DNA of 64,000 nucleotides from NCBI GenBank assembly GCA_031262585.1, contig JAISHK010000001.1, positions 1-64,000 on the forward strand, in the 5' to 3' direction. Positions 1 to 64,000 of this stretch are shown here, piece after piece. The stretch's first letter is position 1; each line of letters opens with the position of its first letter. The notes below the pieces were generated by a model that had not been told where the DNA came from, made no database searches, and worked only from the letters and a program-made list of their open reading frames with translations. The position numbers and the translations under genes were made by a program. This DNA is from Endomicrobium sp. (GTDB lineage: Bacteria > Elusimicrobiota > Endomicrobiia > Endomicrobiales > Endomicrobiaceae).

Positions 1-1310
1 CAACGCATCTTCTGACGGTAAAAGATGTTGAGTATAGAGTAAAAGCCGCTGAAATAAATACTATTGTTGCAGTTTCAGATAGCAGGATTGTAGAAGTTAT
101 AAATGAAGCAAGGAAAGATTTGCCGGAATTAAAGAACATTATTTCTGTAAATGGTCAAGTGGATGGTTGGATTGATTACTCTAAAGAAATTGAAAGATTT
201 TCTGATGTCTTTGAAAAACCTACAGGAGACAATGCTATTAAAATTTCTGATAAATTTATTCTCTATTTTACGTCAGGCACTACAGGCATGCCTAAAATGG
301 CATGCCATGATTACTCGTATCCTTTAGGTCATATTGTAACGGCAAGGTTTTGGCAAAATTTGGATGATGATAGTCTTCATCTTACTGTGGCTGATACAGG
401 ATGGGCAAAGGCTTCTTGGGGGAAAATATACGGTCAATGGCTTTGCGGAGCTTGTGTTTTTGTTTATGATTATGAAAGGTTTAATCATCATGATTTAATG
501 GAAAGAGTGGCAAGATATGGTGTTACTTCATTTTGTGCACCACCGACAGTTTACAGACATATTATAAAAGAGGATATTTCTAGATATAATTTGTCTAAAT
601 TAAAATATGCTGAAACTGCAGGTGAACCTTTGAATCCTGAGGTTTTTTATCAATTTAAGAAAATGACCGGTATTGATATAAAGGAAGGTTTTGGGCAAAC
701 CGAAACAATTGTCATAGCGGCAACTTTTCCTTGGTTAAAAGTAAAACCTGGTTCTATTGGTAAACCATCAGCAGGCTGGGACATAGATATTATTGATAAA
801 GAAAACAATTCTTGTGAACCAGGCAAAGAAGGTCGCCTTGTAGTAAAAACCAAAAATTCTAAACCTTTAGGTTTATTTTGTGGGTATTATAAAAATGTAG
901 CTATGACTAAAAGTATCTGGAATGACGGTATATATGATACAGGAGATATGGCATATAAGGATGAGGATGGATATATTTGGTTTATTGGGCGTTCTGATGA
1001 TGTGATAAAAAGTTCTGGTTATAGAATTGGTCCATTTGAAGTTGAAAGTGCATTAATGGAACATCCGTGTGTACTTGAATGTGCTATAACTGGAATGCCG
1101 GATACTATTCGTGGAACAATTGTAAAAGCTACAGTTGTTTTGGCTAAAGGATATAAACCGAGTTCAGAACTTGTTATGGAGCTTCAAAATCATGTTAAAA
1201 GAATTACTGCTCCTTATAAATATCCAAGAGTTATAGAATTTGTAAATGAACTACCTAAAACGATAAGCGGAAAAATTAAGCGAAAGGAAATAAGAAAAAT
1301 GACGAAGTAA
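1..1310 (+). CDS. AMP-forming acyl-CoA/acetyl-CoA ligase, 5' end outside the window
   Basis: This adenylate-forming enzyme activates a carboxylic acid with ATP and transfers it to CoA. The frame is open from base 3 and reads TVKDVEYRVKAAEI, typical family sequence, so the gene begins upstream; a TTG at 120 is only an internal codon. Visible motifs are the phosphate loop TSGTTGMPK (nt 270-299), GFGQTE, YDTGD, GRSDDVIKSSGYRIGPFEVE and the C-terminal catalytic lysine in SGKIKRK. The short-to-medium-chain (ACSM-like) branch is my best guess; the substrate cannot be read from sequence. The pta gene 67 bp downstream fits a role in acetyl/acyl-CoA metabolism. Confidence 0.88.
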   Translation, partial: THLLTVKDVEYRVKAAEINTIVAVSDSRIVEVINEARKDLPELKNIISVNGQVDGWIDYSKEIERFSDVFEKPTGDNAIKISDKFILYFTSGTTGMPKMACHDYSYPLGHIVTARFWQNLDDDSLHLTVADTGWAKASWGKIYGQWLCGACVFVYDYERFNHHDLMERVARYGVTSFCAPPTVYRHIIKEDISRYNLSKLKYAETAGEPLNPEVFYQFKKMTGIDIKEGFGQTETIVIAATFPWLKVKPGSIGKPSAGWDIDIIDKENNSCEPGKEGRLVVKTKNSKPLGLFCGYYKNVAMTKSIWNDGIYDTGDMAYKDEDGYIWFIGRSDDVIKSSGYRIGPFEVESALMEHPCVLECAITGMPDTIRGTIVKATVVLAKGYKPSSELVMELQNHVKRITAPYKYPRVIEFVNELPKTISGKIKRKEIRKMTK

Positions 1311-1377
1311 ATGATAATTTTAACGTTTAGCTATTTTCATGTATAAAAAATATATAAATGAATATTAGGAGAGGTAT

Positions 1378-2379
1378 ATGAGTATAAAAGAATATATTTT
1401 AGATTTAGCAAAAAAGACAAAAGGCAAAATTATTTTACCTGAGAGTTTTGATCTAAGAGTGCTAAAAGCTGCAAGTATGCTTGTAAAAAATAGTGTAGCT
1501 TATGTTGTTTTGCCTACTGATAATGTACAGGAAGTTAAAAAAAATGCTCATAATGTAGGTTTAGATTTAAGTGGAGTTGAGATAATAAAAATAGACAATT
1601 CTTTTTTAGATGAAAATAAAATTAAAGAATTCGTTGATGCAAGAATAAAAAAAGGCATATCAGAGCAAGAGGCTTTAGAACTTTTAAAAAAACCTTTGTA
1701 TTTTTCAATGATGTATTTAAAAAGTGGGAAATGTGATGCGTGTGTTGGAGGTGCTGTTTATGATACTGCTGATGTTCTACGGGCGAGTTTGCATACAGTT
1801 GGTACATCTACAGGAATAAAATTAATTTCTTCATATTTTCTTATGATACCTCCTAGTAATCATCTTATGGTAAAAGAGCCTGTTATATTTGCTGATTGTG
1901 CTGTAAATCCTGATCCTAATGCTTTAGGCTTGAAAGATATTGTGATTGCAACTGTTGGAAATTTCAGAAAACTTTTTCCTGGAAAACAGGCAAAAGTTGC
2001 AATGCTTTCATTTTCAACAAAAGGTAGTGCAAATAGTAAACTTTTAATGAAAGTTATAGAAGCAACAGAATTGCTAAAAGCTCATTTTGCAGGACAATTT
2101 GATGTGAATATTGATGGAGAACTTCAGTTTGATGCTTCTGTTGTTTCTAGTATCGGTAAAAGAAAAGCACCTGATTCTATTGTTGCTGGAAATGCAAATA
2201 TTTTGATTTTTCCGGATTTAAATTCTGGTAATATTGGTTATAAAATTGCTGAGCGGTTTGGTGGTTTTCAAGCACTAGGTCCTATAATTCAAGGACTTTC
2301 TCTTCCTGTAAGTGATTTAAGTAGAGGCTCAAATGCTGAAGATATATATTTAACGGCTGCAATTATGCTTTTGAGATAA
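1378..2379 (+). CDS. pta: phosphate acetyltransferase
   Basis: Pta interconverts acetyl-CoA and acetyl phosphate in the cytoplasm, the first half of the acetate/ATP-yielding branch of fermentation. The 333-residue product has the length of the single-domain PTA form. It carries the family signatures KIILPES near the N terminus, SFSTKGSA, DGELQFDAS, NILIFPDLNSGNIGYK and a C-terminal PVSDLSRG. A GGAGAGG ribosome site precedes the ATG. No acetate kinase gene is in the window. The neighbouring acyl-CoA ligase suggests a small acetyl-CoA metabolic unit. Confidence 0.93.
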   Translation: MSIKEYILDLAKKTKGKIILPESFDLRVLKAASMLVKNSVAYVVLPTDNVQEVKKNAHNVGLDLSGVEIIKIDNSFLDENKIKEFVDARIKKGISEQEALELLKKPLYFSMMYLKSGKCDACVGGAVYDTADVLRASLHTVGTSTGIKLISSYFLMIPPSNHLMVKEPVIFADCAVNPDPNALGLKDIVIATVGNFRKLFPGKQAKVAMLSFSTKGSANSKLLMKVIEATELLKAHFAGQFDVNIDGELQFDASVVSSIGKRKAPDSIVAGNANILIFPDLNSGNIGYKIAERFGGFQALGPIIQGLSLPVSDLSRGSNAEDIYLTAAIMLLR

Positions 2380-2424
2380 ATTTTATTTATTGTTATTTAA
2401 AAATTACTTTTATATATAAAAATT

Positions 2425-3210
2425 ATGGATATAATAGATGCGCATACTCATATATGGCCTGAAAAAATAGCATTCAAGGCTAAGTCTTATCTTGAAAATG
2501 TAATAAATCATCAAATAGCAATTTTGCCTACTTTTGATAATTTGTTAAGGTATATGGATGTGGCTGGTGTTTCTAAGAGTGTTATATCTTCAGTTGCTTC
2601 CAGACCTGATCAAGTAGTTCCCATAAATAATTGGCTCTTTTCTTTAAAGTATGAGAGAATTATTGTTTTTGCCGCAATACATCCTTTTTTGTATAATTTT
2701 AAAGAAGAATTAAAAAGAATTAAGGATAATTGCTTTGGTGTAAAGTTGCAACCTAATTTTCAAAATTTTTATGTAAATGACGAAAAAATTTTTCATTTTT
2801 ATGAAGAACTTGAAAAGTTACAGTTGCCTATATTATTGCACTGTGGCGTAAGTTATTGTGGCGATGTAAAAAGTTCTCCAGATAAAGTTGAAAAAATAAT
2901 TGTAAAATTTCCTAATATTAAAATTATTGGTGCACATATGGGTGGATATTTGATGTGGAAAGAATCGTTAGAAGTGCTTTGTGGAAAGAATTTATACTTT
3001 GATACTTCGGATAGTATAAGATTTATGAAAAAAGAATTGCTTGATAAATTTTTTACTCACCACGGATTTGAAAGAATTATTTATGGATCTGATTTTCCTA
3101 TAGAAAGTTCTAAAGAAGATATAAATTTTATTCAATTGTTGAATATATCTGAAGAAAATAAACAAAAAATACTTAGCGGTAATATTAAAAAATTACTTAA
3201 TATTAATTAA
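2425..3210 (+). CDS. amidohydrolase-2 family TIM-barrel metal hydrolase
   Basis: The 261-residue protein has the outline of the amidohydrolase_2 family: an N-terminal metal motif DAHTHIW, a later KLQPNF strand, LHCGVS, IGAHMGGY and the C-terminal YGSDFPI aspartate. These supply the His/His/Asp metal ligands of a TIM-barrel hydrolase or decarboxylase. The substrate is unknown. There is no clear Shine-Dalgarno sequence before the ATG at 2425, so it may be read with pta, 45 bp upstream. The gene runs convergently into the minus-strand M42 peptidase. Confidence 0.8.
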   Translation: MDIIDAHTHIWPEKIAFKAKSYLENVINHQIAILPTFDNLLRYMDVAGVSKSVISSVASRPDQVVPINNWLFSLKYERIIVFAAIHPFLYNFKEELKRIKDNCFGVKLQPNFQNFYVNDEKIFHFYEELEKLQLPILLHCGVSYCGDVKSSPDKVEKIIVKFPNIKIIGAHMGGYLMWKESLEVLCGKNLYFDTSDSIRFMKKELLDKFFTHHGFERIIYGSDFPIESSKEDINFIQLLNISEENKQKILSGNIKKLLNIN

Positions 3211-3457
3211 TTTTTATTGTTGAAATTTTTTTGATTTTTTGTCTATAAATAGTTAGTTTTGCATTGTATATATTTTTATTTAAAAGTAGTTTTTTGGTGT
3301 TTTTATAGCAAAAGAGTTTATATTATGATGTTTGCTTATACGGGCAGAAAATATATTTTAAATTATCTTTACTGGACAAAATTTTAATTTTATGAATAAC
3401 GTTTGCAGTGTCAATGTTCAAGTAGTTAAGACTTTTTATTAATATATTTAGAATTAC

Positions 3458-3496
3458 AGCTTGAATTGCTTTGAAAATTTAAGCTCAAAGTTTTTT
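3458..3496 (+). terminator. hairpin between convergent genes
   Basis: AGCTTGAATT (3458-3467) pairs with AATTTAAGCT (3476-3485) through ten positions, one of them G-U, around an 8-nt loop. CAAAG and six T follow at 3491-3496. It lies in the gap between the amidohydrolase (+) and the M42 peptidase (-) and overlaps the last codons of the latter. The T run is displaced about five bases from the stem, so termination efficiency is uncertain. Confidence 0.4.
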
Positions 3497-4534
3497 AGCT
3501 ACTTTTTCTATTGTTTTGACGGCTAAATTTACAGTGGAATTTATATCTTTTATATTAAAAACAGATGTTGGAGCGTGAATATATCTTGTAGGAATACTTA
3601 AAATTCCAGTTAAAATGCCTTCTTTATTTGTATATATTGATGCCCCGTCTGTCATGCCGCCATCTATCACATCTATTTGATAAGGTATTTTATTTTCATC
3701 TGCTGTTTCAAAAATTAATTTGCGTACTTTTTGAGATACTATAGTTCCTCTTCCAGAAGCTTCTATCATTGTTATAGCAACGCCATTTCCAAGTTTTAAT
3801 GATGAGACTTTTTCTTCTATTTCAGGTGTATCTCCTGAAATAGTAGTATCTATAATAATGGCAAAGTCTGGATTTATTTTAAAAGCTGAAGTTTTTCCTC
3901 CCTTTAATCCGACTTCTTCTTGAGCTGTGGCACAAGCATAAACTTTTACATCTAAGTTTTTTGTTTTTGAAAGTATTTCCATGGTTTTTATCATAGCGTA
4001 ACAACTTATTCTGTTATCTGCTGCCTTGCCATAATAAAAATCTCCGTTTAAAATTCCAGCATTAGGTTCAAAAATTATCTGATCTCCTATATCTAATATT
4101 TTTAATACTTTATCCTTAGAAGAAAGTCCTATGTCTATAAACATGTTTGTATATTTAACTGGTTGTTTAGCTTGTTCCATAGTCATTAAATGAGGTGGTA
4201 TATTTCCTATTATTCCTTTTATATGTTTACCTCTTTTATTAATAATTTCTACAGTTTTGCCTGGTAAAATAGAGTCATTTATTCCACCGATTTTGATAAA
4301 ATATATGTAGCCATTTTCATTAATATGTTTCACAACCATACCGACTTCGTCCATATGAGCGGCTAGCATTATTTTCTTTTTACCCTTGCCTAATTGTCCA
4401 ATAACATTTCCGAAATTATCATTTTCAACATTGTCACATACTTTTGAAAGAGAATTATTTATAATTTTTGCAATGTTTTCTTCGTAACCTGATATTCCAT
4501 CAGACACAAGCAAATCTTTTAACAGTTTTTCCAT
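3485..4534 (-). CDS. M42 family metallopeptidase (glutamyl aminopeptidase / FrvX-like)
   Basis: A cytoplasmic dinuclear-metal aminopeptidase of 349 residues, the usual M42 length. All expected ligand motifs are seen in order: AAHMDEVGMV (His and Asp), GKAADNRIS (bridging Asp), ATAQEEVGLKG (catalytic Glu pair), the IIDTT Asp and the C-terminal YIHAPTSV His. M42 enzymes form large tetrahedral assemblies that trim peptides; some relatives were once called endoglucanases. It is followed 21 bp upstream on the same strand by the M48 peptidase, so the two may be co-transcribed for protein turnover. Confidence 0.9.
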   Translation of the reverse strand: MEKLLKDLLVSDGISGYEENIAKIINNSLSKVCDNVENDNFGNVIGQLGKGKKKIMLAAHMDEVGMVVKHINENGYIYFIKIGGINDSILPGKTVEIINKRGKHIKGIIGNIPPHLMTMEQAKQPVKYTNMFIDIGLSSKDKVLKILDIGDQIIFEPNAGILNGDFYYGKAADNRISCYAMIKTMEILSKTKNLDVKVYACATAQEEVGLKGGKTSAFKINPDFAIIIDTTISGDTPEIEEKVSSLKLGNGVAITMIEASGRGTIVSQKVRKLIFETADENKIPYQIDVIDGGMTDGASIYTNKEGILTGILSIPTRYIHAPTSVFNIKDINSTVNLAVKTIEKVAKKL

Positions 4535-4555
4535 CTAATTTCTCCATAAATAATA

Positions 4556-5818
4556 CTAAAATACATTATTATTTTCACTAGTAAGTTTTATCTTTTTTAT
4601 TGCTTTAATTCTTTTTAAAATTGGTGGATGAGAGTATTCCAAAAATACTTTAAATGAATGAGGATATAAATTTGAAAAATTATCTACAGAAAGTTTTTTT
4701 AATGCATTAACCATATCTTTTGGATGCTTATAAGTTGTTACTGAATAAGAATCAGCTTCATACTCGTATTTGCGCGAAAAATAATTTGATATTATTGAAA
4801 TTATTAAGGATATTGGAGCGTATAAAAAATCAAAGAATACTATTCCAGCGTATATAGGTTGTGTTTGCATTAAAAATGCTTTATAAAGCCATATTTTGTT
4901 GATAAAAAGAGAAAGAATAAAAAGCATTATCCCTGTTGAAAAAAATGAAAAAATCATTTGTTTTATAATATGACCTAGTTTAAAATGTCCCATTTCATGT
5001 GCTAAAATACTAGTTAATTCCTCTACAGTATGTTTTTTTATAAGTGTATCGAACAAAACAATTCTGCGGTATTTGCTAAATCCTGTAAAAAATGCATTTG
5101 ATTTTGTTGAACGTTTGGAATTATCCATTTTGAAAAGACCTTTCATTTTAAAATTTTCTTGTTTTGTGTACTTTTCAACAGCAGTTTTAAGTTCTCCTTC
5201 TTCAAGAGGAGTATACTTATTAAAAAGAGGCATTATTACTACTGGAGCAATAAAAATTATAATCAATTTAAAAATAATAATAATTATAAAAATATAAATC
5301 CATGCATTCTTTGAAACGTTTATGAAAAACCATGTTGTAGTTGAGAAAACAATAGAACCTACAACAATAGTTATAATTAATGATTTTATGAAATCACTAA
5401 TAAAAATTTTGACATTCATTTTATTAAATCCAAATTTTTCTTCTATTACAAATATTGAATATGCGGAGAATGGTATTTTAATAATTTCAAAAGATAAAAA
5501 AAGTATCCAAGTGAAAATAAGTCCTGTTAAAATAGTTCCAAAGCCCAAAGATGTAGCAACATTATTTACATAATTATATCCTCCTATGATTATAAAAAAA
5601 ACTTGAACTATTAATATAAAAGTGGATGAAATTATTGAAAATTTTGTATTTTCTTTTAAGTATTGTTGAGATTTGGCATATTTAATTCCATTAAAATACT
5701 CATCAAATTCTTCAGGTATGTTATTTGAAATATTTTTTAGATTGAGAAAATTGGCTAATGTTTTGACAATATATACCATTGTTATAAAGGAAAGTATTAT
5801 AATAGTATAAATATTCAT
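4556..5818 (-). CDS. M48 family integral-membrane metallopeptidase (Ste24 / CAAX protease type)
   Basis: This 420-residue membrane zinc peptidase has an N-terminal hydrophobic helix, several further membrane spans, and the zinc motif HEMGH followed later by the third ligand region YEYEADSY. This arrangement matches the Ste24-type CAAX protease family. In bacteria these proteins are membrane quality-control proteases; no prenylated substrate is implied. An AAGGAGAT ribosome site lies just ahead of the ATG. It is the first gene of a minus-strand pair with the M42 peptidase. Confidence 0.88.
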   Translation of the reverse strand: MNIYTIIILSFITMVYIVKTLANFLNLKNISNNIPEEFDEYFNGIKYAKSQQYLKENTKFSIISSTFILIVQVFFIIIGGYNYVNNVATSLGFGTILTGLIFTWILFLSFEIIKIPFSAYSIFVIEEKFGFNKMNVKIFISDFIKSLIITIVVGSIVFSTTTWFFINVSKNAWIYIFIIIIIFKLIIIFIAPVVIMPLFNKYTPLEEGELKTAVEKYTKQENFKMKGLFKMDNSKRSTKSNAFFTGFSKYRRIVLFDTLIKKHTVEELTSILAHEMGHFKLGHIIKQMIFSFFSTGIMLFILSLFINKIWLYKAFLMQTQPIYAGIVFFDFLYAPISLIISIISNYFSRKYEYEADSYSVTTYKHPKDMVNALKKLSVDNFSNLYPHSFKVFLEYSHPPILKRIKAIKKIKLTSENNNVF

Positions 5819-5997
5819 TAATTTATCTCCTTAATATGCAGTATATCTTTCAGTTATAATAGCTATACTTATATTATAGCATTTTTTAAAATTTATGTTT
5901 AAATGGATGATTAGTGGGTATTTAGTTTAAAGTCTTAAATAAAATATAAAATGAGTTTTTATAGAATTTAATATTATTTTTTGTTAAAATACTATAA

Positions 5998-6687
5998 ATG
6001 AAAAAATATACTTTTATTACTATTGAAGGCGGAGAGGGTGCTGGTAAGACTACACAGTCTTTGCTTTTAAAAAAATATCTTGAACAGAAAGGTTATCAGG
6101 TGCTTCTTACAAGAGAACCTGGGGGAACTGTTTTAGCTGAAGCAATAAGACTTATTCTTTTAAATCCAAATTCACATCTTTCTGCTTTAAGTGAACTTTT
6201 TTTATATGAAGCGTCAAGAGCACAACATATGGAAGAATTTATAATGCCTGCTTTAAAATCTGGGAAAGTTGTTATTTGTGACAGGTTTATTGATGCAACT
6301 GTAGCATATCAAGGATATGGTAGAAAATTAAATTTACAACTTATCAATAAACTTAATAAGATTGCTTCATTAAATATTGTGCCTAATTTAACTATATACA
6401 TAGATATAGTTCCATATAAAGGTTTAGCGAATGAAAAAGAGATAAATAAGGATTCTCATATTTTCAGTAATATAAAAGAATTTATAAATCACAATTTTGG
6501 ATTTACAGTAAACTGGAGTGGTAAAGATAGAATTGAAAGAGAGTGTATAACTTTTCATAATAACGTTAGAAAAGGTTATTTAAATCAAGCGAGGAAATAT
6601 CCTAGAAGGATAAAAGTTATAAAAACTCAAAAAACTTCAGAAAAAACACAAGAATTAATAAGAAAAATTATAAATACGGTAATTTAA
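5998..6687 (+). CDS. tmk: thymidylate kinase
   Basis: Tmk phosphorylates dTMP to dTDP. The P-loop GGEGAGKT is at residues 11-18, followed by TREPGGT, the DRFIDATVAYQG motif and, late in the chain, KDRIERE. At 229 residues it is somewhat longer than most Tmk proteins; the extra residues lie around the KEINKDSHIFSN stretch. No Shine-Dalgarno is visible, and a TAAAAT hexamer ends only seven bases before the ATG, so the mRNA may be leaderless. It abuts holB with no gap, the classic tmk-holB-ricT arrangement. Confidence 0.92.
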   Translation: MKKYTFITIEGGEGAGKTTQSLLLKKYLEQKGYQVLLTREPGGTVLAEAIRLILLNPNSHLSALSELFLYEASRAQHMEEFIMPALKSGKVVICDRFIDATVAYQGYGRKLNLQLINKLNKIASLNIVPNLTIYIDIVPYKGLANEKEINKDSHIFSNIKEFINHNFGFTVNWSGKDRIERECITFHNNVRKGYLNQARKYPRRIKVIKTQKTSEKTQELIRKIINTVI

Positions 6688-7647
6688 ATGTTTGATAATA
6701 TATTAGGACAGCAAAAGGTAAAAAAAATACTTTCTAGTCAAATAAAAAATGATAGAGTTGCTCATGCTTATATTTTTATAGGTTCAACTGGAATAGGTAA
6801 GCGTCTTATGGCTTTGGAATTTGCAAAAATTTTAAATTGTAATATGAGTGATTTTAATATTTCTGATATTGGTGCATGTGGAGTATGCAGATCTTGTAAA
6901 AAAATTACTAAAAATATCCATCCGGATTTACATTTTGTAGATTTTGCAAAGCAAGCTGATATGAAAGGAGAAGAGCTTGCAAAGCAGAAAACATTAAAAA
7001 TTGAAATAATGAAATACATGCAAAAGAAGATTGCAACTAAGGCTTATGAAGGTAAGTGGAAAATTTTTATTATAGAACCAGCCGAAAAAATGAACATTAC
7101 AGCAGCTAATTCATTGTTAAAAACTATTGAAGAGCTGCCTGAAAATACTATTATAATTTTAATAGCAAAGCATAAAGAAGCAATTCCAAGAACGATAGTT
7201 TCTCGTTCTCAAATTCTTTTTTTTCAACCATTAAGTAATGAGATGATAATAACATGGCTTATGTCAAATTTTTCTTTGTCTTTACAAAAGGCTCAAGAGA
7301 TAGCCAAAATAAGTGAAGGTTCTTTGGAATTTGCTATTCAGTTTATTAATGAAAAGAAAAATGAAGGAATTTCTTTATGGAATAAGTTAAATAATAAAAA
7401 ACTTTATATTTCAGATATTTTAAACTTTTCTAAAAACATAATGCAAAAAAACAATGCTTTAGAATGCATTAACACTATGATTACTGAAGTAAAAAAAGAT
7501 TTTAGGGTGTATCCTAAAAAATTTGCTGTAGTTCTTAATTTGTTAAATAACTCAAGAACCTTACTACTTAAAAATGTAAATTCTCAGATAGTCTTAGATA
7601 ATTTATTTCTTGATTTATTAGATTTTAAAGGGACTTTTATATTGTAA
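6688..7647 (+). CDS. holB: DNA polymerase III delta' subunit
   Basis: This is a clamp-loader AAA+ subunit of 319 residues. It shows HAYIFIGSTGIGKR (Walker A-like), a four-cysteine zinc module (LNCN, then CGVCRSC), KLNITAANSLLKTIEELPE-like sequence and a sensor-1-like IVSRSQ segment. It starts directly at the tmk stop with no spacer, so translation is probably coupled. The family works with delta and tau/gamma to load the beta clamp at the replication fork. The P-loop ends GKR rather than GKT/S, normal for delta', which does not hydrolyse ATP. Confidence 0.88.
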   Translation: MFDNILGQQKVKKILSSQIKNDRVAHAYIFIGSTGIGKRLMALEFAKILNCNMSDFNISDIGACGVCRSCKKITKNIHPDLHFVDFAKQADMKGEELAKQKTLKIEIMKYMQKKIATKAYEGKWKIFIIEPAEKMNITAANSLLKTIEELPENTIIILIAKHKEAIPRTIVSRSQILFFQPLSNEMIITWLMSNFSLSLQKAQEIAKISEGSLEFAIQFINEKKNEGISLWNKLNNKKLYISDILNFSKNIMQKNNALECINTMITEVKKDFRVYPKKFAVVLNLLNNSRTLLLKNVNSQIVLDNLFLDLLDFKGTFIL

Positions 7648-7686
7648 AAAGCCAATATTGCTCGTATAACTTGTGAGGGAAGTGTT

Positions 7687-8490
7687 ATGTCAATGGTTGT
7701 AAAGGTAATAGTCAGAAAGATTAAGGATGAAATATATGTTGATGCGGGGCATTGGGAGTTAAAGTTAAATGATAAAATTATAGTTGAAACAGAACATGGC
7801 ATTGAATTTGGTTTTGTATGTGCAATAGAAAAGAGTATGCCAAAAGATAAAAAATTTATAGGTAAGGTTTTAAGAAAATTTACAAAAGAAGACAAAAAAA
7901 AACTTATTGAAAATGATAAAAAAAGTTTAAAAGCACGTGCAACAGTAATACAAAAAATTCGTGAATATAAACTTGATATGAAATTGACGTTTACAAATTA
8001 TACTTTTGATCGTTCTAAACTTTTTATATATTATACTTCAGAAACGCGAATTGATTTTAGAAAACTCATTAAAGTAGTAGGACATATTTTAAAAACTAGG
8101 ATACAAATGGTTCAGATTGGCGTAAGAGATAAATCAAAAATAATTGGAGGGATAGGAAACTGTGGACAAGTTTTATGCTGTCATAGTTTTTTAAAAGATT
8201 TTAGTTCTGTTACTGTGGATATGGCTAAAGAGCAGGAGTTGACACTAAATATTGTTAAACTTTCTGGACTTTGTGGACGACTTATGTGTTGTATATCGTA
8301 CGAGAACGATATATATAAAAATATAAAAAGAGATCTTCCTGAAATAGGGACAGTCATTTTAACACCAGAAGGGAAGGCAAAGCTTGTTGCAATAGATTGC
8401 ATGAAGGAAAAGATTGTCGCTGATTTTGGAGATAAAGAATTTAAAATATTCACAATAAAACAGATTAAAGATTATAATAAGTTGCAGTAA
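7687..8490 (+). CDS. ricT: PSP1-domain protein (RicT/YaaT family)
   Basis: The 267-residue protein begins with the PSP1 C-terminal-type domain and carries the cysteine cluster CGQVLCC followed by LCGRLMCC, the pattern of RicT (YaaT). In Bacillus, RicT forms an iron-sulfur complex with RicA and RicF that affects RNA processing and phosphorelay signalling. Those partners are not seen here, so the role in this organism is inferred only from family. The tmk-holB-ricT-metG-tatD order is the well-known conserved neighbourhood. GAGGGAAG precedes the ATG. Confidence 0.85.
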   Translation: MSMVVKVIVRKIKDEIYVDAGHWELKLNDKIIVETEHGIEFGFVCAIEKSMPKDKKFIGKVLRKFTKEDKKKLIENDKKSLKARATVIQKIREYKLDMKLTFTNYTFDRSKLFIYYTSETRIDFRKLIKVVGHILKTRIQMVQIGVRDKSKIIGGIGNCGQVLCCHSFLKDFSSVTVDMAKEQELTLNIVKLSGLCGRLMCCISYENDIYKNIKRDLPEIGTVILTPEGKAKLVAIDCMKEKIVADFGDKEFKIFTIKQIKDYNKLQ

Positions 8491-8568
8491 GATGCGAAAT
8501 ATATAAATAAAATTATTTTTAAAGTTTAATAACATTGTAATGTTTAGTAAACCTGTTTGGTTTTGATT

Positions 8569-10128
8569 ATGAAAGAAAAACAGATAAAATTTTATATCAC
8601 AACCCCTATTTATTATGTAAATGATATTCCTCATATAGGTCATTCCTATACGACTATAGTTGCAGATATTGTTGCTAGATGGAAAAGATTAAATAACTAT
8701 GATGTTTTTTTTCTTACTGGTACGGATGAGCATGGAATTAAGATTGTCGATACAGCAAAAGATAAGGCACTTACTCCTAAAGAACTTTGCGATAGAATGA
8801 GTTTAAAATTTATAGAAACTTGGAAACTTTTCAATATTTCTTATACAGATTTTATACGTACTACAGAATACAGACACGCTATTGCTGTTGAAAAAATAAT
8901 GCAAAGTTTGTTTGATAATGGTCTTATATTCAAAAAAAAATATGAAGGATTATATTGTATTGGTTGCGAAAGATTTTATGCTCAAAAAGATTTAGATGAA
9001 AATGGTTATTGTTACTTTCATAAAACAAAGCCGTTACTACAAAGTGAGGAGAACTATTTTTTTAAATTATCTTATTTTCGAAATAAACTTTTAAATAGAA
9101 TAACGGATTCGACTCATAAAGAATACATGGAAATACAACCTGAAGAAAGAAGAAATGAAATTATAGGTAAATTGGAACTTGGTCTTGAAGACGTAAGTTT
9201 TTCAAGAATGGCAGTTAAATGGGGAGTTCCTCTTCCTTTTGATAAAACACAAACTGTTTATGTTTGGGTTGATGCTTTAATAAATTATGCAACAGGAGTA
9301 GGTTATCCTGAAAACAAGTATAAGCTTCAGAAATATTGGCCTGCTGATATACATTTAATGGCGAAGGATATATTATGGTTTCATTGTGTTATTTTACCTG
9401 CTATTTTGCTTGGTGTGGGATTACCGCTTCCTAAAAAAATTTATTCTCATGGATTTTTTACATTGAATGGATATAAAATGTCAAAATCTTTAGGCAATAT
9501 AATATCCCCAAAAGAACTTGTAGATAAATATGGTGTTGATGCGTCAAGATATCTTATAGCTACAGTTATGCCGTTTGGTTCTGATGGAAATATTTCTTGG
9601 CAAGAGTTGACTTTAAAATACAACACTGATTTAGCAAATAATTTGGGAAATTTAATATCACGAATTACTAAAATGGCAGAAAAATATTTTAATTTATGCA
9701 TACCTAATGTTGATTTTGATTTAAAATTAACAAAAAATATAGCAACAATTTTAAAAGAAGGGTTTATTAAAAATATGGATAATATGCAATTGCATAAAGT
9801 AGCAGAAATTTTACAGAGTGCTATTACACTTGTAAATAGACAAATAGAAATTGATACTCCTTGGAAGCTTGCAAAAACCGATATAGATAAACTTGCAATA
9901 TGCGTTTATTCTTATTTACAAGCGGTAGATATTATAGCAATGTATTTACTGCCTTTTATGCCTACTATTTCTAATAAAATATGGTTGATAATGGGTGCTA
10001 GTGGTGATATTAATGAAATCGCAAAAAAATATTTTGCAGATAATATAATTCATAAAAGAGGTTTTTCTAAAGGTGGTTCTCGGATGCAACTTTCTGAAAT
10101 TTTATTTCCTAGAATTAACAAATTATAA
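8569..10128 (+). CDS. metG: methionyl-tRNA synthetase
   Basis: This class I synthetase charges tRNA-Met. It has the HIGH motif in NDIPHIGHSYTT, a zinc knuckle around CIGCERFYAQKD, the WVDALINY motif and KMSKS in GYKMSKSLGN. At about 519 residues it is the short form without the C-terminal EMAP/tRNA-binding domain. I chose the ATG at 8569 rather than the in-frame TTG at 8557 because family homology starts right after it (KFYITTPIYYVND). No strong ribosome site is visible. Confidence 0.94.
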   Translation: MKEKQIKFYITTPIYYVNDIPHIGHSYTTIVADIVARWKRLNNYDVFFLTGTDEHGIKIVDTAKDKALTPKELCDRMSLKFIETWKLFNISYTDFIRTTEYRHAIAVEKIMQSLFDNGLIFKKKYEGLYCIGCERFYAQKDLDENGYCYFHKTKPLLQSEENYFFKLSYFRNKLLNRITDSTHKEYMEIQPEERRNEIIGKLELGLEDVSFSRMAVKWGVPLPFDKTQTVYVWVDALINYATGVGYPENKYKLQKYWPADIHLMAKDILWFHCVILPAILLGVGLPLPKKIYSHGFFTLNGYKMSKSLGNIISPKELVDKYGVDASRYLIATVMPFGSDGNISWQELTLKYNTDLANNLGNLISRITKMAEKYFNLCIPNVDFDLKLTKNIATILKEGFIKNMDNMQLHKVAEILQSAITLVNRQIEIDTPWKLAKTDIDKLAICVYSYLQAVDIIAMYLLPFMPTISNKIWLIMGASGDINEIAKKYFADNIIHKRGFSKGGSRMQLSEILFPRINKL

Positions 10129-10141
10129 AAGAGATATTAAA

Positions 10142-10906
10142 ATGATTATAGATACACATGCCCATATTTGTGATGTAAGATTTGATAACGATAGAGAAGA
10201 AGTTATAAAAAAGACTTTTAATTTGGGTGTGAAAAAAATTATTGAAGTAGCTTGTGAAACAAATTACTGGGATAAGGCGCTCAAACTTTCAAAACGAGAT
10301 AATATTTTTGTGTCTTTTGGAATTCATCCTATTGATGTTTTTCAAGCAACTTTAAAAAATTATTGTAAACTTGAGATTTTAGTTCAAAGCGCAAAATGTG
10401 TAGCTGTAGGAGAATTCGGATTAGACTATCATTATAATTCTTCCCCAGAAAACATTGAACTTCAAAAAAAATCGCTGGCAAGACAGTTTAATATAGCTAT
10501 TAAATATAATAAACCTGTTATTATTCATTGTAGAGATGCTTACGATGATATGATTATGTTTTTAAAAGAATATGAAAATGTGATTAAAGGTGTTATACAC
10601 TGCTTTTCAGGTAGTTTAAAACAAGCAAAAGTATTTGTTGAAATGGGTTTTTTGCTTGGAATCGATGGCCCTATAACTTATAAAAAATCGAAAGCTTTAA
10701 AACAGATTGTTTGTGAAACAGATATAAGTAAATTGTTAGTAGAAACTGATTGTCCATATCTCACTCCTCAAAAATACAGAGGTCAAAGAAATGAACCATC
10801 TTATTTACTTGAAGTTGTGAAGGCAATAGCCTCAATAAAAAATATTTCAGTTAATGATGTTGCACAAATAACTACGTGTAATGCTGTGAACCTTTTTAAT
10901 ATTTAA
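10142..10906 (+). CDS. tatD: TatD family metal-dependent deoxyribonuclease
   Basis: A TIM-barrel hydrolase of 254 residues with the TatD metal ligands THAHICD (N terminus), GEFGLDYHYN, VIIHCRDA, HCFSG and ETDCPYLTP. Family members are 3'-5' DNases or other phosphodiesterases involved in DNA repair or quality control. Start ATG 10142 is set by homology (MIIDTHAH); upstream in-frame starts lie inside metG. AAAAGAGA provides a ribosome site. It is followed 11 bp later by its usual radical SAM partner. Confidence 0.9.
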   Translation: MIIDTHAHICDVRFDNDREEVIKKTFNLGVKKIIEVACETNYWDKALKLSKRDNIFVSFGIHPIDVFQATLKNYCKLEILVQSAKCVAVGEFGLDYHYNSSPENIELQKKSLARQFNIAIKYNKPVIIHCRDAYDDMIMFLKEYENVIKGVIHCFSGSLKQAKVFVEMGFLLGIDGPITYKKSKALKQIVCETDISKLLVETDCPYLTPQKYRGQRNEPSYLLEVVKAIASIKNISVNDVAQITTCNAVNLFNI

Positions 10907-10917
10907 AAGAGAGAATA

Positions 10918-11517
10918 ATGAATACCATTTCTTATGTTTTTAAAAATAATCTTTATCTTAATATAACAAATAGATGTATGATGGCATGTCCATATTGTAT
11001 AAAATATAAATGGAGTAATAAGTTTGAGGATAATTATTTAAAATTAGATAGAGAGCCATCATGTAAAGAAATTATAGACGCTATTGAAGATTTAACAGAA
11101 TATAATGAAATAGTTTTTTGTGGATATGGAGACCCTTTAGTTAGAGTTGAAGTTGTAAAAGAAGTTGCAAAATGGATAAAAGAACATGGTAGTAAAGTTA
11201 GGATTAATACCGCTGGCCTTGCAAATCGTTATTATAGAGAAAATATTTTGTTGAAATTAAAAGGATTGATTGATATTATTTCAATAAGTTTAAATGGTTC
11301 AACGTCTAAAGAGCATAATGAAATTAATAAGCCTATGTTTAAGGAAGAAGCATTTGGCGAAATATTGAATTTTATAAAAGAAGCCAAAAATTATTTGCCA
11401 GAAGTAATAATAACTACTATAGAATTTCCAGGATTTAATGTTTCAAAAGTAGAAAAAATTGCTAAAGATATAGGAGTAAAATTTAGATTACGTCCTTACT
11501 TAGATTATGAAGAGTAA
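10918..11517 (+). CDS. TatD-associated radical SAM protein
   Basis: The 199-residue product has the radical SAM cluster motif as NRCMMACPYC near residue 20 and a FCGYGDPL segment typical of the SAM-binding second strand. It belongs by context and length to the small radical SAM family encoded next to tatD in many anaerobes. The substrate of that family is not established to my knowledge. AAAGAGAG serves as ribosome site. It is the last gene of the tmk-to-tatD operon and ends before a strong hairpin. Confidence 0.8.
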   Translation: MNTISYVFKNNLYLNITNRCMMACPYCIKYKWSNKFEDNYLKLDREPSCKEIIDAIEDLTEYNEIVFCGYGDPLVRVEVVKEVAKWIKEHGSKVRINTAGLANRYYRENILLKLKGLIDIISISLNGSTSKEHNEINKPMFKEEAFGEILNFIKEAKNYLPEVIITTIEFPGFNVSKVEKIAKDIGVKFRLRPYLDYEE

Positions 11518-11530
11518 AACTTATTTATAT

Positions 11531-11566
11531 TACTATTTTTTTGTGTTATTAAAAAAATAGTATTTT
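11531..11566 (+). terminator. Rho-independent terminator after the tmk-tatD operon
   Basis: TACTATTTTTTT (11531-11542) and AAAAAAATAGTA (11551-11562) form a perfect 12-bp stem around an 8-nt loop, followed by TTTT. The stem is nearly all A-T, as expected in this genome. It begins 14 bases after the radical SAM stop codon. Confidence 0.55.
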
Positions 11567-11838
11567 GTTGATACTAATAAATAGGACAGATATCTAAATA
11601 ATATTTGAGAAAAAAATATAATCTTGTCTAAATGATAGCATTGTGGATTTTAATAAATTTATCAAATTTTTACAAAAACATTAAAAACTTAGATTATAAT
11701 AAAGAGAAAAATTAAGTCAATAAATTTATGTTTTTTATAAAAATTTGAAAAACGAATAGTACTAACTTGTAAAAAGATGATTTTAAAAAACGAAGGTAAA
11801 AAAAATATGATTAGAAACGTGAAAAATAATTTTTGTTG

Positions 11839-11925
11839 TGCCGAGGGCGGGACTTGAACCCGCACGTCACACTAAGCAACTTGAGATTTTGAGTCTCACG
11901 TGTCTGCCAATTCCACCACCCCGGC
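11839..11925 (-). tRNA. tRNA-Leu (anticodon CAA)
   Basis: Read on the minus strand, 87 nt fold as a class II tRNA. The acceptor arm is GCCGGGG paired with CCTCGGC. The anticodon arm TGAGA-CTCAAAA-TCTCA puts CAA at positions 34-36, followed by a long variable arm and a GGTTCAAGTCC T-loop. The CCA end is not encoded and the discriminator is A, as for leucine tRNAs. It decodes UUG. It lies alone between the convergent tatD operon and miaB. Confidence 0.95.
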
Positions 11926-11948
11926 CTAAATAAGAATGTCTGACTGAA

Positions 11949-11977
11949 ATTTTATAAAAAATGTGTTTATTAGTCAA
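11949..11977 (-). promoter_or_regulatory. sigma-70 type promoter of tRNA-Leu
   Basis: On the minus strand TTGACT (complement of 11972-11977) is followed after exactly 17 bases by TAAAAT (complement of 11949-11954). This places the start of transcription near 11942, about 17 bases before the mature tRNA 5' end. Confidence 0.7.
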
Positions 11978-12131
11978 TTGATTGTATACAATTTGCTGTA
12001 ATTTTTAGATTTAGTTAAGTTTTTTATAAAATTTATAAAAATGTGTGATTTGATTAACAATTTTTGTATTTTATTATAATGGAATTAGTATAATATTTTT
12101 TCTAATTTTTTAATTTAATATATTTATTGTT

Positions 12132-12160
12132 CTGAAATTGAAATTTATATTTTGTATAAT
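12132..12160 (+). promoter_or_regulatory. possible promoter of miaB
   Basis: CTGAAA (12132-12137), a 17-base spacer and TATAAT (12155-12160) lie about 50 bases before the miaB start. The surrounding DNA is so AT-rich that other TATAAT-like hexamers occur nearby, so this is a candidate only. Confidence 0.4.
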
Positions 12161-12210
12161 ACATATCATATTATTAATGATGATATTAATTTAAAATACG
12201 GGATGATTTT

Positions 12211-13467
12211 TTGAACTTTTTGATTAAAACAATTGGTTGTCAGATGAATATATGTGAATCTGAGAAACTTGGCTTTGCACTTTTAGCTTATGGAGCATCA
12301 AAGGCAAGTAGTTTTGTGGCTGCAGATATTATTATACTTAATGCTTGTTGTGTTAGATCTCAAGCAGAGCAGAAGGCTTTTTCTTATCTTGGTAGATTGG
12401 AAGAATTTAAGCTTGAAAAATCTAATGTTAAAATAGTTGTAGTAGGTTGTATGGCAGAAAGATTAGGTACAAAACTTAAGCAACGTTTTAAAAGTGTTGA
12501 TTTAATTATTGGTGCAAAAGAAACTGATAGTATTGCACTAAAAATTGTGAATTTATATGGAAACAATACTTTAAAACGAAAAAAAATTAATGTTGTTTTT
12601 GATGTTGTGAAATATGTAATTGTTATGCGAGGATGTAATAATTATTGTTCATATTGCATAGTGCCTTTTGTAAGAGGGAATGAAAAAAGTTTTAGTGCTA
12701 GAGATATAATAAACGAATGTATTTTAGCTGCAGAAAATGGAACAAAAGAAATAATACTTTTAGGGCAAAATGTAAATTCATATTTGTACAAAAATGTAAA
12801 TTTTACTTTGCTAATTAAAAAAATAGTTTCAATAAAGAATATTGAAAGAGTAAGGTTCATGACAAATCATCCCAAGGACTTAAGTGATGATTTGATAAAT
12901 GTTATGGCGACAGAATCTAAGGTGTGTTCTCATATTCATCTTCCTATGCAGTCCGCGTCAAATAAGATCCTTAAAGCTATGAATAGAAAATATACTTATG
13001 AGCATTATCTTGGATTAATTAGCAAATTAAGAGTTGCTATTCCAGACATAAATATAACAACAGATATTATAGTTGGTTTCCCAGGAGAAACGGAAAAAGA
13101 TTTTGAAGAAACTTTGAAAGCAATTAAAAACATAAGATTTGGTTGGTTATATGTTTTTAAGTATTCACATCGTCCCCGCACAAAAATTGCGGAAATGATT
13201 GATGATGTGACTTTAGTTGAAAAAAAAAGAAGGCATTCCATTATACTTAAAGAATCAAATAAAATTTCTATTGAAATAGCTTCTTCAATGATTGGAAGTT
13301 TACAAACTGTTCTAGTTGAAAAAGTAGATAAAGGCATTATAGAAGCAAGAACAGAAAGTGGTCGTAAGGTATTTATAAATGGTGGGAATGAAAAATATTT
13401 AGGTTTGCAATTTAATGTTTGCATAAAAGAGGCAAAAATAAATTCATTATTTGGTTGTATTGTATGA
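12211..13467 (+). CDS. miaB: tRNA-2-methylthio-N6-dimethylallyladenosine synthase
   Basis: MiaB is a radical SAM methylthiotransferase that converts i6A37 to ms2i6A37 in tRNAs reading UNN codons; miaA, which makes i6A, is also in the window. The N-terminal UPF0004 domain contributes Cys10, Cys46 and Cys80 for the auxiliary [4Fe-4S] cluster. The radical SAM motif is Cys142, Cys146, Cys149 (GCNNYCSYC), and a TRAM domain ends the 418-residue chain. The start is TTG at 12211, chosen because MNFLIKTIGCQMN is the canonical N terminus; GGGATGAT precedes it. Confidence 0.93.
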   Translation: MNFLIKTIGCQMNICESEKLGFALLAYGASKASSFVAADIIILNACCVRSQAEQKAFSYLGRLEEFKLEKSNVKIVVVGCMAERLGTKLKQRFKSVDLIIGAKETDSIALKIVNLYGNNTLKRKKINVVFDVVKYVIVMRGCNNYCSYCIVPFVRGNEKSFSARDIINECILAAENGTKEIILLGQNVNSYLYKNVNFTLLIKKIVSIKNIERVRFMTNHPKDLSDDLINVMATESKVCSHIHLPMQSASNKILKAMNRKYTYEHYLGLISKLRVAIPDINITTDIIVGFPGETEKDFEETLKAIKNIRFGWLYVFKYSHRPRTKIAEMIDDVTLVEKKRRHSIILKESNKISIEIASSMIGSLQTVLVEKVDKGIIEARTESGRKVFINGGNEKYLGLQFNVCIKEAKINSLFGCIV

Positions 13468-13780
13468 AAAATATTGTCCATTGTTTTATCTTTGCAGTTA
13501 ACTTTGTTTGTTAATGCTACTACGAAAAAAGAATCAAATTTAAACTTAGTTATATACAAAAAGTACTGTTGGATTTATGGCATAATTCTAAGATTGTAAT
13601 GAAAACTTCTAGATAGTTTAATTGTTGTGAATTATTCTAGTGTAAATGTAAAACTTAAAGAAATATGATAACTAATCTTGTTTAACTTTAGTTGCTTATA
13701 GTGTCAGAATATGAATGTTAGAACTGATATATAAAAAATTTAATATTAGTAAAAGATATCTCAAATACCTTTTGAAGAAA
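13464..13780 (+). pseudogene. decayed gene, possibly a DUF4139-type exported protein
   Basis: An ATG overlapping the miaB stop (ATGA) opens a signal-peptide-like start (MKNIVHCFIFAV) that stops after 16 codons. Other frames continue with NATTKKESNLNLVIYKK and VNYSSVNVKLKE, which resemble the opening strands of DUF4139 proteins. No frame stays open. This looks like a gene broken by several indels; the family guess is weak. Confidence 0.3.
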
Positions 13781-13791
13781 CAAAATGATAT

Positions 13792-13820
13792 TTGAATCTG
13801 TAGTGTTTATATTTTATAAT
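13792..13820 (+). promoter_or_regulatory. sigma-70 type promoter of mutS
   Basis: TTGAAT (13792-13797), a 17-base spacer and TATAAT (13815-13820) form a near-consensus promoter. The transcription start would fall near 13827, very close to every candidate mutS start codon. The mRNA leader would therefore be extremely short. Confidence 0.65.
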
Positions 13821-13831
13821 GGAGTGAAAAA

Positions 13832-16267
13832 ATTAAACAGTCTCATAAAAAATTAACACCATTAATGCAACAATATTGGGATATTAAAATTAAATATCCC
13901 GGCATGATATTGTTTTTTCGTTTAGGAGATTTTTATGAAATGTTTGAGGAAGATGCAATAAAAGCAGCTCCTATTCTTGATGTTGTATTAACGCAAAGAT
14001 CAGGAAAGTCTATGTGTGGCGTACCTTATCATTCTGTAAATTCATACATTAGAAAACTTATAATTAAAGGTTTTAAAGTTGCTATTTGTGAACAACTTGA
14101 AGAATCTGGATCATCTAGAGGTATTGTAAAGCGAGGTGTTACAAATGTAATAACTCCTGGAACTATTTTAGATGATGTTCTTTTGGAGTCAAAAAAAAAT
14201 AATTTTCTAGGGGCTATTATTTTAAATGAAATTTCATCATCTGTAGTTTATGCTATGGCTGATATATCCACTGGCGAATTTTTTACTTCTGAAACAACAT
14301 TAAAATATATCGATACAGAAATATCAAAGTATAGTCCTGGGGAAATTATAATATCTTCAAGTAATATGAAAAATCAATCTGTAGCTAATTTTATATCTAC
14401 TTTTAAAATTCCAGTGTCAAATGTAAATGATTCTTTTTTTGAACTTGGAAACGCAGAAAAAACAATAGAAGAGTTTTTTGATGTTAATGCTGTAAAAAAC
14501 TTTGAATTTGACAAAAAAGAAATGATTTGTGTTTGCGGGGCCTTACTCTCTTATATAAAAGAAATGCAACCTCAGAGTCCTGGTATATTTTTCACTATAA
14601 AGTATATAAAAAACTCAGATTTTATGTGTTTGGATTCCGTAGCAATAAAAAATTTAGAGCTTCTTAATTCTATATCGAGTGGCAAATCTGAAAATTCGTT
14701 ACTTTCAATCATTGATTCAACGAAAACTTCTATGGGAGCAAGAACTTTGCGTGGATGGCTTATAAAGCCTTTGTTAGATGTTTCAAAGATTATCAATAGG
14801 CAAAATATTGTGAAGCTTTTTATAAAACATTCTGATGTACGAAAAGATATAATAGAAAAATTTAGGACAATTTCGGATATTGAAAGGATAGTTGCAAGAA
14901 TTTCATCAGGTACTGCAAGTCCCAAAGACTTGATGGCATTGAAATATTCACTAGAAGTAATAAATGTTATTTCTAAAATTATAAAATCTGCAAAAGATTT
15001 TGAATTTGATATTCCTGAAAATAGACACGTGATAGATAAAATTTCTTCCAATTTAGTTGACGAACCTCCAACATCTTTAAAAGATGGTAATGTTATAAGA
15101 AATGGAGTTAATGCAGAGCTTGATGAACTGAGAAAAATCTTATTTGATGTAAAAAAATATATATCAAATTTAGAAGCTAAGGAACGAGTGACAACTGGTA
15201 TAAGTAATCTTAAAATAGGTTATACTTCAGTGTTTGGGTATTATATAGAAATAAGTAAGTCTAATGTAGCATTGACACCAAAAAATTATATCCGTAAGCA
15301 AACTGTGGTAACAGGAGAAAGATATGTTACAGAAGAATTAAAAACTCTTGAAGAAAAGATATTATCTGCCCAAGAGAAAACTTTAAGACTTGAAAGTGAT
15401 ATATTTAATATCTTAAAACGAGAGATAACTCTTTTTATAGCAGATATTTTAAAAACTTCTCGTATTATTGCTGAGATTGATATTTTTTGCGTATTTGCCA
15501 AAGATGCCTTGGAATATAATTATATTTGTCCAATAATTTCAAATAGCAAGGAACTTTATATTAAAGATGGTAGGCATCCTGTAATAGAAAGAATACTAAA
15601 GCCTGGAGAATTTACTACGAATGATATTTCACTTGATGAAAAATCAAGAATAATGATATTAACTGGTCCTAATATGTCTGGAAAATCTACCTATTTAAGA
15701 CAAACTGCTCTTATTGTGATAATGAGTCAGATTGGTTCTTTTGTTCCGGCACAAGAAGCTCGTATAGGTATCATTGATAAAATATTTACAAGAATAGGTG
15801 CAGGAGATAATCTTACAGGTGGCGCATCGACTTTTATGGTTGAAATGAGTGAAACTGCAAATATTTTGAACCAATATACCGATAGAAGTCTTATTATCTT
15901 AGATGAAGTTGGTAGAGGAACCTCTACTTATGATGGCATGTCCATTGCATGGGCAATAATAGAATTTTTGGCAGATACAAAAAGAAAAGTTAATTTTGGT
16001 TCAAAAATACTTTTTGCTACTCATTATTTTGAGTTAACTGACATTTCGAATACTTTTAATGGTGTTGTAAATTGTAGTGTTGAAGTTAAAGAGTGGAAAG
16101 GTGATGTCATATTTTTACATAAAATAGTGAAAGGCAATGCTAATAAATCATATGGAATACATGTAGCAAAAATTGCTGGATTACCTCGTCAAGTAATAGA
16201 ACGAGCGTATGAAATTTTAAATAAGCTTGAAATAAATTCAATTAATACAAATAAACGAATTAAATAG
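13832..16267 (+). CDS. mutS: DNA mismatch recognition ATPase MutS
   Basis: MutS binds mismatches and signals to MutL. Present are the mismatch-wedge Phe-x-Glu in GDFYEMF, clamp and core domains, Walker A TGPNMSGKST (about 600 codons past the ATG at 13865), LDEVGRGTSTYDG and FATHYFELT. The start is uncertain. Family homology (KLTPLMQQY) begins before the first ATG at 13865. The upstream codons are open only to 13820, and the only plausible in-frame start there is ATT at 13832, seven bases after GGAG. A GTG at 13824 would come into frame only with one extra A in the A6 run. From ATG the protein is 800 residues. Confidence 0.9.
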   Translation: MKQSHKKLTPLMQQYWDIKIKYPGMILFFRLGDFYEMFEEDAIKAAPILDVVLTQRSGKSMCGVPYHSVNSYIRKLIIKGFKVAICEQLEESGSSRGIVKRGVTNVITPGTILDDVLLESKKNNFLGAIILNEISSSVVYAMADISTGEFFTSETTLKYIDTEISKYSPGEIIISSSNMKNQSVANFISTFKIPVSNVNDSFFELGNAEKTIEEFFDVNAVKNFEFDKKEMICVCGALLSYIKEMQPQSPGIFFTIKYIKNSDFMCLDSVAIKNLELLNSISSGKSENSLLSIIDSTKTSMGARTLRGWLIKPLLDVSKIINRQNIVKLFIKHSDVRKDIIEKFRTISDIERIVARISSGTASPKDLMALKYSLEVINVISKIIKSAKDFEFDIPENRHVIDKISSNLVDEPPTSLKDGNVIRNGVNAELDELRKILFDVKKYISNLEAKERVTTGISNLKIGYTSVFGYYIEISKSNVALTPKNYIRKQTVVTGERYVTEELKTLEEKILSAQEKTLRLESDIFNILKREITLFIADILKTSRIIAEIDIFCVFAKDALEYNYICPIISNSKELYIKDGRHPVIERILKPGEFTTNDISLDEKSRIMILTGPNMSGKSTYLRQTALIVIMSQIGSFVPAQEARIGIIDKIFTRIGAGDNLTGGASTFMVEMSETANILNQYTDRSLIILDEVGRGTSTYDGMSIAWAIIEFLADTKRKVNFGSKILFATHYFELTDISNTFNGVVNCSVEVKEWKGDVIFLHKIVKGNANKSYGIHVAKIAGLPRQVIERAYEILNKLEINSINTNKRIK

Positions 16268-16514
16268 CAACGTAATAAATTTGTTATTAAAGCTAGTTTT
16301 TCAAGTCTTTAAATTTTAGCGAATTTTAAAAATATTAATATAAATTTTTAATGTTTATAGAGATTGGATTAATATGATAAGAAAATGAAAAAAGACAAAT
16401 ACGTGTAGAAAAGTATTGTGTTTTGAAATTTAATAGTATTGTATTAAATAATTTTAATTTCGCTTAAATTTTAAAATATAAAATATTTATGTAATTTGTT
16501 GAAGAGAATTGAAA

Positions 16515-18290
16515 ATGTCGATAATAAACATCCTATCTCAAGAAACTGTTAATAAAATAGCTGCGGGTGAAGTTGTAGAGCGACCGCTAAATGTAATTAA
16601 AGAACTTGTAGAGAATTCTTTAGATGCTTTTGCAGTTTTAATAACTATAGAAATAGAAACATCTGGAAAAAAGTTAATAAGAATATATGATAATGGATTA
16701 GGTATGGATAAAAAAGATTTAGAGCTTTCTATATTAAGACATACTACAAGTAAAATAAAAAATTTTAATGATCTATCACATATACGTTCTTTAGGTTTTA
16801 GAGGTGAAGCTCTTGCTTCTATAGCAGCTGTTTCAAGATTTGAGATAAAAACTAAAAAAAAGGAAGAAGCTATCGGATGGAAACTTTCAGCTGAAGGCGG
16901 AAAAGATGTTAAGGTTACCCCTTGGTCTGGTTCTCAAGGTACAATAGTAGAAATTAAAGATTTGTTTTTTAATACGCCAGCAAGACAAAAATTCTTAAAA
17001 AGTGATTCTATTGAGAGCGCAAGAATTATAAATTTTCTTGAAGAAATTGCTCTTGCTAATAATGATATAGCTTTTAAATTAGTATCTAAAGATAAAGTTA
17101 TTTTTTCTACTTTTAGAACTGATAGTAAAATTGACAGAATCTCTGATATTTTGGGAAGAGATTTTTCTAAAACAATAAGAAATATAAAGATTGAACATCC
17201 TAAAGTTTTTTTGGATGTTTATTTTACAGGTAGAGATGATTGTTTGTCTAATAAAAAATGTCAATATCTTTTTGTAAATTCAAGAGCTGTAAATTATCCT
17301 AAGTGGCTTGTATATTGCATTTATCAAGCATATAAAGAATTAATTCCACATGGTAAACATCCTGGGATTTTAATTTACATAATCATAGAGCCTTCAGAAA
17401 TTGACGTTAATATGCATCCTACTAAAAGAGAAGTTAGATTTATAAATGAAAACGGTATTTATGAAATTGTTTATAAATCTTTAAAAAATGCTCTTGCTTC
17501 ACACCAATGTTCAGAAATTTGTATAAATTCTCAGATATCAGATAAATTATTATCAAACTACACAACAAGTTATATAAAAGCTGAAAAACATCTGCAACCT
17601 ATTGTTTATGTAAAAGAACCTAAGTCAAAAAATTATAATCGTTCAAAACAAACATATGATGTAGATGCATATTCTAGTGTTTTTACGAAACAAGATGAAT
17701 TTATATCTAGAAAATTTAATGATAATATTAAAGTTTTGGGACAAGTCTTCAAAACTTATATTATCGTCGAAAACAGAAGTAATTTATATATTTTTGACCA
17801 ACATGCTTCTGCAGAAAGAATTAGATATGAACTTTATCTTGATCAGGCAAAAGATCAATTAATAAAGATTCAACAAATGCTTATGCCTGAAACTTTCAAT
17901 CTTCCTTTAAGTCTTTCAGAACTTCTTAAGGCAAATATAAGTATTTTTAATAAGCTTGGGATAAGTATTGAAGAATTCGGTCAAAATTCATTTAGAATAA
18001 CTGCATATCCGGCATTACTTGGAAATGTAACAATAGCACATATAGTTAAAACTATAATTGTAGATATTTCAGATGATAAAAACGCTGAAATCGAGCAGAA
18101 GAGAGAAAAAATTATTCGGTTAGCATGTAAGGCTAGCATTAGAGCAGGAGACAGTCTTTCTTTTTTTGAAGCTAAAAAACTTGTTAATGATCTTTGTAAA
18201 TGTAAATATCCTTTTACTTGTCCACATGGTAGACCAACTGCATATAAAATTTCATTAAATGAGCTTGAGAAATTTTTTAAACGTAAGTAA
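16515..18290 (+). CDS. mutL: DNA mismatch repair protein MutL
   Basis: MutL is a GHKL ATPase that links MutS to downstream repair. The N-terminal ATPase motifs are ENSLDA, DNGLGM and GFRGEALASIA. The C-terminal half carries DQHASAER with the following Glu (the DQHAx2Ex4E metal motif), ACKASIRAG and CPHGRP, so this is the endonuclease-active type found in bacteria without MutH. I chose ATG 16515 (MSIINILSQETVNKIAAGEV) over the in-frame TTG at 16509. It is separated from mutS by a 240-bp gap and runs into miaA 11 bp downstream. Confidence 0.93.
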   Translation: MSIINILSQETVNKIAAGEVVERPLNVIKELVENSLDAFAVLITIEIETSGKKLIRIYDNGLGMDKKDLELSILRHTTSKIKNFNDLSHIRSLGFRGEALASIAAVSRFEIKTKKKEEAIGWKLSAEGGKDVKVTPWSGSQGTIVEIKDLFFNTPARQKFLKSDSIESARIINFLEEIALANNDIAFKLVSKDKVIFSTFRTDSKIDRISDILGRDFSKTIRNIKIEHPKVFLDVYFTGRDDCLSNKKCQYLFVNSRAVNYPKWLVYCIYQAYKELIPHGKHPGILIYIIIEPSEIDVNMHPTKREVRFINENGIYEIVYKSLKNALASHQCSEICINSQISDKLLSNYTTSYIKAEKHLQPIVYVKEPKSKNYNRSKQTYDVDAYSSVFTKQDEFISRKFNDNIKVLGQVFKTYIIVENRSNLYIFDQHASAERIRYELYLDQAKDQLIKIQQMLMPETFNLPLSLSELLKANISIFNKLGISIEEFGQNSFRITAYPALLGNVTIAHIVKTIIVDISDDKNAEIEQKREKIIRLACKASIRAGDSLSFFEAKKLVNDLCKCKYPFTCPHGRPTAYKISLNELEKFFKRK

Positions 18291-18301
18291 AATTTTATAT
18301 T

Positions 18302-19156
18302 ATGAACAAAATAATTATTATTTCAGGCCCTACTGCAAGTGGAAAAACAGCGAGAGCTATTGAATTTTGCAAGAAAAATAATGGTGAGATAATTTCTTGT
18401 GATTCACGTCAAATATACAAATATTTAGATATAGGTACAAATAAAGAAGGGATTTTTATACATGATGGTCTTCGTAAAGTTGCAGGAATTTCTCAATATT
18501 TAACTGATATTGTGGATCCTGATAAAATTTATAGTGCTATAAAATTTACACGTGATTCTGACGTGAAAATTTCAGAAATTTTTAAAAGAGGCAAAATTCC
18601 TGTTATAACAGGAGGTACAGGACTATACATTAAGACTTTGATTTATGGATTTGACGAAATGCCTGAAGCAAATGAAGTTTTAAGAAAGGAATTTATGTTA
18701 CAATCTCAAGAACAGCTTTATAATAGACTTTTAAAATTAGATCCTGAATCTGCAAAAAGGAATAAACTGAACCCGCAAAGATTGATAAGGGCACTTGAAA
18801 TTAATATTCTTTCAGGTAAAACTATTGGAGAGCATTTTAAATCTAAAAAATTGCGGTATAATTTTGATCATTATAGTATTTCTGTATCTAACAAAATTTT
18901 ATATGAAAAAATTGATAAACGATGTAAGTATATGATAGAAAATGGTATGATTGAAGAAACTCAAAAAGTTTTAAGTATGGGATTTGATAGAAAATGTCCA
19001 GCACTAAGTGGGATAGGGTACAAACAAATAGTACAATATTTAGATAATAAAATTTCTAAGAATACTTTGGTTTTAGAGTTTTCAAAAAATACTAGACATT
19101 ACGCTAAGCGTCAAATCACTTGGTTTAAATCACAACCTGAAGTGAAATTTATATAG
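18302..19156 (+). CDS. miaA: tRNA dimethylallyltransferase
   Basis: MiaA transfers a dimethylallyl group to A37 of UNN-reading tRNAs, giving the substrate of MiaB. The P-loop GPTASGKT is at residues 9-16, followed by CDSRQIYKYLDIGTNK, a TGGTGLYIK substrate motif and a C-terminal RHYAKRQITWF segment. At 284 residues it is slightly short for the family but has all core motifs. No Shine-Dalgarno is visible, and coupling to mutL, 11 bp upstream, is likely. Confidence 0.93.
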   Translation: MNKIIIISGPTASGKTARAIEFCKKNNGEIISCDSRQIYKYLDIGTNKEGIFIHDGLRKVAGISQYLTDIVDPDKIYSAIKFTRDSDVKISEIFKRGKIPVITGGTGLYIKTLIYGFDEMPEANEVLRKEFMLQSQEQLYNRLLKLDPESAKRNKLNPQRLIRALEINILSGKTIGEHFKSKKLRYNFDHYSISVSNKILYEKIDKRCKYMIENGMIEETQKVLSMGFDRKCPALSGIGYKQIVQYLDNKISKNTLVLEFSKNTRHYAKRQITWFKSQPEVKFI

Positions 19157-19165
19157 AAAAAATTT

Positions 19166-20701
19166 ATGAAAAACAAAGTACTGATAGAGCAAGTTGGGGA
19201 AACGGCTTGTGGAACTGTTTTGTCAAGAATATTAGGGTATATAAGAGATATGCTTGTTGCAAATATCTTTGGTACTAGTATGTATGCAGATGCTTTTTAT
19301 GTAGCTTTTAGAATTCCAAATCTTTTCAGACGCATGTTTGGTGAGGGTTCGTTTTCTGCAGCTTTTGTGCCTGTTTTTAGTGAATATTTGCATACAAGAG
19401 GAAGATCAGAAACACAGAAATTTTTAAATTCAGTTTTTACCATTTTATTAATTCTACTTTTGATTATAAATATTTTGTGTATGATTTTTTCTCCATTTCT
19501 GATTAAACTTGCAGCAGGAGGTTTTTTAAATGAACCTGAAAAAATGCAACTTACAATAAAACTTACAAGATTAATATTCCCATCTATGATTTTCATGTGT
19601 TTATCAGCTTTTTTGCTTGCAGTTCTTAATGTTTTGCACTCTTTTTTCCTTCCTGCATTAGCTCCATCCACACTAAATCTTTCTGAAATTTTTTATATAT
19701 TAGTGTTTTGTCCTCTGTTATTTCCTGAGGATCAAATTAAAGGTCTTAGCATAAGTGTTATAATAGGTGGAGTATTTTATTTTTTTGTACAGTATATAGA
19801 ATTTAAAAAATTAAAATGGAGATTAAATTTTTATATTAATTTTAAGCATCCAGGTGTAAAAAAAATAATCTTTCTTATGATTCCATCAATTATAGGCTTA
19901 TCTGTGGATCAAATAAACGCATTAGTTGATAGCAGATGTGCTTCTTCTATGGAGCATGGAGCGGTGTCAGTTCTTTATTATTCAAATAGGCTTATGCAAA
20001 TGCCTTTAGCAGTTTTTGGATTTGCCATTGTAACGGCTATTCTTCCATCAATGTCAAAATCTTATGCAAAAAAAGATTTAACAACATTTAATAATTTTTT
20101 AAACTATTCTATACGTCTTACTATTTTTAGTATTCTTCCATCAATGACAGGACTTATTGTTATAGGACTTCCTATAATAAAGATTTTATTTGAACGTGGT
20201 GAGTTTAATTCTTTAAGTGCAATTATGACAAACAAAGTCTTGATTTACTATTCTTTGGGTCTTCCGGCTTACGCTTTGACTAAAATTTTTGCAAATGCGT
20301 TTTATTCACTTCAAAACACAAAAACTCCTGTAAAAATTGCAGTAACAGTTATGATATTGCATGCAATTTTATGTATTGTATTAATGCAATATATGGGTGT
20401 TAGTGGGTTAGCTTTTGCAACATCTATATCTTCTTATGTTAATTTAATATTGCTTATTTTATGCTTTGAAAAACGTATATATAAAATTGATTTTAGACAA
20501 ATAATGATTTCATTTTTAAAATCTTCTCTTGCATCAATAGTTACTGGAATAATAGCATTTAATATGTGTAAAACTTTCAATAATTTGTTTATTGCAGTTC
20601 CCGTTGCCATATTGTGTGGAATTATGGCTTTTATTACAGTTTCGTATATTTTGAAGTCTGAAGAATTAAAAGTATTCATCCATATTTTTTTAAATAAGTG
20701 A
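19166..20701 (+). CDS. murJ: lipid II flippase MurJ (MviN family)
   Basis: A 511-residue polytopic membrane protein of the MOP exporter superfamily. The opening TVLSRILGYIRDMLVANIFG and the following FRIPNLFRRMFGEGSFSAAF are the hallmark MurJ N-terminal region; about 14 hydrophobic helices follow. It flips undecaprenyl-linked peptidoglycan precursor across the inner membrane. It starts 9 bp after miaA and its TGA stop overlaps the GTG start of uvrC, so the three genes form one transcription unit. Confidence 0.9.
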   Translation: MKNKVLIEQVGETACGTVLSRILGYIRDMLVANIFGTSMYADAFYVAFRIPNLFRRMFGEGSFSAAFVPVFSEYLHTRGRSETQKFLNSVFTILLILLLIINILCMIFSPFLIKLAAGGFLNEPEKMQLTIKLTRLIFPSMIFMCLSAFLLAVLNVLHSFFLPALAPSTLNLSEIFYILVFCPLLFPEDQIKGLSISVIIGGVFYFFVQYIEFKKLKWRLNFYINFKHPGVKKIIFLMIPSIIGLSVDQINALVDSRCASSMEHGAVSVLYYSNRLMQMPLAVFGFAIVTAILPSMSKSYAKKDLTTFNNFLNYSIRLTIFSILPSMTGLIVIGLPIIKILFERGEFNSLSAIMTNKVLIYYSLGLPAYALTKIFANAFYSLQNTKTPVKIAVTVMILHAILCIVLMQYMGVSGLAFATSISSYVNLILLILCFEKRIYKIDFRQIMISFLKSSLASIVTGIIAFNMCKTFNNLFIAVPVAILCGIMAFITVSYILKSEELKVFIHIFLNK

Positions 20702-22008
20702 ATAAATTTATTATGTTTACAAATAAATATGAAAAATTAGAACAAATGCCTCAATTACCTGGCGTTTATATAATGTATGATGTAGGTGGTAATATTATAT
20801 ATATTGGTAAGTCTAAAAACCTTAAAAATAGGATATCTTCCTATTTTAACGCTGATGTTAATTCAAAATCTACGACTATTATAACTGCTATGTGCAAAAT
20901 AAATTATATTTTATGTGCCTCTGAAAGAGAAGCTTTGCTTATTGAAAGGCAACTTATACGCAAAATTAAACCTTATTTTAATATAATGTGGAAAGATGAT
21001 AAATCTTATCCATATATAAAACTTTCAATTAACGAAGATTTTCCACGTTTAATACTTACAAGAAAAAATCTTGAAGACAATGCATTATATTTTGGTCCAT
21101 ATCCCAAAATATTTTATATAAAAAAACTTGTTCGTTGGCTTGAAAAGCTTTTTAAATTACGCTCATGTAAAATGAACATCATAGAAAATTTATTGCCTAA
21201 AGAAAAAAAAGTGAAGTCCTGTATTTACTATCATACTAAAATGTGTCCTGGACCTTGTCTTGGTAAAATTACATCTAAAGATTATAAGAATAAAATAAAA
21301 GATATTAAATTATTTTTGAATGGAAAGCTAAAGAAATTGAGAAATGAATGGAAAAAGCAAATGTTTAGTCTAAGTAAAAACATGCATTATGAAGAAGCAA
21401 AAGAGATTAGAGATAGACTTTATGCTTTTGAAAATATGTCTGAAAGAGTTATAATTAATGAAGTTTTTCAAAAAGATGTAGATAAATTAGTACAAAAAGC
21501 AAAAGGTATAAATGAACTAAAAATTGTTCTAAAGTTAAAACATCAACCCGTGATAATAGAAGGATTTGATAATTCGAATATGCAAGGAACAAATGCAGTA
21601 GCTTCAGTGGTGAGATTTCAAAATGGTATTGCAGATAAGAAAAATTACAGACGATTTAAAATTAAAACAGTTTTAGGAGCGGATGATTTTGCTAGTATGA
21701 AAGAAATTGTTTTTAGGAGATATTCGTCATTAATAAAAAAAAGAGAAAAAATGCCTGATTTGATTTTAATTGATGGAGGAAAAGGTCAGCTTAATGCGGC
21801 TTTAAATGCATTAAAAAAACTCGAAATACAGATTCCTATTATTTCTCTTGCAAAAAAAAAAGAGGAAGTTTTTATGCCTAGTAAAGATAAGTCTTTAATT
21901 CTAAGCAGGCATTCTGAAGCTTTGAAACTTTTACAATCTATAAGAAATGAATCTCACAGAGTAGCTATAAATTATCACAGAAAACTTAGAGAAAAAATTA
22001 AAATATAA
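20698..22008 (+). CDS. uvrC: reduced excinuclease ABC subunit C
   Basis: UvrC makes both incisions in nucleotide excision repair. The GIY-YIG domain is present (residues about 17-95, LPGVYIMYD and YIGKSKNLKNR), as are the UVR helix pair (about 205-240) and the second half of the RNase H-like domain (GFDNSNMQGTNAVAS, LILIDGGKGQLNAA, NESHRVAINYHRKLR). The chain is only 436 residues against roughly 600 in the family. About 100 residues are missing between the UVR and RNase H core motifs, and the protein stops before the C-terminal helix-hairpin-helix pair. The family FDISH motif reads FDNSN. GTG start overlaps the murJ stop. Confidence 0.87.
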   Translation: MNKFIMFTNKYEKLEQMPQLPGVYIMYDVGGNIIYIGKSKNLKNRISSYFNADVNSKSTTIITAMCKINYILCASEREALLIERQLIRKIKPYFNIMWKDDKSYPYIKLSINEDFPRLILTRKNLEDNALYFGPYPKIFYIKKLVRWLEKLFKLRSCKMNIIENLLPKEKKVKSCIYYHTKMCPGPCLGKITSKDYKNKIKDIKLFLNGKLKKLRNEWKKQMFSLSKNMHYEEAKEIRDRLYAFENMSERVIINEVFQKDVDKLVQKAKGINELKIVLKLKHQPVIIEGFDNSNMQGTNAVASVVRFQNGIADKKNYRRFKIKTVLGADDFASMKEIVFRRYSSLIKKREKMPDLILIDGGKGQLNAALNALKKLEIQIPIISLAKKKEEVFMPSKDKSLILSRHSEALKLLQSIRNESHRVAINYHRKLREKIKI

Positions 22009-22506
22009 TTTTTGGTGTAAGTAAGTTAAACATTAATTCAATATAGCTTAATTTTTAGAAATTATTTTAAACTGGTATTAACCACAAACAATAAGAAACA
22101 AAAAATATACATTATTGTCAAAAGAGTAAATATCAATTTATAATTATTGTTTATCACATGATTATCCTATACTTTAATTGTATAATGTATCACATTTTAA
22201 AATCTTAAATAGTGTTTACTTAATAGAAATAAACGACAAGAAGGTGCAAAAAATTTGAATTAAGAAGTAGTCGCACATCGACTTAAACCAACATGTTTTT
22301 AGAACAATTGCATCTGAATTTAGTAATATAGATAAAATATAGAAATTATAAAGTTGTGAAAGTAGTATGTAAATTAATAGAAATATAAGCAAAATATATT
22401 GAAATATGTGACATCAATAGAAAAATTTGAAAAGCAAAATTAAGTATTTGTTTTTTCTTTAGATGGTTGGTTTTGGTATCGTATTTGAATATATAAAGGA
22501 ATTTTT
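22009..22506. other. 498-bp intergenic region without recognisable genes
   Basis: No open frame or recognisable protein fragment was found. I looked for the missing UvrC helix-hairpin-helix region, for ThiG and for a TPP riboswitch ahead of the thi locus and recognised none. AAGGA at 22498-22501 is the ribosome site of the broken thiH. Confidence 0.5.
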
Positions 22507-23596
22507 ATGAGTTTTTATGATATAAAACAACAATATAATAATTTAGATTTTGAAAAATATATCACCAATGTATCAGAATAAGGCAATTATAAATTCTATA
22601 CAGAAAGAAATTATTGATGAATCTGACTTTCTAAATCTTTTATCGCCAAAAGCTTTTAGCTACATTGAACAAATTGCCCAGAAAGCTCACGAAATAACTG
22701 TTAGAAATTTTGGGAAAAATATACTTCTGTATATACCCCATTTATGTTTCAATTTTTTGTGTAAATAGCTGTGTTTATTGCAGTTTTTCAGCTGCGAGAT
22801 ATTAAACGCAAGGTTCTTTCTTTTGAAGAAGTCGAAGAAAATTGTAAAATAATTTCAAAATATGATATACGTCATATTTTATTAGTTAGTGGCGAAAGTA
22901 ATGTAAAAACATCCTTAAGTTATTTGAAACAATGCGTTAAAATTTCAAAAAAAATACTTTTATGAAATTAATATAGAAGTATATCCTTTATATGAAGCAG
23001 AATATAAAGAACTGTCGAATGTTGGGACAGATGGACTTACATTTATTAAGAAACCTATGATGAAAAACTTTATAAGACTTTACATACAAAAGGAATAAAA
23101 TCAGATTATAGATATCACTTGGAAACATGTGGAAGAGCAGATATATCGAATTATAGAAATTTAAATATAGGTTCTCTTTTGGGATTAAATAATTTTATAA
23201 GTGAATTTTTTTGTAGGTATACATGCACGAAATATCTCCAAAAAAAATTCTGAGGTAGAAATTGGCATATTTTTTCTAGATTGCGTCCTGCAGTAGGCTC
23301 GTATAAATCCAAAACAATAATATCTGATCAAAATCTTATTCAAACGATATGTGCGACTTTTTATAAATCGTATAAACATAACTGTATCAACTAGAGAAAG
23401 TAGAGGTTTAAGAAATAACTTAATTCCATTGAGAATAATAAAGATGTCAGTAGCTTCAAATACAGAATGTGGTTATGCAGAAATGGGAAAATTTGAGGGA
23501 CGGTTTAAAATAAATGACACTTCTACTGTCAAAAAAGTAAAAGAAATGATATATCAAAAAAAACTGTCAATCTATAATGAAGGATTGGATTATATT
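22507..23596 (+). pseudogene. thiH: broken thiH (tyrosine lyase, thiazole synthesis)
   Basis: Pieces of ThiH, the radical SAM enzyme that makes dehydroglycine for the thiamine thiazole ring, occur in order but in different frames. These are an intact ATG with ribosome site (stops after 24 codons), LLSPKAFSYIEQIAQKAHEIT, the radical SAM motif CVNSCVYC at 22758-22781, EEVEENCKIISKYDIRHILL, EVYPLYEAEYKEL, RYHLETCGRAD, RLRPAVGSY and ITVSTRESRGLRNNLIPL. At least five frame changes separate them. The last piece runs in frame into thiE. Confidence 0.88.
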
Positions 23597-24226
23597 ATGA
23601 AAAAACAAATACCTAAAGGTCTATATGCTATAACAGCAGAAAGCTTTTCAAATGGAAGAGATAATATTACAGTTGCGAAGCAAATGCTTGATGCTGGAAT
23701 AAAAATTCTACAATATCGTGACAAATGTAAAACAAAAATTAAAAAATTAAAACAGTGTGAAATATTGCGTAAACTAACGTTAGAATATGAATGTTTTTTT
23801 ATAATAAATGATGACATTGACATAGCTTTAGCTGTGCAAAGTGATGGTGTCCATATAGGGCAAACCGATTTGCCTATTATTAAGGCAAGAGAAATTTGTA
23901 AGAATGATATTGTTATAGGCTTATCCACGCATACTCCAGAACAGGCTTTATTGGCTGTAAAACATGGAGCTGATTATATTGGGGTAGGTCCAATATATAA
24001 AACATCTACAAAAGATATGAACCCTGTTGGATATGAATATTTAGATTTTTGTGTAAAAAACATAGAAATTCCTAAAGCTGCGATAGGTGGAATTAAGCTT
24101 ATAAATTTGCACAAAATTTGTAAATATAAACCTGATAACATTTGCATGATAACAGAAATAACAACTTCAAATAATATAAAACTTACAATTAAGAAAGCAC
24201 AGGAGATAATAAATGATTACTATTAA
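23597..24226 (+). CDS. thiE: thiamine-phosphate synthase
   Basis: ThiE joins HMP pyrophosphate and thiazole phosphate to thiamine phosphate. The 209-residue TIM barrel is complete: GLYAITAESF, LQYRDK, INDDIDIALAV, DGVHIGQTDLP, GLSTHTPEQ, YIGVGPIYKTSTK and AIGGI. It is the only intact gene of the thi locus. The frame is continuous with the thiH remnant from 23351, but ThiE homology starts at the ATG at 23597, with GAAGGA twelve bases ahead. With ThiH, ThiS and ThiF lost beside it, it may serve salvage of imported thiazole, or be on its way to loss. Confidence 0.88.
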   Translation: MKKQIPKGLYAITAESFSNGRDNITVAKQMLDAGIKILQYRDKCKTKIKKLKQCEILRKLTLEYECFFIINDDIDIALAVQSDGVHIGQTDLPIIKAREICKNDIVIGLSTHTPEQALLAVKHGADYIGVGPIYKTSTKDMNPVGYEYLDFCVKNIEIPKAAIGGIKLINLHKICKYKPDNICMITEITTSNNIKLTIKKAQEIINDYY

Positions 24227-24418
24227 AATTAATGGAGAAGATAAAAAATAAAAGATAATATTACTATTTTTAATTTTTTAAAGGAAAGTAATGTTAAGCC
24301 TATTGAAATAGTAGTAGAACATAATTTTAAAATTGTAAAACCTGAAAATATAGAAAAAATTGTGTTGAAAGATGGTGATGTGTTAGAAATATTGAGATTT
24401 ATAGGAGAGGATAAATGA
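24213..24418 (+). pseudogene. thiS: frameshifted thiS (sulfur carrier)
   Basis: The ATG overlaps the end of thiE and reads MITIKINGEDKK, then stops. One base more in the A6 run at 24243-24248 would restore a full ThiS-sized frame: KDNITIFNFLKESNVKPI, then VLKDGDVLEILRFIGEDK to the TGA at 24418. The end lacks the C-terminal Gly-Gly that carries sulfur, so even the restored product would be defective unless the tail has diverged. Confidence 0.78.
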
Positions 24419-24844
24419 AGAATAATCTTGAAAGATATCAAAGATAATTATCGCTTATCTCTATCGGTTTCAGGACAGCAGAAGCTTTTTAATGCTAAAG
24501 TGCTTGTGTGTGGTGGGTTAGGTAGCCCTGTACTTACCTGCTGCAGGTGTAGGTTAATATAGGACTATGTGAATTTGAAGGAATTATAACAACAATAATT
24601 CCAATAGAAAAAACGATATGTTTTCAGTGTATATATCCTATAAGACCTTCAAAACAATTAATGTCAAAAATTTAGTATAGGTGCAGTAGCTGAAGTAATA
24701 GGTTTTATGCAAGCTATAGAAGCAATAAAAATTATATTTGGTTTGCATTGTCTTAAAAATAAAATTTTAATTTTTAATGGTATAAAAAATACATATAGGA
24801 TTAAAAATGTGTTGAAAAGAAAGAATTGTTCAGTTTGTTGTTAG
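24416..24844 (+). pseudogene. thiF: broken thiF/moeB-type adenylyltransferase
   Basis: Fragments of a ThiF/MoeB E1-like enzyme occur in several frames: NLERYQR, SGQQKLFNAKVLVCGGLGSPV, CFQCIYPIRPS, SIGAVAEVIGFMQAIEAIKI and a terminal zinc pair CSVCC. The middle, including the adenylation core after the nucleotide loop, is deleted. The gene follows the usual thiS-thiF order. It is non-functional as read. Confidence 0.82.
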
Positions 24845-24858
24845 AACTAATACCCGAA

Positions 24859-24887
24859 TTGACTATGTGTGATATTTAATGTATAAT
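24859..24887 (+). promoter_or_regulatory. sigma-70 type promoter of rpsT
   Basis: TTGACT (24859-24864), a 17-base spacer and TATAAT (24882-24887) form an almost perfect promoter. The start of transcription would be near 24894, giving a leader of about 53 nt before rpsT with a GGGGGAT ribosome site. Confidence 0.82.
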
Positions 24888-24946
24888 TCAAATGGTTTTT
24901 ATAAAGCGACAAAAAAATTGAAATAAAGTTTGGGGGATATTATAAA

Positions 24947-25228
24947 ATGGCAAAGTTAAAAACAGGGAGACATACATCTGCTATTAAAGAATCAAGAAAA
25001 GCAGAAAGAAGGGCCAAGAGAAACGTAGCTATTAAAAGCAAAATTAAAACCATGGTAAAAAAAGTTGAAACTGCTGTAAAAAATAAGGATATAAAAGTTG
25101 CAGAGGAACAATTAGCTGTGGCTTTTTCGGAATGGGATCGAGCAGCTAAAAAAAATGTTGTGCATTTTAAATCAGCTTCAAATCAAAAAGCAAGATTGTC
25201 CAAACTTGTCGCAAAAATAACTGTCTAA
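24947..25228 (+). CDS. rpsT: 30S ribosomal protein S20
   Basis: The 93-residue lysine- and arginine-rich helical protein matches S20: the N-terminal RHTSAIKESRKAERRAKRN, the central KIKTMVKKVE and the C-terminal NVVHFKSASNQKARLSK. S20 binds 16S rRNA early in 30S assembly. It stands alone, with its own strong promoter and a good ribosome site. Confidence 0.94.
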   Translation: MAKLKTGRHTSAIKESRKAERRAKRNVAIKSKIKTMVKKVETAVKNKDIKVAEEQLAVAFSEWDRAAKKNVVHFKSASNQKARLSKLVAKITV

Positions 25229-25501
25229 TTAACATACATATAACGAATAGTGAATTAATAGTGATTTATGTCAAATAACATGTTGCTATTAGTCGAAAAT
25301 GGTAGGATACATATTCAATAAAAACTAAAATTTTGCTTGGCAAATGTCGTTATTTTGATGTCGTTTATGTTATTTTTAAAATAAGAGTATAATGTATCAT
25401 TAGTATTTTTATAGTTGACAAAGAAATTTTGAAACCATGAAACTAATTATTTAGTTTTATATGATATTTTAATGATTGTTTACTTAATAAGGATAATATT
25501 A

Positions 25502-26131
25502 ATGAATATATTTGTATATATTGTAATTCTTCTTTTTTCTGCTATAGTCCATGAAATTGCTCACGGATATACAGCTTATTTAAGAGGAGATAATACAGCG
25601 AAAATATTAGGTCGTGTTACTTTAAATCCTGTACCTCATATAGATTTCTTGGGGAGTATTATCCTTCCAGTTATATTATTATTTTTAAAATCACCAATTT
25701 TATTTGGGTGGGCAAAATCTGTTCCTATTGACTATAATAAATTGAAAAATCCTAAAATAGATAACGCGATTGTTTCACTTTCTGGTCCTGTTTCAAACAT
25801 TTTACTGGCTTTTTTTTCTGGATTAATTATACGTTTTACAAGATTATTTCTTAACTTTGAAGTTTCTGAATCTATTATCTCTTTTTTTTATGTAGTACTT
25901 AACATAAATGTAATTCTTGCAATTATAAATTTAATACCAATTCCTCCTCTTGATGGCTCAAAAGTTATAACATGTTTTTTGCCTAAAAATTTTTTATTAA
26001 AATATTTAAATTTAAATTCTTATATTTGGTTAATAGTGTTATTTTTATTATTATCATCTAACGTGACATGGAAGATTATAATTCCGATTATAAATTTTTT
26101 TGTAATTGTTTTCAGTGGAATAAATTATTGA
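25502..26131 (+). CDS. M50 family (site-2 protease type) membrane metalloprotease
   Basis: A 209-residue intramembrane zinc protease with HEIAH in the first helix, GRVTLNPVPHIDFLGSI after it, and the C-terminal NLIPIPPLDGSKV Asp ligand. It is the short, PDZ-less group 3 type of site-2 proteases; its substrate is unknown. I chose ATG 25502 because AAGGA lies eight bases before it; an in-frame ATG at 25472 has no such site. trpS follows 18 bp downstream. Confidence 0.88.
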   Translation: MNIFVYIVILLFSAIVHEIAHGYTAYLRGDNTAKILGRVTLNPVPHIDFLGSIILPVILLFLKSPILFGWAKSVPIDYNKLKNPKIDNAIVSLSGPVSNILLAFFSGLIIRFTRLFLNFEVSESIISFFYVVLNINVILAIINLIPIPPLDGSKVITCFLPKNFLLKYLNLNSYIWLIVLFLLLSSNVTWKIIIPIINFFVIVFSGINY

Positions 26132-26149
26132 AATTTTGAGAGAGTTTCT

Positions 26150-27124
26150 ATGAAAAAAAGAGTATTATCAGGAATGCGGCCTACAGGCAGACTTCATGTA
26201 GGGCATTATTTTGGAGCATTAAAAAAATGGGTTGAGCTTCAAGAAGAGTGTGACTGTTATTATATGTCTTCTGATTGGCATGCTTTAACTACAAATTATG
26301 TAGATACCTCTAAAATTAATGAAAATACCCTAGAAATGATTGCTGACTGGATTACGGCTGGTATTAACCCTCATAAAGTTATAATTTTTAGACAATCAAA
26401 AGTGCCTCAACATACTGAATTATTCCTTATTCTTTCTATGATAACGCCACTTAGTTGGTTACAAAGGTGTTCTACGTATAAGGAGCAAATTAAGGAAATC
26501 AAGAATAAAGATTTTAATAATTATGGTTTTTTAGGATATCCAGTTTTAATGGCTGCAGATATTTTATTATACAAAGCTAATATAGTTCCAGTAGGATGTG
26601 ATCAGCTTTCTCATTTAGAACTTACTCGTGAAATAGCTAGAAGATTTAATAATTTATATGGTAATGTTTTTATTGAGCCAAAAGAAGAGCTTTCAAAAGA
26701 AGCAAAAGTTCCTGGTTTAGATAGAAGAAAAATGTCTAAATCTTATGATAATTCGATTTTCCTTGGAGAAAGTGACGATATTTTAAGAGAAAAAGTTAAA
26801 AATATGTTTACAGATCCTCTAAAAATACGAAAGAATGATCCTGGTCACCCTGACGATTGTGTTGTTTTTGCGTTTTATAAGATATTTGATAAGGATTATA
26901 TAAATAGACGAGAGAACTGTAAAGCAGGATTAATAGGCTGTATAATGTGCAAAAAACAAATTACAGAAATACTTTCTGAATTCATGAATCCCTTAGCTAT
27001 AAAAAGAAAAGATATTATTTCGGATAAAGCTCATTTAGAAAAATTTATTGAAAATGGAAGTCAAAAAGCTCAAGAAATAGCTCAAAAAACCATATTGGAA
27101 ATTCGTTATGCTTTAAAATTTTAA
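26150..27124 (+). CDS. trpS: tryptophanyl-tRNA synthetase
   Basis: A class I synthetase of 324 residues charging tRNA-Trp. The HIGH-like motif is in MRPTGRLHVGHYFGAL at the N terminus, the KMSKS loop is in RRKMSKSYDNSI, and the GCDQLSHLELTREIA segment is the expected dimer and substrate region. GAGAG precedes the ATG. The usual downstream scpA-scpB pair is present but broken. Confidence 0.94.
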   Translation: MKKRVLSGMRPTGRLHVGHYFGALKKWVELQEECDCYYMSSDWHALTTNYVDTSKINENTLEMIADWITAGINPHKVIIFRQSKVPQHTELFLILSMITPLSWLQRCSTYKEQIKEIKNKDFNNYGFLGYPVLMAADILLYKANIVPVGCDQLSHLELTREIARRFNNLYGNVFIEPKEELSKEAKVPGLDRRKMSKSYDNSIFLGESDDILREKVKNMFTDPLKIRKNDPGHPDDCVVFAFYKIFDKDYINRRENCKAGLIGCIMCKKQITEILSEFMNPLAIKRKDIISDKAHLEKFIENGSQKAQEIAQKTILEIRYALKF

Positions 27125-27142
27125 TGATTTTAAGGAATTATT

Positions 27143-27612
27143 ATGATTTATGATATACGAATATTGATTATTGATGTATTTAAAGGACCATCAGATTTTT
27201 TATTATTATAAAAAAGAATGATATTAAAATTAACAATATAAAGATAGCTGAAATAACTTTTGAATATTTTATTTATTTAAATTTAATACAAACTTTAAAT
27301 ATTGATATTAAAGGAAAATTTGTTGTAATAGAATCAACTTTAATGCGAATAAAAGCAAAGAGTATACTTCCATCAAATAATAAAAAAGAAGTTAAAGAGA
27401 AAAATACATTTGATCAACTTAAGAGTAAACTTGTTGAATATCAAAAATAACTATAGATGAACAAGATTTTATATTAGATGCTACGATTTTTGATTTGATG
27501 AGTAGTATCAGTAAGATTTTGATTACGCTTCCAGAAAATATAAAAGAATATATAAAAAATGCCTATTGAAAGAAAAATTAAAGAAATTCTTGATTTTTTA
27601 GATGGGAAATAA
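27143..27612 (+). pseudogene. scpA: broken scpA (condensin kleisin subunit)
   Basis: The gene keeps its ribosome site (AAGGA) and ATG but stops at codon 23 (FKGPSDFLLL then TAA). The rest continues as KKNDIKINNIKIAEITFEYF, GKFVVIESTLMRIKAKSILP, FDQLKSKLVEYQK, then after another shift DATIFDLMSSISKILITLPE and EILDFLDGK. The C-terminal winged-helix part is missing. ScpA bridges the SMC heads in chromosome condensation. Confidence 0.85.
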
Positions 27613-27628
27613 CTTAAGGAAAGAAGAT

Positions 27629-28170
27629 TGATATATCTAAAGTAAAGCAATATTGCTTTTTGTTTCTGATAAACATTTAGGTTTAAAAAAATTAAAAGAT
27701 ATATTAAAATCTGATTATTCAGATAATTTATCTAATATTGAAAATGTTTTAAACGAATTAAAGAATGAATATATAACTTTAAATAAACTATATAAAATTA
27801 AATTTGTAGCTGATGGTTGGACTTTTACTACAAAGTCAGAATATTCTTTATGAGTAAAAAAACTTTTTAAAGAGAAAAATATTATAAAACTGTCTCCTTT
27901 CACTTTAGAAACTCTAGTTGAGGTGTAGAATCTTTTCGGTGTTATATATAGATATTTTGCTTGAAAAGAAATTAATAAAAATAGTAAGGGAAAAAAGTAT
28001 TAGGCAAACCTTTGCTTTATGGAATAACTCAAGATTTTTTAAAACATTTTGGTTTCACACACATAAGCAAATTACCTTTGATTGAAACTATACAAGAAAA
28101 AATGCAAACTAATGATATATCATTAAAGAAGTTGTTTTTTTATAAAAGTGAAAAATTTATAATAACTTAA
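27629..28170 (+). pseudogene. scpB: broken scpB (condensin accessory subunit)
   Basis: ScpB-like pieces occur in order: LFVSDKHLGLKKLKDIL, NVLNELKNEY, KFVADGWTFTTKSEYS, VKKLFKEK, LSPFTLETLVEV and, in another frame, GKPLLYGITQDFLKHFGF and ISKLPLIETIQEK. At least three frame breaks or stops separate them. It follows the scpA remnant directly, the normal order. Confidence 0.85.
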
Positions 28171-29445
28171 ACAATTAGATAGTATGATAATTTTTTTTAC
28201 AATATAAGTTTTGAGGAAAATTATAAAAAATAATATAAAGGCTCATTTACTTGTAAGTCCTGTGTTATATTAAGTAAAAAATACCGCTCATATAATTGTA
28301 GTTATAAGTATTATGAAAAAGTTTATTTTTTAGTAAAAAAAACAAGAGTAAAGAAGATTTAAAATCTTTTTGAAAAAACTTAAACTTGTTATTTAAACAA
28401 ACATTTCACAATACGTATCTATTTTATAAATATTATTAATTAAACGTTTTATCGAAACTTTTTGTTAAGTTTTAGTCACATTTGAGATTATAACAAAAAT
28501 TAAAGTAAGTAATGTACTTATAATTCCATTCTTTTTGATAGTGATTGTGACCTGGAAACTAACAGATAATAAATACAATCTCAAAAACGATAAAAACATT
28601 AATATCTGGTCCATTTTTTTAGGAAATCTGATATTTTGATTTCAATAAAATTTTATTAAATCTTGAATGTTTAGAAAGATTTAATATATCAATTTCAAAA
28701 GAATTTCATTTTTAAAAATCAATTATTATATTGTTTTTATTACGTGGATGTGTCTCTATAAGCATATCATTTATATTTTGCATTAAAAATAAATCAAGAT
28801 GAGTATAAGTATTTATTATTTATAACATACCATTCTTAAATTTCCAAAATTTAAGGGTCATTTATAATTATCAATATTTCATCTTTTATACTTGTTCAAG
28901 ATATGTTAGAATTATAAAAGTCTTTAAAAATTTCAAGGAAAATATAATAATGATTAACATAAGAACATTAGAATGTATTCTTTTATGAAAATTGTCTGAC
29001 TTAGCGGTGATGTTGCAAGTAATTTATTTAAATATTTTTAGTACATGATGTGTGAATAATCTTACATAAACATAAAACAATAAATGAAAGAAAATATAAT
29101 TAAAATTTTAGTATATTGTTTTACAGTTAAGTCGGACGAAATATGGAGTTTTAGAATTAAGTATTACTTAACTAAAAGTAAAACTATAGTAATATTTGAA
29201 AATATGCCTTTTAGATCCGCTAAGAGTATGACAATTTAATATACTGTTATGATAATAGAGAATGTATACGTTTTTAATAAAGTAGTTTTAAATCTGTTAA
29301 AAACTAGTTTACATATTCCAAAGAGATAAAATAACATAATTGCAAAGATATGAATTATGTATGAATACAAGAAATGTATAGAAATTTAATGCGTAAAAAA
29401 TAAAATGAGTTATTTTTTTGCGTAAATTTAAAATGGAGTAATTAT
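28171..29445. other. 1.3 kb of decayed DNA ahead of ftsX
   Basis: No frame longer than a few dozen codons is open on either strand and no family could be assigned. A short stretch on the plus strand (IKAHLLVSPVLY and following) may be a protein remnant. FtsE would be expected here, but no Walker A, signature or Walker B motif was recognised. GGAG at 29434-29437 is the ftsX ribosome site. Confidence 0.5.
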
Positions 29446-30192
29446 ATGAAGATCGAAAAAAACATTACACAAGCAACATTTAATTTAATAAAATTTTTGA
29501 TTTTATCTGTCACTTGTGTTTTTTTTGTTTTAATTGTAAATCATTTTTATCAAATTAAAAATTATCTTTTAACGTTATCAAACAACCTTGATGTAATTGT
29601 TTTTTTTAACAAAGATTTGTCTGATTATGAAAAAATAAAAAAAGAGATTGAAAGTACTAGTTTACTATCATTTAAAAAGTATGTTAACGCATCTGAAGCA
29701 TATTCAATAGCTATTGAAAAAAATCCTTTTCTAAAAGATATTTCTATTTCTAACGACATAAAATCTATACAAGCTTATGCCATAGTCACTCCAAAATCAA
29801 TTTCAGATGAAAGTTTCATTCTTGAAATGAAAAAAAAAGTAGAAAATATTTCGGATGTTGAAGAAATAGTTTTTGATTCATCTAGTTTTAAACATTATGT
29901 AAAAACTAAAAAAAACGAATTATTATATCAAAAAATATTTTTTGTTTTTGGATTAATAATTTTAATTTTCTTTGGTTTAAAATGTATATTTGTCTTTGTC
30001 AAAAAAGAATTAAATGGTGGAAAATTTATTAAGGATATTCTTTTACATTTTCTTGTATGTGCAGCTTCTTCTTTTTTAACGTGGTTTGTTTGTGTATTTA
30101 TGCAATACACTTTATTAATAGACTATCTTGGAGTTTTAGGTGTAATATTTATTGCTACTGCTCTAGGAATTGTTTTAGATAGAGTACATTAA
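29446..30192 (+). CDS. ftsX: cell-division protein FtsX
   Basis: This ABC-transporter-like membrane protein of 248 residues controls septal peptidoglycan hydrolases. It has a cytoplasmic N terminus, a first membrane span (about 18-38), a periplasmic loop with the conserved DVIVFFNKDLSD and VSDVEEIVFD-like segments, and further spans at the C terminus. It is somewhat shorter than typical FtsX (about 300). The EnvC-like activator follows 10 bp downstream, as expected for its partner, but ftsE is not adjacent. Confidence 0.82.
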   Translation: MKIEKNITQATFNLIKFLILSVTCVFFVLIVNHFYQIKNYLLTLSNNLDVIVFFNKDLSDYEKIKKEIESTSLLSFKKYVNASEAYSIAIEKNPFLKDISISNDIKSIQAYAIVTPKSISDESFILEMKKKVENISDVEEIVFDSSSFKHYVKTKKNELLYQKIFFVFGLIILIFFGLKCIFVFVKKELNGGKFIKDILLHFLVCAASSFLTWFVCVFMQYTLLIDYLGVLGVIFIATALGIVLDRVH

Positions 30193-30202
30193 GGTATTTT
30201 AT

Positions 30203-31327
30203 ATGAAAAAGAAAATTATTACAACTGTTTTTTTGTTGTTTTTAAGTTTTATTCAAGTATTTACATATGCTGAGGACGTACGGTTAAAATCTAGACAACA
30301 GCTTTTAGAAATAAAGAAGTCAATAAAAAACAAAGAACAAGAAAAAAACAAATTAATTTTACAAGAAAGAATTGTTAAAAGAGAACTTAAATCTGTTAAT
30401 GATGGTATACGTCGTACTGAAAAAAAACTTAAAAAATGTTTATTGGACATAGAAACAGCTCAGAAAAGTCTTGAAAAATTTTCGAAAATATATAATTTTA
30501 CTCTTTCAAAAAGCAGTGATTTGAGTAAAGCTATATTAACCGAAATGAGATTATTTAATAAAATGACTTTTATATTTTTATATGAACAAAACCCCATTGA
30601 ATATAAATTGCACCAAAAGTCTTTAGAATATAAAAAAGTAAATTTTGAAAGTGTTAAGAAAGAAATTGCAATTTCAGCTCAAAATATAAAAAAATGGGAA
30701 AAATCAAAAAAATATTTTTTAAATTTACAGCAACGTGAAAATAAATTCGTCAATAAACATAAAAGTATAGTGAAAGAAAAAAATGAATTATTAAAGACAA
30801 CTTTATACAAAAGATTTGCAACAGAACAAGAGATAAAAGTTTTAAATAATAATGCGAGAGCATTAGAATCTTTAATAAATAAAATTAATGAGAAAAACAA
30901 ACAAAATATCACTGCACGAGGCTCTATTAATAGAGTAAAGAGAAAAAAATCGTTACCCTGGCCTGTGGAAGGAAAAGTTATTTTGAATTTTGGTAAAAAT
31001 AAACATTCAGAACTTAATACTTATATTATAAGTAATGGAATAAAAATAGCCACAACTGACTTTAGCAGTGTAAAAGCTGTGGATGCCGGCGTTGTCGTTT
31101 TCACAGGGCACTTTCGTTCGTATGGTAAAGTAATTATTATAGATCATAAAAATTCTGTTTTTTCAGTCTACGGCTTTCTTAATCGTATATTTGTAAAGGA
31201 AGAACAAAAAGTATTAAAAAATTTTATTATTGCTGAACTTGGTAGTGGTAAAAATAGTGTATTGTATTTTGAAATAAGCGAAAATGATGTTCCTGATAAT
31301 CCTATTTTATGGTTGCAAGAAAAATAA
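30203..31327 (+). CDS. envC: EnvC-like murein hydrolase activator (degenerate M23/LytM domain)
   Basis: The 374-residue exported protein has a signal peptide (residues 1-23), a long coiled coil (about 28-240) and a C-terminal LytM domain starting at LPWPVEGKVILNFG. The zinc ligands of active M23 peptidases are replaced: SNGIKIAT in place of the first His motif, VYGFL in place of HxH, and YFEIS at the end. The same kinds of replacement occur in E. coli EnvC, which activates amidases rather than cutting peptidoglycan. Its position after ftsX supports an FtsX-EnvC pair. Confidence 0.83.
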   Translation: MKKKIITTVFLLFLSFIQVFTYAEDVRLKSRQQLLEIKKSIKNKEQEKNKLILQERIVKRELKSVNDGIRRTEKKLKKCLLDIETAQKSLEKFSKIYNFTLSKSSDLSKAILTEMRLFNKMTFIFLYEQNPIEYKLHQKSLEYKKVNFESVKKEIAISAQNIKKWEKSKKYFLNLQQRENKFVNKHKSIVKEKNELLKTTLYKRFATEQEIKVLNNNARALESLINKINEKNKQNITARGSINRVKRKKSLPWPVEGKVILNFGKNKHSELNTYIISNGIKIATTDFSSVKAVDAGVVVFTGHFRSYGKVIIIDHKNSVFSVYGFLNRIFVKEEQKVLKNFIIAELGSGKNSVLYFEISENDVPDNPILWLQEK

Positions 31328-32119
31328 GTATTAAAAATAGAGTCATTAGAAATTAATTTACGCAAAAAGATATTTCTATTTACAGTGTTTTTTTGTAAAA
31401 TAAGCATGTTGAATTTAGACACAGCATATTGCAAAGATTTAGCAATAGGTGCTTTTTGAGATGTGTTGGTTTTGTTTTATATTTTTTTTAGAGTATATAG
31501 AAAAGAAAACGTATAAAGAAATAGAAGATGAGGCAGAGTGTTCTTATGGTTAAATTGATCTCATGATTATTGTAAAAATAATTTTTTAACAGTGATATAT
31601 TCAATATCGGATAGTGACTGTGGCAAGTTATGGTTTTTATCAAAAGACAAAATTATGAAGATTGAAAATAATTCCAGAATTTGTATGTTAAACAATGAGT
31701 TTGTTGACTTTATAAAAGAGAAAGTATGGTAAAATCAAAACTACGTTTTCTAAAAGTAACCGTTCTAGACACAATAGAATTTGACCTCGTAAAAAAATAA
31801 AACAATAAAAACTATTGTGTTTGGCGATGTAGTAGTGTTCAAAGTGTTTTTTCTTTATCAGATGATACTGCTTTAAGGCTTACTGTTGCAAAAATTGTCT
31901 TACATATTCTAAAGTAACAAACTGCTTTAATAATAAAAATGCGAAAAAATTCAAGTTACTGTTGAATAGGAAATTAAGCTTTACATGCAAGGTAAGATAT
32001 TTTCAATAAAGGCGAATTTATTGATAACAAAAGATAGCGTAGATGACAAAGTTTAAAAAAATTGTAAAAATCTTTAAAATTAAATTTGATAAATACTAAC
32101 TATTAGGATAAGCAAAAAA
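31328..32119 (+). pseudogene. decayed coding DNA, unassigned
   Basis: No gene is intact. Frame fragments such as YSISDSDCGKLWFLSKDKI and IENNSRICMLNNEF (about 31590-31725) read like protein and faintly recall the N terminus of pyridoxamine-phosphate-oxidase-like proteins. FGDVVVFKVFFL and LYMQGKIFSIKANLLITKD follow in other frames. I cannot name the gene or genes. Confidence 0.35.
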
Positions 32120-32542
32120 ATGACTGTTAAAAAAAGACAGGAAAGTTTTTTAATAAAGATATATATAACATTGTTATTTTTTTGTGGTGTATGCATATGG
32201 CTTTCTATAGTTAATAAACAAAAGACGACTGTAGATATTACTCTTGATAAGAAAATAATTGATGTTTTAGTTACAAGTGATATAGTTCAAGATAATATTG
32301 TAAAACAGTATGTTAGAGAAAGGACTTTAAAAACAGCTAAATGGAATGAGTTTTATAAAACTATAAGATTAAAAACAGAAAAAACCGCACAATCTTTTGA
32401 AACAAATTTTAGAAGTATTGCTCGTTCTATGAAATTAGAACTAATTAGAACTGATAATGTTGATGGTTCAGTAACGTATATATTTTATTCACCTAATAAA
32501 ATATATTATAACATAACTTTTCTATCAGAAAATCGGAAATAA
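32120..32542 (+). CDS. small single-pass membrane protein of unknown function
   Basis: I do not recognise the family. The 140-residue product has a basic N terminus, one membrane helix (about 12-29, IYITLLFFCGVCIWLSIV) and an extracytoplasmic soluble part with KQYVRERTLKTAKWNEFYKTI and a C-terminal YIFYSPNKIYYNITFL strand. It ends two bases before tsaD, so it is translated in a unit with it. Base use looks like that of its intact neighbours, so it is probably a real gene. Confidence 0.65.
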   Translation: MTVKKRQESFLIKIYITLLFFCGVCIWLSIVNKQKTTVDITLDKKIIDVLVTSDIVQDNIVKQYVRERTLKTAKWNEFYKTIRLKTEKTAQSFETNFRSIARSMKLELIRTDNVDGSVTYIFYSPNKIYYNITFLSENRK

Positions 32543-32544
32543 AA

Positions 32545-33567
32545 ATGAATATTTTTGCACTAGAGTCTTCTTGTGATGAAACATCGGCGTCAATAGTTTT
32601 AAACGGAACAAATATAAAATCTATTATTATTTCATCTCAAATTAAAATACACTCAAAATTCTTTGGAGTTGTTCCGGAACTTGCAAGTCGTTCTCATATA
32701 GAAAATATAAACCATGTAATATATAAAGCCTTAAAAGAAGCAAGAATAGGATTTAATGATTTTGCAAAAAAAATAGACGCAATTGCTTTCACAGTTGGAC
32801 CTGGCCTTGCAGGGTCTCTTATAGTGGGTTCAATTGCTGCAAAATCTATAGCAAGTGTTTATAAAAAACCATTGATTCCAGTAAATCATTTAGAAGGTCA
32901 TTTGTATTCTTTCATCATTGAAAACAAAGATATTAAACCTCCATTTTTAAGTGTTATTATATCAGGTGGACATACAGAGCTTGTAATAGTAAAAGATTTT
33001 GGAAGATATAGGATACTTGGTGGAACAAGGGATGATGCTGCTGGCGAAGCATTTGATAAAGTCGCTAAGATGTTAGGACTTTCATATCCTGGAGGACCTA
33101 TTATAGATGAAAGAGCTGAAAAAGGTAACCCACAAGCTGTTTTATTTACAAGACCTTATATGAAAGGATCTTGGGATTTTTCCTTTTCAGGAATAAAAAC
33201 AGCATTTTTAAATTATCTAAAAGCAAACCATATAAATAATGAGAATCAATTAAATGACTTATGTTCATCTTTTAGGCAAGCTATTGCTGAAACTATTGTT
33301 TTCAAAGCTTTTGAAGCAGTTAGAAAATTCAATCTAAAACAAATCGCTTTAGGCGGCGGAGTAAGTGCTAATTCGCTTATAAGAAGAATGTTTAAGGAAA
33401 ATGGTAAGAAAAATAAGATAAAAATTTTTATTCCTTCACCTATTTATTGTACTGATAATGCTGCTATGATAGGATGTGCAGCATACTTAAAACAAAAGAA
33501 GTGTGGATTAGATTACAGTACGGAACAGTTGAAATCAAATCCCTCGCTTACATTGTCTAATTGGTAG
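32545..33567 (+). CDS. tsaD: tRNA N6-adenosine threonylcarbamoyltransferase
   Basis: TsaD transfers threonylcarbamoyl to A37 of ANN-reading tRNAs. The 340-residue ASKHA-fold protein has ESSCDETSASIV at the N terminus, the metal motif HLEGHLYSF, SGGHTEL, the GTRDDAAGEAFDK segment and GGGVSANSLIR. Length and motifs are complete. It begins two bases after the small membrane protein and is followed 19 bp later by the Dus gene. Confidence 0.95.
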   Translation: MNIFALESSCDETSASIVLNGTNIKSIIISSQIKIHSKFFGVVPELASRSHIENINHVIYKALKEARIGFNDFAKKIDAIAFTVGPGLAGSLIVGSIAAKSIASVYKKPLIPVNHLEGHLYSFIIENKDIKPPFLSVIISGGHTELVIVKDFGRYRILGGTRDDAAGEAFDKVAKMLGLSYPGGPIIDERAEKGNPQAVLFTRPYMKGSWDFSFSGIKTAFLNYLKANHINNENQLNDLCSSFRQAIAETIVFKAFEAVRKFNLKQIALGGGVSANSLIRRMFKENGKKNKIKIFIPSPIYCTDNAAMIGCAAYLKQKKCGLDYSTEQLKSNPSLTLSNW

Positions 33568-33586
33568 AAGTGGAGTTTTAAATACA

Positions 33587-34552
33587 ATGAAAAATTTGAA
33601 GATAGGAAATATTAGTCTTAATAACAATATATTTCTTGCTCCTATGGCCGGCATAACTGATTCCCCTTTACGTATTCTAGCAAAACAAGGCGGAGCAGGA
33701 CTCGTATATACAGAAATGATATCAGCAAAAGCTCTACTTTATAATAATGAAAAAACCAACAAACTTTTAAAAATATCAAATCAAGAAAGACCAATAGCTG
33801 CGCAAATTTTTGGTGGAGATATTCATAGTGTTACAAACGCGGCAATAAAATTAAGAGATATGGGTATTGATATTATTGATATTAATCTAGGTTGTCCAGT
33901 GAAAAAAGTGACTAAAACTGGAGCAGGAATAGCTCTTCTTTCAAACGAACGACTTATAGCTAAAATTTTAGAAAAAGTTGTAAAAAGTGTAGATATTCCG
34001 GTTACAATCAAAATTCGTATAGGACTTTTTCCAGGCCAGAATATAGCCACTTCAATTATTAAAATAGCACAAAATAGCGGAATAAAAATGGTTGTAATAC
34101 ATGCGCGAGCAGCATCTCAAGGTCACTCGGGAAAACCTGACTTAAAATTATTTGCAGAGGCTTGTTTAACTGCAAAAATACCTATTATAGGAAATGGAGG
34201 AATTACTGATGAAAAAACGGCATCCGATTTTTTAAATATACCTAATTGTTCAGGTATTATGGTAGGAAGAGTTGCTATAGGAAACTATTTAATATTTAAA
34301 AGATTAGAAGATTTTTTTAATAATAGAAAAACATCAACAATTCCTTCAAAAGAGGAAAAGATGGATTGGCTAAAACAACATGTTAATTGCTCAATAAAAC
34401 ATTATGGAGAAAAAAAAGGACTTATAATTATGAGAAAATTGACTAATTATTATATAAGAGATTTACCTAATGCTACAAAAATACGTGACATGTTTAATAC
34501 AATGACTACTATATCAGATTTTAATAAATTAATAAAGATTATTAAATTGTGA
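33587..34552 (+). CDS. dusB: tRNA-dihydrouridine synthase (DusB type)
   Basis: A flavin TIM barrel of 321 residues reducing uridine to dihydrouridine in the tRNA D-loop. It shows LAPMAGITDSPLR, YTEMISAKAL, GCPVKKVTKTGAG (the catalytic Cys), VTIKIRIG, HARAASQGHSG and NGGITDE. The subtype is assigned by overall resemblance to the single Dus of most bacteria. It ends the tsaD unit. Confidence 0.9.
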   Translation: MKNLKIGNISLNNNIFLAPMAGITDSPLRILAKQGGAGLVYTEMISAKALLYNNEKTNKLLKISNQERPIAAQIFGGDIHSVTNAAIKLRDMGIDIIDINLGCPVKKVTKTGAGIALLSNERLIAKILEKVVKSVDIPVTIKIRIGLFPGQNIATSIIKIAQNSGIKMVVIHARAASQGHSGKPDLKLFAEACLTAKIPIIGNGGITDEKTASDFLNIPNCSGIMVGRVAIGNYLIFKRLEDFFNNRKTSTIPSKEEKMDWLKQHVNCSIKHYGEKKGLIIMRKLTNYYIRDLPNATKIRDMFNTMTTISDFNKLIKIIKL

Positions 34553-34800
34553 TTATACAAAAATTTATATTTATGAAAATAATTAATCCACTATCTTATT
34601 ATTTACTTTAATTGTTTTCGTTGGAGGTATAAAAGCCACATTAAATAATAAAATGAAATATTTTTTAATCTCGTTTTTATAGTATGGTATAGTTAATTAC
34701 GATGGAATATAGTATTTGAAATTTTATCGTACGGTTAACAATGAATTATCAGTAGGATAGAGTTTTTTATCTGTGGGGATATACAGGTTGTGCCTGATTA
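34553..34800. other. intergenic DNA upstream of the pal promoter
   Basis: No intact frame is present. One fragment (FYRTVNNELSVG, about 34715-34755) reads like protein but cannot be assigned; the rest is AT-rich. Confidence 0.4.
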
Positions 34801-34829
34801 TTGACATATAAAGTATATTAATGTATACA
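34801..34829 (+). promoter_or_regulatory. sigma-70 type promoter of the pal-tol operon
   Basis: Consensus TTGACA (34801-34806) is followed after 17 bases by TATACA (34824-34829). Transcription should start near 34836, about 26 bases before the pal ATG, leaving room for the AAGGAG ribosome site at 34847-34852. Confidence 0.8.
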
Positions 34830-34861
34830 ATAACATAATTATTAGTAAGGAGATTTTTATT

Positions 34862-35353
34862 ATGAAAAATATTTTATTATTTATTTTACTTAGTGTATTT
34901 GTTTTTGCGTCAGGATGTAAAAGACAGGATGTAAAACCTAATTCAATCATAACAGATAACACAGAAATAGTTAATTTTACAGATGAACCTTTAGCAAGAA
35001 AAGATTCATCTGTTGATAATAATCTTAAAACTATATATTTCGCTTTTGACAAAAGCGAGTTGACAAATGAAGCAAAAGAAACTTCGCAAAAAAATGTGAC
35101 TTATTTAATAAGTAATCCTGAACTAAAAATTATTCTTGAAGGGCATACAGATAATAGAGGTACAATCGAGTACAATTTATCTTTAGGTCAGCGAAGAGCT
35201 TTAAAAGTTAAAGAATATTATGTTCATCTTGGAATTGCAGCTAATAGGATTGCAACTATTTCATATGGACGTGAAAAACCTGTTGATGTATGTAATAATG
35301 AAGTGGCATGGGCAAAAAATAGAAGAACTGAAACAAAAACATTGATGAGATAA
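34862..35353 (+). CDS. pal: peptidoglycan-associated lipoprotein Pal
   Basis: Pal anchors the outer membrane to peptidoglycan in the Tol-Pal system. The 163-residue protein has a lipoprotein signal peptide with lipobox FASGC (Cys19). An OmpA-like C-terminal domain follows, with IYFAFDKSELTNEA, LEGHTDNRGTIEYN, LSLGQRRALKVK and ISYGREKP. It is the first gene of the operon, with its own promoter and strong ribosome site. The gene order (pal first, tolR last) is the reverse of the E. coli cluster. Confidence 0.92.
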   Translation: MKNILLFILLSVFVFASGCKRQDVKPNSIITDNTEIVNFTDEPLARKDSSVDNNLKTIYFAFDKSELTNEAKETSQKNVTYLISNPELKIILEGHTDNRGTIEYNLSLGQRRALKVKEYYVHLGIAANRIATISYGREKPVDVCNNEVAWAKNRRTETKTLMR

Positions 35354-35356
35354 AAT

Positions 35357-36013
35357 ATGAAACAATTTTTATTGTTATGTTTTGTTGTGGTGTTTATTAC
35401 TGGTTGCATACCATTAAATTCTCAAAAGATTGCAGACTTAAAAGAAGAAGTCTCAAAATTACAAATACAATATACAGAATTGCAACAAAACAATGCTGAT
35501 TTATATACTAAATTGGAAACTATAAATACTCTTAATGCGTTGATTCAAGATTTAGATAATAAAGTTTCTTTATTAAATCAGTCAATGAGAGACTTTGAGA
35601 TTAAATTGAACAATACGAAGAATGAAAGTAGTGCCATCTTACCTGTGTTTGTCTATCAAAATGCTTATGGTGATTATTTAGTTGGCAAATATGAACTCTC
35701 ATATTCAGAGTTTAAATCTTTTGTAGAGAAATATCCGAATGATAAACAAGCTTATCAAGCACAGTTTTATATGGGAGAATGTTTTTATTCGCTGGGTCTA
35801 TGGGAAAAAGCTATAGCAGAATATGCAAAAGTAGAAGAATATTATAAAAAATCAAATTTAATATCAGCATCCAGACTTAAAATAGCATTGTGTTATGAAA
35901 TGCTTGGAAATAAAAATGAGGCAATAAAAATTTTTAAATCTATAGTACAGGATTTTTCTCAAAGCTCAGAATCACTAATTGCAAAGGAAAAGATTAAAAT
36001 ATACAATAATTAA
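35357..36013 (+). CDS. cpoB: CpoB/YbgF-like lipoprotein with coiled coil and TPR repeats
   Basis: The 218-residue exported protein has a lipobox (FITGC), a coiled coil (about residues 25-85) for trimer formation, then TPR-like repeats (GDYLVGKYELSYSEF, QAQFYMGECFYSLG, ALCYEMLGNKNEA). This matches CpoB, which links Tol function to peptidoglycan synthesis. It begins 4 bp after pal, and its TAA overlaps the next gene's ATG by one base (TAATG). Confidence 0.85.
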   Translation: MKQFLLLCFVVVFITGCIPLNSQKIADLKEEVSKLQIQYTELQQNNADLYTKLETINTLNALIQDLDNKVSLLNQSMRDFEIKLNNTKNESSAILPVFVYQNAYGDYLVGKYELSYSEFKSFVEKYPNDKQAYQAQFYMGECFYSLGLWEKAIAEYAKVEEYYKKSNLISASRLKIALCYEMLGNKNEAIKIFKSIVQDFSQSSESLIAKEKIKIYNN

Positions 36014-36762
36014 TGTTAAAACGAAATAATTTTTTTCTCTATTTAATATTTTCAATATTATTGCATGGTGCGGTTTTTTGTTGCCTGTTTTTTAATAGGC
36101 AATCTTATTGTTACTTATCTTCGCCTATAAAAGTAAGTTTTTGTTCTTTAATGAATCAAGTATCAGATGATCAATCTGTATCTGAATTACCAATAGAAAA
36201 TACGAAGAAAAAAATAATATCTTCTTCAATAAATGGACTAAAAGAAAATATTGTTATCAATAAAAAAAACGATCTAAAGGAAATAATAAAAAATAAACCC
36301 AAAAAATATGAAAATGAAATAAATAAGCAACATTTAGAAAAAATTGTTGAAAATAAAGTTGAATCAACCAGTTCGTTCAGTGACAATAGTAATATTGAAA
36401 TGCTCAAGGTTCCCAATTCCTTAACTATATCTAGTAATGGTATAGGTCGCCAATATTCCGAGGTTTCTTTTGATAGACAGGATTTTAAATATTTTTATTA
36501 TAAGGACCAAATAACAAGAAAAATTAATAAGTATTGGAGATGGATTGAAAGCTATGAAAGACTTGAAGTTATTGTGTACTTCAAAATATATAAAGATGGA
36601 ACAGTATCAGATATTATTGTAAAAAAACCTTCTAATAATAACGAATATGACAGAAATGCATTAGATACAATCCAAAGGGCGGCTCCTTTTGCTGAACTAC
36701 CTGAGGATTATCAAGGTGAATTTTTGGGAGTATTTTTCGAGTTTAAATATAGGAACGAATAA
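36013..36762 (+). CDS. TolA/TonB-like energy-transducing protein
   Basis: This 249-residue protein has one N-terminal membrane helix (about 8-27), a long charged Lys/Glu-rich linker, and a C-terminal TonB/TolA-type domain (about 160-249: KINKYWRWIESYERLEV, VYFKIYKDGTVSDI, NALDTIQRAAPFAELP). By position between cpoB and tolB it should be the TolA of the Tol-Pal system, spanning the periplasm to Pal/TolB; the domain itself is shared with TonB. Confidence 0.8.
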   Translation: MLKRNNFFLYLIFSILLHGAVFCCLFFNRQSYCYLSSPIKVSFCSLMNQVSDDQSVSELPIENTKKKIISSSINGLKENIVINKKNDLKEIIKNKPKKYENEINKQHLEKIVENKVESTSSFSDNSNIEMLKVPNSLTISSNGIGRQYSEVSFDRQDFKYFYYKDQITRKINKYWRWIESYERLEVIVYFKIYKDGTVSDIIVKKPSNNNEYDRNALDTIQRAAPFAELPEDYQGEFLGVFFEFKYRNE

Positions 36763-36764
36763 CA

Positions 36765-38054
36765 ATGATAAAAAAAACTCTTATATTCATTTTTATTACT
36801 GCATTTTGTATCTTACCATTTTACGCTAATGATGATATTTATTTATCTCTTTCTACCACAGGTAAACGCATTAATATAGCACTTGAAGATTTTACTATAG
36901 ATGAACATGAAAATTCAATAAAGTATGCAAAGATACTTAGAGAAATAATAGAAAATGATTTGACTCTTTCGAAATATTTTAATGTTGTAGATGGGTATAG
37001 TAAAAATTTAAATGTTAATTTAACAAATAATTTTTTTGAATTGAGAAAATATGGAATTTCAGTGCTGACAAGTGCATCTGTATCAACCGAAGGAAATAAT
37101 CTTATCCTTGAATTAAAATTATTTGATGTTGTTACCGGTAAAATAATTTGGAAGCATAAATACGAAAACAATATTTTAAATTACAGAGATATGGCTCATG
37201 AAATAAGTGATGAAATTGTGAAAAGATTTATTGGTGAAATAGGCATAGCACGCTCAAAAATAGTTTTTGTAAATGATAGTACGAAACATAAAGAATTATA
37301 TGTTGTAGATTATGATGGGTACAACGTACACAGACTTACAAAAGATAATAAAATAAATATTCTTCCAAAATGGTCTCCTGAAGGTGATAAAATAATTTAT
37401 ACAAGTTATTTGTACAATAATCCTGACTTGTTTATTTTAGATATTGTGAAAAACAGGAGGAGTATTATTTCAAAATATCAAGGTATAAATGTCGCTGCAT
37501 CGTTTTCGCCTGATGCTAAAAAGATATTACTTACTTTATCTAAAGGTAGATATCCAAATCTTTATTTAATAAATCCTTTTGGAGAAATTATTCGGAAAAT
37601 GACGAATGGTTCGCATATTGATACAAGTCCGTCATTTGCTCCAAATGGTCAAGAAATAGTTTTTATTTCAGATAGAGCAGGCTATCCTCAGTTATATATA
37701 ATGAACATAGATGGTGGAAACGTAAGAAGACTTACAACAAGTGGCTTTTGCGATTCTCCGTCATGGTCTCCTCGAGGAGATAAAATCGTTTTTACAATGA
37801 GGCAATCTAAAGGCAATTATGACTTATATATTTATGATCTACGTACGGATAAGGTAACTAAACTTACAAATAATAGAAAAAACAATGAAAACCCTACATG
37901 GTCCCCTGATGGTAGATTTATAGTATTTTACTCAAATAGATCAGGTAAGGGTGAAATTTATATAATGGCCATCGATGGTTCTGGAACAAGAAAACTTTTG
38001 GATATACCAGGAACCTCTTATACTCCGTCATGGTCTCCTATTTTAACAAAGTGA
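36765..38054 (+). CDS. tolB: Tol-Pal system protein TolB
   Basis: A periplasmic protein of 429 residues with a signal peptide (about 1-21), an N-terminal alpha/beta domain and a six-bladed beta-propeller made of repeats such as PKWSPEGDKIIYTSY, PSFAPNGQEIVFISD, PSWSPRGDKIVFTMR and PTWSPDGRFIVFYSN. TolB binds Pal and TolA. It starts two bases after the TolA-like gene. Complete in length and repeats. Confidence 0.93.
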   Translation: MIKKTLIFIFITAFCILPFYANDDIYLSLSTTGKRINIALEDFTIDEHENSIKYAKILREIIENDLTLSKYFNVVDGYSKNLNVNLTNNFFELRKYGISVLTSASVSTEGNNLILELKLFDVVTGKIIWKHKYENNILNYRDMAHEISDEIVKRFIGEIGIARSKIVFVNDSTKHKELYVVDYDGYNVHRLTKDNKINILPKWSPEGDKIIYTSYLYNNPDLFILDIVKNRRSIISKYQGINVAASFSPDAKKILLTLSKGRYPNLYLINPFGEIIRKMTNGSHIDTSPSFAPNGQEIVFISDRAGYPQLYIMNIDGGNVRRLTTSGFCDSPSWSPRGDKIVFTMRQSKGNYDLYIYDLRTDKVTKLTNNRKNNENPTWSPDGRFIVFYSNRSGKGEIYIMAIDGSGTRKLLDIPGTSYTPSWSPILTK

Positions 38055-38122
38055 TTACTTTGTATCGCTAAGTAAGATATAATTTGTTAAGTCTTTTATT
38101 GTTAAAAGGATAATACGACATT

Positions 38123-38533
38123 ATGCATTTTCGTAAAAAAAGAGATATTATTATATCTGAAATTAATATAACTCCGTTTACAGATGTTGTTTTAGTTCTT
38201 CTTATTATTTTCATGCTGACTACACATATATTTGTGGAGTCAAATATAAAAATTGAACTTCCAAAAGCAAGAAATTTTGATACTAGAGATAATATTTCTA
38301 ATATAAAAGTTTTAATTTCAAAAGATGAGAATATTTATATAGACTGGAAGCAAATACATGAATCAAATATTGAAAATGTTATACGAAATATAACTTATTT
38401 AAAGCAAAACTATTGCATGATTATAAAATGTGATAAAAAAGCTAAATATAGTTGCTTAACAAAATTTATGGATAAAGCTAAAAAGGCTGGAATAACAAAA
38501 TTTTTTCTTGATACAGATAAAGTGTTATTTTAA
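38123..38533 (+). CDS. tolR: TolR/ExbD family biopolymer transport protein
   Basis: The 136-residue protein has the ExbD/TolR architecture: a short cytoplasmic N terminus ending EINITPFTDVVLVLLIIFML (one membrane helix with the essential Asp in TDVVLVLL), then a periplasmic domain. It forms a proton-driven motor with TolQ and TolA. No tolQ lies next to it. An AAGGATAA ribosome site precedes the ATG. Confidence 0.87.
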   Translation: MHFRKKRDIIISEINITPFTDVVLVLLIIFMLTTHIFVESNIKIELPKARNFDTRDNISNIKVLISKDENIYIDWKQIHESNIENVIRNITYLKQNYCMIIKCDKKAKYSCLTKFMDKAKKAGITKFFLDTDKVLF

Positions 38534-38680
38534 TTATGATAATGTAAGAAATATGTATAATAGTGTAAAAACTTACTAGAAAATAAGAATAAGAAATAGA
38601 ATATAAATATATTATTTGTGTGATGTGATTGTAATAAATCAAAGGATTATAAATTAATATAATAAAAAAGGAAATGAGTT

Positions 38681-39148
38681 ATGATAAAAAAACATACAAT
38701 AGGGAAATTGATCAATTTTTTATTTCTAGATGATGTTCTAAAAGATGATATCATTTTCTTAAAAAAGATAATTTTGTTTCATGGACTCCCAAAGAGGGCA
38801 TTAGCCAAAATAGCTTTGATTATATTTAAAAAAACTTATTTTCCAGGTGAAAAAATTTATAAAATTAACCAAGAAGCAAATGTTTTCTATATAATTAGAA
38901 ATGGGCAAATTAAACTTACTGAAAATAATTTAAATAAAGTCATTGAAACAGAAAATTTTTTTGGCGAGATATCTTTAATTGAAAATCGTAATCATACTAA
39001 TGAGGCACTCGCTTTAAAAGAAAGTGAATTGTATCTTATTTATCGTGCCAAGTTTGAGAATATGGTTTCTTCAAATATTAAAATTGGATTTAAAGTTATG
39101 AAAAATCTTGCATCTTTGTTTGCAACAAAAAATAGTTCTGTTCTATAA
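38681..39148 (+). CDS. cyclic nucleotide-binding domain protein
   Basis: The 155-residue protein is a single cNMP-binding (CAP_ED) jelly roll: LPKRALAKIALIIFKKTYFPGEKI, NVFYIIRNGQIKL, ENFFGEISLIENRNHTNEALA and ESELYLIYRAKFENM. The FGEISL segment is the phosphate-binding cassette, but the usual Arg is not in place, so nucleotide binding is doubtful. There is no DNA-binding domain, so it is not a CRP regulator. Its role is unknown. AAAGGAAATGAG precedes the ATG; the AI-2E family gene follows 22 bp later. Confidence 0.8.
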   Translation: MIKKHTIGKLINFLFLDDVLKDDIIFLKKIILFHGLPKRALAKIALIIFKKTYFPGEKIYKINQEANVFYIIRNGQIKLTENNLNKVIETENFFGEISLIENRNHTNEALALKESELYLIYRAKFENMVSSNIKIGFKVMKNLASLFATKNSSVL

Positions 39149-39170
39149 ATTATAAATATGGGGAAAATTA

Positions 39171-40214
39171 ATGACAGAATCGTTAAAAAATAAAATTTTT
39201 GTTATTTCAATAATGATATTTTTGGGAGTGTGCTTACTTTTGTACTTTGCTAGAGGAATTATTGCCCCTTTTTTAATATCTGCATTTATAGCGTATCTAA
39301 TATATCCATTGATTATAGTAATACAATCTTTTGGTTATAGGCGATGGGTTGGTATTATGATAGTAGCTTTTTGCCTTATTGTTGTTTTAGTTTGTATGTT
39401 AAATTTTTTTATTCCTCTTCTGATAAATGAATTTGAAAGATTTAAAATGAATATTTTAAATTATTATGATTGCTTTTCAAATTATATTGATATTATAAGA
39501 CATAAAATGGAAATAGGTCTTCCTATTATTAAACGTTATGATATTTCTGATATAATTATTACTAAAACTCGTGAATTTTTATTTTCGCAGGTACAGCAAA
39601 TTCCAGTTTACATTATTAGTATTTTTTCAATTTTTTCAATTATTATTTTAATTCCTATGCTTGTTTTATTTATGTTGCTTAGTGGAAATAAAAATATAAA
39701 TACAATGATAGCTTTATTCCCTTCTGATTATATTGAAACAATACTATCCGTAGTTTATGAAATAAACGCTGTTTTAGGCAGGTATATAAGAGGCCAATTT
39801 ATAGAAGCTTTTTTTGTAGGAGTTATGTCTATTATATTTTTAAGTGCATTTAAGGTTAATTTTGCATTAATTATAAGCATAATCAGTGGAGTTTTAAATA
39901 TTATTCCTTTTCTTGGACCTTTTATAGGATTAATTTTAGCTTTAGTTGTAGGATTAATTCAATTTCAAACCTTTACGATAATTATAAAAATAATTATAGC
40001 TTATACTATAATACAATTTCTAGATAATAACTTTGTTCAACCTTTAGTTGTAGGTCATAATATAAATTTAGGACCAGTTATGATAGCTTTTGCGATACTC
40101 GCTGGTTGGCAAATTTTTGGTTTTTTGGGAGTGATATTTGCGATTCCTACAATCGCAATTTTAAAAACTGTTTTAGTAATGCTTATACAAAAATACAAAA
40201 GAGCTGTAGTTTAA
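39171..40214 (+). CDS. AI-2E family transporter (PerM/YhhT type)
   Basis: A 347-residue polytopic membrane protein with the family layout: two or three N-terminal helices (LLYFARGIIAPFLISAFIAYLIYPLI), a central amphipathic region, then VLGRYIRGQFIEAFFVG, FALIISIISGVLNIIPFLGPFIG and a C-terminal LGPVMIAFAILAGWQIFGFLG. The family includes autoinducer-2 exporters and sodium/proton antiporters; the substrate here is unknown. pfkA follows directly. Confidence 0.85.
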   Translation: MTESLKNKIFVISIMIFLGVCLLLYFARGIIAPFLISAFIAYLIYPLIIVIQSFGYRRWVGIMIVAFCLIVVLVCMLNFFIPLLINEFERFKMNILNYYDCFSNYIDIIRHKMEIGLPIIKRYDISDIIITKTREFLFSQVQQIPVYIISIFSIFSIIILIPMLVLFMLLSGNKNINTMIALFPSDYIETILSVVYEINAVLGRYIRGQFIEAFFVGVMSIIFLSAFKVNFALIISIISGVLNIIPFLGPFIGLILALVVGLIQFQTFTIIIKIIIAYTIIQFLDNNFVQPLVVGHNINLGPVMIAFAILAGWQIFGFLGVIFAIPTIAILKTVLVMLIQKYKRAVV

Positions 40215-40225
40215 AGGAGAATCAA

Positions 40226-41188
40226 ATGTCAAAAAAAATAGGTATTATTACTTCAGGCGGGGATGCTCCAGGTATGAATGCGGCGATTAGAGCTGTTACT
40301 AGACGCGGGATTTCTTTAGGTTATCAAATTATAGGTATAAAAAGAGGTTTTAAGGGACTTATTAAAGGAGAATTTGTCAATCTTACTTCGCGTTCTGTAA
40401 GTGGCATAATAAATACGGGTGGAACTATATTGCATACTGGGAGATGTCCTGAAATAAAAACAAAAGATGGAATGAAAAAAACTATTGATTCAATAAAAAA
40501 ACTAGAGTTAAAAGGTTTAATAATTATAGGCGGCGATGGTTCATTAGCGGCTGGTTATGCATTATCAAAATATGGGATAAAAATTATAAATATTGCTGCA
40601 TCTATAGACAACGATATTTACGGTACTGATGAAACCATAGGTTATGATACAGCTTTAAACACAGCTGTAGAAGCTATAGACAAAATAAGGAATACAGCAA
40701 CAAGTCATAACAGAATTTTTGTGGTTGAAATTATGGGTAGAGAACATGGATTTTTAACTGTAGATGTCGGTCTTGCCGCAGGTTGTGAGACAATAATGGT
40801 TCCAGAAATAAAAGTAAATATTAACAAAGTTGCGAAAGAACTTAAAGAAGGAAAAGAAAAAGGGAAAACCTCAGAAATTATAGCTTTTGCAGAAGGATGT
40901 GGCTCTTTATCCGATTTTGGAAATAAAATAGAAAGGCTAACTGGTTTTGAAGTAAGAGTTAGTACTTTAGGGTATATACAGCGTGGAGGTTCACCAACTG
41001 CAAGAACAAGAATTTTAGCTTCTAGGTTTGGTTATTCAGCTATAAACTTGTTTGATGAGAAAAAAACAAATGTGCTTATAGGTATAACAGATGGGAAAAT
41101 TTCTGCCATGCCAATTCAAAATGCCATTAAATATGAAAAAAAATTTAACACTAAAACATTTAAAATTTTAAGAACATTATCAATTTAA
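40226..41188 (+). CDS. pfkA: ATP-dependent 6-phosphofructokinase
   Basis: PfkA commits fructose-6-phosphate to glycolysis. The 320-residue enzyme shows TSGGDAPGMNAAIRA, GGTILHTGRC, GGDGSLA, the catalytic SIDNDIYGTDETIG, MGREHGFLT and QRGGSPTARTRI. GGDGS with a small residue before IDND is the ATP-using pattern rather than the pyrophosphate type. Start ATG 40226 follows AAAGGAGA; longer in-frame openings lie inside the upstream gene. Its regulation by ADP/PEP is not readable from sequence. Confidence 0.94.
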   Translation: MSKKIGIITSGGDAPGMNAAIRAVTRRGISLGYQIIGIKRGFKGLIKGEFVNLTSRSVSGIINTGGTILHTGRCPEIKTKDGMKKTIDSIKKLELKGLIIIGGDGSLAAGYALSKYGIKIINIAASIDNDIYGTDETIGYDTALNTAVEAIDKIRNTATSHNRIFVVEIMGREHGFLTVDVGLAAGCETIMVPEIKVNINKVAKELKEGKEKGKTSEIIAFAEGCGSLSDFGNKIERLTGFEVRVSTLGYIQRGGSPTARTRILASRFGYSAINLFDEKKTNVLIGITDGKISAMPIQNAIKYEKKFNTKTFKILRTLSI

Positions 41189-41219
41189 AAAATGATAACT
41201 TGCTAAGAAAGAGAAAAAG

Positions 41220-42380
41220 ATGAATAAATTTTTAGAAAAAATTAAACGTGGAACAAATGAAATTATTTCTATTAAAGAACTGGAAAATAAACTTAAATCT
41301 GGTAAAAAATTAAGGGTTAAATTAGGAGTCGATCCAACAATGCCTGATTTACATTTAGGTCATACTGTCCTTATAAATAAGTTAAAAACATTTCAAGATT
41401 TAGGTCATCAAGCAGTGTTTTTGATTGGAGATTTTACAGCAAGAATTGGTGATCCATCTGGAAGAACCGAAACACGTTCATTGTTGACTGTTGATCAAGT
41501 AAAAACCAATATTAAAACATATACAAAACAAGTATTTAAAATTCTTGATAGAAAAAAAACAGAAATTGCATATAATAGCAAATGGCTTGAAAATCTTGGT
41601 GTAACTGGTCTTTTAAATCTTGCAGCAAAGAGTACAGTAGCACAAATGCTTGTAAGAAACGATTTTGAAAAAAGGTATAAAAAAGATGAATCTATAAGTA
41701 TAATTGAATTTTTATATCCATTGCTTCAAGCTTATGATTCTGTAGCTTTAAATGCTGATGTTGAACTTGGTGGTAACGATCAAAAATTTAACTTGCTTTT
41801 TGGTAGGCAAATACAAAAAGATTATGGAATAAAAGATGCTCAAATAGTAATCATTATGCCTCTTTTAGAAGGAACAGACGGTATCAAAAAGATGTCAAAA
41901 TCTTACAATAATTGTATATCATTGAATGATTCTTCTAAAGATATGTTTGGTAAAATAATGTCAATTTCTGATAGTACTATGTATAGGTACTATGAGCTTC
42001 TTACAAATTTGGATTTAAATATGATTAAGAATATGCATCCAAAAGCCGCAAAAAAATTACTTGCTGAGGAAATTGTTAAAAGATATTATGGAGCCAAAGA
42101 ATCTTTAAAAGCTCTAAAAGAATTTGATAGAATTTTTATAAAAAGAGATATACCTGAAAATATTGAAAAATGTACTATGGAAAACGTAACACTAAAATTA
42201 TCTGATATTCTTATAAAGAGTACCATGGTATCTAGTAAAAATGAAGCAAGACGACTTATACAACAAGGTGCCGTAAAGATAGATTCTCAAAAAATTAAAG
42301 ATGATATTATTATTAACGTTCATAGAGAATTTGTTTTACAAGTGGGAAAAAGAAAATTTAAAAAAATTACGCATCAATAA
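41220..42380 (+). CDS. tyrS: tyrosyl-tRNA synthetase
   Basis: A class I synthetase of 386 residues charging tRNA-Tyr. The motifs are KLGVDPTMPDLHLGHT (HIGH), LQAYDSVALNADVELGGNDQKFN, KMSKSYNN and a C-terminal S4 RNA-binding domain (KNEARRLIQQGAVKID). The PTMPDLHLGH form is that of the TyrZ-type enzymes. It starts 31 bp after pfkA with AAAGAGAAAAAG as a weak ribosome site. Confidence 0.94.
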   Translation: MNKFLEKIKRGTNEIISIKELENKLKSGKKLRVKLGVDPTMPDLHLGHTVLINKLKTFQDLGHQAVFLIGDFTARIGDPSGRTETRSLLTVDQVKTNIKTYTKQVFKILDRKKTEIAYNSKWLENLGVTGLLNLAAKSTVAQMLVRNDFEKRYKKDESISIIEFLYPLLQAYDSVALNADVELGGNDQKFNLLFGRQIQKDYGIKDAQIVIIMPLLEGTDGIKKMSKSYNNCISLNDSSKDMFGKIMSISDSTMYRYYELLTNLDLNMIKNMHPKAAKKLLAEEIVKRYYGAKESLKALKEFDRIFIKRDIPENIEKCTMENVTLKLSDILIKSTMVSSKNEARRLIQQGAVKIDSQKIKDDIIINVHREFVLQVGKRKFKKITHQ

Positions 42381-43140
42381 CCAATTAATTGCAGGACAAG
42401 AAAATGAATTTCAAAAAAATCATAATTGATTGCGTTTTAAGACTTGTATCGATAAATCTTACAACAACACGTTGGATTAAAATTTCGATAATAGACTTTT
42501 CTGACAAATTAATTTAATATGTACTGAAATTTTTATAAAAGATCTAAAAAGAAATTTTATAAATTTAGATAAGTAGCATTTGTTCCTTAAAAATTCACCA
42601 ATTAATAAATTTAGAAACAAACGAAACTTTTGAATATGGCAAAAATAATTTTAAAAATCATACAAACATAAATGTATTATAAAATTAATTTTATAAATAT
42701 ATTCGTATATTTACAAGTATTAATATATTTACAATAATATTAAAAGCCTACGAAAATTGACACATAATATATAAATACTTCGGTTTTTTATACGTGAAAA
42801 TATGGCTGATGAAATAAAAGTTAAAAGTAAATTATTTATCTTCAGCAAGTAAACGCTTAATTAAAAAATACAGTGAAAAATAGCAAGAAGTTAATCTTTC
42901 AAAATTTTATAGGACTTCTTGTTTTTGTGAAAGATTATCTAAATTTCTTTTGAAAGAAATAAATTAGTGCAAAAGATTTGGAATTCAAAATTTAGGAGGA
43001 GTTGCAAAAAATGCCTTAAATAAACATACTGGAATAATTTTAATAAAATACAATCAATAAATTGAATTTAATAAAAATCTGATTTGCTTTTTTATTTTTA
43101 AACTATATGTAAGATAGGATTTTAATAAAAGGACTAAAAA
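42381..43140. other. 760-bp region with decayed sequence
   Basis: No open frame of note is present. A fragment near the end (CERLSKFLLKEI, then FGIQNLGGVAKNALNKHTG, about 42920-43045) reads like protein in alternating frames, so a lost gene is likely, but I cannot name it. AAAAGGAC at 43129-43136 is the ribosome site of nfnA. Confidence 0.4.
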
Positions 43141-43986
43141 ATGTACAAAATTGTAAATAAAAGAGAAATTGGTCATAAAGTGCATAGTTATGAGATTTAT
43201 GCTCCTGAAATTGCTAAGAATGCAAGAGCCGGACAATTTGTTATTTTTAGGATTAATGATAAAGGTGAAAGAGTTCCTTTAACGATAGCACAAACAAAAC
43301 CAAAGGAAGGTCTAGTTAAAATAATTTTTCAAGAAATTGGCAAAAGTACGTTTCATCTAGCGTCTCTTAATGAAGGAGATAGTATAAGAGACTTTGTAGG
43401 ACCTTTAGGTCATCCTACAGAAATTAAAAAATATGGCACTGTTGTAGCAGTTGCTGGTGGAGTTGGAGCAGCTGAAGTTTTACCAGTTATAAAAGAACTT
43501 AAAAAGGTTGGAAATAAAATCATTACTATAATAGGTGCAAGATGTAAAGATTTAATTATTCTTGAGGATGAGTTAGAGCAAGAAAGCGATATTCTTCTAT
43601 TTGTAACAAACGACGGAACCTCAGGTATAAAAGGATTTGTAACTGATGTCCTAAAAAACATTGTGAACAAAGAACAAATAGATATAGTTTATGCTATAGG
43701 CCCTGTACTTATGATGAAAGCTGTTTCTGAAATCACAAAAGAAAAGCATATAAAAACAATTGTTTCTTTAAATCCAATAATGCTTGATGGTACTGGAATG
43801 TGTGGTGCGTGCAGAGTTACTGTTAGAGGTGTAATGAAGTTTGCCTGCGTTGATGGACCTGAGTTTGATGCACATGGAGTACATTGGGAAGAACTTCATT
43901 CACGTTTGGAATTATTCAAAAATTTTGAGAAAGTATCACTTGATAATTTTAAAAATTATAAGGAGTGCAGATGTCACAAAAAATAA
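43141..43986 (+). CDS. nfnA: NADH-dependent ferredoxin:NADP+ oxidoreductase, small subunit (NfnA type)
   Basis: A 281-residue FAD/NAD-binding protein of the ferredoxin-reductase fold: RVPLTIAQTKP (flavin site), VAVAGGVGAAEVLPVIK (nucleotide site) and a C-terminal [2Fe-2S] set around CGACRVTVRG with a further Cys in KFACVDGPEF. Together with the next gene it forms NfnAB, which by electron bifurcation couples NADH, reduced ferredoxin and NADP+. Related subunits serve dihydroorotate dehydrogenase, but the gltA-like partner downstream favours NfnA. It overlaps nfnB by 16 bp. Confidence 0.85.
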   Translation: MYKIVNKREIGHKVHSYEIYAPEIAKNARAGQFVIFRINDKGERVPLTIAQTKPKEGLVKIIFQEIGKSTFHLASLNEGDSIRDFVGPLGHPTEIKKYGTVVAVAGGVGAAEVLPVIKELKKVGNKIITIIGARCKDLIILEDELEQESDILLFVTNDGTSGIKGFVTDVLKNIVNKEQIDIVYAIGPVLMMKAVSEITKEKHIKTIVSLNPIMLDGTGMCGACRVTVRGVMKFACVDGPEFDAHGVHWEELHSRLELFKNFEKVSLDNFKNYKECRCHKK

Positions 43987-45350
43987 AAATGCTCGAAAGA
44001 AAGTCTCATATAAGAAAGAAAGATTTTAAACAAATAAGTGCAGGTTATACGCAAAAAGAAATGATTAAAGAGTCAAAAAGATGTTTACAATGTGAAACTC
44101 CTATGTGTATTAAAGGTTGTCCAGTCGGAGTTAATATTCGCGACTTTATAAGATACCTTTCCCAAAATAATCCTATAGAAGCTGTAAAAGTTTTAAATCA
44201 GAAAAATAATTTTCCAGCGGTATGTGGAAGGGTTTGTCCTCAAGAAAATCAGTGTGAAAAAACATGTATATTGGGGAAAAAAGGTGAAAGTATATCTATA
44301 GGAAATCTAGAACGTTATGCTGCAGACGTCACAATCAAAAACGATTTTGATGATATAGTAATTAAAAAAAATGATATAAAAATCGCCATTATAGGTTCAG
44401 GACCAGCCGGGCTTACCTGTGGTGGAGATTTATTAAAAATGGGATATAATGTTACCATTTATGAATCTCTTCACGACACTGGAGGTGTTTTGCGCTATGG
44501 AATTCCAGAATTTAGGCTTCCAAAAAAAATCTTAGATATAGAAATAAATAAATTAAAAGCACTAGGATTAAAAGTAGTTTTGAATAACTTAATAGGAAAG
44601 ACAAAAACAATACAAAACTTGTTTGATGATGGGTATAAGGCTATATTTATAGCTGTAGGTGCAGGACTTCCTGTATTTCCTAAAATACCTGGAGAAAATC
44701 TAAATCATATTTATTGTTCAAACGAATTTTTAGTTCGTGTAAATTTAATGCGTTCTTTTGATTTTCCAAATTATGATACACCAGTATATAGAGGGAAAAA
44801 CGTAATTATTATTGGTGGTGGGAATACTGCGATTGATTCAGCAAGAACAGCTATACGACTTGGAGCTGAGAGCGTGAAACTTGTTTATAGAAGATCAGAA
44901 AATGAAATGCCTGCAAGGAAAGAAGAACAAAAACATGCTAAAGAAGAAAATGTGGAATTTATAACTTTAACAAATCCTGTAAAATTTATTGGTAATGAAA
45001 AAAAATTCGTCAAAGCTGTGGAATGTATAAATATGAAATTTGATAAACTAGATAGTTCAGGAAGAAAAAACTTTAAAGAAATTGTAGGTTCAAACTATTT
45101 AATAGATACAGACATGGTTATTTTAGCTCTTGGACTTCGCCCAAATCCAATTTTGACATCACTTACAAAAGAATTGCATACAAATAAATTGGGATACTTA
45201 ACAATAGATAATAATTTTATGACTTCAATACCAGCCGTTTTTGCTGGTGGTGATATCGTTGGAGGAGCTACAGTTATAGAAGCTATGGGAATGGGCAAAC
45301 AAGCGGCAAAAGCAATAGATAACTATCTTAAAATTAATAATAAATTATAA
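43971..45350 (+). CDS. nfnB: NADPH-dependent glutamate synthase-like flavoprotein (NfnB type)
   Basis: This subunit carries two N-terminal [4Fe-4S] clusters (CLQCETPMCIKGCPV and CGRVCPQENQCEKTC) and two nucleotide-binding Rossmann sites (IIGSGPAGLTCGGDLL and VIIIGGGNTAIDSARTA). It ends with FAGGDIVGGATVIEAMGMGKQAA. The layout is that of the small glutamate synthase subunit and of NfnB; no large glutamate synthase subunit is present and nfnA is adjacent, so NfnB is preferred. ATG 43971 has AAGGAG five bases before it. Length 459 residues. Confidence 0.87.
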   Translation: MSQKIKMLERKSHIRKKDFKQISAGYTQKEMIKESKRCLQCETPMCIKGCPVGVNIRDFIRYLSQNNPIEAVKVLNQKNNFPAVCGRVCPQENQCEKTCILGKKGESISIGNLERYAADVTIKNDFDDIVIKKNDIKIAIIGSGPAGLTCGGDLLKMGYNVTIYESLHDTGGVLRYGIPEFRLPKKILDIEINKLKALGLKVVLNNLIGKTKTIQNLFDDGYKAIFIAVGAGLPVFPKIPGENLNHIYCSNEFLVRVNLMRSFDFPNYDTPVYRGKNVIIIGGGNTAIDSARTAIRLGAESVKLVYRRSENEMPARKEEQKHAKEENVEFITLTNPVKFIGNEKKFVKAVECINMKFDKLDSSGRKNFKEIVGSNYLIDTDMVILALGLRPNPILTSLTKELHTNKLGYLTIDNNFMTSIPAVFAGGDIVGGATVIEAMGMGKQAAKAIDNYLKINNKL

Positions 45351-45366
45351 ATAGGATAAAAATAAA

Positions 45367-46620
45367 GTGAAAGCATTGACAATTCATATCGGAATATTTG
45401 GTAAAACAAATGTTGGAAAATCGTCTTTAATAAATTTTATTACAAATCAAAATGTATCTATTGTTTCTAACCTACCAGGCACTACAACAGATGCAGTAAG
45501 TAAACAAATGGAGCTTAATCCTTTAGGACCGATAACTTTGATTGATACTGCTGGAATAAACGATGTGTCTATATTGAAAAATGCAAGAATAGAAAAAACA
45601 TATAATATTTTTGATTCGTCAGATATTGTAATATTAATGTGTGAACCTGAAAAAATATCCGATTTTGAAGAAAATATTATATTAGAAGCTAAAAACAGAA
45701 AAACCCCTTGTATTATCGTTGTTGGTAAAATAGATTTATATAAACCAAGTGAAATGTTTTTAAAAAAATTAAAAAAATACACAAAACATATTCTTTTGTT
45801 TTCTAAAGTTATAGGAAATAGAGATGATTTTCTCAACTCTCTAAAAAAAATTTTTTTAGAAGTATTCCCTGATAATTACAGAGAAAATTATTTTTCAATA
45901 AAAAATATAGTTAAAAAAAACGCTACAGTTGTTCTAGTTACTCCTATCGACTTAGGAGCCCCGAGAGGCAAAATAATAATGCCTCAGATTCAAACATTAA
46001 GACATATTTTAGATTCAAATGCAGCTTCTTATGTAGTTCAGGACAGCGAATACAAAACAGTATTGCAAAATTTAAAAACTCCGCCAGCTTTGGTGATAAC
46101 AGATTCTCAAGTTGTTAAGCAAATAGTTGCAAAAACTCCTACAAATATAAAACTTACAACTTTTTCAATCATTTATGCTGCAGATAAGACTGATATTGTT
46201 GAAATGGCAAAGGGGGCAGCTATTCTTAATAATCTTAATGATAATGACAAGGTTATAATTTCTGAGGCATGCACTCATCATGCTTCAAGAGATGATATAG
46301 GTAAAGTAAAACTTCCAAAATGGCTCAAAAAATATTCTAAAAAAGATTTGAAAATTAAATATGTATGTGGACAAGATTATCCTAAAGATATTACAAATTG
46401 TAAAATTATAATTCATTGTGGCGGTTGTACATTAAATAGAAAAAGTATGTTTGCAAGAGTTAGTAAAGCTGTTGAAAATGGTGTGGCAATAACAAATTAC
46501 GGCATTGCGATATCTGTATTTCATGGTGTTATAGAAAAAGTTCTTGAAATTTTCCCAGATGCGTTAAATGCTTATAGAAGACATCTAGTTAATAATCAAA
46601 TAATTAGATGCCAAAAATAA
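45367..46620 (+). CDS. hydF: [FeFe]-hydrogenase maturation GTPase HydF
   Basis: HydF is the scaffold that carries the di-iron subcluster to the hydrogenase. The 417-residue protein has a GTPase domain (GKTNVGKSS, LPGTTTD, DTAGI, VVGKID) and the C-terminal cluster-binding set CTHH and HCGGC, the CxH...HCxxC pattern specific to HydF. GTG start, with AGGATAA upstream. It implies an [FeFe]-hydrogenase and HydE/HydG elsewhere in the genome. It sits 16 bp after nfnB, tying H2 production to the NfnAB pool. Confidence 0.92.
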   Translation: MKALTIHIGIFGKTNVGKSSLINFITNQNVSIVSNLPGTTTDAVSKQMELNPLGPITLIDTAGINDVSILKNARIEKTYNIFDSSDIVILMCEPEKISDFEENIILEAKNRKTPCIIVVGKIDLYKPSEMFLKKLKKYTKHILLFSKVIGNRDDFLNSLKKIFLEVFPDNYRENYFSIKNIVKKNATVVLVTPIDLGAPRGKIIMPQIQTLRHILDSNAASYVVQDSEYKTVLQNLKTPPALVITDSQVVKQIVAKTPTNIKLTTFSIIYAADKTDIVEMAKGAAILNNLNDNDKVIISEACTHHASRDDIGKVKLPKWLKKYSKKDLKIKYVCGQDYPKDITNCKIIIHCGGCTLNRKSMFARVSKAVENGVAITNYGIAISVFHGVIEKVLEIFPDALNAYRRHLVNNQIIRCQK

Positions 46621-48704
46621 TAAAAATGGTATAGTTATTGCAAAGAATATTTGTAAATATTTTATCAAAAAAAATATCTAGTTTCATTTAAATAATTTCA
46701 ACAAGTTATACGTGCAACTCTATACATTAAAAAGTATAAGTGAAAATTAAAATAAAGAAAGTTAAAGCAAAATAAGATATACATTTGATAATATAAAATA
46801 GTATAATCATGTTGATTAGCAATTAAGAATACAAGAGATATATATCAATTAAAATTTTAAAACACGAAAAAAACTATATCAATTTTTATCTTTCTAAAAA
46901 ATAGGAAAGCAAAAGAAAGAATAACTTGATTGCGTTTAGTAATCATTGTGGTGAAAATGAGTATATGTCTTTGTGAAAATGTATAGTCATTTAAATAAAA
47001 AACTAAATACAAGTGAATTTTTAAGAAATTTAAATATTGTAAACATTATAAAAAACTGTAATTTTTTTTCACATTACATTTCATTAGGAGTTGTCACCAT
47101 CGTAAATCGGGATAAACAATTTTCAAGTGTTTTTTTGTTTAAAAATAAAATTACGGATAATAAAAATAAGAAGTAAAAAAAGATTAACAACAGATTATAA
47201 TTATAGTTAAAATTTAAAAGATAAAAACTATAAAAAGAATAATATAAATTATTATTATCATTAAGTTTGATACCATGTTTCTATGGTCAATATAATAAGT
47301 CTTTAATGAAGAAAAAAAGAGTAAGATTGAAGAGAGTCAAAATCTCCCGTTGTAACAATCAAAAAAGCAACAAGTTTTTTTCGTCAATTCATAAACTATC
47401 AGTGCCTACATTATGAAAAACTTGAAAACAATAAATATTTCGATATAAAAATATTTATAATTGTCATTTTATGGATAATACTACTTTATTCAATAAATAG
47501 AAATAGATATGATGGCAAACGCAACTAGAGTAGGAACAATGATTTTGTTTGCTCTTTATTGAGTTTAGAATATCCTCTAGGAAGAATTTAGTAGAGTAAA
47601 ACAAACTATAGTTCCATCGAGAAATTTTCACAAGATCTCACCCTAAAGGAGAATAATTAGCATGATAGCATAGAAAATAAAACATTAACAAGACACATCA
47701 ACTTAAAAAAGCAAACGGAAGATTTACGAAAATAACAATCTCTGAAGTTTAAGACAGAATAATAAAAATAAAGTAAAAAATAAGTAATGAAAAAATTATT
47801 AAATATTATTAATATTGATTTAATATTAATTACTTATGGATAAATCAATGACTAAATTTGTAAATGCAGTACAAAATTAGTCTTAAAAAATTTTTGTGAA
47901 AGCTCCATTAAGACAGATCAACAACATCTAGATAAAACATCCTCCAGAATCATCTCAAAAAGAAAAAATCAAAATTTAAAACACAACAGCTTAAGGAGGA
48001 TGTGCTTGTGCTATATTTATAGTAAATAGTATCCACAACCTGTACGAACAATAGCATCTAAAAAAATAATTCTGAAGGCCTTCTTACTAAATGTTAAAAA
48101 GAAAACGCACTTTAATTATGTTTATTGATTTGTTGCAATAATTATCAATTTATTTAAATAAGAATAAGAGCTAATTTATTAATGTTTTTTACGAAATAGT
48201 TAAAGATTTAAAAATAGTTTATAATTGTTCAGTATAAATCATTTTGATATTTTAAAAACATAAAAATATGATAAAATTAAAATAATATTAATTGAAAGTG
48301 AAAGTAAAGTAAAAAATAATATGAAAAGCTAAATTATAAACTTTCATGAACTATTATTTCTTTTGAGAGGTCATTTTTAAAATTAAAAGGATTTATCATT
48401 CTTGTTAACAATTAAAGTTATAAGAAAAGAGATTATTAAAATTTTTATTGGAGAATTGATTGTTTTGTGATAAAAACTTTATTAAATGAAAGAACGATAG
48501 TAAAATTACAATTTATATTGCAGCTGTATTAAATAGATGATAAAAAAGAATTCCTATGAATATTAATTTGCAAAGTCAATTAGGTTTATAAATGGATCAT
48601 TATAATCTATTAGTAAAAACTAAAATAGCGGCAAATGTTGGCATGAAAATGAAAGATTATTTTCTGAAATATAGGTTATTCATGTTCTATTTTAATTTCA
48701 ATAA
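46621..48704. other. 2.1 kb without intact genes
   Basis: This is the longest gene-free stretch in the window. The largest frame is 67 codons (46973-47176, TTG/GTG type start) and does not look like a family I know. Short protein-like pieces appear on both strands near 47350-47600 but none can be named. An inverted repeat, ACATCCTCC (47937-47945) and GGAGGATGT (47995-48003), is the only clear structure. I take it for erased genes. Confidence 0.5.
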
Positions 48705-48734
48705 TTGAAAATCTCAAAATAAATCTGATATAAT
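48705..48734 (+). promoter_or_regulatory. sigma-70 type promoter of tpiA
   Basis: TTGAAA (48705-48710), an 18-base spacer and TATAAT (48729-48734) precede tpiA. The start of transcription would be near 48741, leaving about 27 nt of leader with AAAGAGG as ribosome site. Confidence 0.65.
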
Positions 48735-48767
48735 TCTTATATAAAACAAAATAAAGAGGTTAATTTT

Positions 48768-49520
48768 ATGAGGAAACCATTGATGGCTGGAAATTGGAAA
48801 ATGAATAAAACCATTTTAGAGGCCACAAACTTTACAAAAGCTTTAAAAAATTCAACCAATGATGTAACAGACGTTGATATTTTGATATTTCCACCATTTA
48901 CAGCTCTTTATGCTGTAAATAATGAAATTAAAAATTCTAACATTAATATGGGAGCCCAAAATATTTTTTGGGAACTAAAAGGAGCCTTTACTGGTGAAAT
49001 TTCTCCATTAATGATAAAAGATATTGGCTGTTCTTATGTTTTAATAGGTCATTCAGAACGTAGACAATATTTTGGAGAGACAAATGAAACTGTAAACAAA
49101 AAAATAAAAATTGCCATGGAAGTGGGACTTATTCCTATAGTATGTATAGGAGAAACTCTTAAAGAAAGAAAGGATAATAATACATTTAATACTATAGAAA
49201 AACAAGTAAAAGAATGCTTAATGGGACTTAGTACAGAACAAGCTACTTCTTTAGTTGTAGCATACGAGCCTGTTTGGGCAATAGGAACTGGCAAAACAGC
49301 CACTCCAGAACAAGCACAGGAAGTTCACTCTTTTATAAGGAAAGTGTATAAAAAAATATACAATAGTGCTGCAGATAAAATAAGAATTCTTTATGGTGGC
49401 TCTGTAAATCCTAACAATGTGTCAGAACTTATGAATCAGTCTGATATTGATGGAGGACTAGTAGGTGGTGCGAGTTTAGAAATGGAATCTTTTGAAAAAC
49501 TTGTTAAATATTTAAAATAA
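48768..49520 (+). CDS. tpiA: triosephosphate isomerase
   Basis: TpiA interconverts dihydroxyacetone phosphate and glyceraldehyde-3-phosphate. The 250-residue TIM barrel has GNWKMN (catalytic Lys), IGHSERR (catalytic His), AYEPVWAIGTGKTA (catalytic Glu and flexible loop) and GGSVNPNN (phosphate loop). Complete. First gene of a sugar-phosphate operon with rpiB and the transketolase halves. Confidence 0.96.
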   Translation: MRKPLMAGNWKMNKTILEATNFTKALKNSTNDVTDVDILIFPPFTALYAVNNEIKNSNINMGAQNIFWELKGAFTGEISPLMIKDIGCSYVLIGHSERRQYFGETNETVNKKIKIAMEVGLIPIVCIGETLKERKDNNTFNTIEKQVKECLMGLSTEQATSLVVAYEPVWAIGTGKTATPEQAQEVHSFIRKVYKKIYNSAADKIRILYGGSVNPNNVSELMNQSDIDGGLVGGASLEMESFEKLVKYLK

Positions 49521-49534
49521 ATTCATTGAAATAT

Positions 49535-49999
49535 ATGAGAAGAATTAAAAAATTAGCTTTTGGAACTGATCACGCAGTTATTGAAATAAGAAATAATGTA
49601 AAAAAGTATTTGCAAGAGATTGATTATGAAATTGAAGATTTTGGATTTCATGGCAGAGGAAGTTGTGATTATCCAGATTATGCTCTTAAAGTTGCTAAAG
49701 CTGTAGTAAATCAAAAAGTAGACAAAGGAATTTTAATATGTGCTACAGGGATAGGCATGTCCATCGCTGCAAATAAAGTAAAAGGCACCGTTGCTGCTGT
49801 ATGCTGGAGTGAAGATACTGCTAAACTCGCCGCTAAACATAATGGAGCAAATATTTTATGTTTAGGTTCTCGAACCGCTACGATTAGCGAAATATGTTCC
49901 AGGATAAAAATATTTCTTGAAACATCTTTTGAAGAAAGACACGCAAGAAGAATATTAAAGATTAAAGAGATTGAAAAACAGTCGTCTAAGGAGGGGTGA
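49535..49999 (+). CDS. rpiB: ribose-5-phosphate isomerase B
   Basis: RpiB interconverts ribose-5-phosphate and ribulose-5-phosphate. The product of about 154 residues shows GTDHA, the YPDYA segment, CATGIGMSIAANK with the catalytic Cys, and NILCLGSRT. The relative LacAB galactose-6-phosphate isomerase is possible but less likely given the transketolase genes downstream. An in-frame TTG at 49526 is an alternative start; neither has a good ribosome site, so coupling to tpiA is likely. Confidence 0.9.
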   Translation: MRRIKKLAFGTDHAVIEIRNNVKKYLQEIDYEIEDFGFHGRGSCDYPDYALKVAKAVVNQKVDKGILICATGIGMSIAANKVKGTVAAVCWSEDTAKLAAKHNGANILCLGSRTATISEICSRIKIFLETSFEERHARRILKIKEIEKQSSKEG

Positions 50000-50076
50000 T
50001 TCTATTATTACAAAATTATTTCATGTTTCATAATGACAAATAGCTTTACAGGATTTATTAGAGAGGTCTTTATAGT

Positions 50077-50904
50077 ATGTTTTTAGACTTAAAAACAATG
50101 TGTACTAGAGTAAGAAGAGATATTATTAAAATGTTGGGATATGCAAATTCTGGTCATCCAGGAGGTAGTTTATCTTCTGTTGAGCTTATAGTATCACTGT
50201 ATTTTAAACATATGAAGTTTAATTCTCGAAATCCACAAGATCCTAAACGAGATTATTTTATTTTATCCAAGGGACACGCATGTCCTGCGTTGTACGCAGT
50301 TTTAGCGCATCTCAAATGTTTTAACATAGATGAATTGTACACATTAAGAAAAACTGGTAGCAGACTTCAGGGCCATCCTGCAAAAGATAGAGGGTTGCCT
50401 GGCATAGAAGTATCTACAGGCTCACTAGGATATGGTTTATCAGTAGGAGTCGGGATTGCTGTTGGTATGAAACAAGCAAAAAAAAGTAATAAAGTTTATG
50501 TTTTAATGGGTGATGGAGAACAACAAGAAGGTAGTATTTGGGAATCAGTAATGGCTGCTGCCCATTTTAAACTAGATAATCTTTGTGCAATAATTGATGA
50601 TAATGGATTACAAATAGATGGTGCAACTAAAGATATAATGAACATTGAACCATTAAATAGCAAATATAGAGCTTTTGGCTGGAATATCATAGAAATAAAT
50701 GGCCATAATCTTAATGAAATAAATAACGCATATACCAAATTTAAAAAAGAAAAAAATAAACCTACCGTAATAATAGCTAAAACCATTAAGGGAAAGGGTA
50801 TCCATTATATGGAAAATTTGACAGAATGGCATGGCAAGGTTCCATCAAAAGAATTAATTATAAAAGCTTTAAAAGAAATAGAAGTATCATCATCTATGAA
50901 GTAA
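50077..50904 (+). CDS. transketolase, N-terminal (thiamine-diphosphate binding) half
   Basis: The 275-residue protein is the separate N-terminal subunit found in many bacteria and archaea with split transketolase. GHPGGSLS, SKGHACPALYA and GDGEQQEGSIWE with the DDNGLQIDG metal loop bind the diphosphate end of thiamine diphosphate. GAGAGG precedes the ATG. It pairs with the next gene, 38 bp downstream, to move two-carbon units in the non-oxidative pentose phosphate pathway. Confidence 0.93.
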   Translation: MFLDLKTMCTRVRRDIIKMLGYANSGHPGGSLSSVELIVSLYFKHMKFNSRNPQDPKRDYFILSKGHACPALYAVLAHLKCFNIDELYTLRKTGSRLQGHPAKDRGLPGIEVSTGSLGYGLSVGVGIAVGMKQAKKSNKVYVLMGDGEQQEGSIWESVMAAAHFKLDNLCAIIDDNGLQIDGATKDIMNIEPLNSKYRAFGWNIIEINGHNLNEINNAYTKFKKEKNKPTVIIAKTIKGKGIHYMENLTEWHGKVPSKELIIKALKEIEVSSSMK

Positions 50905-50942
50905 AATAACATATTTATATTAAGTAGGAGAAATAAATATAT

Positions 50943-51890
50943 ATGGTTGAAATCTTTGAAAGAAAAGCAACAAGATTTGGTTTTGGCAAAGGACTTGTTG
51001 AACTTGGAAAGCGAGATCCTAATGTTTTTGTTTTAGGTGCAGACACTATTTCTTCAGTAGCTATAAACAATTTTAAAGAAATCTTTCCAGATAGATTTCT
51101 TAACGTAGGTATAGCAGAAACAAACTTATTAGGGATGGCTGCAGGACTTGCTATTGCAGGCTTTATACCATTTGTATCAACTTATGGAGTTTTTGTTACG
51201 GGAAGGCCATGGGAGCAAATAAGAACTACAATATGTTATTCAAATTTAAATGTAAAAATAGGTGGTTCCCATTCAGGTATTATGGTTGGTCCAGACGGGG
51301 CAACTCATCAAGCCTTAGAAGATATTGCTATAATGCGATGTATTCCAAGGATGAAAGTTATAGTGCCATGTGATTTTATTGAAACAAAAAAAGCAGTTAT
51401 TGCAAGTGCTTACGTGGACGGTCCAGTCTACATAAGATATGGAAGAGAAAATACACCTATATTTACAAAAAATGATAGTTATTTTGAAATAGGTAAAGCA
51501 AATACTTTAAGAGATGGCAAAGATGTTGCTATTATGGCATCTGGAACTATGGTTTACGAATCTTTATCAGCAGCTGAGATATTAGAAAAAAAAGGTATTA
51601 AAGTAAAAGTTATAAATATTCATACTATTAAGCCTATAGATGAAAAAGCAATAATTAATGCAGCAAAGGAGTGTGGAGCAATAGTAACTGCTGAAGAACA
51701 TCAAATTTATGGTGGTTTTGGATCGGCAGTTGCTGAAGTATTGTGTAAAAATTTTCCAGTACCTATTGAAATGATTGGTATTAACGATAGATTCGGAGAA
51801 TCTGACTATGGAGCGAACCTAATGAAAAGATATGGATTAAATGATATAAGTATTGCAGAGGCTGTACTAAAAGTATTAAAAAGAAAATAA
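50943..51890 (+). CDS. transketolase, C-terminal (pyrimidine-binding) half
   Basis: The 315-residue partner subunit carries the pyrimidine-domain catalytic Glu in NVGIAETNLLGMAAG, then GPDGATHQALEDIA and a C-terminal transketolase domain (MASGTMVYESLSAAEIL, IHTIKPIDEKAI, VTAEEHQIYGGFGSAVAE). TAGGAGAAATA lies ahead of the ATG. Split rather than fused transketolase is normal for this kind of organism. The enzyme depends on thiamine diphosphate although the window's thi genes are mostly dead. Confidence 0.93.
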   Translation: MVEIFERKATRFGFGKGLVELGKRDPNVFVLGADTISSVAINNFKEIFPDRFLNVGIAETNLLGMAAGLAIAGFIPFVSTYGVFVTGRPWEQIRTTICYSNLNVKIGGSHSGIMVGPDGATHQALEDIAIMRCIPRMKVIVPCDFIETKKAVIASAYVDGPVYIRYGRENTPIFTKNDSYFEIGKANTLRDGKDVAIMASGTMVYESLSAAEILEKKGIKVKVINIHTIKPIDEKAIINAAKECGAIVTAEEHQIYGGFGSAVAEVLCKNFPVPIEMIGINDRFGESDYGANLMKRYGLNDISIAEAVLKVLKRK

Positions 51891-52503
51891 AAATACTAAA
51901 AAGTTTATATCCTCTTTGTAAGAAATAAATAACTTGATATATTTATTAAAAAAATGTTAAATGTTAACTGAGAAGTGTATAATAAACATAAGAGACTAGT
52001 TTATTTTGTAGCAAAGTAGTTCATACAAAAAGCCTCAGTATGAATATAACTTTAAGTACAAGCAAAAAAATTGTGATGAAAATATATTTATTTTTATAAA
52101 TTTAATTAATTTGTACGTACCTTATGAGTATTGAATATCAAAAAAATATTAAGACTTATATATATTAGTATTTAATATCTTTGTAATCTTTTTATCCAAA
52201 CTTATCAAAAATTCAAATGTCCACAACATTAGTATTCTTTATATCATGCCAACAATTTATAAGCTTTGTAAAAATACAAAAAAGTTATTAGTGCATATTT
52301 ATTTCTATATATTTTAAAAGTTAAAATATTAATAGTAAAGACAAAAATTATATATTTTTTAACAACTAGTTATATAATGTGTATTTTCAAAAATATGTTA
52401 AAATTTTTTATGCATTATAATTGAGAAAATTGAATTAAATATAAAAAGTATATATATTAGTGTTAAAGATAAAAATATAAAATCAATAAAGGATAAATTT
52501 AAT
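51891..52503. other. 613-bp AT-rich gap
   Basis: No frame, repeat or recognisable fragment was found. The end holds AAAGGA (52489-52494), the ribosome site of the broken recJ. Confidence 0.5.
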
Positions 52504-54437
52504 TATGCTCGAAAACAAAAAAAGAATGAGAAATATCACAAAAAAATATCCCAAAAGTATCTGCATTAGTTTCTTTTTTACCATTAATTTCAAAAATTGC
52601 AACAGTTCTTGTAAATAGAGGGATTGATAGTATAGAAAAGGTTAAACAATTTATTGATGGTGATATAGAAAGATTTACATAATCTTTTTTTATTTTATGA
52701 TATGCAAAAAGTTGTTAATAGAATAAGAAAAGCATTAAATTTAAATGAAGTCATTCTTGTCTATGGCAATAAAAATGTAATAGCGTTCAGCTATAAATAT
52801 TATAAGTCAATACAACAATAAAAACCTAGGCGAAAATATACAATGGTATGTTCCAGTAGAGAAAGGATATGGAATACATAAAAATATTCTTTTAAAGTAT
52901 GCAATTGAAAAAGTGTGAAAATTTTAATCACGGTAGATTGCGGTATTTCAACTTTAAATGAAATCGCTTTTGTAAAAAATCTTGGAATGTATACGATAAT
53001 AACATATCATCATGAACCTCATTATGAAGGTGTCACCAATGCAGATGCGATTATAAATCCAAAGATTTATAATTCTAAATATCCTTTTAAAAATATAACT
53101 AGCTGTGTCGTATCATTAAACTATGCAATCTTTAATGTTCAGTTATTGTAAAGATTATAATAAAGAAATAATTTATGCTATGCTAAAAAATATAATAAAG
53201 ATTTTTCAGGAAGTTGTATTTGTTTAAATAATGGGGTAAAAATAGAAACAATAGACTTTAACTCTATTAAAAAAATAAAAAATATTATAAACCGAATATT
53301 TAAAATTTATATAAATAATCTTGATATAAAAGACTTTTTGGGAAAAGAGAACGTTTTTCTAAAAGATAAGATTATTTTAATAAACAATGATATAAATAAT
53401 ATTTCCGACCTCTGTAGAGCATATAAAATAAAAAAATTAAAGATTTTTTTGAAACAATCTTGATTTATGTACTCTTGGTACTATATCAGATTTTATGCCA
53501 TTAGTTGATGAAAATAGAATAATAGTAAAGAAAGGTTTAAAAATTATAAAAACCCCTCATAAGCGACCAAAATTGAGAATTTTAATAGAAGATGTTTTAT
53601 TCTCAAAAAACATACATGATATTACTGCAAAAACAATATCATGGCATATTACACCTGTATTAAATTCTTCCGGATGTATGGGCAAAGAGGCATGTTGTCA
53701 GTACAACTTCTCATGACAAAAGATATATCTCAATCAAAAGATTTGTATAATAGGATATTAGAGTTAAATAAAAATTGAACAATTTAAATATTTCCTAAAA
53801 AAACAATGTAACGTTGATATAATGACAAAGTTTTAATAGTTAAAGCTTTTAATCTTGAACATGGAGTTACTGGCATTATTGCTTCTCAAATAGTAAAAAC
53901 ATATTCAAAACTAACTTTTTTGTTTATTACTAATGGAGTAGAAGCATCAGGAACTGCAAGATCTATTGAAGATTTTGATGTAATCGCGGTTTAAAAGTGT
54001 GAAAAATATTTTTATAAGATATGGTGGACACAATTAAGCTACTGAATTTACTTTAGAACATTCTAAAATAGAAAATTTTACAAAAAGAATTTTTGAATAT
54101 GTATATAAGAATCTAAAAAAACAATTTCTAAAAATACTATATTTATTGAAAGTGAATTAAAAATATCTGATATAATTTAGATCTTTATAAGCAGTTAGAA
54201 ATAATGAAATCTTTCGGCATAGGCAATTTAAATCCTATATTTTATATGAAAGATGTAACTCCAACTGAAATTTATATTTTCGAAAATAGAAAAGAATATT
54301 TAAAATTCAAAATTTCTTATAAAGGAAGTAAAAATGTAAGTGTAGTTTTTTGGAACAAAGCAAAGCTAGTTAAAACTGTAAAAGCAGAGTCTCTTTTAGA
54401 CATAGCTTTTCAAATTGTGATATATTTAAAAAAATAA
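52504..54437 (+). pseudogene. recJ: broken recJ (single-strand 5'-3' exonuclease)
   Basis: RecJ pieces lie in order across about 1.9 kb in changing frames: VNRGIDSIEKVKQFIDGD, YDMQKVVNRIRKAL, WYVPVEKGYGIHK, ILITVDCGISTLNEI, ITYHHEPHYEGVTNADAI (DHH-like, with the second Asp lost to Tyr), NPKIYNSKYPFKN, MPLVDENRIIVKKGLKIIK, ITPVLNSSGCMGKEA, VEASGTARSIEDFDVI, and the C-terminal MKSFGIGNLNPIF (54204-54437). Stops and indels interrupt throughout. The start codon and ribosome site survive. Confidence 0.88.
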
Positions 54438-55860
54438 ATATAATAGATATAAAACCGCTGTTAAGTTATTAAAATAGAAAAAGATATTAAAATTCAAAGT
54501 AAATTACAATTTAAAAATTAACATCCTCACATTCACAGGTTTAATAATTGCCGCTTTTTAACGTGGTGAGGTTTATTAGAGTATGTGTTATTTATATGAT
54601 GTGATGCTTGGTTTTTTGTGGTTTTATCTTTAAAATTTAACAGTATTTATTTTGATTATACTACATTCTTAATTTTGCCTGATTTTAATTTATTTTACAG
54701 ATTTTGTTTTTGTTGACACAGAAAATAATCTTTTTATACAATAATATCAATTTAGAAAATTAAAAGTTAAGAGATATGTAATAATAATTTTAGTCGGATT
54801 ACAAGCTTTATAGAAAGTTGCTTTCTTTGGAAATTAAATTGTGAAGATATAAAAAAATAATTTAGGTGCAACTCACTCAACAACTCTCACAAATGCAAAT
54901 TATTATGTAGAAATAATTATTAATATCAAAACTTGCTTTGTTGGCTTTTGAATTGAGAATTCTATTCATTTATCTTTAAATGATATCTTAAAAATAAATG
55001 ACATTTTTGAATTTAAATGTGTTTGGTTTATGATTTATAAATAATGATTACCATTGTAAAGTTGTGGTTGGTAAAAAAGAAAAATAGAATATTTAGTATG
55101 TCTGAAAATTTAAAGTTGAAAAGCCAATATTATATTCAGACACAGTTTGTAATTTTAAAAAATTTATTGTAATAAATCCTTTATGATATTAGAAAATTTT
55201 GTTAAAGATTATGTTATTTTTTGAAAAAATAAATCATATTTATAATAAACAAGTTTTTAATTTATAATTTTTAATCTAAATTTCCGAAAAATATAAAAAA
55301 TTTTAAAGTTAATTTTTTTATTTTAAAGACAAATCATTCTAGTTATATGATTCAAGTTGATTTCAGCAGGATAAACCTTTAGACTAATAAAAGATAAACT
55401 CTCATATAACAATACTTATTGAAAGAATTAAGCAATATAAAAAAAGGTGATGAGTCTTAATAGAACTACTTTAATAGACAAATTAGCAAATTTTATTTAA
55501 AAATAATAGAATTTTTGAGCAATGAACTGTTGTTTATTGTATTAAAGTTATTAATAAAAATGGATATACTTTATATTTTTTAGATCGTGTAATAAATAAC
55601 CTTACAATAGAGACAAATCAAAAAATAAATTATAAACATATAGAATTATTATATGGAATAAAAAAGAGTTTTTATTATGATTTTTAAGAAATGAAGCTTT
55701 TATGTTAGAAAATGTTGAAAATATTAAACTATTAAGAATTTTGGAAAAATTGTAGAAAAATAAAAGTTATCATTTAAAATATAGCTCTATTAGCTATTAG
55801 CATTGATATGTCTGGAAACATTTTAAAAATTAAAAAAATATTTGCAGATTGAGAAAAAGT
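54438..55860. other. 1.4 kb of decayed DNA with one GC-richer hairpin
   Basis: No intact gene. Protein-like fragments (GATHSTTLTNANYYVEIIINIKT near 54865-54935, NDIFEFKCVWFMIYK near 55000, YGIKKSFYYDF near 55655) cannot be assigned. A hairpin at 54525-54571 stands out: CCTCAC/GTGAGG plus inner CAC/GTG, in a locally less AT-rich patch. Confidence 0.45.
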
Positions 55861-55862
55861 AA

Positions 55863-56345
55863 AATGCAAAACAGTTGTTATGTTATTGAATTTACGCATT
55901 ATTATGATGTATGTATGCAAAATTACGTTTATAAAAATAGCAGAAAATTGTAAATTTTTTACAAATACTGTGTTTTATTCAGACACAAAATATAAAGAAA
56001 TGGCATTTTTTAGCGCATGGTGTGATATGTTTAATATTATAAAGAAAGCAGAAAGTCTTGGTGGTAGAAATTTATTTCATACGTAAAGAGGATCTTTTAG
56101 ATATCATAATTTAGTTATTGACATCAGAAATTTAGAAATAATGAAAAAACAGGATTATTTTTGATGCAACCCACGGTCTGCAGATGGTACCAATAGTTTA
56201 TATTCGATATATTTAACTTAAAGAAGTGCGAAAATTATAGACAAAGAAATTAAATGACCAAAAATATAAACAAATGCAGAAAACTTCATGAATGAAGAAA
56301 TAAAATTTGAAACTCAAGATAGAGTAGTAGATCATATCTTTTGTT
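55863..56345 (+). pseudogene. kdsA: remnant of kdsA (Kdo-8-phosphate synthase)
   Basis: KdsA makes 3-deoxy-manno-octulosonate-8-phosphate for lipopolysaccharide. The recognisable part is AFFSAWCDMFNIIKKAESLGG (equivalent to the family KKGQF-APWDM region), RGSFRYHNLVIDIRNLEIMKK after a stop, and IIFDATHGLQM after a frameshift (to about 56190). The N-terminal half and the last quarter are not recognisable. It sits directly upstream of lptC, a usual neighbourhood for kds genes. Confidence 0.75.
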
Positions 56346-56357
56346 TAAAGAGGAGAA

Positions 56358-56888
56358 ATGGTAAATTTTTATAAAATACGAGAAATATTATCACTGGCAA
56401 CGATTATATTTATCTTATTAAGTTGTAAAAGTGAAAAAAATGTTATAGAAGAGATTTCTCATACTCCAGAACAATTTATGAAAAAAATTTTTATAACTCA
56501 AACAAAAAATGGCAAATTAAAAATGATTTTAAAAGCAGAAACAGCAACTATAGACGAAAATAAAAATAATGCATGTTTGAAACATTCTAAAATAAAGTTT
56601 TATGATAAAGGAAAATATGTTTCAATGCTTAGTGCAGAAACAGCAGTAATAAATATAGACACTTATGATATCAAATGTACAGGTATATGTACTATAAGTG
56701 ATGTAAATGAAGAGCATTTGTACACGACAGATTTGATATATGATGCACAAAAAAAATCAATTTATAGCAATAATGATGTAAAGATTACAACACCGAGCGA
56801 GACAATTTATGGAACAAGTTTTGAATCTGATAATAAACTTGATAAAATTATTATTAAGAATCCAAGAACAATACTTGATAAAAATTAA
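56358..56888 (+). CDS. lptC: LptC-like lipopolysaccharide export protein
   Basis: The 176-residue protein has one N-terminal hydrophobic segment (about 8-23) ending LLSCKS, a possible lipobox. A beta-jelly-roll body follows, with LKAETATIDENKNNACLKH, IKFYDKGKYVSMLSAETAVIN and DVKITTPSETIYGTSFE. LptC bridges the LptB2FG transporter and LptA in the periplasm. AAAGAGGAG precedes the ATG. The lptA and lptB genes follow with overlaps. Confidence 0.83.
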   Translation: MVNFYKIREILSLATIIFILLSCKSEKNVIEEISHTPEQFMKKIFITQTKNGKLKMILKAETATIDENKNNACLKHSKIKFYDKGKYVSMLSAETAVINIDTYDIKCTGICTISDVNEEHLYTTDLIYDAQKKSIYSNNDVKITTPSETIYGTSFESDNKLDKIIIKNPRTILDKN

Positions 56889-57495
56889 TACAACTTTAAT
56901 TTTTATTTTAATTTCTTCATTTTATTCTTTTGCAAATGATATTAATATTGGTTCTGATAAAACTATAATAGTTGGAGATGAGATGGAATTAAAAAAGGCA
57001 GGGAAAATTGCTTGCTCCAAAGGCAACTCAAAAGCATTCAATAGCAATAATATAGTGAACGCAGATAAAATAACGTACGATAAAATAAATACTAATCTTT
57101 CAGCCTTTGGTAATGTGCAGCTGCGTATAAAAATTAAAAATAAAGAATCTTTTGAAGCTTACGGTAATTTGGCTCAATATAATATGACTTCTCAAAAAGG
57201 TAAAATATGTGGAAAGCATGTTTTAATAAAATATTTTATTGATAATTCTACTACTCCTTGTATTTTATCTGGCGAAGAGATACATATAGATGCAAAAGCA
57301 CGAATTTTAACTACTATTAAAAAAAATGAAAAAAGAAGACCTGTAGCTAATGTATATTTTGGTAGCAAAAAAGGTCTATATGAAGCAGATAAAGTGGTTA
57401 TATCTGAATTTAAAGGCACTAAAAAAATAATGATGAAAGGTTCAGTTTTAGGCAAAATTGAAATGAAAGATGAAAAGAATGATATTAAGAACTAA
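56875..57495 (+). CDS. lptA: LptA-like periplasmic lipopolysaccharide bridge protein
   Basis: The protein of about 206 residues has an OstA/LptA-type beta body (MELKKAGKIACSKGNSKAF, VNADKITYDKINTNLSAFGNVQL, IDAKARILTT, LYEADKVVISEFKGT). The start is best placed at TTG 56875, which gives a proper signal peptide (IKINTTLIFILISSFYSFAND) overlapping the end of lptC by 14 bases. The next upstream in-frame ATG (56809) would add 22 residues that only mirror lptC in another frame. It overlaps lptB. Confidence 0.8.
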   Translation: MIKINTTLIFILISSFYSFANDINIGSDKTIIVGDEMELKKAGKIACSKGNSKAFNSNNIVNADKITYDKINTNLSAFGNVQLRIKIKNKESFEAYGNLAQYNMTSQKGKICGKHVLIKYFIDNSTTPCILSGEEIHIDAKARILTTIKKNEKRRPVANVYFGSKKGLYEADKVVISEFKGTKKIMMKGSVLGKIEMKDEKNDIKN

Positions 57496-58201
57496 AGAGT
57501 TATTTAAAAAGAATAAACGTAGGATAGTTGTAAATGGAATAAGTATTAAAGTATGTCAAGGAGAAATTACAGGATTACTTGGTCCAAATGGTGCAGGTAA
57601 AACAACAACCTTTTACATGACAGTTGGCCTTATAAAACCTGATAATGGTAATATTTACATTGATGATGTGGAGATAACAAATTGGCCAATGTTCAAAAGA
57701 GCAAGAAGAAGTGGCATTGGATATCTTTCACAAGAATGTTCAATATTTAGAGGACTTAACGTTGAAGATAATCTCATGGCAATAGCTCAAATGCTTCCTA
57801 TTTCAAAATCTGAACAAAAGAAAAAAGTTGACGACCTACTCATTGATTTTGGACTTGCCAAATTACGTCAACAACAAAGTATTACGCTATCTGGTGGAGA
57901 AAAAAGAAGACTTGAAATTGCCAGAGCTTTAATAACGAATCCTAAATTTTTACTTTTAGATGAGCCTTTTATTGGGATTGATCCCATAACTGTCGATAGT
58001 ATACAAAAAATTATTAAAAATTTAAAAGAAAAAGGTTTAGGAATTCTTATAACAGATCATAATGTAAGAGAAACTCTCGAAATCATTGACAGAGCATATA
58101 TAATTTATGAAGGGCAAATTTTACTTGAAGGTGGTGCAAAAGATTTACTTGAGGATTCTAAAGCGAGAAAATTTTATTTAGGTGATAATTTTAAAATGTA
58201 A
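57470..58201 (+). CDS. lptB: lipopolysaccharide export ABC ATPase LptB
   Basis: A 243-residue ABC ATPase with GLLGPNGAGKTTTFYM (Walker A), YLSQECSIFRGLNVEDN (LptB-type Q-loop region), LSGGEKRRLEIARAL (signature) and FLLLDEPFIGIDP (Walker B). The signature and SIFRGL segment are typical of LptB. An ATG at 57479 is an alternative start. Overlap with lptA suggests coupled translation. LptF and LptG are not in the window. Confidence 0.92.
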   Translation: MKRMILRTKELFKKNKRRIVVNGISIKVCQGEITGLLGPNGAGKTTTFYMTVGLIKPDNGNIYIDDVEITNWPMFKRARRSGIGYLSQECSIFRGLNVEDNLMAIAQMLPISKSEQKKKVDDLLIDFGLAKLRQQQSITLSGGEKRRLEIARALITNPKFLLLDEPFIGIDPITVDSIQKIIKNLKEKGLGILITDHNVRETLEIIDRAYIIYEGQILLEGGAKDLLEDSKARKFYLGDNFKM

Positions 58202-58217
58202 ATGTAAAGGAGATAAA

Positions 58218-58772
58218 ATGCAAATCAATATCACAACTAGACATTTAAAACTTACTGATGCCATTTATTCTTACATCCGTAAAAAAATATTAAAATACAA
58301 TACACTCTATGGTAGTGATACGGTGTGGGTACATGCTATTTTATCAGTAGAAAAAAACAGGCAAATAACAGAAATTATTTTCAATGATGGTAAACTTTCA
58401 TTAAGAGCTAAAGAGGAATCTACAGATCTGTACACTTCAATAGACTTGTCCATAAATAAATTAAAAAAACAACTTAAGAAGCAAAAAGAAATCTCAAAAT
58501 TTCATAGAAAAACTAATTTAAAAACGTTAAAAACTAAAAAAAATGCTATAGAAGAAGCATTTTCTTATGATGCTATGGATGATTCTAAAATAAAAATCTC
58601 TGAAATAAAGCGTTTTGATTTAAGACCTGTAACAGTGGAAGACGCAATTAATGAAATGGACAATTTAGGATATAGAGTTTATATGTTTAAAAATGAATCA
58701 AGCGACAAGGTAAGTGTTCTTTATCGTAATGATAGTGGATCAATAGTACTTTTAGAACCCAACGAGGCATAA
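58218..58772 (+). CDS. hpf: ribosome hibernation promoting factor, long form
   Basis: The 184-residue protein has the S30AE ribosome-binding domain (MQINITTRHLKLTDAIYSYI) and the C-terminal dimerisation domain of long HPF (KRFDLRPVTVEDAINEM through SVLYRNDSGSIVLLEP). Long HPF joins 70S ribosomes into inactive 100S dimers. ATG 58218 follows AAAGGAGA. The lptB-hpf-ptsN order is the conserved rpoN-region cluster; rpoN itself is not here. Confidence 0.92.
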   Translation: MQINITTRHLKLTDAIYSYIRKKILKYNTLYGSDTVWVHAILSVEKNRQITEIIFNDGKLSLRAKEESTDLYTSIDLSINKLKKQLKKQKEISKFHRKTNLKTLKTKKNAIEEAFSYDAMDDSKIKISEIKRFDLRPVTVEDAINEMDNLGYRVYMFKNESSDKVSVLYRNDSGSIVLLEPNEA

Positions 58773-58792
58773 AGTACAAATAGGAGAAAAAA

Positions 58793-59251
58793 ATGAAGGT
58801 TATGGATTTTTTAAGTCAGGAGACGATTGTTGTTGATTTAAAATCAACAGATAAAAAGTCAGCTATTATTGAGTTGGTGGAGGTTTTAAAAAGTACAAAA
58901 AAACTAGAAAAGACGGATGAAGTTGTCAATGTTATTTTGGAAAGAGAAAAACTTGGTTCAACTGGAATCGGCCAAGGTGTTGCAATTCCTCACGGAAAAA
59001 CTGATGTTCTTACAGAACAATTAGGTGTTTTGGGAATTTCTCGTAAAGGTATAGAATTTAATTCACTTGATGGAGAACCAGTTAACATAATCTTTCTTTT
59101 AGTAGGACCGGTTGAAGTAGTGGGACAACATTTAAAAGCATTGTCAAGGATCTCAAGATTATTTAAAGACAAATTTTTAAGACAAGCTATTAAAAATGCT
59201 ACAACAAAAGAAGATGTTGTTAAAATTATACAGCAGGAGGATGCATATTAA
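58793..59251 (+). CDS. ptsN: PTS IIA-like protein (PtsN / EIIA-Ntr family)
   Basis: The 152-residue protein is a fructose/mannitol-type EIIA domain: REKLGSTGIGQGVAIPHGKTD with the phosphorylatable His, then DGEPVNIIFLLVGP. In its usual place after hpf it is a regulatory phosphocarrier rather than a sugar transporter part. Its usual neighbours hprK and rapZ follow as remnants, so its regulatory partners look partly lost. GGAG precedes the ATG. Confidence 0.87.
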   Translation: MKVMDFLSQETIVVDLKSTDKKSAIIELVEVLKSTKKLEKTDEVVNVILEREKLGSTGIGQGVAIPHGKTDVLTEQLGVLGISRKGIEFNSLDGEPVNIIFLLVGPVEVVGQHLKALSRISRLFKDKFLRQAIKNATTKEDVVKIIQQEDAY

Positions 59252-59259
59252 TTTTATGA

Positions 59260-59533
59260 ATGCATCAATAGCTTCTTAAAGAATGATGATTTTAAACTTA
59301 AACTTTTAGCAGGAAGTTAAGGTAAATAAAAATACTATGAAGATTAAGTTTTAATAACTACTATACTAATTATTTAAATATTAAAGTATCTAAAATTGTA
59401 ATTCTTATCTTCATGACAAAAATTGCTGTTATTGTTTAAAAAACTAATTTAAATCAAAGATTCAAAAGTAGAGATTTTATCATGAAAATTTTAAATTACA
59501 AGTTACGAAAAAAAATAACAAATAACAAAGTTA
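59260..59533 (+). pseudogene. hprK: remnant of the hprK N terminus (HPr kinase/phosphorylase)
   Basis: Only the first strand-helix of HprK can be read: NSFLKNDDFKLKLLAGS, then stops and shifted frames. The kinase P-loop domain is gone. The assignment rests on this short piece and on position between ptsN and rapZ. Confidence 0.45.
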
Positions 59534-60150
59534 TGATTAAAATTTTATATAGTTTCAGATATATCTGGTGCGAGCAAAAGTCAAGCTCTTAAAATCTTTG
59601 CATTAGATTCAGTGTTATTAAGACGTTATTCAGAAAGTCGTCGTCCCATAGATAAAATTGATGTTACTGATAAAGTCATAGATACTTCAAAAGGCAAATT
59701 AAAAAAAATAATTTCTCTTTTATCAGGTATACATCGTTTAGAAAATCAGTATTTAAATATATCTGTAATTTTTTTTGGATAAAATATGTGGAGTTCCCAA
59801 CAATGTTGATATTATTTATGACATGCATTTTATAACAAATCCAAATTATGTTCATGAGTTAAAATTTAAAACTTGAAAGAATAAAATTGTTAAAAAGTTA
59901 TAGAAAACCAAAAAGAATTTAAATGTTTTTTTAATATATTTTCAAAACTTATTGAAACATCTTTGCTAGACTATATAAAAGGAAGAAAGGAAGGAAAGAG
60001 TTATTTAACCATAAGGTTCACTCTGGTGGGAAACATAAATCAATTTTCACAGTGATAAACTCACTGTTTTCTTAGTTTAGAAGAAAAATACAAAGTTAAA
60101 GTTAATCATAGAGATATATTTCAAAGCAGAGAATGTAAAAATGACAAAAA
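59534..60150 (+). pseudogene. rapZ: broken rapZ (nucleotide-binding RNase adapter)
   Basis: RapZ/YvcJ pieces appear in order: IVSDISGASKSQALKIF (a spoiled Walker A), LDSVLLRRYSESRRPIDK, VIDTSKGKLKKIIS, LNISVIFFG then a frameshift, YDMHFITNPNYVHEL-like sequence, and KSYLTIRF followed by GGKHKSIFTV in shifted frame. The segment between the P-loop and the LRRYSESRR motif is deleted. RapZ senses sugar-amine metabolites in enteric bacteria. Confidence 0.8.
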
Positions 60151-60616
60151 TTATTCTAGTCACATATCTCTTATCCAAGTCATGTAGTTGGAATAATAAA
60201 AAAATCTAAATGTAAATAACATTAAAACTGTATTTTAATTCCATTTGTATTTATTATTTTTTATAATATTATTCATATTTTGTAAAATATTAGCGTTGAT
60301 AGTACTGAATATGTTTGCTCTTTGTAGAAATAAAAGTTGATATTCAGGACGTATAAATCCAGGAAATTTGCTATGTAAAAAAAGAAAATTCTTTCTAAAA
60401 TGAAAATTTAATAAAAGATTCATTATAAATATTAATAGAAAAACTCTCAAATATTTTCACTTATAAACATGATAGCGTAATTATAAAGAAATATAAAAAA
60501 ATATAGATTCCAAGTTGCTGTAGAAAAAGACTTTAAAAAATTAAAAATTGGCCAACAAATATTTTAGGATACAGTAAAAATAATGAAAATAAATTACTAA
60601 TTTAAAAGGAAAATAA
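60151..60616. other. 466-bp gap before murC
   Basis: No plausible gene is seen; a 71-codon minus-strand frame (60235-60450) has no family features. AAAAGGAAAA at 60604-60613 is the murC ribosome site. Confidence 0.5.
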
Positions 60617-61969
60617 ATGTTTTATAAAAATCAACATATACACTTTGTTGGTATTGGTGGTTCTGGAATGTCAGGAATAGCAGAGGTTTTGATAAACTTG
60701 GGACATAGCGTTTCTGGTTCTGATTTAAAAAAAACAGAAATTACTGATCATTTAAAAGAAATAGGTTCCAAAATATATATAGGTCATGATGCAAAGAACG
60801 TTAATTCTGCAGATGTTGTTGTCATATCAACAGCTATAAACAAAAATAATCCTGAAGTTCGTACTGCTATAAAAAATAAAATTCCAGTAATACCTCGCAT
60901 AGAAATGCTTGCTGAATTAGCAAGATTGAAATATGCTATAACAATAGTTGGAACTCATGGAAAAACCACTACTACATCTCTTGTTTCTCTTGTTTTAGAT
61001 GAAGGTGGTTTTGATCCTACAATTGTTATAGGAGGATTATTAAAAAATTTAAAAACTAGTGCAAGACTTGGAAAAGGTGATTATATTGTAGCAGAAGCAG
61101 ATGAATCTGATGGTTCCTTTTTAAAACTTTCTCCAGTTATTACAGTTGTAACAAACATAGACAATGATCATTTAGATTATTACGGAAATATGAAAAACCT
61201 TAAAAAAGCTTTTTTGAAGCATATTAATTGTGTTCCATTTTATGGCACAGCAATAATTTGCTCTGATAATAAAATTTTAAGTGAGATAATTCCAAAAATT
61301 ACTAGGAAATATATTACATATGGATTTAATGGGAAACCCGATATTAAAGCTGTAAACATAAAGACATTAGAAAATCTCACAAATTTTGATATTGTATATA
61401 TGGAAAAGGTTATTGGGAATATTGATATTAAAATTCCAGGTAGGCATAATGTTTTAAATTCTCTCGCAGCAATAGGTGTGGGTTTATGGCTGGGTATTCC
61501 GTTTGGGCTAATTGTAAAAGCTATAAATAAATTTGACGGAGTCAAAAGACGATTTGAAATAAAAGGCAAAAAAAATGGAATTACAATTATTGATGATTAT
61601 GGGCATCATCCAACAGAAATTATCGCCACGCTAAAAGCAATAAAATATTTTTGGCCTAAGCACAGAATTGTTGTTTTATTTCAACCTCACAGATATACTA
61701 GAACAAAAAATCTTTTTAACGAATTTGGCAAAAGTTTTGCAAATGCAGACATCATTAAAGTTTTAGACATTTATTCTGCTGGGGAAAAATTTATAAAAGG
61801 TATAAACGCAGATTTAATATTAAGCAGTCTCATAAAAAATAAATGTAAGGCTGAAAAATTTACAAACTTAAAAAGTTTCTCAAAAACACTTTTACCTGGT
61901 GATATAGTTTTGACATTAGGTGCTGGAGACATATGGAGAAAAGGCGAAGAATTATTAACTCTAATTTAA
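60617..61969 (+). CDS. murC: UDP-N-acetylmuramate--L-alanine ligase
   Basis: MurC adds the first amino acid of the peptidoglycan stem peptide. The 450-residue ligase has HFVGIGGSGMSGIAE at the N terminus (UDP-MurNAc domain), GTHGKTTTTSL (ATP P-loop), EADESDGSFL, TNIDNDHLDYYG, a central domain with PGRHNVLNSLAA and the C-terminal DDYGHHPTEI and FQPHRYTRT. It opens the dcw-type cluster murC-murB-ddl-ftsQ, whose genes all overlap or abut. Confidence 0.96.
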   Translation: MFYKNQHIHFVGIGGSGMSGIAEVLINLGHSVSGSDLKKTEITDHLKEIGSKIYIGHDAKNVNSADVVVISTAINKNNPEVRTAIKNKIPVIPRIEMLAELARLKYAITIVGTHGKTTTTSLVSLVLDEGGFDPTIVIGGLLKNLKTSARLGKGDYIVAEADESDGSFLKLSPVITVVTNIDNDHLDYYGNMKNLKKAFLKHINCVPFYGTAIICSDNKILSEIIPKITRKYITYGFNGKPDIKAVNIKTLENLTNFDIVYMEKVIGNIDIKIPGRHNVLNSLAAIGVGLWLGIPFGLIVKAINKFDGVKRRFEIKGKKNGITIIDDYGHHPTEIIATLKAIKYFWPKHRIVVLFQPHRYTRTKNLFNEFGKSFANADIIKVLDIYSAGEKFIKGINADLILSSLIKNKCKAEKFTNLKSFSKTLLPGDIVLTLGAGDIWRKGEELLTLI

Positions 61970-62841
61970 ATAAAACATTATCTTCTTTAGGCTGCAATAT
62001 TTTGAAAAATGAACTACTTTCAAAACATTGTTCGTTTAAAATAGGTGGTTATGCAGATTTTTTTATTGAAATTCCGAATAAAAAAGCTTTATCTATTTTT
62101 TTAAGTAACGTTTCTAAAGACAATTATTTATTACTCGGCAGTGGCACAAACGTTCTTTTTTCAGATGATGGTTATAAAGGGATTGTCGTTTCTCTTATTG
62201 ATAAATTTAAAAAAATTTCAGTTTTAGGAGAAGAAATTGTAAGTGGCAGTGGAGCATTACTTTCAGATGTTTTAAATATTGCCTTGAAAAATAATTTACT
62301 AGGATTTGAATTTACCGCTGGTATTCCGGGCACTGTAGGTGGAGCAATTTACGGAAATGCAGGAAGTAAAAATAACTGGGTAAGTAAAGCTATAAAAAGC
62401 GTAGAAATCTATAAAAATTCTAAAAAAGAAATTCTTTCTATCTATGAAATAGATTTTTCCTATAGAAGAAGTGGTTTGGAAAATTGTATTATTACAAATG
62501 TTAATTTTAACTTGAAAAAAAATACCAAAAATGATAACTTAAACAATATTTTTTTAAAAAATATACGAAGACGCATAAAAACCCAACCTTTAAATATGTA
62601 TAATGCTGGATGTATATTTAAAAATCCTGATGGATTTAGTGCTGGCAAACTTATCGAAGAAAGTAATCTTAAAGGAATTAATGTTGGGGCAGCACAAATT
62701 TCAAATATTCATGGGAATTTTATAATAAATAATGGTGGTGCATCTTCAAAAGACGTTTTAACATTAATTGATATTATAAGAGAAAAGGTGAAAGAAAAAT
62801 TTAATATAATTCTTGAAACAGAAATAAAAATAGTAAAATGA
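61933..62841 (+). CDS. murB: UDP-N-acetylenolpyruvoylglucosamine reductase
   Basis: A FAD enzyme of 302 residues reducing UDP-enolpyruvyl-GlcNAc to UDP-MurNAc. It shows FKIGGYADFF, LLGSGTNVLFSDDGYKGIV, FTAGIPGTVGGAIYGNAG, YRRSGL (the type II MurB pattern) and a C-terminal GCIFKNPDGFSAGKLIE with the Ser/Glu active-site region. ATG 61933 has GGAG seven bases ahead and overlaps murC by 37 bases. Confidence 0.94.
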   Translation: MEKRRRIINSNLNKTLSSLGCNILKNELLSKHCSFKIGGYADFFIEIPNKKALSIFLSNVSKDNYLLLGSGTNVLFSDDGYKGIVVSLIDKFKKISVLGEEIVSGSGALLSDVLNIALKNNLLGFEFTAGIPGTVGGAIYGNAGSKNNWVSKAIKSVEIYKNSKKEILSIYEIDFSYRRSGLENCIITNVNFNLKKNTKNDNLNNIFLKNIRRRIKTQPLNMYNAGCIFKNPDGFSAGKLIEESNLKGINVGAAQISNIHGNFIINNGGASSKDVLTLIDIIREKVKEKFNIILETEIKIVK

Positions 62842-63764
62842 ATAATACTAATATATTAAAACGATTAAAAAATAAAAAAGTCGGTGTGTTGTATGGTGGT
62901 TTTTCAAGTGAAAGAAAAATTTCAATATTATCTGGAAAAAATATTTTAAAAACATTAAAAAAATTAAAAGTTAATGTTTGTGGTATAGATGTTGATAAAA
63001 ATATTGTTGAAAAGATAAAAAAAGAAAGAATAGATATTGCATATATAGCTCTACATGGTTCAAAAGGAGAAAATGGAGCAATACAAGGAATGTTAGAAAT
63101 GATGGATATTTCTTATACAGGATGTGGTATTTTCGCAAGCTCTATTTCTATAGATAAAGATACTTCAAAAAAGTTTTTTAAATACATGAATATTTTAACA
63201 CCAGATTGGAAAACATTAAAAGATTTTGAAATAGTTCCTAAAATAAAAAAATATCCTGTTATCGTAAAACCAGCATCTCAAGGTTCAGCACTAGGTATAA
63301 CAATAGTTAAAAATGCTTTTCAACTTGCTTCAGCCGTAAAAAAAGCATTCAAATACGATAAAAAGATTATTATTGAAAAATTCATCACTGGTAAAGAAAT
63401 AACCGTAGGTGTTTTAAATGGCAAAGTTCTACCTGTTGTAGAAATAGTGCCCAAGAGGGAATTTTATGATTTTAAATCAAAATACCAAAATGGAGGTTCA
63501 AAACACATAATACCAGCTGGCATAAGTCATAATGCCTATAAAATTGCTCAAAACTACGCTGAAAAAATTTATAAAGATTTAAAATGCAAATCCATTTGTC
63601 GTGTTGATATGATTGTAGATAAAAATAATAAAGTATGGGTACTTGAAAATAATACCATACCTGGAATGACTAAGACATCTTTAATTCCAGACGCGAGTAA
63701 AGTTGCTGGTTATAATTTTGAAAGTTTAGTATTAAAAATTTTGGAGAGTGTGTTTCATAAATAA
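62838..63764 (+). CDS. ddl: D-alanine--D-alanine ligase
   Basis: The 308-residue ATP-grasp enzyme makes the D-Ala-D-Ala end of the stem peptide. It shows GVLYGGFSSERKIS, ALHGSKGENGAIQGMLEM, YTGCGIFASSISIDKDTSK, VKPASQGSALGI, EKFITGKEITVGVL and the C-terminal ENNTIPGMTKTSLIP. Its ATG overlaps the murB stop (ATGA), so translation is coupled. Confidence 0.95.
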   Translation: MNNTNILKRLKNKKVGVLYGGFSSERKISILSGKNILKTLKKLKVNVCGIDVDKNIVEKIKKERIDIAYIALHGSKGENGAIQGMLEMMDISYTGCGIFASSISIDKDTSKKFFKYMNILTPDWKTLKDFEIVPKIKKYPVIVKPASQGSALGITIVKNAFQLASAVKKAFKYDKKIIIEKFITGKEITVGVLNGKVLPVVEIVPKREFYDFKSKYQNGGSKHIIPAGISHNAYKIAQNYAEKIYKDLKCKSICRVDMIVDKNNKVWVLENNTIPGMTKTSLIPDASKVAGYNFESLVLKILESVFHK

Positions 63765-63766
63765 AA

Positions 63767-64000
63767 ATGATAAAAAAGAAGCTATATACTTATAGAATCG
63801 CTTATGTAGGTGATACTTGTTTTAAGAAACAAAAAGGAACAAAAAAAATAATCAAATTTTTCTGTATTCTAGTTTTTTTTATTTTTATATTTCTATTTTA
63901 TTTAGGATGTAAGGAACTTATAAAAGTTACTTTAAAATCAGAAAAAATAATTATTAAAAATATAGAAGTAATTGGAACAAAAAATATAACAAAAGCCGAA
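63767..64000 (+). CDS. ftsQ: FtsQ/DivIB-like division protein, 3' end outside the window
   Basis: The first 78 codons are visible. They give a basic cytoplasmic N terminus, one membrane helix (about residues 31-47, FFCILVFFIFIFLFYLG) and the start of a POTRA domain (IIIKNIEVIGTKNITKAE). Together with its place right after ddl in a mur cluster, this is FtsQ, which organises FtsB/FtsL at the septum. It starts two bases after the ddl stop. Confidence 0.8.
   Translation, partial: MIKKKLYTYRIAYVGDTCFKKQKGTKKIIKFFCILVFFIFIFLFYLGCKELIKVTLKSEKIIIKNIEVIGTKNITKAE

Follow-up and report, generated by a model that had tools for sequence, protein, structure and literature searches.

An AUU codon as the very likely start of mutS in an Endomicrobium genome, with AUU, AUA or AUC at the same place in relatives

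Introduction

To our knowledge, few bacterial genes start with AUU, AUA or AUC (together, AUH). One of them is pcnB of Escherichia coli, which reportedly starts with an inefficient AUU that limits its translation. For infC, the gene of initiation factor IF3, the available parts of two papers give AUU in E. coli, AUC in Streptomyces and AUA in Staphylococcus aureus (PMC5472188, PMC13009471), and the first of them also reports experimental proof that the GTC start of sigR in Streptomyces is repressed by IF3 (PMC5472188, in part). In S. aureus, ccpN (AUA) and cvfC1 (AUU) are described as giving ~10% of the expression of an AUG reporter in poor medium (PMC13009471, in part).

Here we analyse the start of mutS in a window (that is, the whole stretch of DNA under study, 64,000 nucleotides from contig JAISHK010000001.1) of an Endomicrobium genome. 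The family to which it belongs, the Endomicrobiaceae, consists of gut bacteria, including symbionts of termite-gut protists. The genome comprises 936,649 bases in 11 contigs, and the nearest named genome is a metagenome-assembled genome of Candidatus Endomicrobiellum cubanum (L061), whose genus is described as endosymbionts of termite gut flagellates (PMC11257099, in part). Our literature search found no report of a mutS gene with an AUU, ATT or other non-AUG start, of mismatch repair linked to IF3 or of the mutS start in Endomicrobium; the main texts of PMC11257099 and PMC8809381, as far as they were available, do not contain the word mutS.

Results

In the window, mutS occupies positions 13,832–16,267 of the forward strand (811 codons counted from ATT), on which all features named below also lie, and encodes a full MutS1 (TIGR01070, 889.1 bits against a cut-off of 641.7) with Pfam MutS domains I–V (PF01624, PF05188, PF05192, PF05190 and PF00488). 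Its frame is closed upstream by a TAA (13,817–13,819), after which it reads TGG AGT GAA AAA ATT AAA CAG TCT CAT AAA AAA TTA ACA CCA TTA ATG, with no ATG, GTG or TTG between this stop and the KLTPLM motif, whose M is the first ATG (13,865–13,867). The proposed start codon, ATT (13,832–13,834), lies 7 nt downstream of GGAG, the core of a Shine–Dalgarno (SD) sequence (13,821–13,824; duplex energy −6.5), and a GTG (13,824–13,826) followed by six A (13,827–13,832) stands one base out of the mutS frame. RNA structure at the start showed nothing notable (z +0.74 for 51 nt and −1.15 for 71 nt). An earlier sequence-only reading had given the coordinates of these codons, of GGAG and of the A-run, all of which proved correct when the sequence was read again, and had offered three explanations (an ATT start, a leaderless start and poly(A) slippage); comparison with relatives backed the first and spoke against the other two. 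Alignment of the upstream region with mutS of relatives, one of the checks which that reading had suggested, recovered the same layout in 21 other genomes, and a sequencing error is thereby excluded as the source of the whole pattern. Since 22 genomes of five genera have ATT, ATA or ATC at the corresponding position and at a proper distance from an SD, AUU at 13,832 is very likely the start of mutS.

Within the genus, mutS was found in 31 of 41 genomes (none was found in the other 10), and 28 start regions were read after fragments in three genomes (G048, G017 and G053) had been left out. In 16 of the 28, the sole well-placed start is ATT (8), ATA (6) or ATC (2), 11 codons before the M of TPLM; ten others have ATG at other offsets, with a weak SD or none, and two (L148 and L012), which have ATT plus a GTG or ATG ~1 nt after the SD, were counted as ambiguous. 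The GTG of L148 (G044), two codons before ATT and 1 nt after GGGAG, may mark an intermediate on the way to a canonical start. No canonical codon occurs up to the upstream stop in 14 of the 16 AUH loci; the other two have canonical codons farther upstream (ATG at −17 in L002 and TTG at −6 in L152). These two, together with the fact that the observed variants (ATT, ATA and ATC) are exactly the codons for isoleucine, would suit a conserved internal isoleucine codon with the true start farther upstream. However, an in-frame stop lies two codons before AUH in L145 (TAA) and five codons before it in nine further loci, with only the codons of the SD in between, which refutes an internal isoleucine for those ten genomes unless a frameshift is used and leaves this reading extremely improbable overall.

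The same arrangement extends to other genera of the family, of which we sampled 20 loci and read 19, from ten genera (L267 could not be anchored). Six of these (L250, L252 and L253 in g20, L255 in g21, L256 in g23 and L268 in g24) have ATT at GGAG-N7 with no canonical codon upstream, and the remaining 13 use ATG. As the stretch from ATT to TPLM is 14 or 15 codons in these genera, against 11 in the genus, conservation concerns the interval between SD and ATT and does not extend to that between ATT and the motif. Among mutS loci from outside the family, a canonical codon is present between −60 and −3 in all 81 that were anchored (93 collected, 12 unanchored and dropped). The trait is evidently not essential, given that ten of the 28 loci in the genus and 13 of the 19 elsewhere in the family use ATG; the AUU start of mutS is nevertheless very likely both real and old.

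Codons between AUH and the first methionine vary as protein-coding sequence does. We compared 20 rows with ATH at this place (that is, the 16 AUH loci, the ambiguous L148 and L012, and two that we assign elsewhere to the ATG group, L151 and L153) and found differences of 0.28, 0.16 and 0.48 at the first, second and third positions of codons 2–11, and of 0.17, 0.00 and 0.44 in the four codons leading up to the methionine of TPLM. That MutS homology precedes the first ATG, as had been noted from the sequence, is borne out by LTPL, which aligns where homology to E. coli MutS begins (domain I of the solved MutS). A start at ATG 13,865 with the preceding codons untranslated has in its favour that no canonical codon comes earlier in the frame. 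It is opposed by third-position variation and by the homology just before it, as well as by the lack of an SD (energy +2.0) and by the ATG relatives, which initiate upstream of that methionine; we regard it as very unlikely.

The protein behind the AUU start is under purifying selection, on the evidence of dN/dS values of 0.07–0.21 in 11 pairwise comparisons, including one between two ATG genomes. Retention of MutS is not universal, since mutS of L011 and L152 (G013 and G050) contains one in-frame stop each. In G017 (L155), only N-terminal pieces of the gene were found, and the mismatch-repair system of some symbionts, namely these three, may be in decay.

Start codon and SD strength go together. 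The 3′ end of 16S rRNA is normal, CACCTCCTTT, in two members of the genus (L226 and L227; the window genome has only fragments of its own 16S), and an unusual 16S tail was therefore discarded as an explanation. All 22 AUH-only starts have SD duplex energies between −6.0 and −12.1, a value of −6 being reached by 29–33% of 195 confident canonical starts and by 4.7% of random positions in three genomes of the genus, and by none of the 23 ATG starts of mutS in the family (best, −5.7). The SD of mutS is hence strong where the codon is weak, and weak where the codon is strong; compensation of this kind by the SD has been reported in general for GUG and UUG starts (PMC5622118, in part). Contrasts on the tree all point in the same direction (two independent ones on well-supported branches and seven on all branches), which is too few for the association to be significant.

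The SD also bears on where the transcript begins. The sequence-only reading had seen a near-perfect promoter (TTGAAT-17-TATAAT, 13,792–13,820) from which the mRNA would be leaderless or start near 13,827, possibly leaving GGAG outside it. The match is 10 of 12, which favours such a start; the description was nevertheless overstated, because sites of this kind are no commoner than chance predicts in DNA so rich in A+T (36 in positions 12,000–17,000 against 31.0, sd 5.3, in shuffled sequence). Conservation of GGAG-N7-ATH in five genera, and of the SD in 22 genomes, points to the SD being needed in the mRNA, and in many relatives mutS closely follows or overlaps the gene upstream and is probably co-transcribed with it. 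These observations argue against a leaderless mutS, which seems to us improbable.

Slippage on the six A, which would join GTG 13,824 to the mutS frame one base away, has still less to recommend it. The GTG overlaps GGAG and is a valine codon in the decayed reading frame of the upstream gene, and slippage is unnecessary in the other 21 AUH genomes, none of which has a comparable joined start. The combination by which programmed slippage is recognized (that is, a usable upstream start and a conserved frame-joining A-run) is not found at mutS, and we give this option, also raised from the sequence, next to no probability.

The gene upstream suggests how the AUU may have come about. Between miaB and mutS, the window contains a decayed gene for an SLT-type lytic transglycosylase (13,422–13,850, in pieces in several frames), which precedes mutS in relatives (PF01464) and is intact in many of them. 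The miaB gene (12,211–13,467) itself starts with TTG, as by alignment it probably does in G023 and G056. The SLT gene ends 25–37 nt inside mutS in nine genomes and 4–8 nt inside it in a five-member clade with ATA. In the SLT frame of the nine, ATT AAA reads TTA and ATG AAA would read TGA; as AUG followed by A would thus create a UGA stop in the overlapping gene, AUU may have arisen there, at a time when mutS began within the 3′-terminal part of the SLT gene, and it was kept after the overlap was lost, including in the window genome. The overlap also weakens the case for the AUU start somewhat, in that the region of these nine relatives encodes SLT protein as well, which can itself conserve GGAG and ATT.

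From the same overlap it can be argued that AUU is used but is a tolerated relic, forced on mutS where AUG was forbidden and persisting by drift in small symbiont populations with no regulatory role. In keeping with this, many members of the genus have reduced genomes and mutS is broken in some. Yet the overlap alone does not explain persistence, because AUH with a strong SD remains where the overlap is gone (L001, L145, L011, L149, L150 and L152); it is also found in the ATA clade with its short overlap and in larger genomes of other genera. Moreover, the third base has moved among T, A and C (at least four changes of codon type among the AUH rows) and never to G there. We regard the relic as a serious possibility, although the balance tilts against it.

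We screened 481 ortholog pairs among the window genome (of whose 937 kb the screen covered 632 kb), G056 and G023. It looked for non-canonical codons that align, have SD energies of −6 or below in both members and have no shared canonical codon nearby; a non-canonical start would escape it if both members also had a canonical codon next to that start. Of 35 matches, 31 lie at codon index 26 or later and were read as internal, and four lie at N-termini (mutS twice and infC twice), making mutS and infC the only genes in the screen with an aligned non-canonical codon behind a strong SD at the N-terminus. Looser screens (in the enlarged form, 839 open reading frames, with 68 listed and 27 interior fragments skipped) flagged many frames in which homology merely reaches past the ATG, by a few codons, into its SD region; among intact genes, mutS alone stood out on reading, in all three genomes. 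Separately, a release-factor-like frame without a canonical codon at its beginning was seen at G056:C1:487653-488700, which we take to be possibly prfB with its usual programmed frameshift.

In the genus, the conserved start of infC is GTC (19), GTA (6) or ATA (1, the window genome) in 26 anchored loci of 30, with SD energies of −8.3 to −12.4. No canonical codon occurs up to the stop in five of the 26 (L041, L043, L045, L051 and L058); the start is less certain in most others, because a canonical codon lies upstream before the stop. Other genera of the family have GTC or ATA in most rows read (five rows, of f8, have ATG), so that the apparent start of infC throughout the family is GTC, GTA or ATA with a strong SD before it (L031–L060 and L231–L249). 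The ATA of the window genome stands where most relatives have GTC.

As for the initiation machinery, all three tRNA-Met genes recognized (ARAGORN, 30 of 42 tRNA places) have the anticodon CAT, and an altered initiator anticodon was rejected on these grounds. The initiator tRNA (L213, G000:C4, at ~97.4 kb; L312–L324) has the anticodon stem TCAGG-CTCATAA-CCTGA, in which A:U replaces the first of the three G:C pairs (presumably A29:U41). The sequence CAGGCTCATAA was present in 13 of 14 genomes matched (15 searched, from the family and another order), and the stem does not explain the AUU trait, because it also occurs in genera whose mutS starts with ATG; the literature on initiator-tRNA variants yielded nothing useful. 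IF3 of the window genome has Tyr and Arg aligned with Tyr75 and Arg99 of E. coli IF3, which we take to be residues with a role in fidelity.

Discussion

We think it likely, with good confidence, that mutS is translated from AUU 13,832 with the help of the strong SD 7 bases upstream; the most likely mechanism is a weak start that IF3 would discriminate against and that would give a low output of MutS. AUU would be read by fMet-tRNA, inefficiently, as IF3 rejects pairings other than those with AUG, GUG and UUG, and the strong SD would offset this weakness in part. Given a start that is both weak and rejected by IF3, MutS would be made at a low rate; as with infC, less IF3 activity per 30S subunit should mean a higher rate. 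By this analogy, we infer control of mutS by IF3: the AUU start probably keeps MutS scarce and might tie mutS to a translation factor. The available part of one study reports that excess IF3 lowers re-initiation, and less so with an SD (PMC2268962), an effect that matters for those relatives in which the SLT gene overlaps mutS.

An attractive consequence of the AUU start would be a link between IF3 and mutation rate. In its broadest form, start-codon discrimination by IF3 would set the level of MutS in the Endomicrobiaceae, infC and mutS would be under one translational control, and the amount of IF3 per ribosome would govern both how fast mutations arise and how strongly recombination with foreign DNA is hindered; we offer this as a tentative proposal that we consider unlikely to hold as a whole. 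Were it to hold, the retention of mutS under an AUH start in five genera would couple the supply of mutations to the fidelity of initiation. These symbionts are described as keeping and expressing competence genes (PMC8809381, in part), and scarce MutS would be expected to ease recombination with diverged DNA, which may connect the two. There is also a practical side, in that gene finders limited to ATG, GTG and TTG would cut mutS at ATG 13,865.

The features by which non-canonical starts can be recognized in sequence (that is, absence of a usable canonical start, here in 14 of 16 loci, a proper distance from the SD and conservation across species) are all found at mutS, and the comparison suggests that it is a further case of the conserved non-canonical starts already known from infC, pcnB, sigR and ccpN. 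It resembles infC, which in the Endomicrobiaceae has its own non-canonical start behind a strong SD; however, infC regulates itself, whereas mutS serves DNA repair and is not part of the translation machinery. Like sigR, it is a gene of a different pathway whose non-canonical start is conserved and was missed by annotation, although the GUC of sigR has experimental proof and the AUH of mutS is proposed from comparison. Like ccpN and cvfC1, it combines a conserved AUH start with a strong extended SD, but those are other genes in another phylum and have ribosome footprints, whereas the start of mutS has been read from sequence. To pcnB, finally, the proposed mutS start is alike in that an inefficient AUU would limit translation.
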